Below are positions 1 to 55,930 of a stretch of DNA of 55,930 bases, in pieces; the stretch's first letter is position 1; every line of letters starts with the position of its first letter. Position numbers and translations under genes: made by a program. The notes under the pieces were generated by a model. The model ran no database searches, had not been told where the DNA came from, and was given only the letters and a program-made list of their open reading frames with translations. The DNA is from Alphaproteobacteria bacterium (lineage in GTDB: Bacteria > Pseudomonadota > Alphaproteobacteria > Bin65), in the NCBI GenBank assembly GCA_021776685.1, contig JAJFFJ010000093.1, positions 1 to 55,930 on the forward strand, given 5' to 3'.

Positions 1-159
1 TTTATTCAGCCGGAAGATGGCTCGAAGGACATCTTCGTGCACATCTCCGCCCTCCAGGCCTCCGGGCTCGACAGTCTGGCCGAGGGCCAGCAAGTGGAGT
101 TCGACGTCGAGGCTGACACCAAGGGCCCCAAGGCGGTCAACGTCAGCCTTTCAGGATAA
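1..159 (+). CDS. Cold-shock domain protein, C-terminal part (5' end outside window)
   Basis: The first 53 codons read in frame 1 and end at TAA (157-159). They give the second half of a CspA-type cold-shock domain: the sequence enters after the RNP1 motif and keeps the RNP2-like DIFVHIS motif, followed by the acidic and glycine-containing C-terminus ([14 protein letters not shown]). Such proteins bind single-stranded RNA and DNA through an OB fold and act as RNA chaperones in the cytoplasm. The start lies upstream of the window, so total length and any duplicated domain cannot be judged. A creatininase-family gene begins 31 bp downstream on the same strand. Confidence 0.85.
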
Positions 160-190
160 GGCGCAGGCAGGTCACGGGCGCGACAGTTCC

Positions 191-997
191 ATGGTTGGCC
201 CTCCGGGGCTCTCCCTTTCCGATCTGACCTGGCCCGAAGCGCGGGACCGTTTTCAGGATGGCGCCGTGGCGCTGATCCCTATAGGTGCGGCGGCCAAGGA
301 ACATGGGCCGCACCTGCCGCTCGACACCGACGCACGGGTGGCGCGGGCGCTGGCGGCCGGGGTCATGGCGCGGCTGCCGGTGGTGGTCACGCCTGTCCTC
401 ACCTATGGCTACTATCCGGCCTTCCGCGATTGGCCAGGCAGCACCCATCTTTCGGCCTCGACCTTGCAGGCCTTGGTGACCGAGGTGGCGGAAAGCCTGG
501 TCCGGCACGGCGTGACCCGGATCGCGGTGCTGAACACCGGCGTCTCCACCGAGGCGCCGCTGCAACTGGTCTCCCGCCACATGCGCGAGGCGCACCGGGT
601 CAAAATGGCGGTGGCGGACATCCGCAGCCTCGGCCGCAGCGCCGACCCGCTGCTCGAACAGAGCAGCGGCGGTCATGCGGACGAGCGCGAGACCTCGCTG
701 ATGATGGCGATCGCGCCGGAGACGGTGCGCCTGGACCGGACGCCTGCAGAAGCGGTGGCCGACGCAGATGCATCGCCACCGCCGTCAAACCCGTTCCATT
801 GGCCCGTCACCCTGCGTCCGGACGTGCCGGAAGACGACCCCTTCGGCGCCCGCGACCTGAGCCCCAGTGGCGCTACAGGCGCGCCGGCGCTGGCTACCCG
901 GGAGAAGGGCAGGGCGATTTTCGAAGCCATGGTGGGCGATCTGGTGGACGGGCTGCGTGCGAGCTTCCCGGATGCGTTCCCGACCGGGGCTGCGTAG
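191..997 (+). CDS. Creatininase-family amidohydrolase with altered metal site
   Basis: This 268-residue protein has the creatininase/MftE fold signature: an EHGPHLPL-D motif near residues 37-46 and GHADERETS near 161-169, which supply metal ligands (E37, H39, D46, E167 by family analogy). Family members are cytoplasmic metal-dependent amidases acting on cyclic or linear amides such as creatinine. The usual NGHGGN motif is replaced here by LNTGVST (about 114-120), so the histidine that normally binds the first metal is absent. Catalysis by the standard mechanism is therefore doubtful. The ATG at 191 was chosen because homology starts about ten residues later; the frame is open further upstream without recognisable sequence. 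The substrate is unknown. Confidence 0.8.
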   Translation: MVGPPGLSLSDLTWPEARDRFQDGAVALIPIGAAAKEHGPHLPLDTDARVARALAAGVMARLPVVVTPVLTYGYYPAFRDWPGSTHLSASTLQALVTEVAESLVRHGVTRIAVLNTGVSTEAPLQLVSRHMREAHRVKMAVADIRSLGRSADPLLEQSSGGHADERETSLMMAIAPETVRLDRTPAEAVADADASPPPSNPFHWPVTLRPDVPEDDPFGARDLSPSGATGAPALATREKGRAIFEAMVGDLVDGLRASFPDAFPTGAA

Positions 998-1027
998 GCA
1001 ATAGAGAGCCGAAACAGGAGTGTGCTG

Positions 1028-1342
1028 ATGAGACGTTGCCTTGCGTTCTTTCTTGTGGGCTTTGCCCTGCTGGCCGCCGCGCCGGCCGGGGCAGAGCAGG
1101 TCTATGTGGTCAAATATGCCAGCCGGGCCGACAAGCGCGTCTTCGTGGTGCGCTATGCCAGCCGGGCGGATTGTGTGGTCTGGCGCGCGCCCTATGCCAG
1201 CCGGGCGCAGGGCCGGTCGAAGTGGTTCTTCGTCTCCTACGCCAGCCGCGCGACCATGAGGGTTTTCTACGTCAAGTACGCGAGCCGCGCGAACCTGAAG
1301 GTCTTCTTCACGCCCTACGCCAGCCGCGCCCGCTGCCGCTAG
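1028..1342 (+). CDS. Secreted YASRA-repeat protein (DUF6150/Septknot-like)
   Basis: A 104-residue protein starting at ATG 1028, seven bases after an AGGAG ribosome site (1016-1020). Residues 1-23 are a Sec signal peptide ending AGA. The mature part is almost entirely a tandem repeat: six YASRA cores spaced about 13-18 residues apart, each preceded by a beta-strand-like pattern of the type V-F-x-V-x-Y. The layout closely resembles DUF6150 proteins (repeats of the form VYFVKYKSQAD), which I recall being renamed Septknot for a deeply knotted predicted fold. Family membership is inferred from this pattern only. Its stop overlaps the stop of the convergent gene by 4 bp. No function is known; a small exported structural or binding protein fits. 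Confidence 0.75.
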   Translation: MRRCLAFFLVGFALLAAAPAGAEQVYVVKYASRADKRVFVVRYASRADCVVWRAPYASRAQGRSKWFFVSYASRATMRVFYVKYASRANLKVFFTPYASRARCR

Positions 1343-1938
1343 TAGTGACGGCGGGGTGTGCGGCGGCCAATCCCGTGACGGCTGCGGACATGGCGGGGTG
1401 CTGTGCGATGGACCGGCCTTGTTTGCTTGCGAGTAACCCGGCGGCGGTCGACGCCGATACGGGTCTGTGCCGCAACCCGGAACGTGCGGGCGTCCACAGC
1501 CAGGCGATAGCGGAAGTGCCCCCGGCTGGCGGTCACCACATACCAGCCACCGGCACAGCGGGCGTAGCCCTTGAGTCCGGCGATTGGCTTGATCCGGCGA
1601 GGCGTGAAGCGAAGCACGTGCAGTTTGCGGTAGCCGCGGCGCGCCAGGCTCCGCTTCGCCCGCGACCAGGACCGGATGCCACTGACTGTCTTGCAGCGAT
1701 ATCCCGTCGCCTTGCCGGCCGTGGCGTCCTGGACGGAGACCATCTGCAGGCCATTGCCGGCTTGGGACGTGGGGGTCGGTTCGGTCTTACGGGCAACCTC
1801 CTGTCTAGCGGCGGGCCAGCTGTTCAGGACGGCGTCCAGGTCATTGATGCTGGTGGTGGTGGCGAACGCGGACCCGGCTGTTGCCAGGAAGGCGCCCAGG
1901 GCGCCGGCAACCACGGTTCGGGTCAGGTTCGCGCTCAT
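1339..1938 (-). CDS. Basic secreted protein of unknown function
   Basis: A 199-residue protein. The start at 1938 is preceded by an AAGGAC ribosome site and opens directly into a Sec signal peptide cleaved near GSAFA-TT (about residue 26). A Ser/Thr/Ala-rich linker follows. A central region (about 85-150) is patterned like small PepSY-type modules: a helix rich in Arg/Ala (AKRSLARRGYRKL) and beta strands with two cysteines (YRCK and YARCAGGWYVV). The tail is extremely Arg/His-rich. A periplasmic or surface location and electrostatic binding are inferred; the family has no name I recognise. CTGAAC repeats about 100 bp upstream may control it. The gene converges on the YASRA-repeat gene with a 4-bp overlap. 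Confidence 0.7.
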   Translation of the reverse strand: MSANLTRTVVAGALGAFLATAGSAFATTTSINDLDAVLNSWPAARQEVARKTEPTPTSQAGNGLQMVSVQDATAGKATGYRCKTVSGIRSWSRAKRSLARRGYRKLHVLRFTPRRIKPIAGLKGYARCAGGWYVVTASRGHFRYRLAVDARTFRVAAQTRIGVDRRRVTRKQTRPVHRTAPRHVRSRHGIGRRTPRRHY

Positions 1939-2240
1939 GGGATTGTCCTTTTTGTCTTCGGGGCCCGGGTGGGCCTGATTGATGTTGGAGCGGACCATGT
2001 CACAGGCTGCCTGAACCGGGTCTGAGATGGCGGTTCAGGCGCGGTTCAGGTTGCCCCGCCGGTGCATCATTCTGGTTCCATCACCGCCTGTGAGCGCGAT
2101 CACAGACCGGGTGGGGAACGGGTGATAAGATGTCTTCAACAACATCACGAACCAACCCGCCCGGCTCCAGGCCCGATCCAGATTTTCTGGGTTCCGGCCG
2201 GCCGGGCTTTTTCGTGACCCCTCTGGGCTCGCGACGCCTG
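1939..2240. other. Intergenic region upstream of the basic secreted protein
   Basis: About 300 bases without a convincing gene. The half nearest 1938 holds the leader and CTGAAC repeat cluster described separately. Positions 2150-2215 carry complementary GCCCGGC/GCCGGGC segments and a run of Ts at 2208-2212 on the plus strand. This could be a weak terminator, but no plus-strand gene precedes it. Confidence 0.5.
2011..2052 (-). promoter_or_regulatory. CTGAAC direct-repeat cluster, candidate response-regulator site
   Basis: On the minus strand two copies of CTGAACCG lie 11 bp apart (2031-2052). A third copy in the opposite orientation (2011-2018) is followed 11 bp later by a CTGAGA half-match. 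Direct hexamers at 11-bp spacing are typical of OmpR/PhoB-type response-regulator operators. The cluster lies about 75-115 bp upstream of the start at 1938. A similar element precedes the secreted-protein gene at 21628. Confidence 0.45.
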
Positions 2241-3005
2241 TCACATCAGCATCAGGGGGCCCATGGCCGCCGCCGCTGCGATCAGCAATGATGTATAGAT
2301 CGCAACCTGGTCCAGCGCGTCCCGGGCGAAGACGGCTTCTTCCACCACAAATCCCAGCCGCAGAGGCAGGAAGAAGGCCAGGAAGATCGCCACCGATATG
2401 CCCAGTACAGACCACAGGTCATCGATTCCTTCCACGAACAGCGGCAGGTCGCGATACTCGATGATCTCCTGCAGCACCGCCGCATAGGCGACCGCCGAAA
2501 AGAGCAACAGCGCCACATCGGCGAACAGCAGCGCCACACCCGACGCCGGGCGGTCCCGCTGAAATGGCAGGATGATCAGACCGAGCAGGTAGATCTCCTT
2601 CAGGACGATGACCACGACGATGCCCATGGGCACTGGTTCCTGCAGATCCAGGCGGAAGCCCACAGCCTCCAGCGCCACCAGGCCCAGCACCACTGACGCC
2701 CCGGCGTGAACCAGCCCGATCAGCAATACCCCCCAACCGCGCCCCGGCAGCTGGACCCGGTCAACGCGCGCGACTCCGCCGGATCGATCACGCCGAATCG
2801 GTGACAGGAACTTGATCGCCAGCGCAATGGTTTCGATGCCCATCATCACCAGGACCGCGATGCCGGTCCAGTATTTGGCGTTGTGGGCGACCAGCGTGTG
2901 TTCCGGCGTTTCGCGGATAATCACGTGAATGCCAAAGGCAATCCCGGCGAACAGGATGTTGAAGAACACCCCCTGGAGGCGAAACATGCGGTCGAAAATG
3001 CGCAT
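2241..3005 (-). CDS. Polytopic inner-membrane protein of unknown function
   Basis: A 254-residue protein with about six or seven hydrophobic segments (roughly residues 12-30, 45-65, 95-118, 128-150, 160-182, 196-220 and 235-254) and no recognisable enzymatic motif. The start was placed at ATG 3005 (MRIFDRMFR) because the sequence upstream in the same frame is Trp/Gly/Arg-rich and unlike a protein. The ribosome site there is weak. A basic loop (SPIRRDRSGG) follows the second segment. The gene is divergent from the VWA lipoprotein gene, with 232 bp between them. No family is recognised, so role and substrate remain unknown. Confidence 0.6.
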   Translation of the reverse strand: MRIFDRMFRLQGVFFNILFAGIAFGIHVIIRETPEHTLVAHNAKYWTGIAVLVMMGIETIALAIKFLSPIRRDRSGGVARVDRVQLPGRGWGVLLIGLVHAGASVVLGLVALEAVGFRLDLQEPVPMGIVVVIVLKEIYLLGLIILPFQRDRPASGVALLFADVALLLFSAVAYAAVLQEIIEYRDLPLFVEGIDDLWSVLGISVAIFLAFFLPLRLGFVVEEAVFARDALDQVAIYTSLLIAAAAAMGPLMLM

Positions 3006-3237
3006 TGGGAAATCCGGTTGAAATGCAGGGCGGCGCCAGAACCCCGGGCGCAGCCACCATCCTCCTACAGCAGGAAAAGGGCCGAGGCCAGCCCGTGCAT
3101 TCTGCCAGTGCCTTCCAGGACGCGCGCCACCGCACAATTGCCACAACACCGTCGCATGGACGCCGGAATGCCGCCCGGCGGCAGCCCAACTCGGCCGATA
3201 CCCCTTGCCTGCTAATGCATCCGAGAGAGGTATCCAA

Positions 3238-5034
3238 ATGACTTCCACATCCAACATGGCTCACGGCCTCGCAAACATGCGTGGTCTGGCCTCCGGAGCT
3301 GCGATCACCGCCCTTCTGGTCGCTGCCTGTGGCCAGGCCGACCAGAAAGGCGGCGTTACCGGCTCCACCGGCGTCAAGCAACCGGTAACCGGCAAGACTG
3401 TTGCCGGCTCCCGAGAGGAAGAGGCCCGCAGGAATCGTGCGGACAGCACCAATCCGCGAAAGGTGAGAAAACCGTCGCTGCGCTACACCATCGGCCGACA
3501 AAAGCGGGAACGGCCGGCAACCCGTCCCGGACCGGACCGGGACCGCTATCAGAAGATCAACGACAATCCGATTCGCATTGCTGCTGAAAATCCGGTTTCG
3601 ACCTTCAGCGTGGATGTTGATACCGGGGCCTACGCCAATGTCCGCCGCCACCTGCGGGCGGGTCGGTTGCCACCGGCTGACGCCGTGCGCATCGAGGAGC
3701 TGGTGAATTATTTCCCCTATTCCTATGCGGGGCCCGCCAATCGCACCCGGCCTTTCGCGGTCCATACGGCGGTCATGAAGACGCCCTGGAACAAGGCGAG
3801 CTATCTCGTCCGCATTGGCATCAAGGGCTACGACATCAAGCGCTCGGAACGGCCGGCGGCCAACCTTGTGTTTCTGGTAGACGTCTCCGGCTCCATGCAC
3901 AGCCGGAACAAACTGCCCCTGGTGATCGCATCGCTGAAGATGCTGACCCAGCAGCTAAAGGCCCGGGACCGCATCTCGCTGGTCGTCTATGCCGGCCGCA
4001 CAGCTGTGGTGCTGGAGCCGACCCCCGGCAATCAGAAAGGCGCCATCATCGCCGCGCTTGAGCGGTTGAAGGCAGGTGGGTCCACCGCCGGGGCCTCTGG
4101 CCTCAAGCTCGCCTACGCCATGGCCCAGAAGGGCTTCATCAAGGGTGGCATCAACCGCGTGATCCTGGCGACGGACGGTGATTTCAACGTCGGCGTTACC
4201 AACATCCGCGCCCTCAAGGACATCGTCATTCGCCACCGCAAGACCGGCATCACGCTGACCACCCTGGGCTACGGCCACGGCAACTATAATGAGCACCTGA
4301 TGGAGCAGGTGGCCAATGTGGGCAATGGCAACTACGCCTATATCGACAGCGTCGACGAAGCCCGCAAGGTTCTGGTTCAGGAGATGAGCTCGACCCTCTT
4401 CACCATCGCCAAGGACGTGAAGATCCAGGTGGAATTCAATCCCCGCGTGGTCGCCGAATACCGGCTGATCGGCTATGTGAACCGCAAGCTGCGCCGGGAA
4501 GACTTCCGCAACGACAAGGTGGACGCCGGCGATATTGGCGCCGGGCATACCGTCACCGCGATCTATGAGGTCACCCTGGTCGGCGGCAAGGGCAACCGCA
4601 TCCGTCCCCTGCGCTATGGCGCCAAGACGCCGGCGGGCGACGCCAAGGCAGCCGAATTTGCCCATCTGCGTCTCCGCTACAAGCTGCCGAATGAAAGCCG
4701 CAGCAAGTTGATCGAAACGCCGTTGCAGACAGCGGCACTTAAAGCGGCGGACAAGCTGACGGCCGATGCTGCCGGCAACGACTCTTCAGATGCATCTGCC
4801 AGTAGTGCAGGCGGTCAGGCGAGGGCGGACTTCCGGTTCTCCGTGGCCGTGGCCGCATGGGGCCAGTTGCTGCGTGGCGGCCGCTACACCAGCGGTTTCA
4901 GCCATGCGGATATCATCAAGCTGGCGCGCAGCGGGTTTGGTGCCGATCCCCATGGGTATCGCCGTGCCTTCGTGCGTCTGGTGGAAATTTCCCAGAGCCT
5001 GACGCCGAAGAAGGTGTCGACCGTAAAGCAGTAA
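3238..5034 (+). CDS. VWA-domain lipoprotein of the YfbK type (von_Willebrand plus DUF3520)
   Basis: A 598-residue protein starting at ATG 3238 after a GAGAGAGG ribosome site. The N-terminus has a hydrophobic stretch ending in the lipobox LVAAC (Cys31), so it is probably an outer- or inner-membrane lipoprotein facing the periplasm. A basic linker is followed by the family's N-terminal domain (from about residue 117, motif ENPVSTFSVDVDTG). The VWA domain has an intact metal-ion-dependent adhesion site (D215-x-S-x-S, later T and D in ATDGD). The C-terminal third matches the DUF3520 region. Family members resemble E. coli YfbK; they bind divalent metal and probably protein partners, and their cellular role is unsettled. 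The last 119 bp overlap the convergent terminase-like gene. Confidence 0.88.
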   Translation: MTSTSNMAHGLANMRGLASGAAITALLVAACGQADQKGGVTGSTGVKQPVTGKTVAGSREEEARRNRADSTNPRKVRKPSLRYTIGRQKRERPATRPGPDRDRYQKINDNPIRIAAENPVSTFSVDVDTGAYANVRRHLRAGRLPPADAVRIEELVNYFPYSYAGPANRTRPFAVHTAVMKTPWNKASYLVRIGIKGYDIKRSERPAANLVFLVDVSGSMHSRNKLPLVIASLKMLTQQLKARDRISLVVYAGRTAVVLEPTPGNQKGAIIAALERLKAGGSTAGASGLKLAYAMAQKGFIKGGINRVILATDGDFNVGVTNIRALKDIVIRHRKTGITLTTLGYGHGNYNEHLMEQVANVGNGNYAYIDSVDEARKVLVQEMSSTLFTIAKDVKIQVEFNPRVVAEYRLIGYVNRKLRREDFRNDKVDAGDIGAGHTVTAIYEVTLVGGKGNRIRPLRYGAKTPAGDAKAAEFAHLRLRYKLPNESRSKLIETPLQTAALKAADKLTADAAGNDSSDASASSAGGQARADFRFSVAVAAWGQLLRGGRYTSGFSHADIIKLARSGFGADPHGYRRAFVRLVEISQSLTPKKVSTVKQ

Positions 5035-5872
5035 CCGCTGTTCCGATCGCTGCAGGCGTCTTGTGCGCCTGTGTGACGGTTTCCTGAGGCGTGGCCGCCG
5101 CAGCTTCTGACGAGGCTTGCGGCGGTTCGTCTTTCGGGACCGAAGAAATATCCGGATGTGGGGTTTTGTGGGGGAATGTGGGGGCGCCAGTGCCGGTGGC
5201 AATGCCAGTGCCCGTGCCGGTTTCGGCGTAAGCGTCTGCATCAGTTTCGGCGGCGCCAGGTGCGCCCCACAATTCAGGCCCGGCTTCCATGCCGGCCATC
5301 GCCGGCACATCGGGATGGCTGTCCTCTAGCGCATCCTGAAGCATGCCGGGCGGCCAATCGGCATGGAGCGCCAGCCACCCGTCCCCATCGATGCTGTCGT
5401 CGAGACCGTCGTCCAGGCTGTCTCTCCTTGCTGGCGGCGGCTGCACCTGCCGGGGTGGCCGGTCGAGACCGGCAATACGGGCCATCTGCGCCAGCGCTCG
5501 GATCATGGTGTTTGGCATTTGCTGGTGCAGCGCCATCTCCATCGCCGCGTTCAACATTTGCAGCAGATAGGTCGCCTCGTCCCGGCGGGCAGCGTGCCGG
5601 TCGGCGGCGAGGTCGCGGATCCGCTGGCGAATGCGGGTGTCCTTCAGATTATCACGGGCGGCGTAGCGGGCACTGTCGACCGCATAGCCGGCGCGCTGCG
5701 CGGCCTCCGCGCCATTGGCGCAATCAACATAATGCGCTGCGAACGCAGCCTGGCGCGCGGACAAAGCGGCCGGGCGCACCCGCAGTTGAGCGTCGGGGCG
5801 AGTCTCGAAGGCGGGGCCATGGGTTGACGGTTCCGCGATTTCTTCCGGTGACAGGCTGGCGAGGGGCGACAT
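4916..5872 (-). CDS. Orphan terminase small-subunit-like DNA-binding protein
   Basis: A 318-residue protein; ATG 5872 follows an AGGAG site by seven bases, and an in-frame TTG lies two codons upstream. Residues about 38-95 match the phage terminase small subunit (Terminase_2) helix-turn-helix: LSARQAAFAAHYV, then AEAAQRAGY, then a helix ending IRQRIRDL. In phages this domain recognises the packaging site. Here no large terminase, portal or other phage gene is nearby, so the gene is an orphan and may serve as a host regulator. The C-terminal half is low-complexity (Asp/Ala/Gly/Thr, including a TGTGTG run) and weakly conserved-looking. Its 3' end overlaps the VWA gene by 119 bp, so the true stop deserves care. 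Confidence 0.65.
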   Translation of the reverse strand: MSPLASLSPEEIAEPSTHGPAFETRPDAQLRVRPAALSARQAAFAAHYVDCANGAEAAQRAGYAVDSARYAARDNLKDTRIRQRIRDLAADRHAARRDEATYLLQMLNAAMEMALHQQMPNTMIRALAQMARIAGLDRPPRQVQPPPARRDSLDDGLDDSIDGDGWLALHADWPPGMLQDALEDSHPDVPAMAGMEAGPELWGAPGAAETDADAYAETGTGTGIATGTGAPTFPHKTPHPDISSVPKDEPPQASSEAAAATPQETVTQAHKTPAAIGTAVTALRSTPSSASGSGKFPPDARRHGDTHGDRHQTRCAPA

Positions 5873-5972
5873 GTGCAAGCTCCTGGTAATAAGAAATAAA
5901 TCGGATATAGGGATTTAATCACATTTTTACAAGACCGTGGACCGACAGTTTGTGGTGTGTTATATTTTTACC

Positions 5973-6275
5973 ATGGTAACAAAATCGACCCTCAATAGCT
6001 CGCAACCGGTCAGTCGAACCCAGACAGGTGTGCGCATTGCAACGCCGGTGCTGAAAGTCCTCAAGGGGCTTGCCGAATACAAGGATATGAGCCTGGGGGA
6101 TCTGCTCGAGGGCATTGTTCTTCACGCCTTTGACGGCAAGACCCCCTTTTCGCCGGAGACGCTGGCGACCATCGAAAAGCTGCGCGAGATCTATGGCTGC
6201 GACCTGACCAGCGCCGACAGCCATCGCCTGCGAGACCCAGAGCGGGACCGAGAGCAGGAACCAGAGAGCAACTAG
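5973..6275 (+). CDS. Small conserved protein, ribbon-helix-helix-like
   Basis: A 100-residue protein. The core (about residues 18-85) reads TGVRIATPVLKVLKGLAEYKDMSLGDLLEGIV, which resembles a beta strand followed by two helices as in ribbon-helix-helix DNA-binding proteins, then a helical segment and a DSHRL motif. I recall similar small proteins next to SRPBCC genes in other bacteria, as here (26 bp to the next start). ATG 5973 was chosen. It has no clear ribosome site and lies just after a TATATT element, so a leaderless transcript is possible. A GTG at 5937 would add 12 unlikely residues. A role as regulator of the neighbouring SRPBCC gene is inference. Confidence 0.6.
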   Translation: MVTKSTLNSSQPVSRTQTGVRIATPVLKVLKGLAEYKDMSLGDLLEGIVLHAFDGKTPFSPETLATIEKLREIYGCDLTSADSHRLRDPERDREQEPESN

Positions 6276-6300
6276 CGCGCGACACCAAGGAAGCAAGCTG

Positions 6301-6732
6301 ATGCGAAAAGATTACAGCCACGAAATCACGGTCGGCCTGCCCCTGGCGGAGGCCTTCCCCCTTTTCACTCCCAAAGGGGAAGAAGACTGGGTGCCGGACT
6401 GGGTGCCCACCTATCTGCGTCCCGAGACCGGCGAAACCTGCGAGGAGATGATTTTCACCACCGGTGAAGGTGATGAAAAGACCTTCTGGACCTGCCTGAA
6501 ATGGCGGCCGGAAGAGGGGCATGTGCGCTATTTCCGGCTGACACCAGCATCCCGGGTGGCGATTGTCGATGTGCGCTGCATGCCTGTGGGTGACGCGGCG
6601 ACCCGCGTGACGGTCGGCTATGAAATGCAGGCCCTCACCGATGCCGGCCGGGACTATATCGCGGCGATGTCGGACGGGGATTTTGCCAGCATGATCGACC
6701 AGTGGCCGGAACTGATTTCCGCCGCTGTCTGA
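6301..6732 (+). CDS. SRPBCC (START-like) family protein
   Basis: A 143-residue cytoplasmic protein beginning at ATG 6301 after a GGAAG ribosome site. It opens with the typical first strand of the family (EITVGLPLAEAFPLFTPKGE) and continues with alternating strands and a long C-terminal helix containing the final DQWPEL segment. SRPBCC proteins form a helix-grip cavity for hydrophobic ligands; many are lipid or polyketide binders or Bet v 1-like enzymes. Nothing in the sequence identifies a ligand. It is probably co-transcribed with the small DNA-binding-like gene 25 bp upstream. A 342-bp gene-free stretch follows. Confidence 0.75.
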   Translation: MRKDYSHEITVGLPLAEAFPLFTPKGEEDWVPDWVPTYLRPETGETCEEMIFTTGEGDEKTFWTCLKWRPEEGHVRYFRLTPASRVAIVDVRCMPVGDAATRVTVGYEMQALTDAGRDYIAAMSDGDFASMIDQWPELISAAV

Positions 6733-7074
6733 TCGTGATTGCCTGACATTCCGGGCGCCCAACATCTTGAGTGGGGCCCGTGGACCTGTCGTGGATCGGC
6801 CGAGGTCTGCTATCGGGCCATAACCAGACGACCTGGATACATCGCCACCACGTCTGCTAATAGCCAGAAACGGACACGGTGATTGGAAGGCTGGACAGGT
6901 CGTATCGATTAGGAGCGTAGATCGCCAATCGTCGGTTCGGTCGAACCTATTCCCAACACTGGTGTCGCAATTCGCCCCGAAATGCCGCCCAAATTCAGTA
7001 AAGCGCGGATTATCTCGAAAACGGACGCGTTACATGAACTAGACAAATGAATCAGATAGTGGTTCATCGATGGA
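6733..7074. other. Intergenic region upstream of the LysR gene
   Basis: No gene is supported here. Two GTCTGCTA words (6805-6812 and 6852-6859) flank a segment whose core (6809-6827) resembles the sequence at 9961-9978, suggesting a degenerate intergenic repeat. The last 45 bases are A+T-richer and hold ATGAA(T/C) motifs described separately. Confidence 0.5.
7034..7067 (+). promoter_or_regulatory. Candidate LysR autoregulatory site
   Basis: ATGAAC (7034-7039), ATGAAT (7047-7052) and the inverted GTTCAT (7062-7067) cluster within 42 bp of the LysR start. The same words in inverted arrangement precede the next gene (8008-8031). This fits operators recognised by the encoded regulator; the link is inferred from shared sequence only. 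Confidence 0.4.
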
Positions 7075-7974
7075 ATGGATTTAAACCGAATCGACATGAA
7101 CCTGTTGGTGGTATTGGAAGCGCTTCTGCAAGAGCAGTCCGTTACCAAAGCTGCCAAGCGCATCGGGCGAAGCCAGTCAGCCATGAGCCACGCCCTCAAT
7201 CGTTTGCGTCACACGTTCAACGATCCTCTTTTTGTCTCGGCAGGTCGCGGGTTGGAACCAACCCCACGCGCGCTCGAGCTGCTGGCGCCGGTAGCGGGAG
7301 TCCTCGACGATGTTCGCGACATTCTTGACCCGCCTTTATTCGACCCGGCGACGGCGACCAGCGAGTTTCGTATTGGAGCGCCCGACTCAACCGTGATGAT
7401 CGTGCTGAGCGATTTCCTGGCGCGAGTCGCTGTCGAGGCGCCCAACATGGACGTATCGATTTCCAGCTCTGCGGGCAGCCATCTGGATACCCTCGCAGCG
7501 GGCCACATCGATTTGGCCATGGACACCTTCATGGACGCGCCTGAGCTCTTTCATCGGCAAGGTCTTATCGAAGGTCGTTTGGTTGTCGTCGCGCGCGAGG
7601 GTCATCCGGCACGGCAATCGGCCTTTGACGTCGAGGCTTTCTCGCAATGGCAGCACATCTGGGTGGATACGGCTCTTAATCGCTCTCTCGATGTCCGATT
7701 TGAACAGGAAGGGATCGATCGCCGGTGTCCTGTCCGAGTGGCGAGTTTCTTTACCGGGGCGATTGTCGCTACGAAGACCGACTACATAATGGTCCTGCCG
7801 GAACTAACCGCGCGTCGCGCACTCGATTTCGTTCCGCTCGCTGTCTTCCCGGTGCCAATGGAACTGCCGCGTTTGGCACTTGAACAGATGTGGCACCCTC
7901 GCCGGCAACACGATCCGTCACATCAATGGTTACGCAGCACAATCGCCGAAGTGGCCAGGTCGATTGGTCCTTAA
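7075..7974 (+). CDS. LysR-family transcriptional regulator (NodD/NahR-like group)
   Basis: A 299-residue regulator. The N-terminal winged helix-turn-helix (about residues 8-66) contains SVTKAAKRIGRSQSAMSHALNR and the PLFVSAGRGLEPTPRA wing, the arrangement typical of the NodD/NahR branch, whose members often sense aromatic compounds. The C-terminal substrate-binding fold starts around residue 95. The start at 7075 gives the canonical MDLNRIDMNLL opening. The VOC and MetE-like genes follow in the same direction, 162 bp downstream, so the regulator probably controls them and itself; ATGAA(T/C) repeats occur upstream of both. Inducer unknown. Confidence 0.88.
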   Translation: MDLNRIDMNLLVVLEALLQEQSVTKAAKRIGRSQSAMSHALNRLRHTFNDPLFVSAGRGLEPTPRALELLAPVAGVLDDVRDILDPPLFDPATATSEFRIGAPDSTVMIVLSDFLARVAVEAPNMDVSISSSAGSHLDTLAAGHIDLAMDTFMDAPELFHRQGLIEGRLVVVAREGHPARQSAFDVEAFSQWQHIWVDTALNRSLDVRFEQEGIDRRCPVRVASFFTGAIVATKTDYIMVLPELTARRALDFVPLAVFPVPMELPRLALEQMWHPRRQHDPSHQWLRSTIAEVARSIGP

Positions 7975-8007
7975 TCAAAATGTGCCGCAATCGAATTAAT
8001 TTTGTAC

Positions 8008-8031
8008 ATGAATGTTATGCAACTCATTCAT
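8008..8031 (+). promoter_or_regulatory. Inverted repeat upstream of VOC gene, candidate LysR operator
   Basis: ATGAAT and its inverse ATTCAT are separated by 12 bp (8008-8013 and 8026-8031), a dyad of the size used by LysR regulators. It lies about 105 bp before the VOC start and shares its half-site with the region upstream of the LysR gene. Confidence 0.45.
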
Positions 8032-8136
8032 TTGAAGAATGTAGGAGTCGCCGCTACGGTCATTTGGTGACCTGCCTTGGGCAGCCGAACAGTGTCGAAT
8101 GGCTTGACCGCCAAATCGTCCTGAAGGAGTCCGATC

Positions 8137-8709
8137 ATGACTGTAAATCCCAAAGACCAGACGCAACCGCCAGTCTACGGCCTCGATCATTCTGCCTATC
8201 GCTGTCGAGACGCTGAAGAGACCCGTGCTTTCTACGAGGATGTCGTTGGATTTCCATTCGCCATGGCGCTCGAAATCAACCGGCATCCGACCACCGGCGA
8301 GCCGGTCAAGTACATGCATGTCTTCTTCGACATTGGCGGCAGCGATCCCGGCAAGCCGACCTACATTGCCTTCTTCGATGTGGTCGATCACCCCGGCGAC
8401 GACCCGGACGAACTCTTTAAGACACGCTGGGGCATGGATTTGCATTTCGCCATGCGCGTCGCCGACCATGCTGCACTCAACACGTGGAAGCAGCGTCTGG
8501 AGGCGAAAGGCGTCGATGTGGAAGGCCCGGTCGATCACGGCATGATGCGCTCAATCTATTTCCATGACCCCAACGGCTACCGGCTCGAATTCGCCTCGGC
8601 GGAAGCGGAGGAGGAAATGGTCTTTGCAGATCACGCCGCCAATGCCCGTGGATTGCTGAAGAACTGGAATGACTGGAAGGCGTCCCGAGAGCCTGTAGCC
8701 GCCGAGTAG
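8137..8709 (+). CDS. VOC-superfamily (glyoxalase/dioxygenase-like) enzyme
   Basis: A 190-residue cytoplasmic protein with a good AAGGAGT ribosome site. It carries two beta-alpha-beta-beta-beta modules and the metal triad expected of the superfamily: His18 (GLDHSAY), His103 (DLHFAM) and Glu151 (GYRLEFA). The DPNGYRLEF ending is characteristic. VOC enzymes include glyoxalases, extradiol dioxygenases and epimerases; the sequence does not fix the reaction. It sits between a LysR regulator and a MetE-like gene, 56 bp before the latter, suggesting a small catabolic or detoxification operon. Confidence 0.85.
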   Translation: MTVNPKDQTQPPVYGLDHSAYRCRDAEETRAFYEDVVGFPFAMALEINRHPTTGEPVKYMHVFFDIGGSDPGKPTYIAFFDVVDHPGDDPDELFKTRWGMDLHFAMRVADHAALNTWKQRLEAKGVDVEGPVDHGMMRSIYFHDPNGYRLEFASAEAEEEMVFADHAANARGLLKNWNDWKASREPVAAE

Positions 8710-8765
8710 TTGGCGCATGACTTGACGGTACCGACCGTCGTAATTCGAGATTCAAGGAGTCAGCA

Positions 8766-9893
8766 ATGAACGAGGAGCTTTTGCTGGTTGGCAGTGTTCC
8801 GCTTGAGACGCCGGAGCAAGTCTTCCGCACATTCGGACCATCGATCGGCGATCACTTTGCCTATCTACCAGATGGCGAACAGGGCGACCGAGCCCACTGG
8901 ATCGACGGCATCGCCTATCGGGTGCTGAACGGACACCCGCAACTGGAAACCTTCAGCCGGCCAGCCCCCGACGAACATGGCCCCGATACCTGGCACCCGC
9001 AGGGCGACCATGACCAATTCAAGTTTCGGGTCATTCCGGGGGTGCAGGAAGTTCAGTTTGGCGAGCCGGGGTGGCGTCTTGGCTATGCGCGGGATGCGCT
9101 CAATTCCTATTTCGTCTTCAAGACCTTGAAGAATGAAGGCGTGATCCCCGCCCACGTACGGTTCCAGGTGTGCTTGCCGCTGACCTACAGCGCGCTCGGC
9201 CTGTTCGTGCCGGACGAGGAGGATCTGCTCAAGATCGCGCCAGGTATGACCCGGGCGCTTCGCGCCGAGGTCGACAATATCGGGTCACTGATCCCGCCGG
9301 ATGAACTGGCGATCCAGTGGGACCTCGCCATTGAGAATCGGCGCATAGAGGCCAAGCTGGTGGCGGGTGACCCGGACGGGGCCTGGGAGGAAGCCAAGGT
9401 GGTCGCCGCCCCCATGGAAGAGGTCAATGCGGGCCTGCCGGACGAGGTGCACGTCGGCCTGCATTCCTGCTACGGCACGGTCAATGGCTGGCCCAGCCGT
9501 CAGCCGGGGGACATCCGCGGCACCGTGCTGTTGCTGAACGCCCATGCGGCGGCGGCCGGGCGGCGGACCGATTTCGTCCATTTCCCCACCGTCAAGGCGG
9601 CAGACGACGCCTGGTTCAATCCGCTGGCCGACCTCAACGTGGGCGACGCGCGCATCTACGTGGGAGCCATCCACCATCTCCATGGCGAGGCTGGCCTGCG
9701 CGCCCAACTTGATACCGTGAAGACCTATCTGCCGGACTTCGGCCTCGCCGCGCCTTGCGGCTTCGGCCGGGTGCCGTTTAAGCCAGGCCGCCTCCTGACC
9801 GAGGAAGGCGACGCGCCGCCGCCGGACTTCATGCGCATCATTCTGGATGACCACCAGAACGCGGTCGATGTGTTGAATGACCTGACGCAATGA
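8766..9893 (+). CDS. MetE-like (cobalamin-independent methionine synthase superfamily) protein
   Basis: A 375-residue protein; ATG 8766 follows an AAGGAG site. It appears to be a single TIM-barrel like the catalytic half of MetE and the short MetE-like proteins, not the 750-residue double barrel. Features that could bind zinc in that fold are His233 and Cys235 (VGLHSCYG) and Cys331 (APCGFGR). MetE-type barrels transfer methyl groups to thiols, but short paralogues include enzymes with other thiol or methyl chemistry. The co-directional VOC gene and upstream LysR regulator suggest a substrate-induced pathway, so methionine synthesis is less likely. The substrate is not deducible. Confidence 0.65.
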   Translation: MNEELLLVGSVPLETPEQVFRTFGPSIGDHFAYLPDGEQGDRAHWIDGIAYRVLNGHPQLETFSRPAPDEHGPDTWHPQGDHDQFKFRVIPGVQEVQFGEPGWRLGYARDALNSYFVFKTLKNEGVIPAHVRFQVCLPLTYSALGLFVPDEEDLLKIAPGMTRALRAEVDNIGSLIPPDELAIQWDLAIENRRIEAKLVAGDPDGAWEEAKVVAAPMEEVNAGLPDEVHVGLHSCYGTVNGWPSRQPGDIRGTVLLLNAHAAAAGRRTDFVHFPTVKAADDAWFNPLADLNVGDARIYVGAIHHLHGEAGLRAQLDTVKTYLPDFGLAAPCGFGRVPFKPGRLLTEEGDAPPPDFMRIILDDHQNAVDVLNDLTQ

Positions 9894-10240
9894 CAGCCGA
9901 TAAGGCAGACTGCCTGACCGAAAGACGGACCAACTAGACCGCGGCGCGGTATTGGCGGCAGCTTTGGGTCATAAGCGGCCGAAATTGCGGTCTGGTGAAA
10001 GCTTCTGCTCTTGGAGGCAAACCGGACGAAGTGGCTAGGATGACCGCTTCACCTCTGAGAGCGGACGAAATCCTCGGCTGGCTGAACGTCGCCTTTTAGC
10101 CAGAAGCTGCCGTTAGTAATCTGCTGGATGTAGTCGCCACCCTGCACTTGCGCATTTAAGCGAAGACTCAATCCTGTGCACCAGCAGTCACGGAAACGGG
10201 ATTTCCTGTCTTTTTCTATCTTCAGGACTATATAATTATT
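9894..10240. other. Intergenic region before the zinc-ribbon gene
   Basis: No convincing gene. Positions 9961-9978 (GCTTTGGGTCATAAGCGG) resemble 6809-6827 and are followed by GCGGTCTGG and TGACCGCTT fragments, so part of this stretch looks like a degenerate intergenic repeat. The last 40 bases are A+T-rich and probably hold the promoter of the zinc-ribbon gene. A 66-codon minus-strand frame here was not accepted. Confidence 0.5.
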
Positions 10241-10414
10241 ATGATCCACAAAAATAATATTGTCGAAAACGGAATTTCAGACGGTGACGAGAAACCGTCA
10301 AAGCGCCTTTGTCTTGTGTGCCGGAGCCAATTTGACAGCGAGTGGTCCGGCGAACGTGTCTGCAAGAAGTGCAAGTCCAGTTCCCAGTGGCGTGCAGGCC
10401 GAAGTTCGTTTTAG
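10241..10414 (+). CDS. Small zinc-ribbon protein (57 residues)
   Basis: ATG 10241 follows an AGGAC ribosome site and an A+T-rich promoter-like stretch; the frame ends at TAG 10412-10414. The product has two knuckles, C24-x2-C27 and C41-x2-C44, separated by FDSEWSGERV, followed by a Ser/Trp/Arg tail (KSSSQWR). This is a four-cysteine zinc ribbon of the kind found as tiny stand-alone proteins in alphaproteobacteria. It probably binds nucleic acid or a protein partner; no function is assigned. It lies 97 bp before the fumarase start, possibly in the same transcript. Confidence 0.75.
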   Translation: MIHKNNIVENGISDGDEKPSKRLCLVCRSQFDSEWSGERVCKKCKSSSQWRAGRSSF

Positions 10415-10511
10415 GACCATCAGCAGACCTTGAGGCCCATCGCGTGTAGCGCTGCACCCGGCCGCGGCTGTTGCGGTGGACACGGTTTGGACCCGACCCT
10501 ACGTTTCCGCC

Positions 10512-12020
10512 ATGTCGCTGATTCGCAACCAGACCATCGTCGAGAGCCTGACCGGGGCGCTTCAATATATCTCCTGCTATCACCCGCCGGAGTTTCTGCG
10601 CCATCTGTCCGCAGCCTATGCGGCGGAGGAGAGCGACACGGCGCGGGATGCGCTCCGCCAGACCCTGGTGAATTCCCGTATGGCGGCAGAGGGGCGGCGG
10701 CCGATCTGCCAGGACACCGGCCTGGTCAACATCCGTATGCGGATCGGCCTGGACGTGCGGCTGGAGGGTGACCGCACACCCCAGGACCTGTGCGACGCCG
10801 CCGTGCGGGCCGCCTGGGCGGACACGGGTAACCCCCTGCGGGCTTCGGTGATTGACGATCCCTTGGGCGCCCGCCGGAATACCGGCGACAACACGCCGGT
10901 GGCCCTGACGGTCGACCTCGTGCCGGGCGACGGGATCGATATCGGCGTTATGGCCAAGGGTGGCGGCGCGGAGAACAAGAGCCGCTTTACGGTGCTGCGG
11001 CCCAGCGACAGCGTTGTGGACTGGATCGTCGAGATGCTGCCGTCCCTGGGCGCCGGCTGGTGCCCACCCGGCATTCTGGGGGTGGGCGTCGGCGGCAGTT
11101 CGGACGTGGCCATGCGTCTCGCCAAGGACAGCCTGTACGCGCCGCCGGACATGCTCGACCTGCGCGCCCGGGGGGCGGCGACGCCGGATGAAGCCTTCAG
11201 GCTGGAACTTTTCGAGCGGGTCAACCGGTTGGGCATCGGCGCGCAGGGACTGGGCGGGCTGGCAACCGTGCTGGACGTCAAACTGAAGACCGCGGCGACC
11301 CATGCCTCGGCCATGCCCGTGGCGGTGATCCCCCAATGCACGGCCACCCGCACGGTGAATTTTCATCTGACCGAAGAGACGCTCTTTGATCTGGCGCCGC
11401 CGATGCTTTCTGACTATCCGGAAGTGGCAGGGGATGACGGAACACCGCCGCGGCGCGTGACCCTGGGGGACTTGAGCCCGGCGGCGACGGGAAGCTGGCG
11501 TGCCGGCGACCGGCTTCTGGTGTCTGGGACATTGCTGACCGGCCGGGACGCTGCCCATCGGCGGATGATTGAGCTTCTTGATGCGGGCGCGCCGCTGCCG
11601 GTGGACCTCCGGGGGCGGGCCATCTACTACACCGGGCCGGTGCGCGCTGCAGAAGGCGAGGTGGTGGGGCCAGCGGGGCCGACCACGGCCACCCGCATGG
11701 ACAAGTTCACACCGCGTCTGCTGGAAGAGTCCGGCCTGGCGTTGATGATCGGCAAGGCGGAACGGGGGCCGGCGGCGATTGACGCCATACGCCGGCACCG
11801 TACGCCCTACCTGATTGCGGTTGGCGGCGCGGGGGTGCTGGTGGCGCGGGCGATCAAGGCGGCGCGGGTGGTCGCCTTCGAGGATCTGGGCATGGAGGCG
11901 ATCCACGAGTTCGTTGTCGAGGACATGCCGGTGATGGTCGCGGTGGATGCAGATGGCAACTCGATCCACCAGATCGGCCCGGCGGCATGGAAAGACCGGG
12001 AACCCGAGGCCGCGGAATAG
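10512..12020 (+). CDS. Class I fumarate hydratase (iron-sulfur)
   Basis: A 502-residue single-chain class I hydro-lyase with alpha and beta regions fused. Three cysteines for the labile 4Fe-4S cluster are present: Cys66 (PICQDTG), Cys184 (GWCPPGILG) and Cys276 (PQCTATR). The C-terminal beta-subunit region shows IYYTGP and GPTTATRMDKF. It interconverts fumarate and malate in the citric-acid cycle; L(+)-tartrate dehydratase is the close alternative and cannot be excluded from sequence alone. ATG 10512 (MSLIRNQ) gives the normal N-terminus; a GTG at 10476 would add 12 residues. The next gene starts 65 bp downstream. Confidence 0.88.
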   Translation: MSLIRNQTIVESLTGALQYISCYHPPEFLRHLSAAYAAEESDTARDALRQTLVNSRMAAEGRRPICQDTGLVNIRMRIGLDVRLEGDRTPQDLCDAAVRAAWADTGNPLRASVIDDPLGARRNTGDNTPVALTVDLVPGDGIDIGVMAKGGGAENKSRFTVLRPSDSVVDWIVEMLPSLGAGWCPPGILGVGVGGSSDVAMRLAKDSLYAPPDMLDLRARGAATPDEAFRLELFERVNRLGIGAQGLGGLATVLDVKLKTAATHASAMPVAVIPQCTATRTVNFHLTEETLFDLAPPMLSDYPEVAGDDGTPPRRVTLGDLSPAATGSWRAGDRLLVSGTLLTGRDAAHRRMIELLDAGAPLPVDLRGRAIYYTGPVRAAEGEVVGPAGPTTATRMDKFTPRLLEESGLALMIGKAERGPAAIDAIRRHRTPYLIAVGGAGVLVARAIKAARVVAFEDLGMEAIHEFVVEDMPVMVAVDADGNSIHQIGPAAWKDREPEAAE

Positions 12021-12085
12021 ACGCTGCCCCGTGCCGTGGATTGGGCTACATTCACCCAAACACAGGCGGCAGTGCGAGAGACCTG

Positions 12086-13861
12086 ATGCTCGATTTTGTG
12101 GACGAAACCCTTGTGGGTGCGGCGGACCGCTGGCTCGCGGATTTCGAGACGGCGCTGGCCGGCGGCGGCGATATGGCGGCGCTGTTCCTCGACGACGGAT
12201 ATTGGCGGGATATTCTCGCTCTTACCTGGCATATGACCACCGTGAAGGGTGTCGATGAGATCGGCGCGGCGCTGGCCGCGGCCGGTGATGCGGGCGCCAC
12301 GGGCTTTCGCGTTGACCCGGCGCGGACACCGCCGCGGCGGGTGAGCCGGGCCGGGCGGGAGGTGGTGGAAGCCATCTTCGCCTTCGAGACCGCGACCGGC
12401 CAATGTGACGGCGTTCTCCGTCTGGCACCCGACCCGGCGGATGCGGGCACCCTCAAGGCCTGGACGCTGATGACGGCGCTCGAGGGGATCAAGGGCCACG
12501 AAGAGTCGGTGAACGGCGCACGCCCGAAAGGTGAAGCCTATTCCCGCAACTTCCGCGGCCCCAACTGGCAGGATCAGCGGGACGCGGAAATGGCCTTCGC
12601 CGACCGGGACCCGGCGGTACTGGTGGTGGGCGGCGGCCAGGCCGGCCTGTCGATTGCCGCGCGGCTGGGGCAGCTGGGTGTCGATACGCTGATCGTCGAC
12701 CGCTTGCCGCGCATCGGTGACAACTGGCGGACCCGCTATCACGCGCTGACCCTGCACAATCAGGTCCAGGTCAATCATCTGCCCTATATGCCGTTTCCGC
12801 CCGGCTGGCCCACCTATATCCCGAAGGACAAGCTGGCAGGCTGGTTCGAGGCCTATGTGGAGGCCATGGAGCTGAATTACTGGACCGGCACGGAGCTGGT
12901 CGGGGCCAGCTATGACGAAGGCGCGGGCCTCTGGGACGTTGAGCTGAAGCGGGACGGGGAGACCCGCACCATGCGGCCCCGCCACGTGGTGATGGCCACC
13001 GGCGTCAGCGGCATTCCCCATGTGCCGGAAATTGACGGGCTGGAGAAATTCCAGGGCCAGGTGGTGCATTCCAGCCGCTACACCGACGGCGAGGACTGGA
13101 CCGGCCGGCGCGCCATTGTCATCGGCACGGGCAACAGCGGTCACGACATCGCGCAGGACCTCGCCTCCGCAGGCGCGGACGTGACCCTGGTGCAGCGCAG
13201 CCCGACATTGGTGGTCAACATCGAGCCGGGCGCGCAGCTGCCCTACACACTTTATGAGGAAGGCCCGCCGCTCGAGGATTGCGACCTGATTGTCACCGGC
13301 ATACCGCACGCGATATCGCGGGAAACCCATATCCAGCTGACGGCGAAAGCGAAGGAGCTGGATCAGCCCCTCCTCGACGGACTGGCGGAAAAGGGCTTCC
13401 GTCTGGATTTCGGCGACGATGGTTCCGGCTGGCAGTTCAAGTATCTGACCCGGGGCGGTGGCTACTATTTCAACGTCGGCGCCTCGGACATGATCGTCGA
13501 CGGCCGCATCCGGCTGATCCAGTTCAGCGACATTCAGGACTTTGACGCGGCGGGTGTGGTGACCGGAGAGGGCGCGTTGCCTGCGGACGTGATCGTGCTG
13601 GCCACAGGCTGGAAGCCTCAGGAGGTGCTGGTGGAACGCCTCTTCGGTGCGGACGTCGCGGCGCAGGTTGGGCCGGTCTGGGGCTTTGACGAGATCGACG
13701 GCACCGAAGAGCTGCGCAACATGTATCTGCGCACGGCCCAGCGGGGTCTGTGGTTCATCGCCGGCTCTCTGGCCCAGTGCCGGATCAATTCCAAATACCT
13801 GGCCCTGCAGATCAAGGCCAGCGAGGAAGGGCTGATCGAGCCGGTGCTGCCGGCAGCCTGA
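12086..13861 (+). CDS. Flavin-containing monooxygenase with N-terminal NTF2-like domain
   Basis: A 591-residue fusion. Residues about 1-150 look like an NTF2/SnoaL-type cone domain (YWRDILALTWHMTTVKG). From about 176 follows a class B flavoprotein monooxygenase: FAD Rossmann motif VVGGGQAG, an FMO-like stretch (IGDNWRTRYHALTLHN), a second NADPH-binding Rossmann motif VIGTGNSGHD near 345, and a late ATGWKPQ motif. Such enzymes use NADPH and O2 for N- or S-oxygenation or Baeyer-Villiger oxidation of small molecules. The start ATG 12086 (MLDFVDET) was preferred because the sequence upstream is not protein-like. The substrate is unknown. The DUF6152 gene follows by 63 bp. Confidence 0.87.
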   Translation: MLDFVDETLVGAADRWLADFETALAGGGDMAALFLDDGYWRDILALTWHMTTVKGVDEIGAALAAAGDAGATGFRVDPARTPPRRVSRAGREVVEAIFAFETATGQCDGVLRLAPDPADAGTLKAWTLMTALEGIKGHEESVNGARPKGEAYSRNFRGPNWQDQRDAEMAFADRDPAVLVVGGGQAGLSIAARLGQLGVDTLIVDRLPRIGDNWRTRYHALTLHNQVQVNHLPYMPFPPGWPTYIPKDKLAGWFEAYVEAMELNYWTGTELVGASYDEGAGLWDVELKRDGETRTMRPRHVVMATGVSGIPHVPEIDGLEKFQGQVVHSSRYTDGEDWTGRRAIVIGTGNSGHDIAQDLASAGADVTLVQRSPTLVVNIEPGAQLPYTLYEEGPPLEDCDLIVTGIPHAISRETHIQLTAKAKELDQPLLDGLAEKGFRLDFGDDGSGWQFKYLTRGGGYYFNVGASDMIVDGRIRLIQFSDIQDFDAAGVVTGEGALPADVIVLATGWKPQEVLVERLFGADVAAQVGPVWGFDEIDGTEELRNMYLRTAQRGLWFIAGSLAQCRINSKYLALQIKASEEGLIEPVLPAA

Positions 13862-13924
13862 CCCGACAGAGTCGATATTGGGGCATTGCAGAACCTGGTT
13901 CCAGGTCAACCCGGAGAAATTGAT

Positions 13925-14311
13925 ATGACGGTTACCCGCTTTCCCCGCCATGCCGCAGGCGCGTTGTTCTTAGTGGTCGCGTTGCTGGCCGGCCTTGCCG
14001 CGGCACATGCCCACCATGGCTGGCGCTGGACAAAGGACGGCAAGTTCGAGATCACCGGCGTCGTTGCCAGCGCCAAGCTCGGCAATCCGCACGGCGTGGT
14101 GAAGCTGAATGTTGAGGGCAAGATCTGGACCATCGAGGTGGGCCAGCCCTGGCGCAACCGCCGCGCCGGCCTCACCGACGCCATGTTCGCGAAGGGCCGG
14201 GAGATCACCATCATCGGCCAGCGTTCGGCGCGGCAAAGCGAACGCAGGGTCAAGGCCCTTCGGGTACGCATCAAAGGCCGCAACCACGACCTGTATCCAG
14301 ACCGGCTCTAG
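13925..14311 (+). CDS. DUF6152-type secreted protein
   Basis: A 128-residue exported protein with a signal peptide ending near AAAHA-HHGW (about residue 25). The mature start HHGWRWT and the following strands (FEITGVVASAKLGNPHGVVKLNVEGKIWTIEVG) match the DUF6152 family: small periplasmic OB-like proteins with an N-terminal histidine pair that might bind metal. ATG 13925 has a GGAGAAA ribosome site. It is followed 21 bp later by a four-helix membrane protein, a pairing I recall from other alphaproteobacteria, so the two probably act together. The biochemical role is unknown. Confidence 0.75.
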   Translation: MTVTRFPRHAAGALFLVVALLAGLAAAHAHHGWRWTKDGKFEITGVVASAKLGNPHGVVKLNVEGKIWTIEVGQPWRNRRAGLTDAMFAKGREITIIGQRSARQSERRVKALRVRIKGRNHDLYPDRL

Positions 14312-14332
14312 CGCTGCGCAGGCTCCAGGCCG

Positions 14333-14806
14333 GTGTTCGAGGCACTTGAAGCCCTGCCGCTTGCGGTCTGGCTGCGGCAGTCGATCTGGATCTACCCGTT
14401 GGTCAATACGCTCCACATCCTGGGCGTGGCGTTGCTGATCGGCAGCGTCGTGGTTCTTGATCTGCGTCTGCTCGGCCTGTGGCGGCGGGTTCCCGTCAGC
14501 GCGCTGGCGGCTGTGCTCGGTCCTACTGCGATCGTGGGCTTTGCCCTCGCCGCGTCGGCCGGCGCCCTGCTTTTTATTGCCCGCGCTGCTGACTACGCGC
14601 CGCTCTGGCTGTTTCAGGTAAAAATGGGACTGCTGGTTCTGGCGCTCTTGAACGGCGGCGCGGTGCTGCGGGCCGGCGCCTGGCGCCGTCTCCGCGATGG
14701 CCAGGGCGACATGCCGATCCCCGCCTCCCTCCGCACACTTGCAGCCACATCGTTGTTTTTGTGGCTGGCGGTGATGACCTTCGGCCGCCTGGTCGGCTAC
14801 GCCTGA
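14333..14806 (+). CDS. DUF6644-type four-helix membrane protein
   Basis: A 157-residue protein with a GTG start at 14333. It has four predicted membrane segments (about 20-42, 57-78, 88-108 and 132-152) and the opening WIYPLVNTLHILGVALL, with a histidine inside the first helix, as in the DUF6644/DUF2214-like family. Such helices sometimes bind haem, but this is only suggestive. It pairs with the DUF6152 gene just upstream. The plus-strand stop is followed closely by hairpins that belong to the converging rpoH transcript, though they may stop both. Confidence 0.7.
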   Translation: MFEALEALPLAVWLRQSIWIYPLVNTLHILGVALLIGSVVVLDLRLLGLWRRVPVSALAAVLGPTAIVGFALAASAGALLFIARAADYAPLWLFQVKMGLLVLALLNGGAVLRAGAWRRLRDGQGDMPIPASLRTLAATSLFLWLAVMTFGRLVGYA

Positions 14807-14817
14807 GGACAAAAAAA

Positions 14818-14842
14818 CGGGCGGGACCAGGTCCCGCGCCCG
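14818..14842 (-). terminator. Distal rho-independent terminator of rpoH
   Basis: An inverted repeat built on GCGGGAC/GTCCCGC (14821-14837) with flanking G:C pairs. On the minus strand it is followed by a run of seven Ts (14817-14811). It backs up the stronger hairpin at 14853-14874. Confidence 0.7.
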
Positions 14843-14852
14843 ACAAAAAAAT

Positions 14853-14874
14853 GGGCGGGAGTTCGCTCCCGCCC
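14853..14874 (-). terminator. Proximal rho-independent terminator of rpoH
   Basis: A perfect nine-base stem, GGGCGGGAG/CTCCCGCCC, with a four-base loop (TTCG as written on the plus strand, CGAA on the transcript). It is followed on the minus strand by a T-run (14851-14845). It ends rpoH transcription about 40 bp after the stop. Confidence 0.85.
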
Positions 14875-14913
14875 AAGGCTTCTCTCAGGGTTAATTCAGT
14901 CAATTTTTCTGTA

Positions 14914-15795
14914 TCAGGCGTCCAGCACGTCCATTGACCGGGCGTCGATATTGTTAAGCGTCGAGCGCATTTTTTCCAGCGCGCGGGCCTCGATCTGGCG
15001 GATACGTTCCTTGGAGACGCCGAACTTGTCGCCGATCTCGGCCAGGGTGATTTTCTTGTCCTCCAGAAAACGGCTGACGATGATCTGCCGCTCCCGCGGT
15101 GTCAGGCGGTCGAGCGCCTCGGCAATCCAGTTGCGCTGGGTGCGCTGGGCGCTGTCCTGCGACGCGAGTTGCTCCGGCGTCGGACCGTCATCGGGCATCA
15201 GCTCCTGAAGCTCAGCCCCTTCGTCGAGGCCAACCGTGGCGTTCAGCGACTGATCGGGACGGGCCAGATGGCTTTCCATCTTCTCCACGTCCTTCGGCAG
15301 CACGTCCAGCTTGTCGGCGATGGCCGCGCGTTCGTCCGTCGTCAGCACGCCGTCATAGCTGGACGACATCTTCGCCTTCAGCCGGCGCAGATTGAAGAAC
15401 AGCCGGCGCTGCTTGGGTGTGGTTGCCGCCCGCACAATCGACGAATTGCGCAAAATATAGTTCTGGATCGAGGCGACAATCCACCAGGAGGCATAGGTGG
15501 AGAACCGCACCTGCCGTTCCGGATCGAACCGCTCGGCGGCTTCCATCAGGCCGATATTGCCTTCCTGGATCAGGTCCGCCAGCGGCAGGCCGCTTGAACG
15601 GAAGCCGGCAGCAATACGCACCACCAGACGTCCGTGCGCCTCGATCAGCTCGTGCAGCGCACGCTCGTCACGCTTGGTCAGCCAGCGGCGGGCGAGGTCG
15701 GCCTCATATTGCCGCTCCAGGAGTGGTGCGCCCATTGTGGCGGAGATGTACCGCCGGTCGCTGCGTTCACTGCTGAAACTTTCTTGCTTTGCCAT
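14914..15795 (-). CDS. rpoH: RNA polymerase sigma-32 (heat-shock) factor RpoH
   Basis: A 293-residue sigma-70-family factor with region 2 (DLIQEGNIGLMEAAERFDPERQVRFSTYA), the RpoH-box-like TTPKQRRLFFNLRR segment between regions 2 and 3, and region 4 ending KERIRQIEARALEKM. The RLFFNLRR motif distinguishes heat-shock sigma factors from RpoD and RpoS. It directs core polymerase to heat-shock promoters. ATG 15795 (MAKQESF) is preceded by GGAG; the longer upstream frame lacks homology. Two tandem hairpins terminate it. The gene diverges from a MarR-like gene, with a 23-bp palindrome in the shared spacer that could influence either promoter. Confidence 0.95.
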   Translation of the reverse strand: MAKQESFSSERSDRRYISATMGAPLLERQYEADLARRWLTKRDERALHELIEAHGRLVVRIAAGFRSSGLPLADLIQEGNIGLMEAAERFDPERQVRFSTYASWWIVASIQNYILRNSSIVRAATTPKQRRLFFNLRRLKAKMSSSYDGVLTTDERAAIADKLDVLPKDVEKMESHLARPDQSLNATVGLDEGAELQELMPDDGPTPEQLASQDSAQRTQRNWIAEALDRLTPRERQIIVSRFLEDKKITLAEIGDKFGVSKERIRQIEARALEKMRSTLNNIDARSMDVLDA

Positions 15796-15930
15796 GGTTC
15801 CAGGGCTCCGGTCATTTCTCTGGCGCCGATGCCAATGTGCCGCTGGCCCGTTTACCGGGGCCGGGCTCCTTGACTGGTCGGTCGCAAGGACTAGCTTGTG
15901 TTGCAATATAAACCTTCTTGCATCTGATTT

Positions 15931-15953
15931 CGAGTCGAAACTATATCGACTCG
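15931..15953. promoter_or_regulatory. 23-bp palindrome between rpoH and MarR-like gene
   Basis: CGAGTCGA (15931-15938) and TCGACTCG (15946-15953) form a perfect inverted repeat with a 7-bp A+T-rich spacer. The size and symmetry fit a MarR-dimer operator. It lies 22 bp before the likely start of the MarR-like gene and about 135 bp upstream of rpoH. Confidence 0.55.
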
Positions 15954-15975
15954 CTACCAAAAAATCAGACAAGGG

Positions 15976-16623
15976 TTGCACGGAGCGCATAACCCGTTGG
16001 GCAATGCAGCAAAAGACACGGGGCCGACAGACCCCATTATTGCCAGCGGCGGGTGTACGGCCCAGCGTTTGGCCGATCTGGTTAACCGCCTTGGCCGGGG
16101 CGTTCACTGCCTCCAGTTTGCCGATGGCCTGAACCCGGCCCAGTGGGATGCCCTCCGTTATATCGGTCGGGCCAATCGCTATTCCCGCAATCCAAGCGCA
16201 CTTGCCAGCTATCTGAAGATCACCAAAGGCACTGCCTCCCAGACCATCAAGGCCCTGGAATCAAAGGGTTTGGTGACGCGCCAGCCCCATTGCACCGACG
16301 GTCGGGCAGTTCATCTGGTGGTTACCACGGAAGGCGAGTCCCTGTTGCAGCGGGACCCCCTGAAACGCCTTGAAGGCGCGATTAAAGAACTGGGCACGGG
16401 CATTGATGCCGCAAAACTGGTGTTGTGCGAACTGATTGATGGGGTTGAGGACGCCAGCGGCAAGCGCGGCTTCGGCGTTTGCGAGGACTGCACCCATTTT
16501 TGCCGGAACGAAATGCCGAACGACAGTTGTGGTCCGCACCAGTGCGGGCTGACGCTTGAGGCCCTGTCGGGCATGGAATCTAGCCAGATTTGCGTTGATC
16601 ACAACGCCTGCGCCCGGGTCTGA
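15976..16623 (+). CDS. MarR-type winged-helix regulator with cysteine-rich C-terminus
   Basis: About 215 residues from a TTG start at 15976. No in-frame ATG or GTG is available before the domain, so the exact start is uncertain; a TTG near 16069 is the alternative. Residues about 30-125 form a MarR-like winged helix (GLNPAQWDALRYIGRANRYSR, then SALASYLKITKGTASQTIKALESKGLV). Residues 169-212 contain seven cysteines and three histidines (C169-x2-C172, C176, C185, C190, C206, C212), as in other alphaproteobacterial members I recall. These probably bind zinc or an iron-sulfur centre and could sense redox or metal. The palindrome upstream suggests autoregulation. Confidence 0.75.
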   Translation: MHGAHNPLGNAAKDTGPTDPIIASGGCTAQRLADLVNRLGRGVHCLQFADGLNPAQWDALRYIGRANRYSRNPSALASYLKITKGTASQTIKALESKGLVTRQPHCTDGRAVHLVVTTEGESLLQRDPLKRLEGAIKELGTGIDAAKLVLCELIDGVEDASGKRGFGVCEDCTHFCRNEMPNDSCGPHQCGLTLEALSGMESSQICVDHNACARV

Positions 16624-16696
16624 TCCGGCCGCTTCCGGGCCTGAAAAACCGAAAAAATCCCGCAAAATTGCCGTATTGATCTGACAGACTGCTGCC

Positions 16697-17116
16697 ATGA
16701 TTAGGCGAATCCACAGTCTTTTGGCCCCCCGCATTGCCGCTGCAGCCTTTGCGGCCGGCCTGGCGATGTTCGGCAACGCCCAGGCCCAGGCCATGTCGCC
16801 TGTGGGCCAGGCCTGCTACGAGCAGGCGACCACCAATGCGCAAATGATGGCCTGTGCCGGTGCTGAATACGAGCGTCAGGAAGTGGCGCTGAACCGCATG
16901 GTCGGCAAGGTGAAGGAGGAGTTGGCCGTGGCGGATAAACGCCGCCTGCCAAGGTTCGAAATTGCCCTGCGCCGCTGGCGTGGCTGGCGGGACGCCGAAT
17001 GCGCGGCCCGCGCAGACCTGGTGCGCGGCGGCTCTGCCGCACCCTTGGTGCGTTTGCGGTGCCTGGCCAGCCTGACAGAGCGTCAGTCAGCGTTGCTGAA
17101 AGAGTCCCTGGAATGA
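16697..17116 (+). CDS. LprI-like (DUF1311-type) secreted protein 1
   Basis: A 139-residue protein with a signal peptide to about NAQAQA (residue 32) and a mature domain resembling the lysozyme-inhibitor LprI N-terminal domain. It is helical and Cys-paired, with the pattern CYEQATTNAQMMACAGAEYERQEVALNRM, then RRWRGWRDAEC and LRCLASLTERQ. LprI-type proteins inhibit lysozyme or have unknown periplasmic roles. This is the first of three tandem paralogues; its TGA overlaps the next ATG (ATGA), implying translational coupling. Lysozyme inhibition is a family-based guess. Confidence 0.7.
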   Translation: MIRRIHSLLAPRIAAAAFAAGLAMFGNAQAQAMSPVGQACYEQATTNAQMMACAGAEYERQEVALNRMVGKVKEELAVADKRRLPRFEIALRRWRGWRDAECAARADLVRGGSAAPLVRLRCLASLTERQSALLKESLE

Positions 17117-17529
17117 GGCGCGCAATCATCCTGGCGCTGGGTGTTGCGGCCATTGTGCTGCCCAACGGCGCGCTGCCCACCAGCGCACACGCCCTCACGG
17201 CAGATTTCCGTGCCTGCCTGACTAAGGCGCGCAGCGAGCCAGCGAATGCAGACTGCGCCCGCAGCGAGCAGCAACGCCAGGAGGCGCGGCTGAAAGCGGC
17301 GTGGACGCGGCTGCGCACCGCGTCGCGGGTTCGCGATGGGCAGCATGTAGCGTTGCTCGAAGCAGCGCAAAAACGCTGGGAGACGTTTCGCCAGGATCAC
17401 TGCCGTTTCGTCTCGACCCGGGCGATTGGCGGATACAGCCAGGTCTATTGGGGCGCCCGCTGTACAGCACGGCTGGCCGAGCAACGCGTCACCGATCTGA
17501 ACCAGCGCCTGAAGGCCTATAAACGATGA
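17113..17529 (+). CDS. LprI-like (DUF1311-type) secreted protein 2
   Basis: A 138-residue second member of the trio. It has a signal peptide to about TSAHA (residue 28), then the same architecture: FRACLTKARSEPANADCARSEQQRQEARL, a KRWETFRQDHC helix and a final CTARLAEQRVTDLNQRL. The start ATG 17113 lies in the ATGA overlap with gene 1, and its own TGA overlaps the start of gene 3. Sequence identity to its neighbours is low despite conserved cysteine spacing, pointing to an old duplication or selection for divergence. Confidence 0.7.
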   Translation: MRRAIILALGVAAIVLPNGALPTSAHALTADFRACLTKARSEPANADCARSEQQRQEARLKAAWTRLRTASRVRDGQHVALLEAAQKRWETFRQDHCRFVSTRAIGGYSQVYWGARCTARLAEQRVTDLNQRLKAYKR

Positions 17530-17960
17530 AACCAGCGATATTCCTGATTGCTTGGTTGACCGTTGGCCTGAGCAGCGCGTCCGCGCAGGTGACCTTGTCG
17601 CCGGCGCACAAGAGCTGCCTCGACCGTATCTCCGGCGCCGGCAATATCGTGCTGACCAACAAGATGACCGCCTGCGCGAAGGCGGAGTTCAACCGGCAGA
17701 CGGCGCGGCTGAACCAGGTGATGGCGCGCCTGATGAAGGACCCGACCCGGGTGGCCGGCCTCCACCGGTATCCGGATGCTGCGGTCTCCCGCAAAGGTCT
17801 GGCAGCGGCGCAGAAGTCCTGGACGTCGTTTCGCGACGGACAGTGCGCCTGGTACGGCCGCCAATATGCCCGCGGTTTCGATTCGGACCTGGCTCATATG
17901 ATCTGCATGGCACGCCTGACCAAAGCGCGCGCCAACTGGCTGACCCATATCGCACCGTAG
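17526..17960 (+). CDS. LprI-like (DUF1311-type) secreted protein 3
   Basis: A 144-residue third member. It has a signal peptide ending at SSASA (residue 20) and the same pattern: HKSCLDRISGAGN, then MTACAKAEFNRQTARLNQVM, QKSWTSFRDGQCAWYG and ICMARLTKARANWL. It starts in a TGATGA-type overlap with gene 2. All three would be exported together and may form a hetero-complex or target different ligands. About 190 bp without features separate it from the amidohydrolase gene. Confidence 0.7.
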   Translation: MKPAIFLIAWLTVGLSSASAQVTLSPAHKSCLDRISGAGNIVLTNKMTACAKAEFNRQTARLNQVMARLMKDPTRVAGLHRYPDAAVSRKGLAAAQKSWTSFRDGQCAWYGRQYARGFDSDLAHMICMARLTKARANWLTHIAP

Positions 17961-18149
17961 CGCCGGGCCGGTTCCCGGTGAATCAGTAATGCCCCCACAC
18001 TTGGACGGTTTGCCTGCCTCGATAGACCTGCCACACGCAGGCAATCCATGCAGACGGCAATTCGAGGCCGGAGAATGTTGAAAGGCCATGGACCGGAGGC
18101 GCATTAGGCGTTAGGCAATCCAGATGGGGAACTGGGGAGAATTCGCACC

Positions 18150-19025
18150 ATGGCTGGACTGATTGACGGCGCCATCGACATCGTTTGCAATTTGTGGACC
18201 GAGCAGGAAATCAACCTTGGGCAGACCGGGGTTGATGAAAATTTCAAGGAACAGATCCGCCTGAACGAAGAGTGGCGGGGCGGTGTGACTGTGCCGGACT
18301 ATCTGGCCATGATGGACCGGGCCGGCGTGGCGCGGTCGCTGCTGATCGCCGTGCGGGCGGGGGACATTAACAAGAAATATGGCTACGAGCTGCCCTACGA
18401 ACGGGTCGCCGAGGTCTGCGCTGAATACCCGGATCGCTTCTCGGGTCTGGCGGGGATCGATCCGCACCGGGGCATGCAGCAGCTGCGTGACCTTGAATAC
18501 GCAGTGAATGAGCTCGGTTTCGTCGGCGCGCATCTCTATCCGCACTGGTGCGAACTGCCGCCGGATCACGCCAAATACTATCCGACCTATGCCAAATGCT
18601 GCGAGCTGGACATCCCGATCATGATGCAGGTCGGCCAGTGCCTGGTCTATTCCAAGGAGCGCCGGCTGCCCAGCGTGGGCCGGCCGATTTGCCTCGACCA
18701 GGTGGCCATCGACTTCCCGGAACTCAAGATCATCGGCATTCATATTGGTGTGCCCTGGACCCAGGAGATGATCTCCATGGCCTGGAAGCATGAGAATGTG
18801 TTTATCGGCTCGGACGCCTATGCGCCCAAGCATTGGCCGCCGGAATTCGTCCACTATCTGAATACCTATGGCCGCCACAAGGTGATGTTCGGGACCGACT
18901 GGCCGGTGGTCCATCCTGAGCGGGCGATGCAGGAGATCGAAGCGATGAACCTGCGCCCCGAGTCAATCGAGGCGCTGATGCGCGACAACGCCCGGCGCAT
19001 CTTCCGGTTCCCGGAGCCGGCCTAG
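18150..19025 (+). CDS. Amidohydrolase_2-family protein lacking the HxH motif
   Basis: A 291-residue TIM-barrel protein of the ACMSD/amidohydrolase_2 type. Later family signatures are present: GAHLYPHW, a HIGVPW strand end and GTDWPVVHPE, whose Asp is the usual general base. At the first strand the metal-binding D-x-H-x-H is replaced by D-I-V-C-N, so both histidines are missing. A subgroup with this IDIV-N-L opening exists as I recall it. Members hydrolyse or decarboxylate small carboxylates, but metal use here is uncertain. ATG 18150 was chosen as it immediately precedes the first strand. The gene converges with the EEP-family gene. Confidence 0.8.
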   Translation: MAGLIDGAIDIVCNLWTEQEINLGQTGVDENFKEQIRLNEEWRGGVTVPDYLAMMDRAGVARSLLIAVRAGDINKKYGYELPYERVAEVCAEYPDRFSGLAGIDPHRGMQQLRDLEYAVNELGFVGAHLYPHWCELPPDHAKYYPTYAKCCELDIPIMMQVGQCLVYSKERRLPSVGRPICLDQVAIDFPELKIIGIHIGVPWTQEMISMAWKHENVFIGSDAYAPKHWPPEFVHYLNTYGRHKVMFGTDWPVVHPERAMQEIEAMNLRPESIEALMRDNARRIFRFPEPA

Positions 19026-19059
19026 GCGACCTCGCCGCCAACATTTGGCGCAAAAGCGG

Positions 19060-20091
19060 TCAGCGCCGGCCGGCCGCTCTGGCGCCCAACACCAAATCCA
19101 CCACAATCGGGTGGTGGTCCGCGCCGATATCGGGGCCGCGGCGGAAGCCGGCGACAGCAAAGCGCGGGCTCACGAGCACATGGTCAATCAACAATCCAGG
19201 CGTGACCCCCTGAAGCGCCGGCCATCCGGTCAGCGCCGCCAAGGGTCCGCCCACTGGCCATGTGGCAGGCCAGAAGAGGCGGGGGCCGGCGACGCGCACG
19301 CCCGCTTCTGCGAGCAGCGTACGGAATCGGGGTGAGTAGGGGGTGGCGTTGAAATCGCCGACCATGATGACCGGCAATCCTGCCTTGCGCGCCGCTGCTG
19401 CCTCAATCGGCCATGCCGCGAATTGGGCGCGGTGCTGCCCGATCAGCCGGGGCATCACCGGGGGCAGGGGGTGGACGCAGAGCACCCGAACCACACCGCC
19501 GGGCGTCCGGATGTCTGCTATGTGGAAGGGATAGCCCTCTCCCGGTGAGGCCCGGCCTTTGCGGCGCAGGTATTCTCCCGGCAGTTCCACTCGCTGGCGC
19601 ACAATCGGGTAGCGGCTGAACAACAGAGTGTCGCTGCGGCTGTGCTGCGGCCCGTAATGCGGGTAGGCGCCGCGCAGTGCCGCCACCAGCCGGGCATGGG
19701 CGCCGACGATCTCCTGCAGGCAGAGGATGTCGGCATTCGTCCGGCGGAGCCAGGCGGCGGCGTCGGCCAACCGTGGGTTGTCGTAGAGCAGATTTGCCGT
19801 GACCACCCGCAGGCGTGTGCCGGTGTCCGACTGGGTGGACCAGGGCGCGGTGGGGTAGGTGCCGATGGCCCAGGCGTGGGGGGCAGCCGCCAGCACCACC
19901 AGCAGGGCGCGCCAGCGGGGCCGGACGAGGAGGGCCACCAGCAACGCTGCCGCGGCGATCACCAGGTAGGGGAAGCGGAAATGCCCCAACAGATCGGCGG
20001 CCCACCAGATCTCGCCCAGCTCGGCGAGGATCGCGGTTGCCACCAGCCCGAAGACGGTCAGGCCAACAAAGAGACGCGCGAGGAAGCCCAA
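19060..20091 (-). CDS. Membrane-anchored endonuclease/exonuclease/phosphatase-family protein
   Basis: A 343-residue protein. Three hydrophobic segments (about 5-25, 38-57 and 60-77) are followed by a periplasm-facing EEP domain: TANLLYDN, LCLQEIV (catalytic Glu), SRYPI, VGDFNATPYS (Asp/Asn), IDHVLVS and ADHHPIVVDL (catalytic His). All core residues are intact, so a phosphodiesterase or phosphatase activity on nucleic acid, lipid or sugar phosphate is likely. The start is TTG 20091, since no in-frame ATG precedes the first membrane segment. It lies 31 bp downstream of the sugar dehydrogenase gene, probably as one operon. Confidence 0.8.
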   Translation of the reverse strand: MGFLARLFVGLTVFGLVATAILAELGEIWWAADLLGHFRFPYLVIAAAALLVALLVRPRWRALLVVLAAAPHAWAIGTYPTAPWSTQSDTGTRLRVVTANLLYDNPRLADAAAWLRRTNADILCLQEIVGAHARLVAALRGAYPHYGPQHSRSDTLLFSRYPIVRQRVELPGEYLRRKGRASPGEGYPFHIADIRTPGGVVRVLCVHPLPPVMPRLIGQHRAQFAAWPIEAAAARKAGLPVIMVGDFNATPYSPRFRTLLAEAGVRVAGPRLFWPATWPVGGPLAALTGWPALQGVTPGLLIDHVLVSPRFAVAGFRRGPDIGADHHPIVVDLVLGARAAGRR

Positions 20092-20122
20092 GGATGGTTC
20101 TTCTTTGCCGTTGGCCGAACTG

Positions 20123-21334
20123 CTACTTCGCCGGTTCCAGACGCAGAACCCGGCCTTCGCCGCTGTCGGTCAGGATATAGAGGTAGCCGTCGGGACCCTG
20201 GCGCACGTCGCGGATGCGTTCTTCCAGCCCTTTGAGGAGCCGTTCCTCGGCGACAACCTTCTCGCCTTTGAGTGTCAGCCGCACAAGCAGCTGGAACTTG
20301 AGCGCGCCCACAAACAGGTTGCCGCGCCAGGCCGGGAATTTGTCACCGGTATAGAAGGCCATGCCGGACGGGGCGATTGACGGGTCCCAATAAAAGATCG
20401 GTTGTTCGAGGCCAGCCTTGCGCGTGCCGACGCCGATGCGCCCGCCCCAATAGTGGCGGCCATAGCTGATGATCGGCCAGCCATAGTTTTTGCCGGCCTG
20501 GGGGATGTTGATCTCGTCGCCGCCGCGCGCGCCATGCTCATGGATCCACAGCTTGCCGGTCACCGGGTGCAGCGCCGCGCCCTGCGGGTTGCGATGGCCA
20601 TAACTCCAGACCTCGGGCCGATAGCCCTTGCGGTCGACGAAGGGATTGTCCTTCGGGATGGCGCCATCCCTGTTGATGCGGATGACGTTGCCGCGGTTGA
20701 TGGTGAAGTCCTGGGCGCGGGTGCGCTGGCCCCGCTCGCCCACGGTGATGAACAGCTTGCCCTTGCGGGAGATCACCAGGCGGGAACCGAAATGTCGGCC
20801 GCCGCCGGACTTGGGCACCTGACGCCAGATCACCTTCACCTGGGTCAGACGGTTGGCCGCCACGTCCAGGACTGCGCGGGCAACGGCGGTGCCACCGCCA
20901 CTTTCGCCTGTGGCGTCGCCGGGTTCCGAATAGGACAGGAAGATCGTTTTGTTTCGGGCGAAGCCGGGATCCAGGATGACGTCGAGCATGCCACCCTGGC
21001 CCCAGGCGAACACCTTTGGCGTTCCCCGCACGGCCGGCAACACCTTGCCGGCCTGGGTGATAATCCGCAGAGCGCCCGGCCGTTCGGTCACCAGCATGCG
21101 CCCGCCGGGCAGGAAGGCCAGCGACCAGGGATGGTCGAGGCCCTTTGCAACGGTGACGAGCCGGATCTTGCCGGCGCTGGAATTGAAGGTCTGGGCCGAA
21201 GCGGGCAGGGCGGTCAGTGCGCCTGTAAGGAGGCCCGCGCTCAAGAGTGTGGGCAGCAACGCCAGACGCCTATAGCGGGTCGTCTGGCGGCGTTCGGGTT
21301 GCGCGGCTTTGATCATCTCATACCTCGTCGTCAT
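20123..21334 (-). CDS. PQQ-dependent aldose sugar dehydrogenase-like protein (GDH-B/YliI type)
   Basis: A 403-residue periplasmic protein. After a basic N-terminus and signal peptide (cleaved about ALPASA, residue 48) it forms a six-bladed propeller of the soluble GDH-B/YliI family. Visible motifs are DHPWSLAFLPGGRMLVTERPG, WGQGGMLDVILDP, WSYGHRNPQG and GLEERIRDVRQGPDGYLYILTD, which includes the conserved Arg/His pocket for PQQ. It oxidises aldose sugars to lactones using PQQ; the natural substrate is not evident. The start ATG 21334 lies immediately downstream of a three-copy 13-bp repeat; ATG 21316 is an alternative. An EEP-family gene follows. Confidence 0.87.
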   Translation of the reverse strand: MTTRYEMIKAAQPERRQTTRYRRLALLPTLLSAGLLTGALTALPASAQTFNSSAGKIRLVTVAKGLDHPWSLAFLPGGRMLVTERPGALRIITQAGKVLPAVRGTPKVFAWGQGGMLDVILDPGFARNKTIFLSYSEPGDATGESGGGTAVARAVLDVAANRLTQVKVIWRQVPKSGGGRHFGSRLVISRKGKLFITVGERGQRTRAQDFTINRGNVIRINRDGAIPKDNPFVDRKGYRPEVWSYGHRNPQGAALHPVTGKLWIHEHGARGGDEINIPQAGKNYGWPIISYGRHYWGGRIGVGTRKAGLEQPIFYWDPSIAPSGMAFYTGDKFPAWRGNLFVGALKFQLLVRLTLKGEKVVAEERLLKGLEERIRDVRQGPDGYLYILTDSGEGRVLRLEPAK

Positions 21335-21336
21335 GC

Positions 21337-21375
21337 CTCGAAGTCCTGGCTCGAAATCCTGGCTCGAAGTCCTGC
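21337..21375. repeat. Three 13-bp tandem repeats at the 5' end of the sugar dehydrogenase gene
   Basis: CTCGAAGTCCTGG occurs three times head to tail (21337-21349, 21350-21362 and 21363-21375) with one mismatch in copy 2 and one at the end of copy 3. The array abuts the start codon on the minus strand and so occupies the ribosome-binding region. Confidence 0.85.
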
Positions 21376-21494
21376 TGGCGCGGCAGATCCGTGACTGCTG
21401 CCGGCCCCATCGGTCTTGTGCTCAATATTTGTGGCCTGAACGTGGCCCTGTTGGATGAGTCTGTCGAGGGGGGTGCCGCAAAGATGAACGGCGG

Positions 21495-21511
21495 CTGAAC
21501 CGCGCCTTCAG
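21495..21511 (+). promoter_or_regulatory. CTGAAC/CTTCAG element, candidate response-regulator site
   Basis: CTGAACCGCGC is followed at 11-bp spacing by CTTCAG. The first 12 bases are the same as in the element at 2031-2052, and the distance to the downstream secreted-protein start (about 120 bp) is similar. A shared OmpR-type regulator is inferred. Confidence 0.45.
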
Positions 21512-21627
21512 GTTTGTGTCATTGCAGACTTGATATCACCGCGCCATCAACCGGGGCGGGACGAACGGCAGATGATCTGACCGGCACCTCACCGGCCCAA
21601 AAAAAGAAACCGAGAGAGGACCACCCC

Positions 21628-22092
21628 ATGAAAAAGTTCATCGCCATCGCCTTCATCGCTGTCAGTGCCCTCAGCACGGGGGTTGCCACCAGCTCCGCCT
21701 CCGCCAACAGCCGCGCCTATACCGGCAGCTGGGTCAATGTCGACCGCAACACCGGCGGCATCACCCGCATGATCATCCGCGCCCGTGGCGCCGTCGCCAT
21801 CGCCGCCACCTACGGCAAGTGTCATCCCCGCGATTGCAGCTGGGGCCGCGCCCGTGGTCAGGCCTTCGGCCCGAACATCGCGACCGATCCGTCCCGATCG
21901 ACCCGGGCGATCATCTTCACCTACAGCAAGTCTCACGCACGGACGATGCTGCTGGTGCAGCGCCTTGGCCACGGCCGCCTGCGTGTGACCACCTTCACCA
22001 CCTTCATCGATGGCAGCGGCCGGAAGCCTTATACCAAGACCTACACCTTGCGCCGCGCCGGTCGCCACCATCGGCCGCATCGCCGCAGCTAG
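21628..22092 (+). CDS. Small secreted beta-rich protein of unknown function
   Basis: A 154-residue protein; ATG 21628 follows a strong GAGAGAGGA site. The signal peptide ends about SSASA-NS (residue 27). The mature part begins with a lipocalin-like strand pattern (YTGSWVNVDRNTGGITRMIIRARG) and two cysteines in YGKCHPRDCSWG, and ends in a His/Arg-rich tail. Exported proteins with the GKCHP-x-DC-WG motif occur in various bacteria, but I know no assigned role. A CTGAAC-type element lies upstream and a hairpin terminator downstream, so it appears to be a single-gene transcript. Confidence 0.72.
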   Translation: MKKFIAIAFIAVSALSTGVATSSASANSRAYTGSWVNVDRNTGGITRMIIRARGAVAIAATYGKCHPRDCSWGRARGQAFGPNIATDPSRSTRAIIFTYSKSHARTMLLVQRLGHGRLRVTTFTTFIDGSGRKPYTKTYTLRRAGRHHRPHRRS

Positions 22093-22113
22093 TTCTCCAA
22101 AGCGTTAGAAATC

Positions 22114-22159
22114 CCAGACGGGCGATGGCAAATCCTGCCATCGCCCGCTTGCTGTCTGG
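22114..22159 (+). terminator. Strong hairpin after the secreted-protein gene
   Basis: A perfect 12-base stem CGGGCGATGGCA/TGCCATCGCCCG (22119-22130 and 22136-22147) with a 5-base loop. It sits inside an outer CCAGAC/GTCTGG pair. The T-run is poor (CTTGCT), so it may be a terminator or a 3' stabilising structure. Confidence 0.55.
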
Positions 22160-22221
22160 ACAGGCTGGCGTCAGGCTGCCAAGACGAAGCCCCTGCGAAC
22201 AGAACATCCAGAGCCATCGCC

Positions 22222-22572
22222 ATGCCGCCCAAGAAAAACCCGCTCAAGCTGAACACCCTGCAGCTCCGCACCCTGGTGATCGCCCAGGTCCTGGCGCGGG
22301 AGGACGAGAGCGCGGTGCGCGATGACGCCTCCGGCGCGATAACCCTGCGAACCCTGCCCCGGCCCCATGGCGACCATTTCCACATCGGCAAATTCAACGT
22401 TCCGGCGCGGGCGGCAACGGGCCTGTTCAATGACGCGGTCTGGAAGGCGCTGGGTCGGAAAGGCCTGGCCAGCACAGACGGTCCCGGCGCGGTGACGCTG
22501 ACGGCGGATGGCCTCGCCTATGACACCGGCCTCGCCGACGCCTTCGACGAGGCGGATCACGACGGTGACTAG
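22222..22572 (+). CDS. Conserved hypothetical protein, 116 residues
   Basis: A small cytoplasmic protein without signal peptide or membrane segments. It opens with a basic PPKKNPLKLNTLQLRTL helix, followed by PRPHGDHFHIGKF (three histidines within seven residues, a possible metal site), an AVWKALGRKGL helix that looks like the recognition part of a winged helix, and a TLTADGLAYDTGL strand. Similar small proteins occur in other alphaproteobacteria by my recollection; none is characterised. ATG 22222 has no strong ribosome site. The stop lies within a three-copy 11-bp repeat. Confidence 0.6.
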   Translation: MPPKKNPLKLNTLQLRTLVIAQVLAREDESAVRDDASGAITLRTLPRPHGDHFHIGKFNVPARAATGLFNDAVWKALGRKGLASTDGPGAVTLTADGLAYDTGLADAFDEADHDGD

Positions 22573-22599
22573 GTGACGACTAGGTGGCGACTAGGTGGC
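22567..22599. repeat. Three 11-bp tandem repeats across a stop codon
   Basis: GACTAGGTG(A/G)C is repeated head to tail at 22567-22577, 22578-22588 and 22589-22599. Each copy contains TAG; the first TAG is the stop of the preceding gene. Confidence 0.8.
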
Positions 22600-22612
22600 G
22601 GCCAGTTTCCGG

Positions 22613-23749
22613 CTAGATTGCAGTGGACGGCTTTTCCTGCGCCTGTCCCTGCCGGCGCCGGGGGATGTTGCGCAACAGCTTGCGGGCAGGCCGCTCCACA
22701 GCGTAGTGGGCGAGGGCGGCGATGAAGATCACGAGCGCGACCGTTCCCGCCAGGATCAGCAGCGAGGGTCCCATGCCGGCCTGGTCCAGCCCGGTCCAGC
22801 CCAATAGGCGCAGCAGCACCAGAATGACCGCGAAGTGGACCATGTAGACGGCGTAGGAGATTTCGCCGAGCCAGACCATGGCGCGTGACGCCAGCAGCCG
22901 ATGTGCCAGTCCTGATGACAGCGCGACCGCAAAGACGCCCAGCGCCAGCACCGGCACGAGCGCAAGGTCACTGATCCTGAACCAGGCCGCCGCGACGAAC
23001 GCGGCCAGGCTCAGCACGGCGGCGAGATCCCACCAGCGCGACCGTGCCGTGTTCCGCCACGCGGCATAGAGCAGGCAGCCGACGCCAAACTCGACCAGCA
23101 CCCGGGCAATGCCCGGGCCGCCCCCCAATGCCGCCTTGATCCGCCACTCGAACACCAGGAAGAGGCCAGCGAGGATGGCGCACAGCGCCGCCACACCCGC
23201 CAGCGCGATCAGGGGACGCCGGAACGGACGCATCATCAGCAGGAAAACCGGGAACAGCAGGTAGGCAAGGAACTCCAGGCTGATCGACCAGGCCGGCCCG
23301 TTCCATGTGGCCTCCGGCGTGAAGCCCCAGGCGTGGGTCAGGGTGAATTGCCAGATCAGCGCCGTGAAGTCCCAGTTGGCCGGGGTGTTGGGCGTGATCC
23401 CTGCCGCCTGCATGCCAAAGACCATGAGGATCAGCACTAACAGCACCGCCACATGGACCGGATAGAGACGGGCGAAGCGGTACCACAGATATTTCCCGTA
23501 GCGGCGGCCATCGAAGCGCGCCAGCTCCTGGCCGTAGACGTGGGAGATAATAAATCCGCTGAGGACGAAGAATACGTCCACACCCAGATAGCCGTAGTGG
23601 ATGAAGGGCAGGGCCCCGAGCCCGGCATTCGGGATCGCCTGGTTCAGATGCAAAAACAGCACCATCCCCGCCGCAATCGCGCGGATACCGGTCAGCGCCG
23701 GCAGATCGGGAATGGCGGCGCGGGCGCCGGTTTCAGCGGGCGCGGTCAT
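22613..23749 (-). CDS. Acyltransferase 3 family membrane protein (OafA/YrhL type)
   Basis: A 378-residue inner-membrane protein with about ten hydrophobic segments. The family hallmarks are near the start: LTGIRAIAAGMVLFLHLNQ (the catalytic-type His) and GYLGVDVFFVLSGFIISHVY, with a basic stretch before the third segment and WSISLEFLAYLLFP in the middle. Such proteins move acetyl or other acyl groups onto extracytoplasmic sugars, for example O-antigen, peptidoglycan or glucans. There is no fused SGNH domain. It is on the same strand as the glutaryl-CoA dehydrogenase gene, 32 bp downstream, but a metabolic link is not obvious. Confidence 0.88.
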   Translation of the reverse strand: MTAPAETGARAAIPDLPALTGIRAIAAGMVLFLHLNQAIPNAGLGALPFIHYGYLGVDVFFVLSGFIISHVYGQELARFDGRRYGKYLWYRFARLYPVHVAVLLVLILMVFGMQAAGITPNTPANWDFTALIWQFTLTHAWGFTPEATWNGPAWSISLEFLAYLLFPVFLLMMRPFRRPLIALAGVAALCAILAGLFLVFEWRIKAALGGGPGIARVLVEFGVGCLLYAAWRNTARSRWWDLAAVLSLAAFVAAAWFRISDLALVPVLALGVFAVALSSGLAHRLLASRAMVWLGEISYAVYMVHFAVILVLLRLLGWTGLDQAGMGPSLLILAGTVALVIFIAALAHYAVERPARKLLRNIPRRRQGQAQEKPSTAI

Positions 23750-23781
23750 GGAAGCGCCAGGAAATGCCTACCGGGAAACGC

Positions 23782-25008
23782 TTATCCCGCAAACGCCTGG
23801 ATGCCGGTCTGGGCGCGGCCGAGGATCAGGGCGTGCACGTCGTGGGTGCCCTCATAGGTGTTGACCGTTTCCAGGTTCATCACGTGACGGATGACGTGGA
23901 ATTCGTCGCTGATGCCGTTGCCGCCGTGCATGTCGCGCGCCATGCGGGCGATATCAAGCGACTTGCCGGTGGAGTTGCGCTTGATCAGCGAGATCGCTTC
24001 AGGCGCCAGGTCACCCCGGTCGAACAGCCTGCCTGCCTGCAGGCAGGACTGCAGGCCAAGGGTGATCTCCGTCTGCATGTCGGCAAGTTTTTTCTGCACC
24101 AGCTGGGTGGCGGCCAGGGGCCGGCCGAACTGCTTGCGGTCGAGCGTATATTGCCGAGCGGCGTGCCAGCAGAATTCGGCGGCGCCGAGCGCGCCCCAGG
24201 CGATGCCAAAGCGGGCGCGGTTGAGGCAGCCGAACGGACCGGCCAGGCCGGTGACATTGGGCAGCAAATTCTCTTCCGGTACGAAAACGTCGTCCATGAC
24301 GATCTCGCCGGTTATCGAGGCGCGCAGGCTCATTTTGCCTTCGATCTTGGGCGCCGAGAGCCCCTCCATGCCTTTTTCCAGCACGAATCCGCGGATCACG
24401 CCGTCGTCGGTCTTGCCCCAGACCACGAACACATCGGCAATCGGCGAATTGGTGATCCACATCTTGTTGCCGGTGACGCGGAAGCCGCCATCGACCGACT
24501 TGGCGCGGGTCTTCATGGAGCCAGGATCGGAGCCGTGATCCGGCTCCGTCAGGCCGAAGCAGCCGACCCACTCGCCGGTGGCGAGCTTCGGCAGGTATTT
24601 CATGCGCTGCTCTTCGGTGCCGTAGGCGTAGATCGGATGCATGACCAGCGAGCTCTGCACACTCATCGCCGAGCGGTAGCCACTGTCGACCCGCTCCACT
24701 TCGCGGGCGACCAGGCCGTAGACCACATAGCTGGATCCGGCGCAGCCGTATTTCTCCGGCAAGGTTGAGCCAAGCAGGCCAAGTTCGCCAAACTCGTTCA
24801 TGATCTCGCGGTCGAAATTTTCGTTGCGGAATCCGTCAAGCACCCGCGGCTGCAACTTGTCCTGGCTGTAGGCGCGGGCGGCGTCGCGGACCATCCGCTC
24901 GTCTTCGGTCAGCTGGCTCTCCAGCAGCAGCGGATCTTCCCAGTCGAAGGCGCCGTATTTGTTGGCGGCAACGGTGTCGACTTTCTTCGGCAGCACCATT
25001 TCATTCAT
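23782..25008 (-). CDS. gcdH: Glutaryl-CoA dehydrogenase
   Basis: A 408-residue acyl-CoA dehydrogenase. It has the three-domain fold with FAD contacts [13 protein letters not shown] and [16 protein letters not shown], and the C-terminal [16 protein letters not shown], whose Glu is the catalytic base of the glutaryl-CoA branch. GcdH oxidises and decarboxylates glutaryl-CoA to crotonyl-CoA in lysine, tryptophan and benzoate breakdown, passing electrons to ETF. ATG 25008 is preceded by AAGGAG. It is divergent from the branched-chain amino acid transporter operon, which fits a role in amino acid catabolism. Confidence 0.92.
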
Positions 25009-25369
25009 GGCTCGGCTCCTTCATCTAGGTCCGTCAGCACGACCCCTTTGCCTGTCCCGGCGGGCGTCGGGCGATATTGCTTTAAGTCTAAAATATCTAC
25101 CGGCAAACTAAATCTTGGGCCCTCGCGGCAGCAAGTTCCGATTCGCCGCAGGTTTGCCCAGCGCAACGCCAGATCGCAGACCGGATCGCAGATATTGAAT
25201 ACGGCCATGATTACAGAGGCGGGTGGTTGCGTCCAGAGATACGGCGTGGTGGCGCGCAACGGACACAAAACGGTTGTCGGACCCTTCCACATGTGTCATC
25301 CACGGCCCGCTCCAACGGACCCGCAAAATCAACCGAGGTCCGGGCCCACAAAAAGCAACCAGGGCAGGG
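25009..25369. other. Divergent control region between gcdH and the liv operon
   Basis: No gene is supported. The section 25075-25115 is A+T-rich (TTTAAGTCTAAAATATCTAC) and is the likeliest promoter area for gcdH or livH. No exact -35/-10 pair or riboswitch could be assigned. Confidence 0.45.
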
Positions 25370-26329
25370 ATGGAATTTCAATTCGCCTATTTTGTTGATC
25401 AGTTGATCAACGGCGTCACGCTCGGCTCGATCTACGGCCTGATCGCGATCGGCTATACGATGGTCTACGGGATCATCGGCATGATCAATTTCGCCCACGG
25501 TGAAATTTTCATGATCGGCACCTTTCTGACCGTGATCTTCTTCATGCTGATCATCGGCACGATCACGTTTTTCCCGCTGGCGGTGCTGATCGTGCTGCTG
25601 ATGTCGGTTTTGCTCACCTCGGTTTATGGCTGGACCCTGGAACGGGTCGCCTACCGGCCACTTCGGGGCTCGCCGCGCCTCGCGGCGCTGATCACGGCGA
25701 TCGGCATGTCGATCTTCCTGCAGAACTACGTGCAGCTGCTGCAGGGCGCGCGCAACAAGCCCCTGACCGGCATCCTTGAGGGCAAGGATGACATCCTCAG
25801 GGTCAAATATGACCTGATCAACACGCTCAACGCCGCCGGCCAGCCCTATCTGGTGACGATCTCAAACCTGCAGTTGCTGATCATCATCCTCACTGTTGTG
25901 GTCATGGTGGTGTTTTCGCAGATCATTTCGCGCACGGCCCTTGGCCGGTCCCAGCGCGCCTGTGAACAGGACCGGTCCATGGCCGCGCTCCTCGGCATCA
26001 ACGTGGACAAGACGATCTCCATGACCTTCGTCATGGGCGCGGCCCTGGCTGCCGTCGCAAGCCTCATGTTCATGATGCATGTTTCGACCACGGATTTCTT
26101 TGTTGGCTTCCTGATTGGCGTGAAAGCCTTCACGGCGGCGGTGCTGGGCGGCATCGGCTCCATGCCTGGCGCCATGCTGGGCGGCATGATCATCGGCCTG
26201 GTTGAGACCTTCTTTGGCGCCTATTTCAACCAGGAATACAAAGACGTCGCGACCTTCACCTTGCTCGTGCTGGTGCTGATCTTCCGGCCCACCGGCATCC
26301 TGGGCAAACCGGATATCGAGAAGGTCTAG
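25370..26329 (+). CDS. livH: Branched-chain amino acid ABC transporter permease LivH
   Basis: A 319-residue inner-membrane permease with about eight membrane segments and the LivH signatures LGSIYGLIAIGYTMVYGIIGMINFAHGE near the start and GLVETFFGAYF near the end. It pairs with LivM to form the channel for leucine, isoleucine and valine or related amides. ATG 25370 gives the normal N-terminus; upstream codons in the same frame do not resemble the family. It is the first gene of a complete operon and ends 3 bp before livM. Confidence 0.93.
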   Translation: MEFQFAYFVDQLINGVTLGSIYGLIAIGYTMVYGIIGMINFAHGEIFMIGTFLTVIFFMLIIGTITFFPLAVLIVLLMSVLLTSVYGWTLERVAYRPLRGSPRLAALITAIGMSIFLQNYVQLLQGARNKPLTGILEGKDDILRVKYDLINTLNAAGQPYLVTISNLQLLIIILTVVVMVVFSQIISRTALGRSQRACEQDRSMAALLGINVDKTISMTFVMGAALAAVASLMFMMHVSTTDFFVGFLIGVKAFTAAVLGGIGSMPGAMLGGMIIGLVETFFGAYFNQEYKDVATFTLLVLVLIFRPTGILGKPDIEKV

Positions 26330-26332
26330 GCG

Positions 26333-27991
26333 ATGAGCGACGCCGCAATCCGCCGCCCCCTCGAACCGGCAAAGATCTTCATCGAACTGGCTGCCACGGC
26401 GCTGATCGTGGCGGCCCTGTCGATCACGCTGGTGGGCTTCCATGTGAAGGATGTGCCGGGCGGGTTCGACGTGGTCACCCGTTTCTGGGACGTACTGGCC
26501 GCGGTTGTTATCGCTGTGGTCGGTCGTGGTTGGCTGATCGGATTGCGTGAAGGGGTTCCGTTTCCGGTTGCCGTAACAGCAACGCCGATCGCGGGAATAT
26601 TGTTGCTGGCGCTGATCAGCGACTGGCTGTTTGGCGGCACGCTCAGCGAAACCCTGCGTCCGATCCTGCCATTTAACAGCAGCGTCGTGCAGTGGCTGGT
26701 GGCGGGAATAGCCGCGATGTTCGCCGCGGTTGGCGTCACCCGCGCGGCACGTGAGCGTTCTGCTAAATCGGTTGAAGCATCTGAAAAATTTGACGATGAC
26801 GCCGCCGATTTCATGGACAAGGTCGCTGCTGGCGCACAGCGTTACACCGCCTGGATTGGCGCGGGGCTGTTGGTGGTCGCGGTCGTGCTGCCTTTCCTGC
26901 CGTTCATGAATCTCAGCACCCTCGATATCGCGGTTCTGGTGCTGACCTATGTCATGCTCGGTTGGGGTCTGAATATTGTGGTCGGCCTCGCCGGCCTCCT
27001 CGATCTCGGCTACGTGGCCTTCTATGCCGTGGGCGCCTACTCCTTCGCGTTGCTGGCCTCGCCTGATTCGCCTGTCCTGCAGATGATGGGTATTAAGGAA
27101 GGGGTGAGTTTCTGGCTCGCTCTGCCATTTGCGGGAATGATGGCGGCGCTGGCCGGCATCATTCTGGGTTTCCCGGTATTGCGGCTGCGAGGGGACTATC
27201 TCGCGATCGTCACCCTCGGCTTCGGCGAGATGATCCGTGTCACCCTGCTCAATTTCTACAGCCTGACGCGCGGTCCGGACGGGATATCGAAAATCCCGCC
27301 GCCTGGCATTCTCGGCTATTCCACCCAGCCTGTAATGGACAATGACACGCTGGAGAACACCACCGAATTCCATACCTGGATCGGGCGGGAGTTCGACCAG
27401 TATGACAATACGATCCTGCTCTATTACGTCATCCTGGTGATGGCGTTGTTGACCAACTGGTTCACCCTGCGAATCCGCAAGTTGCCGGTCGGGCGGGCTT
27501 GGGAAGCCCTGCGCGAAGACGAAATCGCCAGCCGGTCATTGGGCATTAACCCGACCAATACCAAGCTGACCGCCTTTGCGCTCGGCGCGATGTTCGGCGG
27601 TTTCGCCGGCAGCTTTTTCGCCACGCGCCAAACCTTTGTCAGTCCGGAAAGCTTCACCTTCATCGAGTCCGCCGTGATTCTGGCAATTGTGGTGTTGGGC
27701 GGTTTCGGCAGCCAGATCGGCGTGGTGGTCGCCTCCTTCCTGCTGATTGGCATGCCGGAGTTATTCCGCGAACTGCAGGATTTCCGCATGCTGTTCTTTG
27801 GCGCGGCCATGGTGTTGATCATGCTGTGGCGCCCCTCAGGACTACTGGCGCGCCGGGAGCCGACAATTCGTCTGAAGGATCCACCTGCGCGTGGAATCCG
27901 TCGCGAGCGGATCAAGACCCGGGAGGGCGATGCGCCCACCACCGACGCACAGAGCGGCGACGATCTGGCGACAGGGGACCGCCGCCCATGA
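26333..27991 (+). CDS. livM: Branched-chain amino acid ABC transporter permease LivM
   Basis: A 552-residue permease, longer than the usual 420 or so. The N-terminal 165 residues carry extra hydrophobic segments and a charged linker (SVEASEKFDDDAADFMDK). The LivM core follows (VLTYVMLGWGLNIVVGLAGLLDLGYVAFYAVGAYS) with the EAA-like GRAWEALREDEIASRSLGIN loop that contacts the ATPases. The C-terminus has a hydrophilic tail of about 45 residues rich in Arg, Asp and Thr. It forms the translocation pore with LivH. Its TGA overlaps the livG ATG. Confidence 0.92.
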   Translation: MSDAAIRRPLEPAKIFIELAATALIVAALSITLVGFHVKDVPGGFDVVTRFWDVLAAVVIAVVGRGWLIGLREGVPFPVAVTATPIAGILLLALISDWLFGGTLSETLRPILPFNSSVVQWLVAGIAAMFAAVGVTRAARERSAKSVEASEKFDDDAADFMDKVAAGAQRYTAWIGAGLLVVAVVLPFLPFMNLSTLDIAVLVLTYVMLGWGLNIVVGLAGLLDLGYVAFYAVGAYSFALLASPDSPVLQMMGIKEGVSFWLALPFAGMMAALAGIILGFPVLRLRGDYLAIVTLGFGEMIRVTLLNFYSLTRGPDGISKIPPPGILGYSTQPVMDNDTLENTTEFHTWIGREFDQYDNTILLYYVILVMALLTNWFTLRIRKLPVGRAWEALREDEIASRSLGINPTNTKLTAFALGAMFGGFAGSFFATRQTFVSPESFTFIESAVILAIVVLGGFGSQIGVVVASFLLIGMPELFRELQDFRMLFFGAAMVLIMLWRPSGLLARREPTIRLKDPPARGIRRERIKTREGDAPTTDAQSGDDLATGDRRP

Positions 27992-28874
27992 CGTCGCCCA
28001 TGACGCAGCCCATGACGCAGCCCCTGCTTTCCGTGGAACATCTGACCATGCGGTTCGGCGGTCTTGTGGCGATCGACGATGTGTCCTTTGCAGCAACCGA
28101 TAAGGAAATTACGGCGATCATCGGGCCCAACGGTGCCGGCAAGACAACAGTCTTCAACTGCCTGACCGGCTTCTACAAACCCAGTGTCGGCCGGCTGGCG
28201 CTTACCTGGGACGGCCGTGAGTTTCTGCTTGAGCAGATGGAAGGCTTTGTCATCGCCAAGACCGCCAAGGTGGCGCGAACCTTCCAGAATATTCGCCTGT
28301 TCCCGAAGATGACGGTTCTGGAAAACCTGATTGTCGCCCAGCACAACAAGCTGATGCGCGCGTCCGGCTATTCGGTGCGCGGCCTGTTTGGTTTCGGCTA
28401 TCAGGGGAAAGAGGCGGAAGCGGTCGAGATTGCGCGCTACTGGCTTGAGCAGATCAATCTTGTGGACCGCGCCGATGACGCCGCGGAAAACCTGTCCTAT
28501 GGCGATCAGCGGCAACTCGAAATCGTGCGCGCCATGTGCATTGAACCCAAGCTGCTCTGTCTGGACGAACCAGCCGCCGGTCTTAATCCACGCGAGACGG
28601 CGGACCTTAATAAGTTGCTGCTGTTCCTGCGAAACGAACACAAGATCGGCGTGCTGCTGATCGAGCATGACATGAACGTGGTGATGCAGATTTCCGACCA
28701 CATCGTCGTGCTCGACTATGGCCGCAAGATCTCCGACGGCGAACCGGAGGCGGTGCGGAACGATCCCGCCGTGATCCGCGCCTATCTGGGCGAGGATGAG
28801 GACGAAGAACTGCCTGACATCGTCAAGCAGGATTTGGCTGGCGACGGAGCTGACGACGGGCCGGAGACGCAGGC

Positions 28875-28878
<4 letters not shown>
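27988..28878 (+). CDS. livG: Branched-chain amino acid ABC transporter ATPase LivG
   Basis: A 296-residue ATPase: Walker A GPNGAGKTT, Q-loop FQNIRLFPKM, ABC signature LSYGDQRQLE, Walker B LLCLDEPAAGLNP and switch His in LIEHDMN. The signature is LSYGD, not the LSGGQ form, as usual for LivG. The first 36 bases are a 12-bp repeat (ATGACGTCGCCC, then ATGACGCAGCCC twice) giving three in-frame ATGs, so the true start is ambiguous by up to eight codons. The acidic C-terminal tail (EDEDEELPD) is family-typical. It works with LivF on the LivHM pore. Confidence 0.93.
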
Positions 28879-29603
<725 letters not shown>

Positions 29604-29605
29604 TC

Positions 29606-29959
29606 ATGCTCGATCTTCTGGCCGTGCCGAACCTATGGGTCTCGCTGATCGTCACTGTCCTGCTTGTTGGCTTTGGCGCCTTTGCCACCGGACAGGGCCT
29701 GGCGCGCACGTGGAAGCCGGTCTGGCAGGTCTGGCTCTATTGTCTGTTACTGGGCGCGGTAGACCGGTTCCTGATCTGGGGCCTGTTCAGCGGCGACGCA
29801 ACGGTGGTTTCCGGTTATCTGCTTGATACAGCCTTCTTGCTGACGGTCGGAACGCTATCCTGGCTGGCAACGCGGGCGGGGCGCATGGTGTCCCAATACC
29901 CCTGGATGTACGAGCGCGTGGGCCCGTTCAGCTATCGCCGCAAGTCAGGAACCGATTGA
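29606..29959 (+). CDS. DUF6867 membrane protein of the liv operon
   Basis: A 117-residue protein with three hydrophobic segments (about 8-28, 40-58 and 68-86) and a C-terminal QYPWMYERVGPFSYRRK motif characteristic of DUF6867. Such genes sit inside branched-chain amino acid transporter operons in alphaproteobacteria, between livF and the binding protein, as here. That suggests an accessory role in assembly or regulation of the transporter, but this is inferred from position only. It starts 2 bp after livF; 129 bp separate it from livJ. Confidence 0.8.
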   Translation: MLDLLAVPNLWVSLIVTVLLVGFGAFATGQGLARTWKPVWQVWLYCLLLGAVDRFLIWGLFSGDATVVSGYLLDTAFLLTVGTLSWLATRAGRMVSQYPWMYERVGPFSYRRKSGTD

Positions 29960-30088
29960 TCCAAAAGCCTGACGTGATACCATCCGCCCAAACCGTGTCC
30001 GACAGCAGTTGAGACGCGGTTTGATGATTGCCCCTGGGACGAAGGATCGTCGATGGGGCCGTTTCCAAACCTTGGGAGAAACGAAAGT

Positions 30089-31189
<1,101 letters not shown>

Positions 31190-31224
31190 TCGAGCCTGCT
31201 CTTAAGCCAGCTCTTAAGAACGAG

Positions 31225-31254
31225 AAAGCCCGGGCCGTTTGGCCCGGGCTTTTT
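31225..31254 (+). terminator. Rho-independent terminator of the liv operon
   Basis: A ten-base stem AGCCCGGGCC/GGCCCGGGCT with loop GTTT followed by TTTT, 36 bp after the livJ stop. Flanking A:T pairs extend the stem. Confidence 0.9.
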
Positions 31255-31302
31255 CATGTCTGGCTTTCTGTCCGGCTTCGGATTGGGCCGTGACGGGACA
31301 GT

Positions 31303-31719
31303 TTAGCTGCCGCTGCGGCGGCCGAGGCCAATTTTCTTTGCAAATTCCGAACGCTGCTTGGCGTAGTTGGGGGCGACCATTGGATAGTCGGCCGGCAAGC
31401 CCCACTTGGCCCTGTATTCGTCCGGGGTCAGGTCATAGGTGGTGCGCAGGTGGCGTTTCAGCATTTTCAACTTCTTGCCATCCTCAAGACAGACGATGTA
31501 GTCCGGCTTGATTGAACTGCGTATCGACACCGCAGGTTTCTGTGCTTCCTTCACTTCGATCGCCTGGTTCAGTGATGCGATCGAACCGTGGACCGTTTTG
31601 ATAATGTCCGGTATCTGCGAGGCGGGCAGCGAATTATTGCCCACATAGGCGGAGACAACCTCCGTCGTCATCCGCAGCACCTCTTCCTCGGCCATAGCCG
31701 ATGCTGACTCGTTACTCAT
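31303..31719 (-). CDS. mucR: MucR/Ros-family transcriptional regulator
   Basis: A 138-residue regulator. The N-terminal half is the MucR oligomerisation region (VLRMTTEVVSAYVGNNSLPASQIPDIIKTVH). The C-terminal DNA-binding domain reads YIVCLEDGKKLKMLKRHLRTTYDLTPDEYR then WGLPADYPMVAPNYA. Of the usual zinc ligands, Cys and the first His (KRHL) are present, the second position is Asp, and the last His is replaced by Thr/Tyr. Zinc binding may therefore be weak or absent, as in some zinc-independent homologues. MucR proteins silence A+T-rich promoters, including their own. ATG 31719 was chosen. Divergent from rpiB. Confidence 0.9.
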   Translation of the reverse strand: MSNESASAMAEEEVLRMTTEVVSAYVGNNSLPASQIPDIIKTVHGSIASLNQAIEVKEAQKPAVSIRSSIKPDYIVCLEDGKKLKMLKRHLRTTYDLTPDEYRAKWGLPADYPMVAPNYAKQRSEFAKKIGLGRRSGS

Positions 31720-32129
31720 CCCCAAGTACCCTTTTTTGTAGCGGGTTGCCTGTCGCTGCAGGCAACTGTGTTTCTTCCCAGTTCTAGACTGGCGACTGGC
31801 CAGCAATGCCATATTCAACATAACAAGTCAATTGAAGCGCCATGTAAATATACAATCTTGACTACCCAATTCTTGAATTCCTTAACATCTTAAAAAGTTA
31901 ACAAGCGCGTAGTCTGCAGTCCTCCCTTTTGAAAGACTTCACATCGCTGAATTGTCGACCGTCCAGGAGGTGGCAGGACCGGCACCCAGCCGCCGCTTGC
32001 GTCTCCTTAACTGCCGATGTATACGAAAACTGGTAGTACATTCGGCGCGAACGCCGATATCTTGTGTCAGGTGGTCCCTGAGCCCAATTGGGGATCAGAC
32101 CCATTGGACAGGCCGTCTGGAGCGACAGC
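31720..32129. other. Divergent mucR-rpiB control region
   Basis: About 410 bp without a gene. Positions 31835-31910 are strikingly A+T-rich for this genome, with several T-A steps (TAAATATACAATCTTGACT and TTAACATCTTAAAAAGTTAAC), the type of target MucR/Ros proteins prefer, so mucR autoregulation is likely. Positions 31745-31766 form a leader hairpin. No recognised riboswitch is seen. Confidence 0.55.
31745..31766 (-). promoter_or_regulatory. Hairpin in the mucR leader
   Basis: GTTGCCTG and CAGGCAAC form a perfect 8-bp stem with a 6-base loop, ending 26 bases before the mucR start on the minus strand. It may be a transcriptional operator or an mRNA structure near the ribosome site. Confidence 0.4.
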
Positions 32130-32576
32130 GTGACCCCTTCCGGCAGTGACAAGACGGTGGCGATTGCATCGGATCATGGCGGATTTGCGCTTAAGGAGGC
32201 CCTGCGATCGGATCTAGAGGCGTTAGGCTATTCAGTCGATGATATGGGCCCCGATACCGACGACAGCGTGGATTACCCTGATTTCGGACGCGCCCTTGCA
32301 GAGGCCATCGCTGATGGCGCCGCGCCCCGCGGCGTGCTGGTCTGCGGCAGCGGCATCGGCATGAGCATTGCGGCGAACCGCCACGCGGGAGTGCGCGCAG
32401 CCCTGTGCCACGATGGCCTTTCTGCACGCCTTTCCCGGCAGCACAACGACGCCAACGTGCTCGTTTTGGGCGGCCGGCTGATTGGCGTGGAAACCGCCCG
32501 GGACTGCCTCCGCATCTTTCTTGAAACACCGTTCGAAGGCGGCCGCCATGGGCGCCGCGTTGAAAAACTGGGCTAG
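32130..32576 (+). CDS. rpiB: Ribose-5-phosphate isomerase B
   Basis: A 148-residue protein with the RpiB core: [15 protein letters not shown] (phosphate and substrate loop), [17 protein letters not shown], the catalytic Cys in [13 protein letters not shown] and the active-site RQHNDANVL. It interconverts ribose-5-phosphate and ribulose-5-phosphate in the cytoplasm. The GTG at 32130 is preceded by GGAG at eight bases; no ATG is available. glyA follows within 40 bp, a common order in this group, and they are probably co-transcribed. Confidence 0.93.
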
Positions 32577-32616
32577 CGCCATGGATCATCAAAGCAAACA
32601 GGAGTCACGAAGCGAC

Positions 32617-33939
32617 ATGTCCGTCGCCCAGAAAAACGATAATGCAGACGCGCCGCCGCACTTGCCGGCGGGCTTTTTCGCCGACACCCTGGCCACGGCC
32701 GACGCCGACCTGAACAAGGCCATTCGCAACGAATTCAGCCGTCAGCAGGACCAGATCGAACTGATCGCATCCGAGAACATCGTTTCGCGCGCTGTGTTGG
32801 AAGCGCAGGGATCTGTGCTGACCAATAAATATGCCGAGGGGCTGCCGGGCCGCCGCTACTATGGTGGCTGCGAGTATGTCGACATCGTCGAAAATCTTGC
32901 GATTGACCGTGCCAAGGAGCTGTTCGGCTGCGAATATGTCAACGTCCAGCCGCACTCCGGCGCCCAGGCAAATATGGCAGTTTTGCTGGCGCTGACTGAA
33001 CCCAATGCGACGATCATGGGTTTGTCGCTGGCAGCCGGCGGTCATCTGACCCACGGCGCCGCGCCCAATGTCTCCGGCAAATGGTTCAACGCTGTGCAGT
33101 ATGGCGTCCGCCGCCAGGACGGCCAGATCGACTATGACGAAGTGGCGGAGATGGCAAAGGAAGCCCAGCCGACTGTCCTCATCGCCGGTGGCTCTGCCTA
33201 TCCGCGGGTGATTGATTTCGTCCGCTTCCGCAAGATTGCAGATTCCGTAGGCGCCTACCTGATGGTGGACATGGCGCATTTCGCGGGCCTGGTCGCCGGC
33301 GGCGTGCATCCCAGCCCGATCCCCCACGCTCATGTGGTGACCACGACAACCCACAAGACCCTGCGGGGCGGTCGTGGCGGCATGATCCTGTCGAACGATC
33401 CGGACATCGCCAAGAAGCTCAACTCTGCAGTCTTCCCGGGCTCCCAGGGCGGCCCCTTGATGCATGCCATCGCCGGCAAGGCTGCCGCCCTTGGCGAAGC
33501 GTTGAGGCCGGATTTCAAACTCTACGCCCAGCAGATCGTCGACAACGCGCACATGCTTGCGGAAACGCTGATGAAGCGCGGGCTGGACATCGTCTCCGGC
33601 GGCACCGACACCCATCTCATGCTCGTGGACCTGCGGCCCAAAGGTGTGACCGGCAAGATCGCCGAGATATCGCTCGAAGCTGCCGGCATGACCTGCAACA
33701 AAAACGCGATTCCCTACGACCCGGAGAAGCCAACTGTCACTTCAGGCGTGCGTCTTGGCACGCCGGCGGCGACAACCCGGGGCTTTGGCACCGAAGAATT
33801 TCGCCAGGTCGGCGAGTTGATCGGTGACGTGCTCGACGGGCTTTCGGCCAATCCAGACGACAATTCTGCGGCGGAACGCGCCGCACGGGAACAGGTGGCG
33901 GAACTCTGCGCCCGTTTCCCGATTTATCAGGACCTCTAG
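32617..33939 (+). CDS. glyA: Serine hydroxymethyltransferase
   Basis: A PLP enzyme of 440 residues from ATG 32617; an in-frame ATG at 32581 would add 12. Motifs include [20 protein letters not shown], the [13 protein letters not shown] loop, [13 protein letters not shown] and the PLP-binding Lys in [12 protein letters not shown]. It interconverts serine and glycine with transfer of a one-carbon unit to tetrahydrofolate. AGGAG at 32600-32604 favours the 32617 start. No glycine riboswitch is visible upstream. nrdR starts 18 bp downstream. Confidence 0.96.
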
Positions 33940-33957
33940 GAACAAAGGAGGGGAGCC

Positions 33958-34434
33958 ATGCGCTGTCCCTTCTGTGGCAATGAAGATACTCAGGTAAAAG
34001 ACTCGCGGCCGACGGAGGATGCCTCTGCCATCCGCCGCCGTCGCTTCTGTCCTGCCTGTGGTTCGCGGTTTACCACTTTCGAGCGGGTACAGCTGCGCGA
34101 CCTTGTGGTGGTCAAGAAAGACGGACGGCGCGTGCCCTTTGACAGGGACAAGCTTTTCCGTTCCATCTCCATTGCCTGCCGCAAGCGGCCGATCAATGAG
34201 GAGCGGGTGGAGCGGATCGTCAATTCCATCACCAGACGGCTGGAGAGTTCGGGCGAAACGGATATCCCGTCCGACCATATCGGCGAGCTGGTGATGGAAG
34301 CTTTGGCCGGCCTCGACCAGGTGGCCTATGTGCGCTTCGCGTCGGTCTACAAGAATTTCCGTGAGGCCCGGGACTTCGAGATGTTCCTGGGCAGCCTTGG
34401 CGGCTTGGAGAGTGACGAAGCCGCCGCCGAATAA
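33958..34434 (+). CDS. nrdR: Transcriptional repressor NrdR
   Basis: A 158-residue protein starting [18 protein letters not shown]. The N-terminal zinc ribbon has CPFC and CPAC pairs, and the ATP-cone follows from about residue 46 ([21 protein letters not shown]). It senses ATP/dATP and represses ribonucleotide reductase genes by binding NrdR boxes. ATG 33958 follows AAAGGAGGGG. It overlaps the downstream ribD start by 23 bp, placing it in the riboflavin operon as in many alphaproteobacteria. Confidence 0.96.
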
Positions 34435-35512
34435 TCCGGAAGATCATCGCTGGATGCAGGTGGCCCTGGCGCTGGCCCGGCGCGGCCTTGGCGCTGTCGC
34501 CCCCAATCCCGCGGTTGGTTGTGTTCTCGTGAAAGACGCAACGGTGGTCGGGCGCGGCTGGACCCAGCCGGGCGGACGGCCCCATGCGGAAACGGAAGCG
34601 TTGGCCCGCGCCGGCGCGGCCGCGGAGGGCGCCACAGCCTATGTCTCGCTTGAACCCTGCAGTCATCACGGCAAGACGCCGCCCTGCGCCCAGGCGCTGA
34701 TCGACGCCGGCGTCACCCGTGCTGTCGTGGCATGCCGCGACCCGGATACTCGGGTGAGTGGCCGCGGTATCGCCGCACTGACGGAAGCGGGCATCGACGT
34801 GACCGCCGAGGTATGCGCGGAGGAAGCGCGGCAACTGAATGCCGGCTTCATGCGCGTCAAGGAAGGCGGCCGGCCTCTGGTGACCCTGAAGGTCGCGACA
34901 ACCCTGGACGGCCAGATCGCTACGGCAACCGGGCAGAGCAAATGGATTACCGGCGACGCGGCCCGCGCCCAGGTCCACCGTCTGCGGGCGGCCCATGACG
35001 CGGTGCTGACCGGCAGCGGCACCGTGCGCGCCGATGATCCGGAACTGACGGTGCGCCTGCCAGGCCTGCCGCAAATGCCGCCGGTGCGGGTGGTGCTGGC
35101 GAGCGTCGCGGACCTGGATGCCGGGAGCCGCCTGCGCGTCACCGTTGCCGCCGGCCCGGTATGGCTGGTGGTGCCGGAAGGTCAAGGCAGGGAGATTGAC
35201 GGAATTACCGTTCTGGAAGTGCCGGCAGCGGATGGCCGTCCCGAGATTGGCGCTGCCCTGGACATCCTTGCAAGCCAGGGAGTCACACGGGTGCTGATCG
35301 AGGCAGGCGCCACCCTGGCGGCGAGCGCCCTGAGCGCCGGTGTGGTCGACCACATCTGGTGGTTCCGCGCCGCAAAAATGATCGGTGGTGACGGCCGGTC
35401 GGTGGCTGATGCGCTCGGCATCGCGTCCCTCGACCAGGCGCCGGGCTTCCTGCGCCAGGATGTCCGGCCTGTAGGTGAGGATATCCTCGAAATCTACGGG
35501 AAAGCGGCGTAG
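34412..35512 (+). CDS. ribD: Bifunctional riboflavin deaminase/reductase RibD
   Basis: A 366-residue bifunctional enzyme. The deaminase half shows [19 protein letters not shown] (zinc His and catalytic Glu) and [15 protein letters not shown] (zinc cysteines). The reductase half begins near [27 protein letters not shown]. It converts the GTP cyclohydrolase II product to the ribitylamino-pyrimidine. The GTG at 34412 retains the usual DHRWM element before MQVALAL and overlaps nrdR; the ATG at 34454-34456 gives a shorter alternative. ribE follows 8 bp later. Confidence 0.94.
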
Positions 35513-35520
35513 ACAGGGGC

Positions 35521-36120
35521 ATGTTTACAGGAATCGTGACAGACGTTGGCCGGGTGGCGACTGTGAGGCCGGGAACCGACACGGCCGACACTGGCTTTCG
35601 GATTGAGACTGCCTTCGACATGGCGGCAGCGGAACTGGGCGCGTCCATCGCCTGCTCCGGCCCGTGCCTGACGGTCGTGGACAAAGGTGACGGCTGGTTC
35701 GATGTAGAGGCGTCCCAGGAGACGCTGGATTGCACAACCCTGGGCGCATGGCGCGAGGGCACGGCCATTAATCTGGAGCGGGCCCTGGCGGCCGGGCAGG
35801 AACTGGGCGGCCACATGGTCACCGGCCACGTGGATGCGGTGATCGATGTGCTGAGCCGCGTAGAGGAAGGCGGCAGCATCCGCTTCGCCTTCTCTTTGCC
35901 TGCGGACCTTGCCGGATTTGTTGCTTCCAAGGGCTCCGTGGCGCTTGATGGCGTCTCGCTGACAGTCAACGGCGTCGGGGCAGACCGCTTCGATGTTAAC
36001 ATCATTGGCCATACCCAGGACGAAACTACGCTGGGCGGCCTTAACCCCGGTGACAAGGTGAATCTGGAAGTGGACCTCATCGCGCGCTACGTTCTGCGTA
36101 TGCTTGAAACACGGAGCTAA
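35521..36120 (+). CDS. ribE: Riboflavin synthase alpha subunit
   Basis: A 199-residue protein beginning MFTGIVTDVG, with two lumazine-binding halves: SIACSGPCLTVVD near residue 42 and SVALDGVSLTVNGV near 138, plus GGHMVTGHVDAV between. It dismutates two 6,7-dimethyl-8-ribityllumazine molecules to riboflavin. It sits between ribD and the ribB fusion gene, with 8 and 3 bp gaps, clearly one operon. No FMN riboswitch is seen before the rib genes. Confidence 0.95.
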   Translation: MFTGIVTDVGRVATVRPGTDTADTGFRIETAFDMAAAELGASIACSGPCLTVVDKGDGWFDVEASQETLDCTTLGAWREGTAINLERALAAGQELGGHMVTGHVDAVIDVLSRVEEGGSIRFAFSLPADLAGFVASKGSVALDGVSLTVNGVGADRFDVNIIGHTQDETTLGGLNPGDKVNLEVDLIARYVLRMLETRS

Positions 36121-36123
36121 GCC

Positions 36124-37335
36124 GTGGCTGAAATCAAACAATTTTCGACCGTGACCCCGTCCTCCGACGAACGCCGTGAGGATGACCTTGCCTATCTCTC
36201 ATCCATCGACGAAATCGTCGAGGAGGCGCGCAATGGGCGGATGTTCATCCTGGTGGACGACGAAGACCGGGAGAACGAGGGCGACCTGGTGATCCCCGGT
36301 CAGATGGCGACGCCGGACGTGATCAACTTCATGGCCACCCATGGCCGTGGGCTGATCTGTCTGTCGATGACCCGACAGCGGACCGAGGATCTGGGTCTTG
36401 AGCTGATGCGGCCGGTGAACCAGGACCGGCACAGCACTGCCTTCACGGTCTCGATCGAGGCGCGGGAGGGTGTGACCACGGGGATTTCCGCCGCGGACCG
36501 GGCCCACACCATTGCCGTGGCCATTGATCCGGAAAAGGGCCAGCCGGACATCGTCTCGCCGGGCCATGTGTTCCCGCTGATGGCGCGGGAAGGCGGCGTG
36601 CTGGTGCGCGCCGGTCATACGGAGGCGGCGGTGGATATCGCGCGCCTTGCCGGGCTCAATCCGTCTGGGGTGATCTGCGAAATTCTCAAGGACGACGGCG
36701 GCATGGCGCGGCTGCCGGATCTGATCCCCTTCGCCCAGCACCACAATCTCAAGATCGCGAGCATCGCCGACTTGATCGCCTATCGCCGGCGCAACGACCG
36801 TATTGTCGAGCGTATCGGCGTGGCCGAGTTTGACAGCCGTTTCGGCGGTGAGTTCAAGACCTATGTCTACGTGAACCGCGCCGCCTATGCCGAGCATCTG
36901 GCGCTGGTGAAGGGTGATATCCGGCCGGACAAGCCGGTGCTGGTGCGCATGCACCGCCTGAACGTCTTCCGCGATCTGATGGGGGACAAGAAAGACGATC
37001 ATGTGGGCGAGTTGCAGCGCAGCCTGGAGATCATCGGTGAGGAAGGCCGCGGGGTGATCGTGCTGATCCGGGAACCCTGGGCCAAGTCGCTGTCTGACGA
37101 CGTTCATGAACGCGCAGACCGGGAGGCCACACCACCATTGCCGTCTGAAGAAACCGATCATTCGCCGGCGCTGCGCGACTATGGCGTTGGCGCGCAGATT
37201 CTGCTCGACCTGGGCGTCCGCGACATGGAGCTGCTGACCAACAGCAACCGCACGATCGTCGGCATCGAAGGCTATGGCCTGCGGCTGGTAGGCCGCCGTC
37301 CGATAAATGTGGAAACACCCGGGGAGAAGTCATGA
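36124..37335 (+). CDS. ribB: DHBP synthase fused to a degenerate GTP cyclohydrolase II domain (RibBX type)
   Basis: A 403-residue protein starting at GTG 36124. The N-terminal domain has the DHBP synthase site [11 protein letters not shown] and the conserved [14 protein letters not shown], so it makes 3,4-dihydroxy-2-butanone-4-phosphate from ribulose-5-phosphate. The C-terminal part keeps the RibA fold (ending [15 protein letters not shown]) but lacks the three zinc cysteines; the expected region reads [17 protein letters not shown]. It cannot be a normal cyclohydrolase, so a separate RibA must exist elsewhere. Such hybrids are known in alphaproteobacteria. The TGA overlaps the ribH start. 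Confidence 0.93.
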
Positions 37336-37766
37336 GCGACCGCAAACCGCATATCCTGATCGTTCAGGCGCGGTTCTATGACGACATCGCCAACATGCTG
37401 GTGGAAGGGGCGGTGACGACCCTGGAGGCCGCGGGCGCAACCTGGGAAGAGATCGAGGTTCCGGGCGCTTTCGAGATCCCGGCGACGATCAACTGGGCGC
37501 TGGCCAACTATGATGGCTTTATCGCGCTTGGCTGCGTGATCCGCGGCGAGACCAGCCACTATGATTATGTTTGCGGTGAGAGCGCCCGGGGCCTGCAGGA
37601 GCTGGCCCTGCACAAGCAGGCGCCGATCGGCTATGGCATTCTGACCACGGAGAACCGCGAACAGGCGGTTGTGCGCGCCGACCCCAAGCAGAAGAACAAA
37701 GGTAAGGACGCCGCAGAGGCGTGCCTGAGGATGGTCGAGATCAAGCGCCGCTTTACGGGTTCGTGA
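37332..37766 (+). CDS. ribH: 6,7-dimethyl-8-ribityllumazine synthase
   Basis: A 144-residue protein with the lumazine synthase signatures ARFYDDIANMLVEGA, VPGAFEIP and GCVIRGETSHYDYVCGES (active-site His), and RADPKQKNKGKDAAEACLRM at the end. It condenses the RibD product with dihydroxybutanone phosphate and assembles into pentamers or larger shells. It starts in an ATGA overlap with the ribB fusion and ends 6 bp before nusB. Confidence 0.95.
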   Translation: MSDRKPHILIVQARFYDDIANMLVEGAVTTLEAAGATWEEIEVPGAFEIPATINWALANYDGFIALGCVIRGETSHYDYVCGESARGLQELALHKQAPIGYGILTTENREQAVVRADPKQKNKGKDAAEACLRMVEIKRRFTGS

Positions 37767-37772
37767 GCGCCT

Positions 37773-38324
37773 ATGGCCGGCCAGTCCCCATCGTCATCGT
37801 CGCCGTCACCATCAACGTCTTCGAACCGCCGGAAGAAAAATGCGCCCCGCCGCAGCGCTGCGCGCGTGGCCGCTGTGCAGGCGCTGTACCAACTGGCGGT
37901 AACTGAAGGCGCCACCGCGGAGGGCGTGCTTGACGAGTTTGTGCGCTATCGCCTGGAAAGCGGCGGCCGGGCGGCCGACGAAACGGTGCCTGGCGGTACG
38001 GATCGGACGCTTTTCCTGGCCATCGTCCGGGGCGTAACGGCGCGCCGCAATGATATCGACGACGTGCTGCGCGGGGCCATGACGGACAAATGGACCGTGG
38101 AGCGGCTCGATCCGGTGCTGCGTTCCATCCTGCGGGCCGGCGCCTTTGAACTGGTCGAGCGTGAAGACATTCCGTCGAAAGTGTCGATCAGTGAATATGT
38201 GGATGTGGCCCATGCTTTCTTTCAGGACCGCGAGCCCGGCTTCGTCAACGGTATCCTCGATCGCATCGCCCGCACAATGAAAGACGGCTCGGCGGCCGCC
38301 GATGCCGCCGCACCGGAGCAATGA
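37773..38324 (+). CDS. nusB: Transcription antitermination factor NusB
   Basis: A 183-residue protein. The NusB helical core starts near residue 30 (AARVAAVQALYQL) and includes LDPVLRSILRAGAFEL and PSKVSISEYVDVAHAFFQ, ending GFVNGILDRIAR. It binds boxA RNA with S10 in rRNA antitermination. The first 27 residues form an unusual Ser/Pro tract encoded by simple TCR/CCR codons, so a later start is possible, though no better ribosome site is seen. The gene is overlapped by thiL (ATGA). Confidence 0.93.
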   Translation: MAGQSPSSSSPSPSTSSNRRKKNAPRRSAARVAAVQALYQLAVTEGATAEGVLDEFVRYRLESGGRAADETVPGGTDRTLFLAIVRGVTARRNDIDDVLRGAMTDKWTVERLDPVLRSILRAGAFELVEREDIPSKVSISEYVDVAHAFFQDREPGFVNGILDRIARTMKDGSAAADAAAPEQ

Positions 38325-39358
38325 CCAAGCCAGGCGGCGCTTCTGCTGGTGAAGGCCCCGGTACCGGTGCCGGTGAATTTGCCCTGATCGACAGTTATTT
38401 TCGGCCTCTTGCCGCGGGCGCTTCCGAAGCACTTGGCCTGCGGGATGACGCGGCCGTTTTCCAGCCCTCGCCCGGGCAGGACCTCGTGATGACCCAGGAT
38501 ACCCTGGTGGCGGGCGTGCATTTTCTCCCCGACGACCCACCCGGCCGGGTGGCGCAAAAGGCGCTGCGGGTAAATCTGTCCGATCTCGCGGCCATGGGTT
38601 CTGAGCCGCTTGGCTACCTGCTGTCGCTGTCGCTCGCCGATGACACGGACGAGGCGTGGATTGCGGCGGCTGCAGCCGGGCTGGCGGCGGATCAGGCGGA
38701 ATTCGGCATTCACCTGTGGGGGGGCGATACGGTGTCCACCCCCGGACCGCTGACGCTCGCGGTGACCGCAATTGGCCAGACACCAGCCGGGGCGGCGCTG
38801 CAGCGCAGTGGCGCCCAGCCAGGCGACCTGGTGCTGGTGAGCGGTATGATCGGCGACGCGGGCCTGGGCCTGCGAACGCTGAAGGCCGGTAATGGCAGTG
38901 GTGATGGTCATGCCGTTGGCAGTGGCGGTGACGAGGTACCGGGCCGGGACTATCTGGTGGAGCGATACCAGCTGCCCAGCCCGCGGTTGTCACTGGGCCT
39001 GGCGCTCCGCGGACTGGCGACCGCCGTCATCGACGTTTCGGACGGCCTTGTGGCGGACCTGGGGCATATCTGTTCGGCATCCGCGGTTGGGGCGCAGATC
39101 GGGCTCGGGCAAATTCCCGTATCACCGGCGGCGGCGCAGTCAGATCTGGCCATGGTTGATCTGATCACGGCCGGCGATGACTACGAACTGCTGTTCACCT
39201 TGCCGGCTGGGTCAGCCGATGCGCTCAAGGCGCGGCTGGGGCCGGACGACCCGCCGGTACAGCTCATCGGTGAGGTGGTCGCGGGCGATGGCGTCACGGT
39301 TCTGGATGCGGACGGCTCACAGGTAGATTTGCCCAATCCGGGATGGCAGCATCGCTGA
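38321..39358 (+). CDS. thiL: Thiamine-monophosphate kinase
   Basis: A 345-residue kinase of the PurM/ThiL fold: LRDDAAVFQPSPGQDLVMTQDTLVAGVHF near residue 45, KALRVNLSDLAAMGSEPLGYLLSL, and VSDGLVADL. It phosphorylates thiamine monophosphate to thiamine diphosphate with ATP. A glycine/serine/aspartate-rich segment of about 18 residues (around 191-208, NGSGDGHAVGSGGDE) looks like a low-complexity insertion in a surface loop. It starts in an ATGA overlap with nusB, closing the nrdR-rib-nusB-thiL cluster. It converges with the 2OG oxygenase gene 12 bp downstream. Confidence 0.93.
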   Translation: MTKPGGASAGEGPGTGAGEFALIDSYFRPLAAGASEALGLRDDAAVFQPSPGQDLVMTQDTLVAGVHFLPDDPPGRVAQKALRVNLSDLAAMGSEPLGYLLSLSLADDTDEAWIAAAAAGLAADQAEFGIHLWGGDTVSTPGPLTLAVTAIGQTPAGAALQRSGAQPGDLVLVSGMIGDAGLGLRTLKAGNGSGDGHAVGSGGDEVPGRDYLVERYQLPSPRLSLGLALRGLATAVIDVSDGLVADLGHICSASAVGAQIGLGQIPVSPAAAQSDLAMVDLITAGDDYELLFTLPAGSADALKARLGPDDPPVQLIGEVVAGDGVTVLDADGSQVDLPNPGWQHR

Positions 39359-39370
39359 CTCTGCTGACGC

Positions 39371-40093
39371 TTAGGCTGCGTCGTGAAAGATGATGCCCAG
39401 GGTGTGCCGATGGCCCCGGCGCACCCGGCTGACCCCGTGGCGCATTTTGGCGCGATAGACGCCGCGCCGGCCTTCCACCGGACGCTCGTTCACCGGAAAG
39501 ATCACGCCGTGGCCGCGCTCGAGCGGCACCACCTCCACCCGTGACTGCATGCGCGGGCGTTGCTCGGTCAGCGTAAACTCACCGCCGTCGAAATCCAGCC
39601 CGGGCGCGTCCAGCAGGATTGCCAGCTGCAGCGGGAAGTGAATGTCGCCATAGAGATCCTGATGCAGGTGGTTGAAGTCGCCTTCGCCGTAACGCAGCAC
39701 CAGGGGCGTCGGCCGTTGCTGGCCGCCGGCGTGGCAGTCCTTGAGGAAGCCGGCGTGGCTTTTCGGGAAGCGCCGGTCATTGCCGAGCGCCGCCATCCAG
39801 CGGTTGGCGATGGCGGCGAGGTGCGGGTAGACGGCGGTGCGCAGCGCGGCCACCAATGGCGGCAGGGGATAGGTGAAATACTGATACTCGCCCTGGCCAT
39901 AGCCGTGGTGATGCATCACCACGCGACTGCGGAAGAGGGAGGCGTCATCGTAGGCGGCAGTCAGCGCCCGGCAGTCTGCGGCGCTCAACAGTTTGCCGGT
40001 GAGGGCAAAGCCCTGATTGCCGATCTGGGTTTCTACTCCCCCCCAGTCGAGCGCCTTGAGGCGGGTGAGGGCGGCGTCATTCTGCGTTGTCAT
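39371..40093 (-). CDS. 2-oxoglutarate/Fe(II)-dependent oxygenase
   Basis: A 240-residue protein with a double-stranded beta-helix iron site: H-x-D in NHLHQDLYGD, the distal His in KMRHGVSRV and the 2-oxoglutarate-binding Arg in RRGHRHTLGIIFHD. The strand order and a conserved FPLQLAILLDAPG segment are typical of prolyl-hydroxylase-like enzymes. It hydroxylates an unknown substrate, possibly a protein or small molecule. ATG 40093 fits the family start. It stands alone, convergent with thiL and divergent from the next small gene. Confidence 0.85.
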   Translation of the reverse strand: MTTQNDAALTRLKALDWGGVETQIGNQGFALTGKLLSAADCRALTAAYDDASLFRSRVVMHHHGYGQGEYQYFTYPLPPLVAALRTAVYPHLAAIANRWMAALGNDRRFPKSHAGFLKDCHAGGQQRPTPLVLRYGEGDFNHLHQDLYGDIHFPLQLAILLDAPGLDFDGGEFTLTEQRPRMQSRVEVVPLERGHGVIFPVNERPVEGRRGVYRAKMRHGVSRVRRGHRHTLGIIFHDAA

Positions 40094-40215
40094 GGTCGAG
40101 TTCTCTGAATTTCACATGCGGCGAAAGAAACTCTGCCATGGCGCGCGGCGGCTGACACTCCGCTTCCGGCGCTTTAAAGAAAAAGCACCTAACAAACATT
40201 CAGAGGGAGGCCGTC

Positions 40216-40527
40216 ATGGCCGTCGCATTATTCGTGGTTCGCGCCACCATCACACCGGAGCAGCAAGAGGCCTTCGGGCATTGGTATCACCACGAGCACA
40301 TGCCCATGCTGCTGCAATATAACGGCGCCGTCAGCGCCAAGCGCTACAAGAAGATCATGGGCGATGACAAATACCAGTATGTAGCGGTTTACGAGTTCGC
40401 CAACGAAGAGGTCTTCAACGACTTCATGAAGTCCGACCACCTGGTCAAACTGAAGAGCGAGTATGACGCCAATTTCGGCGACGCCTCCGAGCGGGAAGGC
40501 TTCGGCTACGTGCAGGTCTGGCCGTAG
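40216..40527 (+). CDS. Small dimeric alpha/beta-barrel protein (EthD/DUF4286-like)
   Basis: A 103-residue cytoplasmic protein. It opens with a strand (VALFVVRATITPEQQEAFGHWYHHEHMPML), which resembles EthD-type ferredoxin-like barrels where the first strand ends in W-Y-x2-EH. A second strand pair (YQYVAVYEFANEEVF) and a final GYVQVWP follow. Such proteins form dimers and include small monooxygenase-like or ligand-binding members. No catalytic assignment is possible. ATG 40216 follows GAGGGAGG. Confidence 0.72.
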   Translation: MAVALFVVRATITPEQQEAFGHWYHHEHMPMLLQYNGAVSAKRYKKIMGDDKYQYVAVYEFANEEVFNDFMKSDHLVKLKSEYDANFGDASEREGFGYVQVWP

Positions 40528-40579
40528 GTCGGTGAACGGTCAGCGCCATATTGCAAATCTGGGTTGAGGTTCTCTGAAT

Positions 40580-40603
40580 GTCGGCTAGGAGCACTTAGCC
40601 GAC
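40580..40603. repeat. Perfect 8-bp inverted repeat
   Basis: GTCGGCTA (40580-40587) and TAGCCGAC (40596-40603) with an 8-base loop, and a further TAGCCGAC at 40638-40645. It lies between convergent genes. It lacks a T-run, so it is an unconvincing terminator and may be an intergenic repeat. Confidence 0.6.
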
Positions 40604-40673
40604 CAGGGCCAGTGGAGATGACGACAGTCCTTAGAGATAGCCGACTGTAGGTTTGCGCGCATTCCAAGGCAGA

Positions 40674-41333
40674 TCATCTGCGCAAAATGGCCGTGTATCC
40701 GCCTTTCAGCTTCATCAGGATTTGGACCGTCTTGCGGTCGCGGTTGCGGAAGAACCAACCGTGATTGCCGTCGAATCTGGCGGCGAAAGACCCGGACCCG
40801 CTGCGCTTGCCGCGCCCCCGGCGATATCGGGTCGTCTTGCCTTTCCCGTGCGCGTGGAGATCGTAGTTGATACGGCCGCCTGTTGCCGTCCAGCTATAGG
40901 TGACCGTCGCTGCCTTCTTCATGGTCAGCTTGATTTCCATGCCCTGGCCGGGCTTGAGCGCGAAGGTGACCTCATCGGTCCAGGCGGACTTGTCCTTGGC
41001 TTGTGCTTCCTGCCTTAACTCGGTCTTCCCTGTCTGGGCCGCCGCTGAGCCGATCAGCAGGCCGCCAAGTCTGGCAAAGAAGCCTTGCCGCTCGGGACGC
41101 CGGGGCGGCGCCTCTGAATGCTCTTTCGCTTCCTTCTCAAGCTGTTTTTTGATCTCGCCCATATTTGTCAGGCCCAGCATGCGGCCAGCCCCGGTTGGAT
41201 CGATGGCATATTCGGCGGGGAGCACGACGGTCACGAGAATGACGGCTGCCGCCACAATCGAGATTAGGGTGGAGCGGATCAATTGAAACGTGGTGGGTAA
41301 ATCATGATCCGGCGGGGGCGCGGCGTTGTTCAT
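40674..41333 (-). CDS. Transmembrane anchor protein (partner of HupE/UreJ-type gene)
   Basis: A 219-residue protein with one N-terminal membrane helix (about 21-42), a charged linker (GEIKKQLEKEAKEHSEAPPRRPE), a second hydrophobic stretch (about 85-97) and a C-terminal beta-rich domain with KSAWTDEVTFALKPGQGMEIKLTMKKA and YSWTATGGRINYDLHAHG. The terminal half, probably periplasmic, has an Arg/Lys-rich loop. Its position 18 bp after a HupE/UreJ-like gene matches pairs known from other genomes. A role in metal handling is only inferred. Confidence 0.72.
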   Translation of the reverse strand: MNNAAPPPDHDLPTTFQLIRSTLISIVAAAVILVTVVLPAEYAIDPTGAGRMLGLTNMGEIKKQLEKEAKEHSEAPPRRPERQGFFARLGGLLIGSAAAQTGKTELRQEAQAKDKSAWTDEVTFALKPGQGMEIKLTMKKAATVTYSWTATGGRINYDLHAHGKGKTTRYRRGRGKRSGSGSFAARFDGNHGWFFRNRDRKTVQILMKLKGGYTAILRR

Positions 41334-41351
41334 ACGTCAACATCCTCTTTC

Positions 41352-42044
41352 TCAGGCAACAAAATAGCCGGTCATCTGCATGCCGACAAAAACGAATCCG
41401 GCGGTCATGATGATGACATTTGTGGAGTAGGCGTGGCGGGCGAAGCTGGCGGTACGACGCCACCATCCCATGGCGACAAGCAAGGCGCCCAGCGCCAGAA
41501 GCTGTCCGATTTCGACCCCGACGTTGAAGGCGATCAGGTTCGCCAGCAATCCTTCATCTGATATTTCGTAATCAATGAGTTTCGAGGCCAGCCCGAAGCC
41601 GTGGAAGAAGCCAAAGATAAGCGTCGCGGCCTTGGTGTTGGGCTGATAGCCGAACCAGCGCTGGTAGGCGCCGAGGTTGTCCAGCGCCTTGTAGACGATG
41701 GAGAAGCCAATGATCGCGTCGATGATGTAGGCATTCATGCCGAAATCGAGCAGCACGCCGGCGATCATGGTGGTCGAATGACCGATGGCGAACAGGCTGA
41801 CGTAGATGGCGATATCTTGCATCCGGTAGAGGAAGAAGATCACCGCGAACAGGAACAGGATGTGGTCGGCGCCGGTCACCATATGCTTCGCGCCGAGATA
41901 GAGAAACGGCACGATATGGACGCCGAAAATCTCCTGGATATATCCCTTGTCGCCAGGGGTTACCGCGTGCGCCCAGGCTTCTGTGGCTGCGGTTGCAAAC
42001 AGCATCACCGCGGCAAATCGGAGTAACGCATTCCGAAGGGCCAT
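41352..42044 (-). CDS. HupE/UreJ-type membrane protein
   Basis: A 230-residue protein with a cleavable or uncleaved N-terminal hydrophobic segment ending AWAHA, then about six further segments. The HupE/UreJ_2 hallmark GAKHMVTGADHILFLFAVIFF is at about 50-70, with FALGH-type and GFFHGFGLASKL histidine motifs in later helices. Proteins of this family are nickel or cobalt permeases or their homologues; no hydrogenase or urease genes are nearby, so the metal and role are open. The start at 42044 (MALRNALLR) is preceded by CAGGA. It forms an operon with the anchor protein gene downstream. Confidence 0.82.
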   Translation of the reverse strand: MALRNALLRFAAVMLFATAATEAWAHAVTPGDKGYIQEIFGVHIVPFLYLGAKHMVTGADHILFLFAVIFFLYRMQDIAIYVSLFAIGHSTTMIAGVLLDFGMNAYIIDAIIGFSIVYKALDNLGAYQRWFGYQPNTKAATLIFGFFHGFGLASKLIDYEISDEGLLANLIAFNVGVEIGQLLALGALLVAMGWWRRTASFARHAYSTNVIIMTAGFVFVGMQMTGYFVA

Positions 42045-42321
42045 GCATTTTTCCTGTTGCGCCGGTGAAGTGCCTTTGCCGCCCAATCTCATGTCGGTAA
42101 CGCGGCCAGAATAGATAAGGCGTAATTGTCGTTCTTATAGTCGCAAAACACGGTGGAGAAAATGCGGCGGCGAAAATCCTTCGCGATTGTGTTGACTGGC
42201 ACAATTCCGGCAGTCGGTCGTTCGGCCAAAATGCTCGGTCAACCGCTTGGTACGGAGGTCGAAACCCTGGCCATATCGACCTCCATTGTTGGCCTAATCG
42301 CTTGCCCTTTGGCTCCAGATC

Positions 42322-43173
42322 TTACCCTTCAAGCGCCTTTGGCGCTGGCAGCAGGTCGTCATATTCCGGCGTGCGTTTTTCCTGAATGGCCTGGATGGAG
42401 TTCACAAGCTCGCCCTCCTGCAGCATGCCGCTTTGCCAGGCAGCAATCCATTTCAGGGTGGCGTCGGTCTGCTGGTGGATATGGTGGTTGAGGACCTCCT
42501 TGGTGCCCCAGACGGTCAGCGGCGATTTTTCGGCGATTGACCTGGCCACTTCCATAACGCCCGCCATCATCGCTGAAGGGTCGTCGAAGACCCGGGTGAC
42601 GAAGCCGGAGGCACGGGCTTCTTCTGCCTGCCAGGCGCGGCCGGTATATGCCAGCTCGCGCAGCAGGCCGTCCGGGATCAGGTGGTTGATGCGCGGGTAG
42701 GTGCCCACATCGGCGACCATGCCCACGTTGGCCTCCTGAATGCAGAAGTAGGCATCCGCGGTGCAGTAGCGCAGGTCGCAGGCGGTGACAAAGTCGATGC
42801 CGCCGCCCAGGCAGGCGCCGTTGATGGCGGCGATCACGGGAAACCGGGCCTTGGTCAGAGCTGTGAATGTGTCCTGCAGCATCTGGACCAGCTGGTAGAT
42901 ATAGGCGCGTTTCCGGCCGGGCTCTGGGTCCTCGCCGGGAAAGAGACCACCGCCCAGCAGGGCGAGATCGATCCCCGATGTGAAATGCTTGCCTGTGGAA
43001 GATATGACCAGCACGCGGGTGTCGCCGGCGGCATCGAGATGCCGGACAGCCGCAGGCAGTTCCGACCAGAATTCTGCGACCATGGCGTTGCGCACATCGT
43101 CCCGCGTCAGGCGCAGGTGGGCGATGGGGCCGTCTTTCTCGATCTCGAAACAGGTGTATTCAGGCGCGGTCAT
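42322..43173 (-). CDS. Crotonase-family enzyme, delta3,5-delta2,4-dienoyl-CoA isomerase-like
   Basis: A 283-residue enzyme. The oxyanion-hole segments are KHFTSGIDLALLG and INGACLGGGIDFVTACDLRYC. The acidic residues that mark dienoyl-CoA isomerase (ECH1) are all present in order: Asp in ACDLRYC, Glu in CIQEANVG and Asp in MVADVG. It would shift double bonds during degradation of unsaturated fatty acids with odd-position bonds. A plain enoyl-CoA hydratase is the alternative. ATG 43173 follows GGAG; the upstream extension lacks homology. Divergent from hppA. Confidence 0.85.
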   Translation of the reverse strand: MTAPEYTCFEIEKDGPIAHLRLTRDDVRNAMVAEFWSELPAAVRHLDAAGDTRVLVISSTGKHFTSGIDLALLGGGLFPGEDPEPGRKRAYIYQLVQMLQDTFTALTKARFPVIAAINGACLGGGIDFVTACDLRYCTADAYFCIQEANVGMVADVGTYPRINHLIPDGLLRELAYTGRAWQAEEARASGFVTRVFDDPSAMMAGVMEVARSIAEKSPLTVWGTKEVLNHHIHQQTDATLKWIAAWQSGMLQEGELVNSIQAIQEKRTPEYDDLLPAPKALEG

Positions 43174-43471
43174 TGGGGGGTCTCCCGGATGGGGCTGCAA
43201 TTCGAAATGTTGGCGATCAAAGACATGCTCAAAGACATGGTGGCGGCCCGCCAAGTCACACGAATCCCGCGTTCCGCGGCAATTTGACGTTTATGGTGCG
43301 TTGCGATGGGGTGGGCGGTTCCGTATCTTTCCGCCACTTTTCCAACGCCCACGGGGAAACCCAATCGGGACACGGGGCCTGCTGTAGGTCCTACTGTGGC
43401 GTAGCCGGCGCGGCAATTGACCTGAGGCGTGGCCGGACAAACAAGAACACCACCTCAAGGGGAAATCACCA

Positions 43472-45571
43472 ATGGAATACGTTCCGTATTTCGCGCTGAT
43501 CTGCGCGGTGCTCGCCGTTATCTACGGTGTTGTCACCAGCCGGAGCATCTCAAATGCACCCGCCGGCAACGAGCGCATGCAGGAAATTGCCGGCGCTATT
43601 CAGGAAGGCGCCAAGGCCTATCTGAACCGCCAGTATCTGACAATCAGCGTGGTTGGCATCGTCGTAGCTGTCATTATCGCCGCTCTCCTGGGTATCTGGG
43701 TGGCGGTCGGTTATCTGATTGGCGCAGTGCTGTCCGGGGCGGCTGGCTATATCGGCATGAACGTGTCGGTGAAAGCCAATGTACGCACCACCGAGGCCGC
43801 GCGGGAGGGGCTGGCCCAGGGCTTGAAGATCTCCTTCCGGGCCGGCGCCGTTACCGGCATGCTTGTGGCCGGCCTGGCGCTTCTGGCTATCGCGGGTTAT
43901 TTCGTGATCCTGACCGTGGGCGTGAAGGCTGAACCCCGCACGCTGATTGACGGTCTGGTGGCGCTTGGCTTTGGCGCTTCGCTGATTTCGATCTTCGCCC
44001 GTCTGGGCGGTGGCATCTTCACCAAGGGCGCTGACGTGGGCGCCGATCTGGTGGGCAAGGTGGAAGCCGGCATCCCTGAGGATGATCCGCGTAACCCTGC
44101 TGTGATCGCCGATAACGTAGGCGACAATGTTGGCGACTGCGCCGGCATGGCGGCTGATCTTTTTGAGACCTACGTGGTGACAATGGCCGCGACCATGGTG
44201 CTGTCGTTGATCTTCGGCTTCGCTGGTGGCGTGCTTTATCCGCTGGCGATTGGTGGGGTCTGCATCATCGCCTCGATCATTGGCACCTATTTCGTTCGCC
44301 TGGGACCGTCCAACAACATCATGGGCGCGCTCTACAAAGGCTTCTTCGGTTCCGCCATCCTGTCGATTGCGGGTATCGCGGCGGTAACCGCCTGGCTTTT
44401 GGGCTTCGGCGAGATCAAGGGTCAGACCTTCACCGGTCTTGACCTGTTTATCTGTGCTGTCATCGGCCTGGTCGTGACGGCGTTGATCGTCTGGGTGACC
44501 GAATATTACACCGGCACAGACTACCGTCCGGTGCGGTCGATTGCGAAAGCGTCCGAAACAGGCCACGGCACCAACGTGATCCAGGGTCTCGCGGTGTCGA
44601 TGGAAGCGACAGCGCTGCCGGCGCTGATTATTGTGGCCGCCATCATCTCGACCTACCTGGTCGCGGGTCTTATGGGCATCGCGATTTCGGTTACAGCCAT
44701 GTTAGCGCTGGCCGGAATGGTGGTCGCGCTCGACGCCTATGGCCCGGTGACGGATAACGCCGGCGGCATCGCGGAAATGGCGGAGTTGGACGAGAACGTA
44801 CGCAAAACCACGGATGCGCTCGACGCCGTTGGCAACACCACCAAGGCGGTTACCAAAGGGTATGCCATTGGTTCCGCCGGTCTTGGCGCGCTGGTGCTGT
44901 TTGCTGCTTATGTGCAGGACATCAAGTTCTTCACGAAGCAGGCGGCTGCAGCGGGCGGCGAAGGCTCCTGGTTCAAGGGCGTTGAAGTCAACTTCTCCCT
45001 CGAGAATCCGTACGTGGTGGTCGGGCTGATCCTGGGCGGGTTGCTGCCCTTCCTGTTCGGCGCCATGGGCATGACGGCGGTTGGCCGGGCGGCCGGCGCT
45101 GTGGTCCGTGAGGTCCGACGTCAGTTCAAGGAAATCCCGGGCATCATGGAAGGCACCGCCAAGCCGGAATATGGCAAGTGCGTGGACATGCTGACCAAGT
45201 CGGCGATCAAGGAGATGATCATCCCCTCGATGCTGCCGATCCTGTCCCCGATCGTGTTGTTCTTTGTGGTTTGGGGCATTGGCGGCAAGGGTGCCGCCCT
45301 GTCAGCCCTGGGCGCCATGCTGCTCGGCGTGATCGTGACCGGACTCTTTGTGGCGATTTCCATGACCGCCGGTGGCGGGGCCTGGGACAACGCGAAGAAA
45401 TACATCGAGGACGGTAATCATGGCGGTAAGGGCTCCGACGCCCACCACGCTGCGATCACTGGCGATACGGTGGGTGATCCCTACAAGGACACTGCCGGTC
45501 CGGCCGTTAACCCGATGATCAAAATCACCAACATTGTTGCCCTGTTGCTACTCGCGGTTCTCGCACACTAG
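43472..45571 (+). CDS. hppA: Membrane-bound proton-pumping pyrophosphatase
   Basis: A 699-residue protein of about 16 membrane segments with pyrophosphate-binding motifs [40 protein letters not shown] and [15 protein letters not shown]. The [18 protein letters not shown] motif has Lys (not Ala) after GNTT and Thr three residues later, the signature of the potassium-independent subgroup. It couples hydrolysis of pyrophosphate to proton export across the inner membrane. ATG 43472 follows AAGGGGA. A strong terminator follows. Confidence 0.96.
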
Positions 45572-45596
45572 CAACAGGTTCAAGCACAAATACAAA

Positions 45597-45629
45597 CGGC
45601 CCCGGATCGCTCCGGGGCCGTTTTTTTTT
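45597..45629 (+). terminator. Rho-independent terminator of hppA
   Basis: CGGCCCCGGA/TCCGGGGCCG perfect ten-base stem (45597-45606 and 45611-45620), loop TCGC, followed by nine Ts. It begins 26 bp after the hppA stop. Confidence 0.95.
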
Positions 45630-45664
45630 ATCTGCTGTCCTGCCAGAATTTGGCGGCGGTACTG

Positions 45665-46147
45665 CTACCGTTCAAGTCCCCGCTGCGCGCCAGGCCGGGG
45701 CCGGACGGGGCCACGGGTGAAGGTCTCGTAGAGCTGCCGCAACATGCCGGGTTCGGCACGAGTCGTCGGCGTTTCCCGCGCCACCAGCTTGATCGTGCGC
45801 GCGTCTTTCAGCCCGTAGCGCGACATGGTTTGCACCACGCCGGCCTTGTTGAACTTGATCGCCAGCACTTGTTGGCGGCGGATCGACGGGTTCAGGAACG
45901 CCCAGCGCTCTTCCCGCTTGGAAATGTAGTACCAGGTGTTCCGGTCCATTGCGGCCACTGTGGACGGTGATCCCAGCGTTCGCAAAACCTGGCCTCTGGT
46001 CGTCGTGCCGGGTTTGATGGTCAACACCTTTTTCTTGTCCGGCAGGTTGCCGCGATTGTCGATGTTGGGTGTGCACGCGCCAAGCGCCAGGGCGCCGATC
46101 AAGGCGGTGGCGAGGAGGCTGCGTCGTGAGGCGTCTGTTAGGGCCAT
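45665..46147 (-). CDS. bamE: Outer-membrane assembly lipoprotein BamE
   Basis: A 160-residue lipoprotein: signal segment and lipobox ALGAC (Cys about 24), then the BamE/SmpA fold with GTTTRGQVLRTLGSPS, WYYISKREERWAF and VLAIKFNKAGVV. It belongs to the Bam complex that folds outer-membrane proteins. The C-terminus has an extra basic region. ATG 46147 is preceded by AGGA; the longer upstream frame is unlike the family. It is divergent from the cytochrome bc1 chaperone gene, a common arrangement in alphaproteobacteria. Confidence 0.9.
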   Translation of the reverse strand: MALTDASRRSLLATALIGALALGACTPNIDNRGNLPDKKKVLTIKPGTTTRGQVLRTLGSPSTVAAMDRNTWYYISKREERWAFLNPSIRRQQVLAIKFNKAGVVQTMSRYGLKDARTIKLVARETPTTRAEPGMLRQLYETFTRGPVRPRPGAQRGLER

Positions 46148-46364
46148 GGTGACTTCCTGCAAGTAGATCGGCGCGGTATGTGGACGTCCGGCCAGACTGG
46201 CATCCGGGCTGGGCGCGCTTTGCCGCAGACCCGCCCGCCGGTGGGCGGTCGCTTTGCTGCCGCCTATATTCTCTATACTGACGGGCGGCGGGAACTTTGC
46301 ACCCGCCCATTCGACTGTCAACCTGACAACCGGTCCCGCCAAATTGCAGAAGCTGGAGCCGCCT

Positions 46365-46958
46365 ATGGGCGTGATACGATCAATTGCCGGCGTCTTCAGA
46401 CGCGATCCCTATGCCGGATCTGCTGCGGACCTGTATGACCTGACGGTGGCCCGGGCACGCGAGCCTGTCTTCTATGCTGATTTGGGGGTCCCTGACACGG
46501 CGGACGGCCGGTTTGAGATGATTGGACTTCATATGCATCTGCTGTGCCGCCGTCTGATTGCGGAGGGGAAAGCCGGTGGCGGCCTTGCCCAGGCGCTGTT
46601 TGACCGCATGTTCACCGACATTGACCGGAATCTGAGAGAGATGGGCGTTGGCGACCTGGCGGTGGGTAAGCGCATCAAACGCATGGCGCAGGACTATTTT
46701 GGCCGCGCCGGCGCGGTCGAGACCGGGTTGCAGGAAGCCGACGATACCCTGGGCGCGTCCCTCCGGCGCAATGTCTATGCAGAAGCTGCCGTCGATGACG
46801 CGCTGGTCACCACGATGGCCAGTTATGTGCAGGACGCCGCGATGTTTCTCACCGAGCTTCCCTTTGACGCCGTCACAAGCGCCGAGGCGCCCGGCGCGCT
46901 GTTTGGCGCCCTGCCTCATGGCGCCTTGCCTCATGGCGACGCGCCGGATAGCGCCTGA
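46365..46958 (+). CDS. Ubiquinol-cytochrome c chaperone family protein (CBP3/UQCC1)
   Basis: A 197-residue protein with the helical CBP3 domain: FYADLGVPDTADGRFEMIGLHMHLLCRRLIAEG, FDRMFTDIDRNLREMGVGDLAVGKRIKRMAQDYFGR. Mitochondrial CBP3/UQCC1 assists cytochrome b assembly into complex III; a similar role at the inner membrane is inferred here. ATG 46365 follows CTGGAG. The C-terminus ends in a short repeated GALPHGALPHGD encoded by a repeat. The stop codon overlaps the yceD start by one base. Confidence 0.88.
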   Translation: MGVIRSIAGVFRRDPYAGSAADLYDLTVARAREPVFYADLGVPDTADGRFEMIGLHMHLLCRRLIAEGKAGGGLAQALFDRMFTDIDRNLREMGVGDLAVGKRIKRMAQDYFGRAGAVETGLQEADDTLGASLRRNVYAEAAVDDALVTTMASYVQDAAMFLTELPFDAVTSAEAPGALFGALPHGALPHGDAPDSA

Positions 46959-47485
46959 TGTCTGCCAAGGCCACCAGCATCCGTCTTGCGGACATCTCCG
47001 TTGATCCAATGACCCGTAGCGTGACGATTCCGACCTCCGAGCTGGCAGCCATTGCCGAACGGCTCAACCTGCCGGAAGTATCTTCACTGGCCGGAGACCT
47101 GCAAATTCATCGGGAGGCAGTGGACCTGATCGAAATTGCAGGGTGCCTTCGGGCGCAGCTCAAACAGGTCTGCGTTGTTACCCTGGAGCCTTTCGACGGC
47201 GAAATTGCTGAGGAATTTCGGCAGCTGTTTACCACCGATCCAGCCCGCGCCGCGGCGGAGATCGACGATCCCATGAGTGACGACAGTTGGCCGGAATTGC
47301 TGGAAAATGATGAGATTGATCTGGTGGATTTTGTGATTCAGCAGTTGGCGCTGTCGCTGGATCCGCACCCGCGGGCCCCGGGGGCGGCGCTCGAAGCGGA
47401 ATCGCTGGCTTCCGGTGACGCAGGGGATGCCGGCCCGCCAAATCCCTTTGCCGGCTTGCAAGACCTGTTGAAACGCGACAAATAG
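46958..47485 (+). CDS. yceD: YceD/DUF177-family protein
   Basis: A 175-residue acidic protein with the YceD pattern: LSSLAGDLQIHREAVDLIEIAGCLRAQLKQVCVVTLEPFDGEIAEEF and ENDEIDLVDFVIQQLALSLDPHPR. YceD proteins are linked to 23S rRNA accumulation or ribosome assembly and usually precede rpmF, which is 125 bp downstream here. The start ATG shares its A with the TGA of the upstream gene. No zinc site is seen. Confidence 0.9.
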   Translation: MSAKATSIRLADISVDPMTRSVTIPTSELAAIAERLNLPEVSSLAGDLQIHREAVDLIEIAGCLRAQLKQVCVVTLEPFDGEIAEEFRQLFTTDPARAAAEIDDPMSDDSWPELLENDEIDLVDFVIQQLALSLDPHPRAPGAALEAESLASGDAGDAGPPNPFAGLQDLLKRDK

Positions 47486-47610
47486 CAACGTCAGGCTGGC
47501 GGCTTTTGATTGGGAAATCCTTGCCGGCCCCGGGGAAACTCGCTACTTACATCGATTGTTAATCGAAGAGTCGGCGCACGTGTGCCGGCCTTATTCATGA
47601 GACATGAATT

Positions 47611-47793
47611 ATGGCAGTTCCGAAATCCAAGATTTCCCGATCCAGACGCGGCCAACGGCGGTCGCACGACTCGCTGAAAGCGGCTGCGTATAGTGAGTGC
47701 CCGAATTGCGGCGAGCTGAAACAGCCTCATCATGTCTGTGGCGCTTGTGGATATTACCGGGACCGCGAAGTTGTCGACGCGGAAACGGTCTAG
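47611..47793 (+). CDS. rpmF: 50S ribosomal protein L32
   Basis: A 60-residue ribosomal protein. The basic N-terminus [19 protein letters not shown] is followed by the zinc-ribbon [25 protein letters not shown], with all four cysteines. It is a structural component of the large subunit. It lies between yceD and plsX, the standard bacterial order, with 58 bp before the plsX start. The four-cysteine form is the zinc-containing paralogue, not the Zn-free type. Confidence 0.97.
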
Positions 47794-47851
47794 CGAATCG
47801 CTGAAAGACGGCGCACCATAGAGCCAACAGGCGAAGGTAGCGGGCTTTAGG

Positions 47852-48889
47852 GTGACCAACACTCTTAGAATTGCGATCGATGCGATGGGGGGCGACTTCG
47901 CCCCGCGAGCGGTGCTGCGTGGGGCCAACCATGCCTGCAAACGCTTTCCGCAAGCGCAGTTCATCCTGTTCGGGGACGAATCTCGCATTAATCCGTTGAT
48001 GAAGCGCCTGGCGCGGCTGCGCAAGGCCAGCACCATCGTTCATACCCCGGACGTGGTTGCGGGCGACGACAAGCCCGCCGCGGCTTTGCGCACTGGTAAA
48101 AACACCAGCATGCGAAAGGCAATAGACGCCGTGCGTGACGGCGAGGCGCAGGGTGTGGTCTCCGCCGGCAATACCGGCGCCCTGATGGCCATGTCCCGGA
48201 TGGTGCTGAAGATGCTGCCGGGCTTCGACCGTCCGGCCATGGCGGGCTTCTTTCCGACGATGAAGGGTGAGAGCGTCATGCTCGACCTGGGCGCCAACAT
48301 CGACTGCACGCCGCAAAACCTGGTTCAGTTCTCGGTCATGGGTGAGGCCTTCGCCAAGTCGGTGCTGGGCTCGTTGAGCCCGACGGTCGGCCTCCTCAAC
48401 GTTGGCTCTGAAGAAATGAAGGGCCACGAGGAACTGCGCCTGGCGAGCGCGATCCTGCGCGAACACCCGATGAACTATCACGGATTTATCGAAGGTGACG
48501 ATATCGCCAAGGGTACGGTCGATGTGGTGGTTGCCGACGGGTTCAGTGGCAACGTAGCGCTCAAGTCCGCGGAAGGGACCGCCAGGCTGATTAACGGATT
48601 CCTGCGCGAAACCATCAAGAGTTCACCCTTTGCCATTCTCGGTTACCTGATGGCCCGGCGGGCTTTCAAGAAACTGCGCGCCCGGGTTGATCCCAGGCGC
48701 TACAATGGCGCCGTATTTTTGGGTCTCAATGGAATTGTGGTCAAAAGCCATGGCGGCAGTGATGCGCTCGGCTTCGCCACGGCAGTGGGCGTGGCGGTGG
48801 ATATGGTCACCAATGGCTTTATGGAAGCGATGACGGATCGAATCTCATCAATGCAGGAGATAGAACCGCAGAAGGTCATCTCCGCATGA
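47852..48889 (+). CDS. plsX: Phosphate acyltransferase PlsX
   Basis: A 345-residue enzyme with the opening [19 protein letters not shown], the [19 protein letters not shown] loop, [11 protein letters not shown] and the [13 protein letters not shown] segment. It makes acyl-phosphate from acyl-ACP for phospholipid synthesis at the membrane surface. The start is GTG 47852, with a TAGGG ribosome site just upstream. The TGA overlaps the fabH start (ATGA), coupling the two genes. Confidence 0.96.
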
Positions 48890-49866
48890 CCCAGTTCTAT
48901 CGCGCGAAAGTCGCCGGAATTGGCGCCTATCTTCCGGAGCGCGTCGTAACCAACGACGAACTGGCCGCACGCATAGACACCTCCAACGAATGGATCATTG
49001 AGCGGACGGGAATCCACCGTCGCCATGTGGCGGCGGATGACGAGGCCACGTCTGACCTGGCGCTGAATGCGGCTGTTGCCGCCCTGGACAGCGCGGGAAT
49101 GGATGCTCAGGACGTCGACCTGATCGTTTTGGCGACGACCACGCCTGATTCGACCTTTCCGGCCACGGCCACCAAGGTTCAGGCGGCGCTGGGCATCACC
49201 CATGGCGCTGCCTTCGATGTCCAGGCGGTCTGCGCCGGCTTTGTCTATGCGCTGAGCGTCGCGAACAACCAGATCGTCCTGGGACAGGCAAAAAACGCGC
49301 TTGTCATCGGCGCGGAAACCTTTACGCGCCTGCTGGATTGGGACGATCGGGGAACCTGCGTGCTGTTTGGCGACGGCGCAGGCGCCGTGGTTCTGGCCGG
49401 CGAACCGCTTGATGGCGATGCCAACCAGCGGGGCGTCCTCTCGACCCACCTCCATTCAGATGGCCGGCATTATAACTTGCTCTATGTGGATGGCGGGCCG
49501 TCCACCACCCAGGATACCGGCCATGTTCGGATGCTGGGGCCGGAAGTGTTCAAGCATGCGGTCAACAAGCTCTCCCACGTGGTCCACGAGGCCCTGGAGG
49601 CGAACGGCATGGAAGCGAACGACATTGCCTGGTTCGTTCCGCATCAGGCCAACAAACGCATCATCGATGGTACGGCAAAAAAACTGGGCGTGCCGATGGA
49701 CAAGGTGATCCTGACCGTGCAGGACCACGCCAATACGTCGGCGGCGTCGATTCCGCTGGCGCTTGAAGCGGGTGTCGCTGACGGTCGTATCAAGGAAGGT
49801 GAGTTGATTCTCATTGAAGCGATCGGCGGTGGTCTGTCCTGGGGCGCCGGCGTCATTCGCTGGTAG
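48886..49866 (+). CDS. fabH: Beta-ketoacyl-ACP synthase III
   Basis: A 326-residue thiolase-fold enzyme with catalytic Cys116 (VQAVCAGF), His253 (HQANKRI) and Asn283 (NTSAASIP). The opening [21 protein letters not shown] and the [14 protein letters not shown] motif are typical. It starts fatty-acid synthesis by condensing acetyl-CoA with malonyl-ACP. The ATG overlaps the plsX stop. ihfA follows 80 bp downstream, in line with the plsX-fabH-ihfA-merR cluster of many alphaproteobacteria. Confidence 0.96.
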
Positions 49867-49946
49867 CGCTCAAGAATATTCCAAGAGTCAAGGTTGCTAT
49901 CTCGGTCCGCCCGGCGATAGCATGACCATTGGTGAGAGGAGAGACG

Positions 49947-50249
49947 ATGGCAGGCCAGAAGACCCTGACCCGGGCAGATTTGGGAGAGGCCGTCTATCAG
50001 GAGGTCGGGCTGTCCCGCAATGAATCTGCGGATATGGTTGAAGCCGTGCTGGATGAAATCTCCGGTGCGCTGGCCGAGGGCGAAGGCGTCAAGATATCTT
50101 CGTTCGGCAGTTTCATCATCCGCGAGAAGCGCGAACGCACCGGCCGCAATCCAAAGACCGGGCAGGAGGTGCCGATTTCTCCCCGCCGGGTCCTGATCTT
50201 CCGTGCGTCGAACATTCTCAAGAACCGCCTCAACGGCAAAAAGAAATAG
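49947..50249 (+). CDS. ihfA: Integration host factor alpha subunit
   Basis: A 100-residue DNA-binding protein with the HU/IHF fold: [31 protein letters not shown], then the DNA-binding arm [23 protein letters not shown]. It bends DNA as a heterodimer with IhfB. ATG 49947 follows GAGAGGAGAG; an upstream frame start at 49929 is not needed. The MerR gene follows 46 bp downstream in the usual conserved order. Confidence 0.94.
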
Positions 50250-50295
50250 TCCGAATGATGATACGCCAAATGGGGTCTGGCCAAACGGGGTCTGA

Positions 50296-50730
50296 ATGAT
50301 CACCGATCGGTCACCTGTTCCGGTCCGGCAACCGGCTGACCTGGCCGGGCCCGGGAAATCCGCCGATGCGTTCCGGACGATCAGCGAAGTTTCCGACGAG
50401 ATCGACGTGCCCCAGCACGTACTGCGTTTCTGGGAGACCAAGTTTCCCCAGATCAATCCGCTGAAGCGGGGCGGAGGGCGCCGGTATTATCAGCCGGATG
50501 ATGTCAAGCTGCTGCGCCGTATCCGCCACTGGCTCTATGTGGAAGGCTATACGATCCGCGGCGTGCAACGGCTTCTGAAGGAAGGGGCGGGGCGCAGCAG
50601 TGCTGCCGCCGGCGTTTCAAAGGGTGCTGGAGATGCGCCTGAATCGACCGGCGATCTGGTCGAGGACCTGCGCAATGTGCTCGACGATCTGGAAGCCCTC
50701 CGCGCTGAATTGCGCCGCCGGCTTCCCTGA
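50296..50730 (+). CDS. MerR-family regulator of the ihfA-associated type
   Basis: A 144-residue regulator. An N-terminal disordered stretch is followed by the MerR winged helix ([51 protein letters not shown]) and a second helix pair [18 protein letters not shown]. The C-terminus is Ser/Gly-rich, then a short coiled-coil ([16 protein letters not shown]) for dimerisation. No metal-binding cysteines are present. Members beside ihfA have no assigned effector. It is the last gene before tRNA-Pro. Confidence 0.88.
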
Positions 50731-50813
50731 TTTTATTTTATGTTGTTGCGATAGTTGTCAGGGCCAGCAGCCGATTGTATGGTGCGCCGCCTTCGGGCAA
50801 TTCTAAGAAAAGT

Positions 50814-50890
50814 CGGAGCGTGGCGCAGCCTGGTAGCGCGCTTGCCTGGGGGGCAAGAGGTCGTGGGTTCGAATCCCGCCGCTCTGACCA
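50814..50890 (+). tRNA. tRNA-Pro (anticodon GGG)
   Basis: A 77-base cloverleaf: acceptor stem CGGAGCG/CGCTCTG with one G:T pair, D-arm GCGCAGCCTGGTAGCGC, anticodon stem CTTGC/GCAAG with loop CTGGGGG (anticodon GGG), T-arm GTGGGTTCGAATCCCGC, and discriminator A with encoded CCA. It reads CCC and CCU proline codons. Confidence 0.97.
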
Positions 50891-50966
50891 TTTTCCTCTA
50901 TAAAATATGATATTTCAAAGGGTTGAAGCGTAATCCTAATCTTGATTCGCTGTGTTGTGGATGCAA

Positions 50967-52079
50967 TCATGCGACTGGGTTCTCGATGTGAATGTGGATG
51001 GCTTCATGGCCGTCTATGAATTCCCTGCCCAGCACCTGCACGGCCTTCTCTGCCTCTGATACCGGGTAGGCATGGGTGCAGAGTTGTTTCAATTCTTCTT
51101 CATTGTCCTGGATGATAGAGAGCGCCGTGTCATAGGCGGTCCATCCTGAAGACAGCGCGCCCACCACATTCAATTCCTTGATGACAATTTTATCCGGCTG
51201 CAGGCCGTCCACGGTCTTGCCGTGTTTCAGGCCGGCGAGCACGATGGTCCCGCCCACGCGCACCATGTCCACCGCCTGGACGATCGGCTCGACAGAGCCG
51301 GCGGACACATCCAGCACCACATCCATGCCTCTGCCACCGGTCAGCGCGGCGACCCGTTCGACGGGATCTTCTTCGTCCACATTGATGACCTCGTGCGCAC
51401 CCAGGTTTTTCGCCACCTTCAGCCGTTCTGCGTCCGCCGACGTACCAGTGACCACGATCAGCGATGCGCCCACCGCCCGCGCACAGACAACCGAGAGCAG
51501 GCCGCGCTGGCCGGGGCCGGCGATCAGGAGGCTTTGGCCAATGCTCACCTGGCCCCGCTCCAGTGCCCAGCGCACCGCATTCGACATAGGGTTGAACAGG
51601 CTCAGCACGTCCGTCGGTGTAGACGCAGGCGCCCGGTGCAGGATGCTGCGCGAGGGCAGATACATATGCGAGGCGTAGCCCCCCCACAGATGGGGCGCCT
51701 GGTCTACAGGTATGCGCAGGCCAAAGACGTCATTCACTTCACACAGGGAAACCCGCCCGATTTGACATTGGAAACACTGGCCACAGGGGATATTGGCTTC
51801 CACGACCACCCGGTCGCCTTCCTTGATGCCCCATCGCCGCGCTGCTTCTGATCCCACCTTGTCGATCCAGCCCATGATTTCGTGGCCGGGAATCACCGGC
51901 CACACATCCCAGGGCGTGCCGGTCAGGTGGCCGCAGTATTGCTCATAGTCGGTGCCGCAGAGGCCGCCAGCCTCCACGCGCAGCAGGCCGTCCTCCGGAC
52001 CGATATCCGGCAGCGGGTATTCCCGGTAGTCAAAGGTGCGGGGTTCCGTCAATACCGCCGCCTGAGCCATGTCCGCCAT
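50967..52079 (-). CDS. Zinc-dependent medium-chain alcohol dehydrogenase
   Basis: A 370-residue oxidoreductase. Catalytic zinc ligands are the Cys in GGLCGTDYEQY and the His/Glu pair in IPGHEIMGWI; the structural zinc cysteines are in ANIPCGQCFQCQIGRVSLC. The nucleotide-binding loop reads AGPGQRGLLSVVCARAVGASL, where the usual GxGxxG becomes GPGQRG. It probably oxidises an alcohol or sorbitol-like substrate using NAD(P). The start at 52079 has GGAGGGA upstream; an ATG at 52070 is an alternative. It diverges from the hydrolase-monooxygenase pair. Confidence 0.87.
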   Translation of the reverse strand: MADMAQAAVLTEPRTFDYREYPLPDIGPEDGLLRVEAGGLCGTDYEQYCGHLTGTPWDVWPVIPGHEIMGWIDKVGSEAARRWGIKEGDRVVVEANIPCGQCFQCQIGRVSLCEVNDVFGLRIPVDQAPHLWGGYASHMYLPSRSILHRAPASTPTDVLSLFNPMSNAVRWALERGQVSIGQSLLIAGPGQRGLLSVVCARAVGASLIVVTGTSADAERLKVAKNLGAHEVINVDEEDPVERVAALTGGRGMDVVLDVSAGSVEPIVQAVDMVRVGGTIVLAGLKHGKTVDGLQPDKIVIKELNVVGALSSGWTAYDTALSIIQDNEEELKQLCTHAYPVSEAEKAVQVLGREFIDGHEAIHIHIENPVA

Positions 52080-52209
52080 GCATTCCCTCCAATTGTCCGG
52101 CACTTCCCGGTAGGCTGAGATTAGGTTACTGGCTAGGCTGTGTCAGTGCTGTTGACATGTCGGTGTCTTGGGCAGTGTCCTGCGGCGCGACTGGAATGCG
52201 GGGGAGTGG

Positions 52210-52989
52210 ATGGCGGACGGACCTGAAGAATCGTCTATCTCACTGAAGGGCGCCGAAATTCGGGTTGCGCGCTTTGGCGCCGGTCGGCCACTTCTGATGT
52301 TGCATGGCGGACTGGGCCCGATGGCCGGTGCGCCATTCGCCCAAACCCTGGCCCAATCCTTTGAGGTGATCGCCCCGGTGCATCCCGGCTTTGGCGGCAC
52401 AAAGATTCCCGATGACTTTGACGGTCTTCAGGACCTGGTGTTCCTGTATCTCGACCTGATCGACGAGTTGGCCCTCGACGATGCGGTTCTGATGGGCTTC
52501 TCCATGGGCGGGTGGACTGCGATGGAGATTGCCGTTTTGCGTCATCCGGCCTTTGCCAAGCTGATCCTGGTGGATTCCATCGGCATCAAGCCCGGCGGCC
52601 GGGAGGACAGAGATATTCCAGACATTTTCGGACTGCCCTTCGAGGCAGTACAGGAACTGATCTGGCATGACCCCGCCAACGTGATCGACCCGGCGAACCT
52701 GGACAATGACCAGCGGGTCGCCATGGCTGGGAACCGGACGGCGCTCGCCTTCTATACCTGGTCGCCCTACATGCATAACCCGAAGCTGCCCCAGCGCCTG
52801 CATCGGGTGGCGATGCCGACGCGGTTGATCTGGGGTGAAAGCGACGGGCTGGTGACGCCTGACTATGCCGGCGCGCTGAACGGCATGATTTCGGGCTCGG
52901 AACTTGTGATTATTCCGGAAGCCGGACATCTGCCGCAGCTTGAGCAGCCCGATGCGTTTGTTGCGGCCGTGACCGAATTTGCGGGATAG
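52210..52989 (+). CDS. Alpha/beta-hydrolase fold protein
   Basis: A 259-residue hydrolase. The catalytic triad is Ser98 (GFSMGG), Asp212 (ESDGLV) and His240 (EAGHLPQ). The oxyanion region is LMLHGGLGP. The DRDIPDIFGLP segment in the cap domain is characteristic of a subgroup found beside luciferase-like monooxygenases. The substrate is likely an ester or lactone. ATG 52210 follows GGGGAG. The monooxygenase gene follows 12 bp downstream, so the two appear to be one operon. Confidence 0.88.
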   Translation: MADGPEESSISLKGAEIRVARFGAGRPLLMLHGGLGPMAGAPFAQTLAQSFEVIAPVHPGFGGTKIPDDFDGLQDLVFLYLDLIDELALDDAVLMGFSMGGWTAMEIAVLRHPAFAKLILVDSIGIKPGGREDRDIPDIFGLPFEAVQELIWHDPANVIDPANLDNDQRVAMAGNRTALAFYTWSPYMHNPKLPQRLHRVAMPTRLIWGESDGLVTPDYAGALNGMISGSELVIIPEAGHLPQLEQPDAFVAAVTEFAG

Positions 52990-53001
52990 GGGAGAGGGGA
53001 C

Positions 53002-54240
53002 ATGAGAACCTGGTTCTTTACAGAGGACGCTTATCCCCACCTGCCGCCGGAGGAAACCTACGACTCCGTGCGGGTCGACCTGCCCAACAGCATCTTCGAC
53101 CCGGCGAAAGGCGCCGATCTCTATCACATGTTCCTCGATCTCTGGGGTGCGGCCGACGAGCTGGGGCTCGAGATCATGAACAACGAGCACCATCAGACGG
53201 TTACCTGCATGGTGCCCTCGGCGCCGATCATCATGGGCATCCTGGCGCGCGAGACAAAAAAAGCCCGCCTGCTGATCCTGGGCAATCCCATCGCCAACCG
53301 GCCCCGGCCCGTGCGCGTCGCCGAGGAAATGGCGATGATTGACGTTATCTCCCGCGGCCGGCTTGAGGTGGGCTTCGTCCGCAGCGTGCCCTATGAGGCG
53401 GCGCCGGCGAATGTGCTGCCTTACCGTGGGGCAGACCGCCTGTGGGAGGCGCATGACCTGATCCTAAAGGCGTGGACCCACCGGGATGGGCCGTTCAATT
53501 GGGAAGGGCGCTATTTCCACAGCCGTCAGGTCAATATCTGGCCCCAGGTCTACCAGCAGCCGCACCCGCCGGTGTGGATCACGGTAGGCAGCGGGCCCAG
53601 TACAATTCCGGTCGCGCAGCATGGCCATGTGGGCGCGGTATTCCTGGCGGGCTATGACGGGGTACGCCCCATCTTCGATGCCTACCGGGAAAACTATCTG
53701 GCCGCACATGGCCGGCAGGCAACGCTCGACCGGCTGGCCTATTGCGCGATGATCTTTGTGGCGGACGACCACAAGACGGCCATGGAGGGGGCGGAGCGGC
53801 TGCTCTGGTATCTCACCGCCAACAAGGTGCCGTCCCACTGGCGCAATCCGCCCGGCTATTTTCCGCCCCATGTGGAAGCGCAAATCATGTCCGGTGCGAC
53901 GGTCGCGTCGGTCAACAATGCCGGGGAGACCAGCGTCGAGGACCAGATGCTGCGCGGCAACGTCTTCGCCGGCACGCCCGACCAGGTTTATGAGCAGATC
54001 AAGAATTTCTATGAGTATTCAGGCGGCTTTGGAAATCTGCTGATGATGGGGCAGGCGGGGCATATGAGCTACGAAGAGACCATCCGCTCCATGACGCTGT
54101 TCAGCGAGGAGGTCTACCCGCGCCTCAAGGAGCTGACCGCCAGCTACGATCCGGACGAGATGGCTGAAATACGGGCACGGGCGCCCGTGCCGCAGCCCGC
54201 CACAGGCGACAATTCGGTGGCGATTGACTTCAACCGCTAA
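53002..54240 (+). CDS. LLM-class flavin-dependent oxidoreductase (luciferase-like)
   Basis: A 412-residue protein with the LLM TIM barrel: FLDLWGAADELGLEIMNNEHHQTVTCM, LGNPIANRPRPVRVAEEMAMIDVISRGRLEVGFVRS, and WITVGSGPSTIPVAQHGHVGAVFL. It should use reduced flavin and O2 on an organic substrate; F420 cannot be ruled out. The HH pair near residue 60 is typical of the family. With the hydrolase (12 bp upstream) and the divergent dehydrogenase, it suggests an oxygenase, hydrolase, dehydrogenase route for an unknown compound. ATG 53002 follows GGGGAGAGG. Confidence 0.88.
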   Translation: MRTWFFTEDAYPHLPPEETYDSVRVDLPNSIFDPAKGADLYHMFLDLWGAADELGLEIMNNEHHQTVTCMVPSAPIIMGILARETKKARLLILGNPIANRPRPVRVAEEMAMIDVISRGRLEVGFVRSVPYEAAPANVLPYRGADRLWEAHDLILKAWTHRDGPFNWEGRYFHSRQVNIWPQVYQQPHPPVWITVGSGPSTIPVAQHGHVGAVFLAGYDGVRPIFDAYRENYLAAHGRQATLDRLAYCAMIFVADDHKTAMEGAERLLWYLTANKVPSHWRNPPGYFPPHVEAQIMSGATVASVNNAGETSVEDQMLRGNVFAGTPDQVYEQIKNFYEYSGGFGNLLMMGQAGHMSYEETIRSMTLFSEEVYPRLKELTASYDPDEMAEIRARAPVPQPATGDNSVAIDFNR

Positions 54241-54252
54241 GCTGAACGGGCG

Positions 54253-54834
54253 CTAGAAGACCCAGTACACAGAGGCGAAACCGCCGACGAGCAGGATGAT
54301 GACCGCCCAGCCCACCAGGGCGGTGTAGCGGTCGATCAGTTCCTTCACCGGCGGGCCGAACACATACATGATGCCGCCGATGATGATGAAGCGCCCGCCG
54401 CGTGATGCGATGGAGGCGAGCAGGAAGACCATAAAGTCGATCTTCACGCCGCCGGCGGCGATGGCCACCAGCTTGTAGGGAATTGGCGTCAGGCCGCCGA
54501 CGATGGTGATTTCCCACGCGTTCTTCTGCATGGCCAGGGCAATATTCTTGTACTGCTCTTCATAGCTGTAGAATTCGATGATCGGCTGGGCGGCCCATTC
54601 GTAGAGATAATAGCCGATGGCGAACCCGGCGACCCCGCCCAGCACCGAGGTGACGGTGCAGATCAGCACGACCAGCCATATCTTGCGCTTGTTGGCGAGC
54701 ATGATGGGCGTCGACACCGCATCCACCGGTACCGGCAGGATCATGCTTTCCAGGAACGAAATCGCGCCAAGCGCCCAAAGGGCCCGGGGACTGTCGGCGA
54801 CCCGCATGGACCAGCGATAGAGGCGTTGAAACAT
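54253..54834 (-). CDS. YqaA/DedA-type membrane protein (VTT domain)
   Basis: A 193-residue inner-membrane protein. Features include the E-x4-P motif in FLESMILPVPVDAVSTPIML, a glycine-rich helix (SVLGGVAGFAIGYYLYEWAA), the TPIPYKLVAIAAGGVKI segment and a C-terminal helix pair. This matches the small VTT (SNARE-associated) family, related to DedA lipid transporters. Possible roles are lipid scrambling or proton-dependent transport, not shown here. It converges with the LLM gene 12 bp away. Confidence 0.85.
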   Translation of the reverse strand: MFQRLYRWSMRVADSPRALWALGAISFLESMILPVPVDAVSTPIMLANKRKIWLVVLICTVTSVLGGVAGFAIGYYLYEWAAQPIIEFYSYEEQYKNIALAMQKNAWEITIVGGLTPIPYKLVAIAAGGVKIDFMVFLLASIASRGGRFIIIGGIMYVFGPPVKELIDRYTALVGWAVIILLVGGFASVYWVF

Positions 54835-54974
54835 GCGGACAATCTGCGTTGGAAATGCCGAGTGCGTTTGCCGGTGTTCTCGGGGCTCACCGGGGTGGCG
54901 CCAGCCTTAGATAGGGGCTTGGAGAGCGTTTTTGAAGGCTGCAGCCGGTGGCCGGCGTTCTGTCATCTCTGGCG

Positions 54975-55289
54975 TCAGGCGGATTTGCGCGCCGGTTGGT
55001 CCACGCCCAGAATATGATAGCCGTCTGATGTCAGGCGGCAGACCTGCCAGTCGGGCTTGATCGGATTGTCAAACCAGTGCTCTGCCCAGCCCGCATCCAG
55101 ACAGGCTTGCACCGTCTTCGTACGTACTCTCTGACCGTTTCGGTCGAACAGCGGCAGCTTGCCGCCCGGCTGGCGCAACCCGCGCAGCAGATAGGCCCGC
55201 TGCGCCTTGCTCGGTTCGCCCGCACGGTGCCGGTTCTCATTGGCGACCGAGGCGGAAATTATCCGTCCAATCACTGAAACCCCCAACAT
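54975..55289 (-). CDS. Conserved hypothetical protein, about 104 residues
   Basis: A cytoplasmic basic protein. Its conserved-looking segment is AYLLRGLRQPGGKLPLFDRNGQRV, then TVQACLDAGWAEHWFDNPIKPDWQVCRLTSDGYHILG, which reads like a winged-helix protein with a C-terminal LT-x-DGYxxLG strand as in DNA-binding proteins. No named family is recognised. ATG 55289 (MLGVSVIGR) and a GTG just downstream at MIGRIIS are both possible; an ATG at 55364 would add 25 residues. It is divergent from cutA. Confidence 0.6.
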   Translation of the reverse strand: MLGVSVIGRIISASVANENRHRAGEPSKAQRAYLLRGLRQPGGKLPLFDRNGQRVRTKTVQACLDAGWAEHWFDNPIKPDWQVCRLTSDGYHILGVDQPARKSA

Positions 55290-55423
55290 TCGATCTTGTA
55301 TAACGCCCGCACAACTATTGTGGTTTCCCAAATGGGTAATGGCGTTGTTTTTGTATTTCACCATAAGGTAGCGGAAAACACGTACTCCGTCGAGTACCAC
55401 ATGCCACCCAAGGATTCGTTAAT

Positions 55424-55744
55424 ATGAATGCCTGTTTTGTTTACGTTACTTGTGGGGATAAAGATGAGGCGCAATCAATTGCTGCGGCCCTCGTCACTGA
55501 ACGCCTGGCCGCCTGCGCAAATTTGATCCCCGGCATGACCTCGGTCTACCGCTGGCAGGGCAAAATCGAGCAGGGCGAAGAGATTGTACTTATCCTCAAG
55601 ACCCGTGAGAGCCTGGTGGAAAAGCTGACCGAACGGGTGCAGGCGCTGCACAGCTACGACTGCCCCTGCGTGGTCGCTCTGCCCATCGCTGGGGGCAATC
55701 CTGCCTTCCTGGACTGGATCGCCGCCGAAACCGAGAGCGGCTGA
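55424..55744 (+). CDS. cutA: Divalent-cation tolerance protein CutA
   Basis: A 106-residue CutA1 protein, trimeric and small-barrelled, with FVYVTCGDKDEAQSIAAALVTERLAACANLIPGMTSVYRWQGKIEQGEEIVLILKT matching the family. The conserved Cys and His in LHSYDCPCVVALPI are present. CutA binds divalent metals such as copper; its function is incompletely known. ATG 55424 directly precedes the first strand. It converges with the MetY-like gene 7 bp beyond. Confidence 0.95.
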   Translation: MNACFVYVTCGDKDEAQSIAAALVTERLAACANLIPGMTSVYRWQGKIEQGEEIVLILKTRESLVEKLTERVQALHSYDCPCVVALPIAGGNPAFLDWIAAETESG

Positions 55745-55751
55745 GCCGTGC

Positions 55752-55930
55752 CTACTCCGCCGCGTCCCGGAGGGAACTGGCCGCTAGGCCCTGTTCCAGG
55801 TCCGCGATCAGGTCATCAACCGTCTCGATGCCGATGGAGAGACGAAGGACGTCATCGCCGGCGCCGGCGGCCTCGCGCTGTTCTTCAGTCAGCTGCCGGT
55901 GGGTGGTGGACGCGGGATGCAAGATCAGGG
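55752..55930 (-). CDS. Cys/Met-metabolism PLP enzyme, C-terminal end (5' part outside window)
   Basis: The final 58 codons before the stop at 55754-55752. [14 protein letters not shown] followed by [29 protein letters not shown] is the C-terminus of O-acetylhomoserine aminocarboxypropyltransferase (MetY) or a closely related trans-sulfuration PLP enzyme. These fold-type I enzymes make homocysteine from O-acetylhomoserine and sulfide. The N-terminal part with the PLP lysine lies outside the window, so specificity is not settled. It converges with cutA. Confidence 0.85.

Follow-up and report, generated by a model that had tools for sequence, protein, structure and literature searches.

A putatively exported six-repeat DUF6150 protein whose predicted fold matches that of a protein with a 7_1 knot

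What is a small, apparently secreted protein that consists of little more than one five-residue motif repeated six times, and could its chain be knotted? One gene in the window (the whole stretch of 55,930 nucleotides analysed here) raises this question. An earlier note on the same DNA had described six YASRA cores behind a signal peptide, spaced about 13–18 residues apart, and had likened the layout to the DUF6150 or "Septknot" proteins, some of which it linked to a 7_1 knot. The open reading frame, read from its ATG start to its TAG stop (1340–1342, + strand), contains exactly six copies of YASRA, starting at residues 30, 43, 56, 71, 84, and 97, after a putative signal peptide, MRRCLAFFLVGFALLAAAPAGA, followed by E (Table 1); the description of the repeats was therefore correct. 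Their spacing is regular as claimed, but the range is narrower than had been stated (13, 13, 15, 13, and 13 residues, i.e., 13–15). The six repeats take up nearly all of the mature protein, and six identical 5-mers were not produced in any of 20,000 shuffles of its residues, the maximum among the shuffles being four.

Table 1. Positions in the window of the DUF6150 gene, its parts, and the two adjoining genes.
Feature	Coordinates	Strand	Evidence
DUF6150 gene, whole ORF including stop, 104 aa	1028..1342	+	Pfam PF19647 match; dN/dS
AGGAG, likely ribosome-binding site, 7 bases ahead of the ATG	1016..1020	+	read in sequence
Sec-type signal peptide, residues 1–22, predicted cleavage AGA/E	1028..1093	+	sequence and heuristic
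Mature domain, six strand-plus-turn repeats (predicted)	1094..1339	+	AlphaFold2
YASRA core 1	1115..1129	+	sequence
YASRA core 2	1154..1168	+	sequence
YASRA core 3	1193..1207	+	sequence
YASRA core 4	1238..1252	+	sequence
YASRA core 5	1277..1291	+	sequence
YASRA core 6	1316..1330	+	sequence
Cys49, first of the lineage-specific pair, directly after core 2	1172..1174	+	co-occurrence
Trp66, invariant in all 67 aligned sequences, in the longer linker of repeats 3/4	1223..1225	+	alignment
Cys103, second of the pair, directly after core 6, adjoining the C-terminus	1334..1336	+	co-occurrence
Creatininase-family gene, 30 bases upstream, same strand	191–997	+	Pfam, E 5.8e-56
Orphan with likely signal peptide, no Pfam match, downstream, convergent	1339–1998	-	Pfam scan

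The 15-codon repeat units of the gene share only 42–64% DNA identity with one another, indicating that the repeats are old and do not stem from a fresh DNA duplication; the gene itself is present as a single copy in its own genome. Codon choice in the window copy hints at an origin from two three-repeat halves, with TAT..CGG in repeats 1–3 and TAC..CGC in repeats 4–6. This 3+3 origin was dropped, as, across the family, repeats i and i+3 do not resemble each other most.

Does the protein belong to a known family? A search against Pfam-A returned PF19647 (DUF6150) with an E-value of 1.4e-8 and 35 bits, above the curated gathering cut-off of 27, over residues 20–96, and so confirmed the suggested resemblance; NCBIfam gave no match. 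The window protein is thus a genuine member of this family, which is known but uncharacterised. The family's Pfam name is DUF6150, the literature searched did not contain the name "Septknot", and a search for DUF6150 or Septknot returned no paper, "septoil knot" leading only to a materials paper. Scanning bacterial genomes with a small profile built from four members yielded 72 relatives, mostly from Polynucleobacter and other Burkholderiaceae, with many from Bacteroidota and single ones from Myxococcota, Chlorobiota, and Neomarinimicrobiota. All 47 members of a first alignment matched DUF6150, and in an alignment of 67 sequences A26, W45, and Y50 (model numbering) are invariant and 14 further columns are at least 90% conserved. 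The window protein shares with the family the six repeats and the conserved aromatic, alanine, and Trp positions. It differs in having a cysteine pair, in being the most basic of the 67 proteins compared (mature net charge +15, pI 10.8), and in carrying R at the fourth core position of all six repeats, where the family has Q, E, or D.

The closest intact relative, from a Hyphomicrobiales MAG (L011), is 69% identical in the mature part and has the SRA cores, both cysteines, and a signal peptide, as does the window copy. It differs in core 3 (SQA), core 6 (GRA), net charge (+10), and neighbouring genes. Between the two copies, dN is 0.26 and dS is 1.87 (dN/dS about 0.14), which indicates purifying selection on the window gene. 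Three further findings concern copy and repeat number. A decayed relative from the same class (L003/L008, G017:C100:23979-24188) has one stop, in repeat 1, and lacks exactly one 13-residue repeat, a loss suggestive of recombination among the repeats. Another protein (L082:3899-4156, 86 aa, intact signal peptide) has four repeats, and is either a natural test of repeat number against topology or an assembly artefact. In the Bacteroidota search, two diverged exported paralogues (L117 and L121, G913:C2) were found in tandem, about 0.7 kb apart.

Export had been put forward as a feature that sets this copy apart. This did not hold: by our signal-peptide heuristic, 71 of 73 aligned sequences pass, the other two failing only for want of a basic residue, and the signal peptide is kept in relatives from several phyla. 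By the same heuristic, the window protein is predicted to be Sec-exported. Members that are not exported also occur, as no signal peptide is evident in relatives L115 and L006. A further relative (L119:985-1701, - strand) lacks both the signal peptide and the Trp loop; its DUF6150 domain has five repeats, would be cytosolic, and is followed by a Ser-rich linker, then by a membrane segment, and lastly by an SH3-like domain.

The RA core had likewise been called distinctive. The arginine is indeed present in all six cores, but the SRA form is shared with L011, which reads RRQRRR at the fourth position (R in five of six cores). Across the family, the core residues are the same in all six repeats within a protein and differ between lineages: SRA in the window copy, SEA/SDA in Polynucleobacter, SQA or NQA in most Bacteroidota, and YQA in L076 and L078–L081. 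The summed charge at the fourth position accordingly runs from +6 in the window copy and +5 in L011 through about 0 in Bacteroidota to between -5 and -6 in the Polynucleobacter group. A tree from which the core columns had been left out requires 13 or more changes of the core label in total; most of its forks are weak, and the starred branches force fewer changes. Could gene conversion keep the cores alike? Codons of shared core residues match at 0.50 compared with 0.45 expected from codon usage (strand control, 0.48 vs. 0.45), barely above expectation. Gene conversion was therefore rejected as the family-wide cause, and uniformity would be maintained mainly by selection at the protein level. 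In the window copy alone, synonymous codons match at 0.57 against 0.34 expected, so that local gene conversion is possible there. Four copies on phage-like contigs (L085:2947-3264, L087:2947-3264, L084:2660-3037, and L010:2971-3306) have mixed cores, unlike the uniform cellular copies.

We then turn to the fold. AlphaFold2 modelled the mature window protein from 67 sequences with a pLDDT of 94.7 and a pTM of 0.83 (84.4 with the signal peptide included and 47 sequences). Two of the five mature-protein models are confident, with pLDDT values of 94.7, 94.4, 67.6, 46.3, and 45.7. The model has six strands, with a one-turn HHH segment at each core between them, and we consider it highly probable that the DUF6150 fold is as modelled. 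When the model was compared with 350,542 PDB chains by Foldseek, the top four matches were all chains of Q9PR55 (E 2e-3 to 4e-2 and 3e-3 to 2e-1 in two runs; best match E 2e-3 to 3e-3, probability 0.96–0.97), and nothing else was found below E 1. A viral structure library likewise gave nothing below E 1. When the Foldseek candidates were aligned with VIA-align, Q9PR55 gave a Z of 6.8 with 61 residues superposed at 2.0 Å (model 1–82 on chain 24–84) and, in another run, a Z of 7.0 with 64 residues at 2.4 Å; no other protein among these candidates reached Z of at least 2. Both Z values are below the level of 8 at which the tool is comfortable. About 21 model residues lie outside the aligned 61 or 64 as insertions, and the most natural reading of the model is the same order of six repeats as in Q9PR55 with turns longer by about 21 residues in total. 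PDB sequence searches with single sequences and with profiles (47 members; 20 diverse members) gave no match to 8IWA at E-values up to 10.

Q9PR55, a Ureaplasma protein (PDB 8IWA, 8IWB, and 8JRM), is thus the sole convincing PDB match, and the predicted model aligns across its knotted core. A 7_1 knot with a core at residues 27–83 was predicted for it by Brems and colleagues (PMC9278004) and verified by crystallography (PMC13352647; PMC11223836), and with seven crossings it is the record-holding knot. The structure prediction therefore bears out the expected resemblance to a 7_1-knotted protein, to the extent of a confident fold that matches this protein only. Neither of the two outcomes that the note had named as refuting its reading, a failed profile search or a model showing an ordinary unknotted repeat, was observed. 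Q9PR55 has no detectable sequence similarity to the window protein, which, in contrast to it, is an exported precursor with a cysteine pair. Its homologue P73136 has a 5_1 knot, so that a homologous pair differs in knot type (PMC9278004); P73136 is placed in the same fold group through its published relation to Q9PR55. Backbone knots and conserved cysteine pairs also occur in the Knotted Solenoid proteins, a group of small beta repeat proteins from bacteria, but their topology is 3_1 (PMC13123833) and they were absent from our fold search results.

Is the window protein itself knotted? The knot is inferred from the fold match to Q9PR55, and we regard a knotted chain as likely; against it, AlphaFold is reported to disregard topological barriers (PMC10672856). 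The six strand-and-turn repeats of the mature chain would form a small toroid whose knot would be of the torus type, either 7_1 or 5_1. The alternative, an ordinary strand-and-turn protein of six repeats that has no knot and resembles Q9PR55 merely locally, seems unlikely to us. It would account for the poor Foldseek superposition (TM 0.30–0.40, with 0.35–0.37 in the second run; rmsd about 10 Å), the modest VIA-align Z, and the missing sequence link, but the 61 residues aligned at 2.0 Å span the model from end to end and all of the knotted core of Q9PR55, and the fold comparison brought up no competing match to an unknotted solenoid or any other repeat protein. A knot in this chain would be shallow, as the mature ends extend just a few residues past the aligned core.

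Could the cysteines hold such a knot closed? Among the 67 aligned sequences, Cys49 and Cys103 are both present in 29, both absent from 38, and never found singly. The branch that bears them comprises Pseudomonadota and one Myxococcota MAG, and its proteins end right after the second cysteine; most members of the branch without them extend about ten residues further at the C-terminus. We take a Cys49–Cys103 disulfide to be reasonably likely, albeit a little less so than the knot. The strict co-occurrence is indirect evidence for it; against it stands the report that the conserved cysteine pairs of the Knotted Solenoid proteins form no disulfides (PMC13123833). Such a bond would hold the C-terminal end in place, replacing the roughly ten-residue tail of the cysteine-less Bacteroidota members. 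As the ends would barely pass the knotted core, a disulfide at Cys103 would keep a shallow knot from slipping open, and the strictly paired cysteines may thus fasten the knot shut outside the cytoplasm.

What might a ring of six arginines do? We propose that the six turns would act as one unit that displays a ring of identical residues, here arginines, and that a sturdy, small, ring-like protein of this kind would bind an anionic polymer by avidity through them. The six arginines, together with the strongly positive mature charge, suggest that the protein might bind a polyanion multivalently, for example lipopolysaccharide, extracellular nucleic acid, or an acidic polysaccharide. The reversal of the charge of the six-fold position in relatives counts against this ligand; polyanion binding is possibly correct, as a guess from the charge and from six positions that evolve as one, and the broader multivalent surface-binding role is held tentatively. 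An ice-binding threonine ladder, suggested by the Polynucleobacter sequences, was discarded, since the window copy has no such ladder. With equally tentative standing, the cores could co-vary by packing as a ladder inside the fold, with no binding surface, the role of the protein lying elsewhere, for example in the Trp66 loop or on the strands. The core position that holds a small polar residue (S, N, or Y) does switch in all six repeats, as stacking predicts, and the tryptophan never varies; on the other hand, the fourth position holds Q, R, or E/D; charged residues there are unlikely to be buried six-fold, and the charge is reversed between lineages.

Two further explanations concern the gene rather than the fold. 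Within its own class, DUF6150 was found in only 2 of 385 genomes, compared with 4 of 398 in its own phylum, none of ten same-family genomes, and 17 of 296 in Bacteroidota, the phylum of a Gelidibacter genome. Rarity in the class, together with the other class member, in which a stop interrupts the frame and one repeat is missing, would fit a decaying, functionless remnant. We give this next to no credence, as the window copy is intact, with a ribosome-binding site and the low dN/dS described above, which largely refutes it. The same patchy distribution could reflect a mobile moron derived from phages, for instance a surface-altering or phage-excluding cargo gene, captured by scattered bacteria. 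In keeping with this, exported copies are present on phage-like IMG/VR contigs (L007, L010, L084, and L085–L087), some of them adjoining clamp-loader, exonuclease, DNA ligase, and glycosyltransferase genes. Furthermore, the neighbours are not conserved: a Pfam scan of 86 proteins around 33 relatives revealed no gene common across lineages, and the families that do recur come from near relatives. A phage origin is nevertheless improbable in our judgement. Searches of 50,697 annotated phages and 72,556 plasmids with four different family members gave no match, the family has a long-term vertical presence in Polynucleobacter, and the window copy sits directly behind the creatininase gene and ahead of the convergent orphan, in no phage or prophage.

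Some details of the surroundings were also recorded. The stop codons of the DUF6150 gene and the orphan overlap by 4 bp. At 3238–5034 (+) lies a gene for a von Willebrand factor A protein of the YfbK type, whose N-terminus carries a lipoprotein-like signal (LLVAACG), and an open reading frame with a small-terminase domain (PF03592, E 1e-11) is present at 4919–5878 (-) in a stretch that is otherwise cellular.

Taken as a whole, an exported DUF6150 protein that is probably a knotted toroid, held by a disulfide and binding a polyanion through a ring of arginines, is our best explanation, to which we assign a probability of about 0.5. Sec export would carry the chain unfolded across the inner membrane, so that the knot would be tied in the periplasm, without the ribosome or cytosolic chaperones. 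Export, knotting, and disulfide fastening draw on the fold match and on conserved features. A bolder reading, about which we are more doubtful than confident, is that the protein represents the first branch to be recognised as exported within the most complex protein knot found in nature: translocated unfolded, tied into a 7_1-type knot outside the cytoplasm, fastened by a lineage-specific C-terminal disulfide, and bearing six turns that evolve as one unit (+6, 0, -6).

This reading bears on whether deep or complex knots need cytosolic help to form. If it is true, a Sec-exported member of the 7_1 fold would have to knot in the periplasm, and its disulfide would make the knotted state easy to control by redox. 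The natural variants of the family, with or without the cysteine pair, with four to six repeats, and with S, N, Y, or R in the core, provide a comparison set for how such a knot folds and what purpose it serves.
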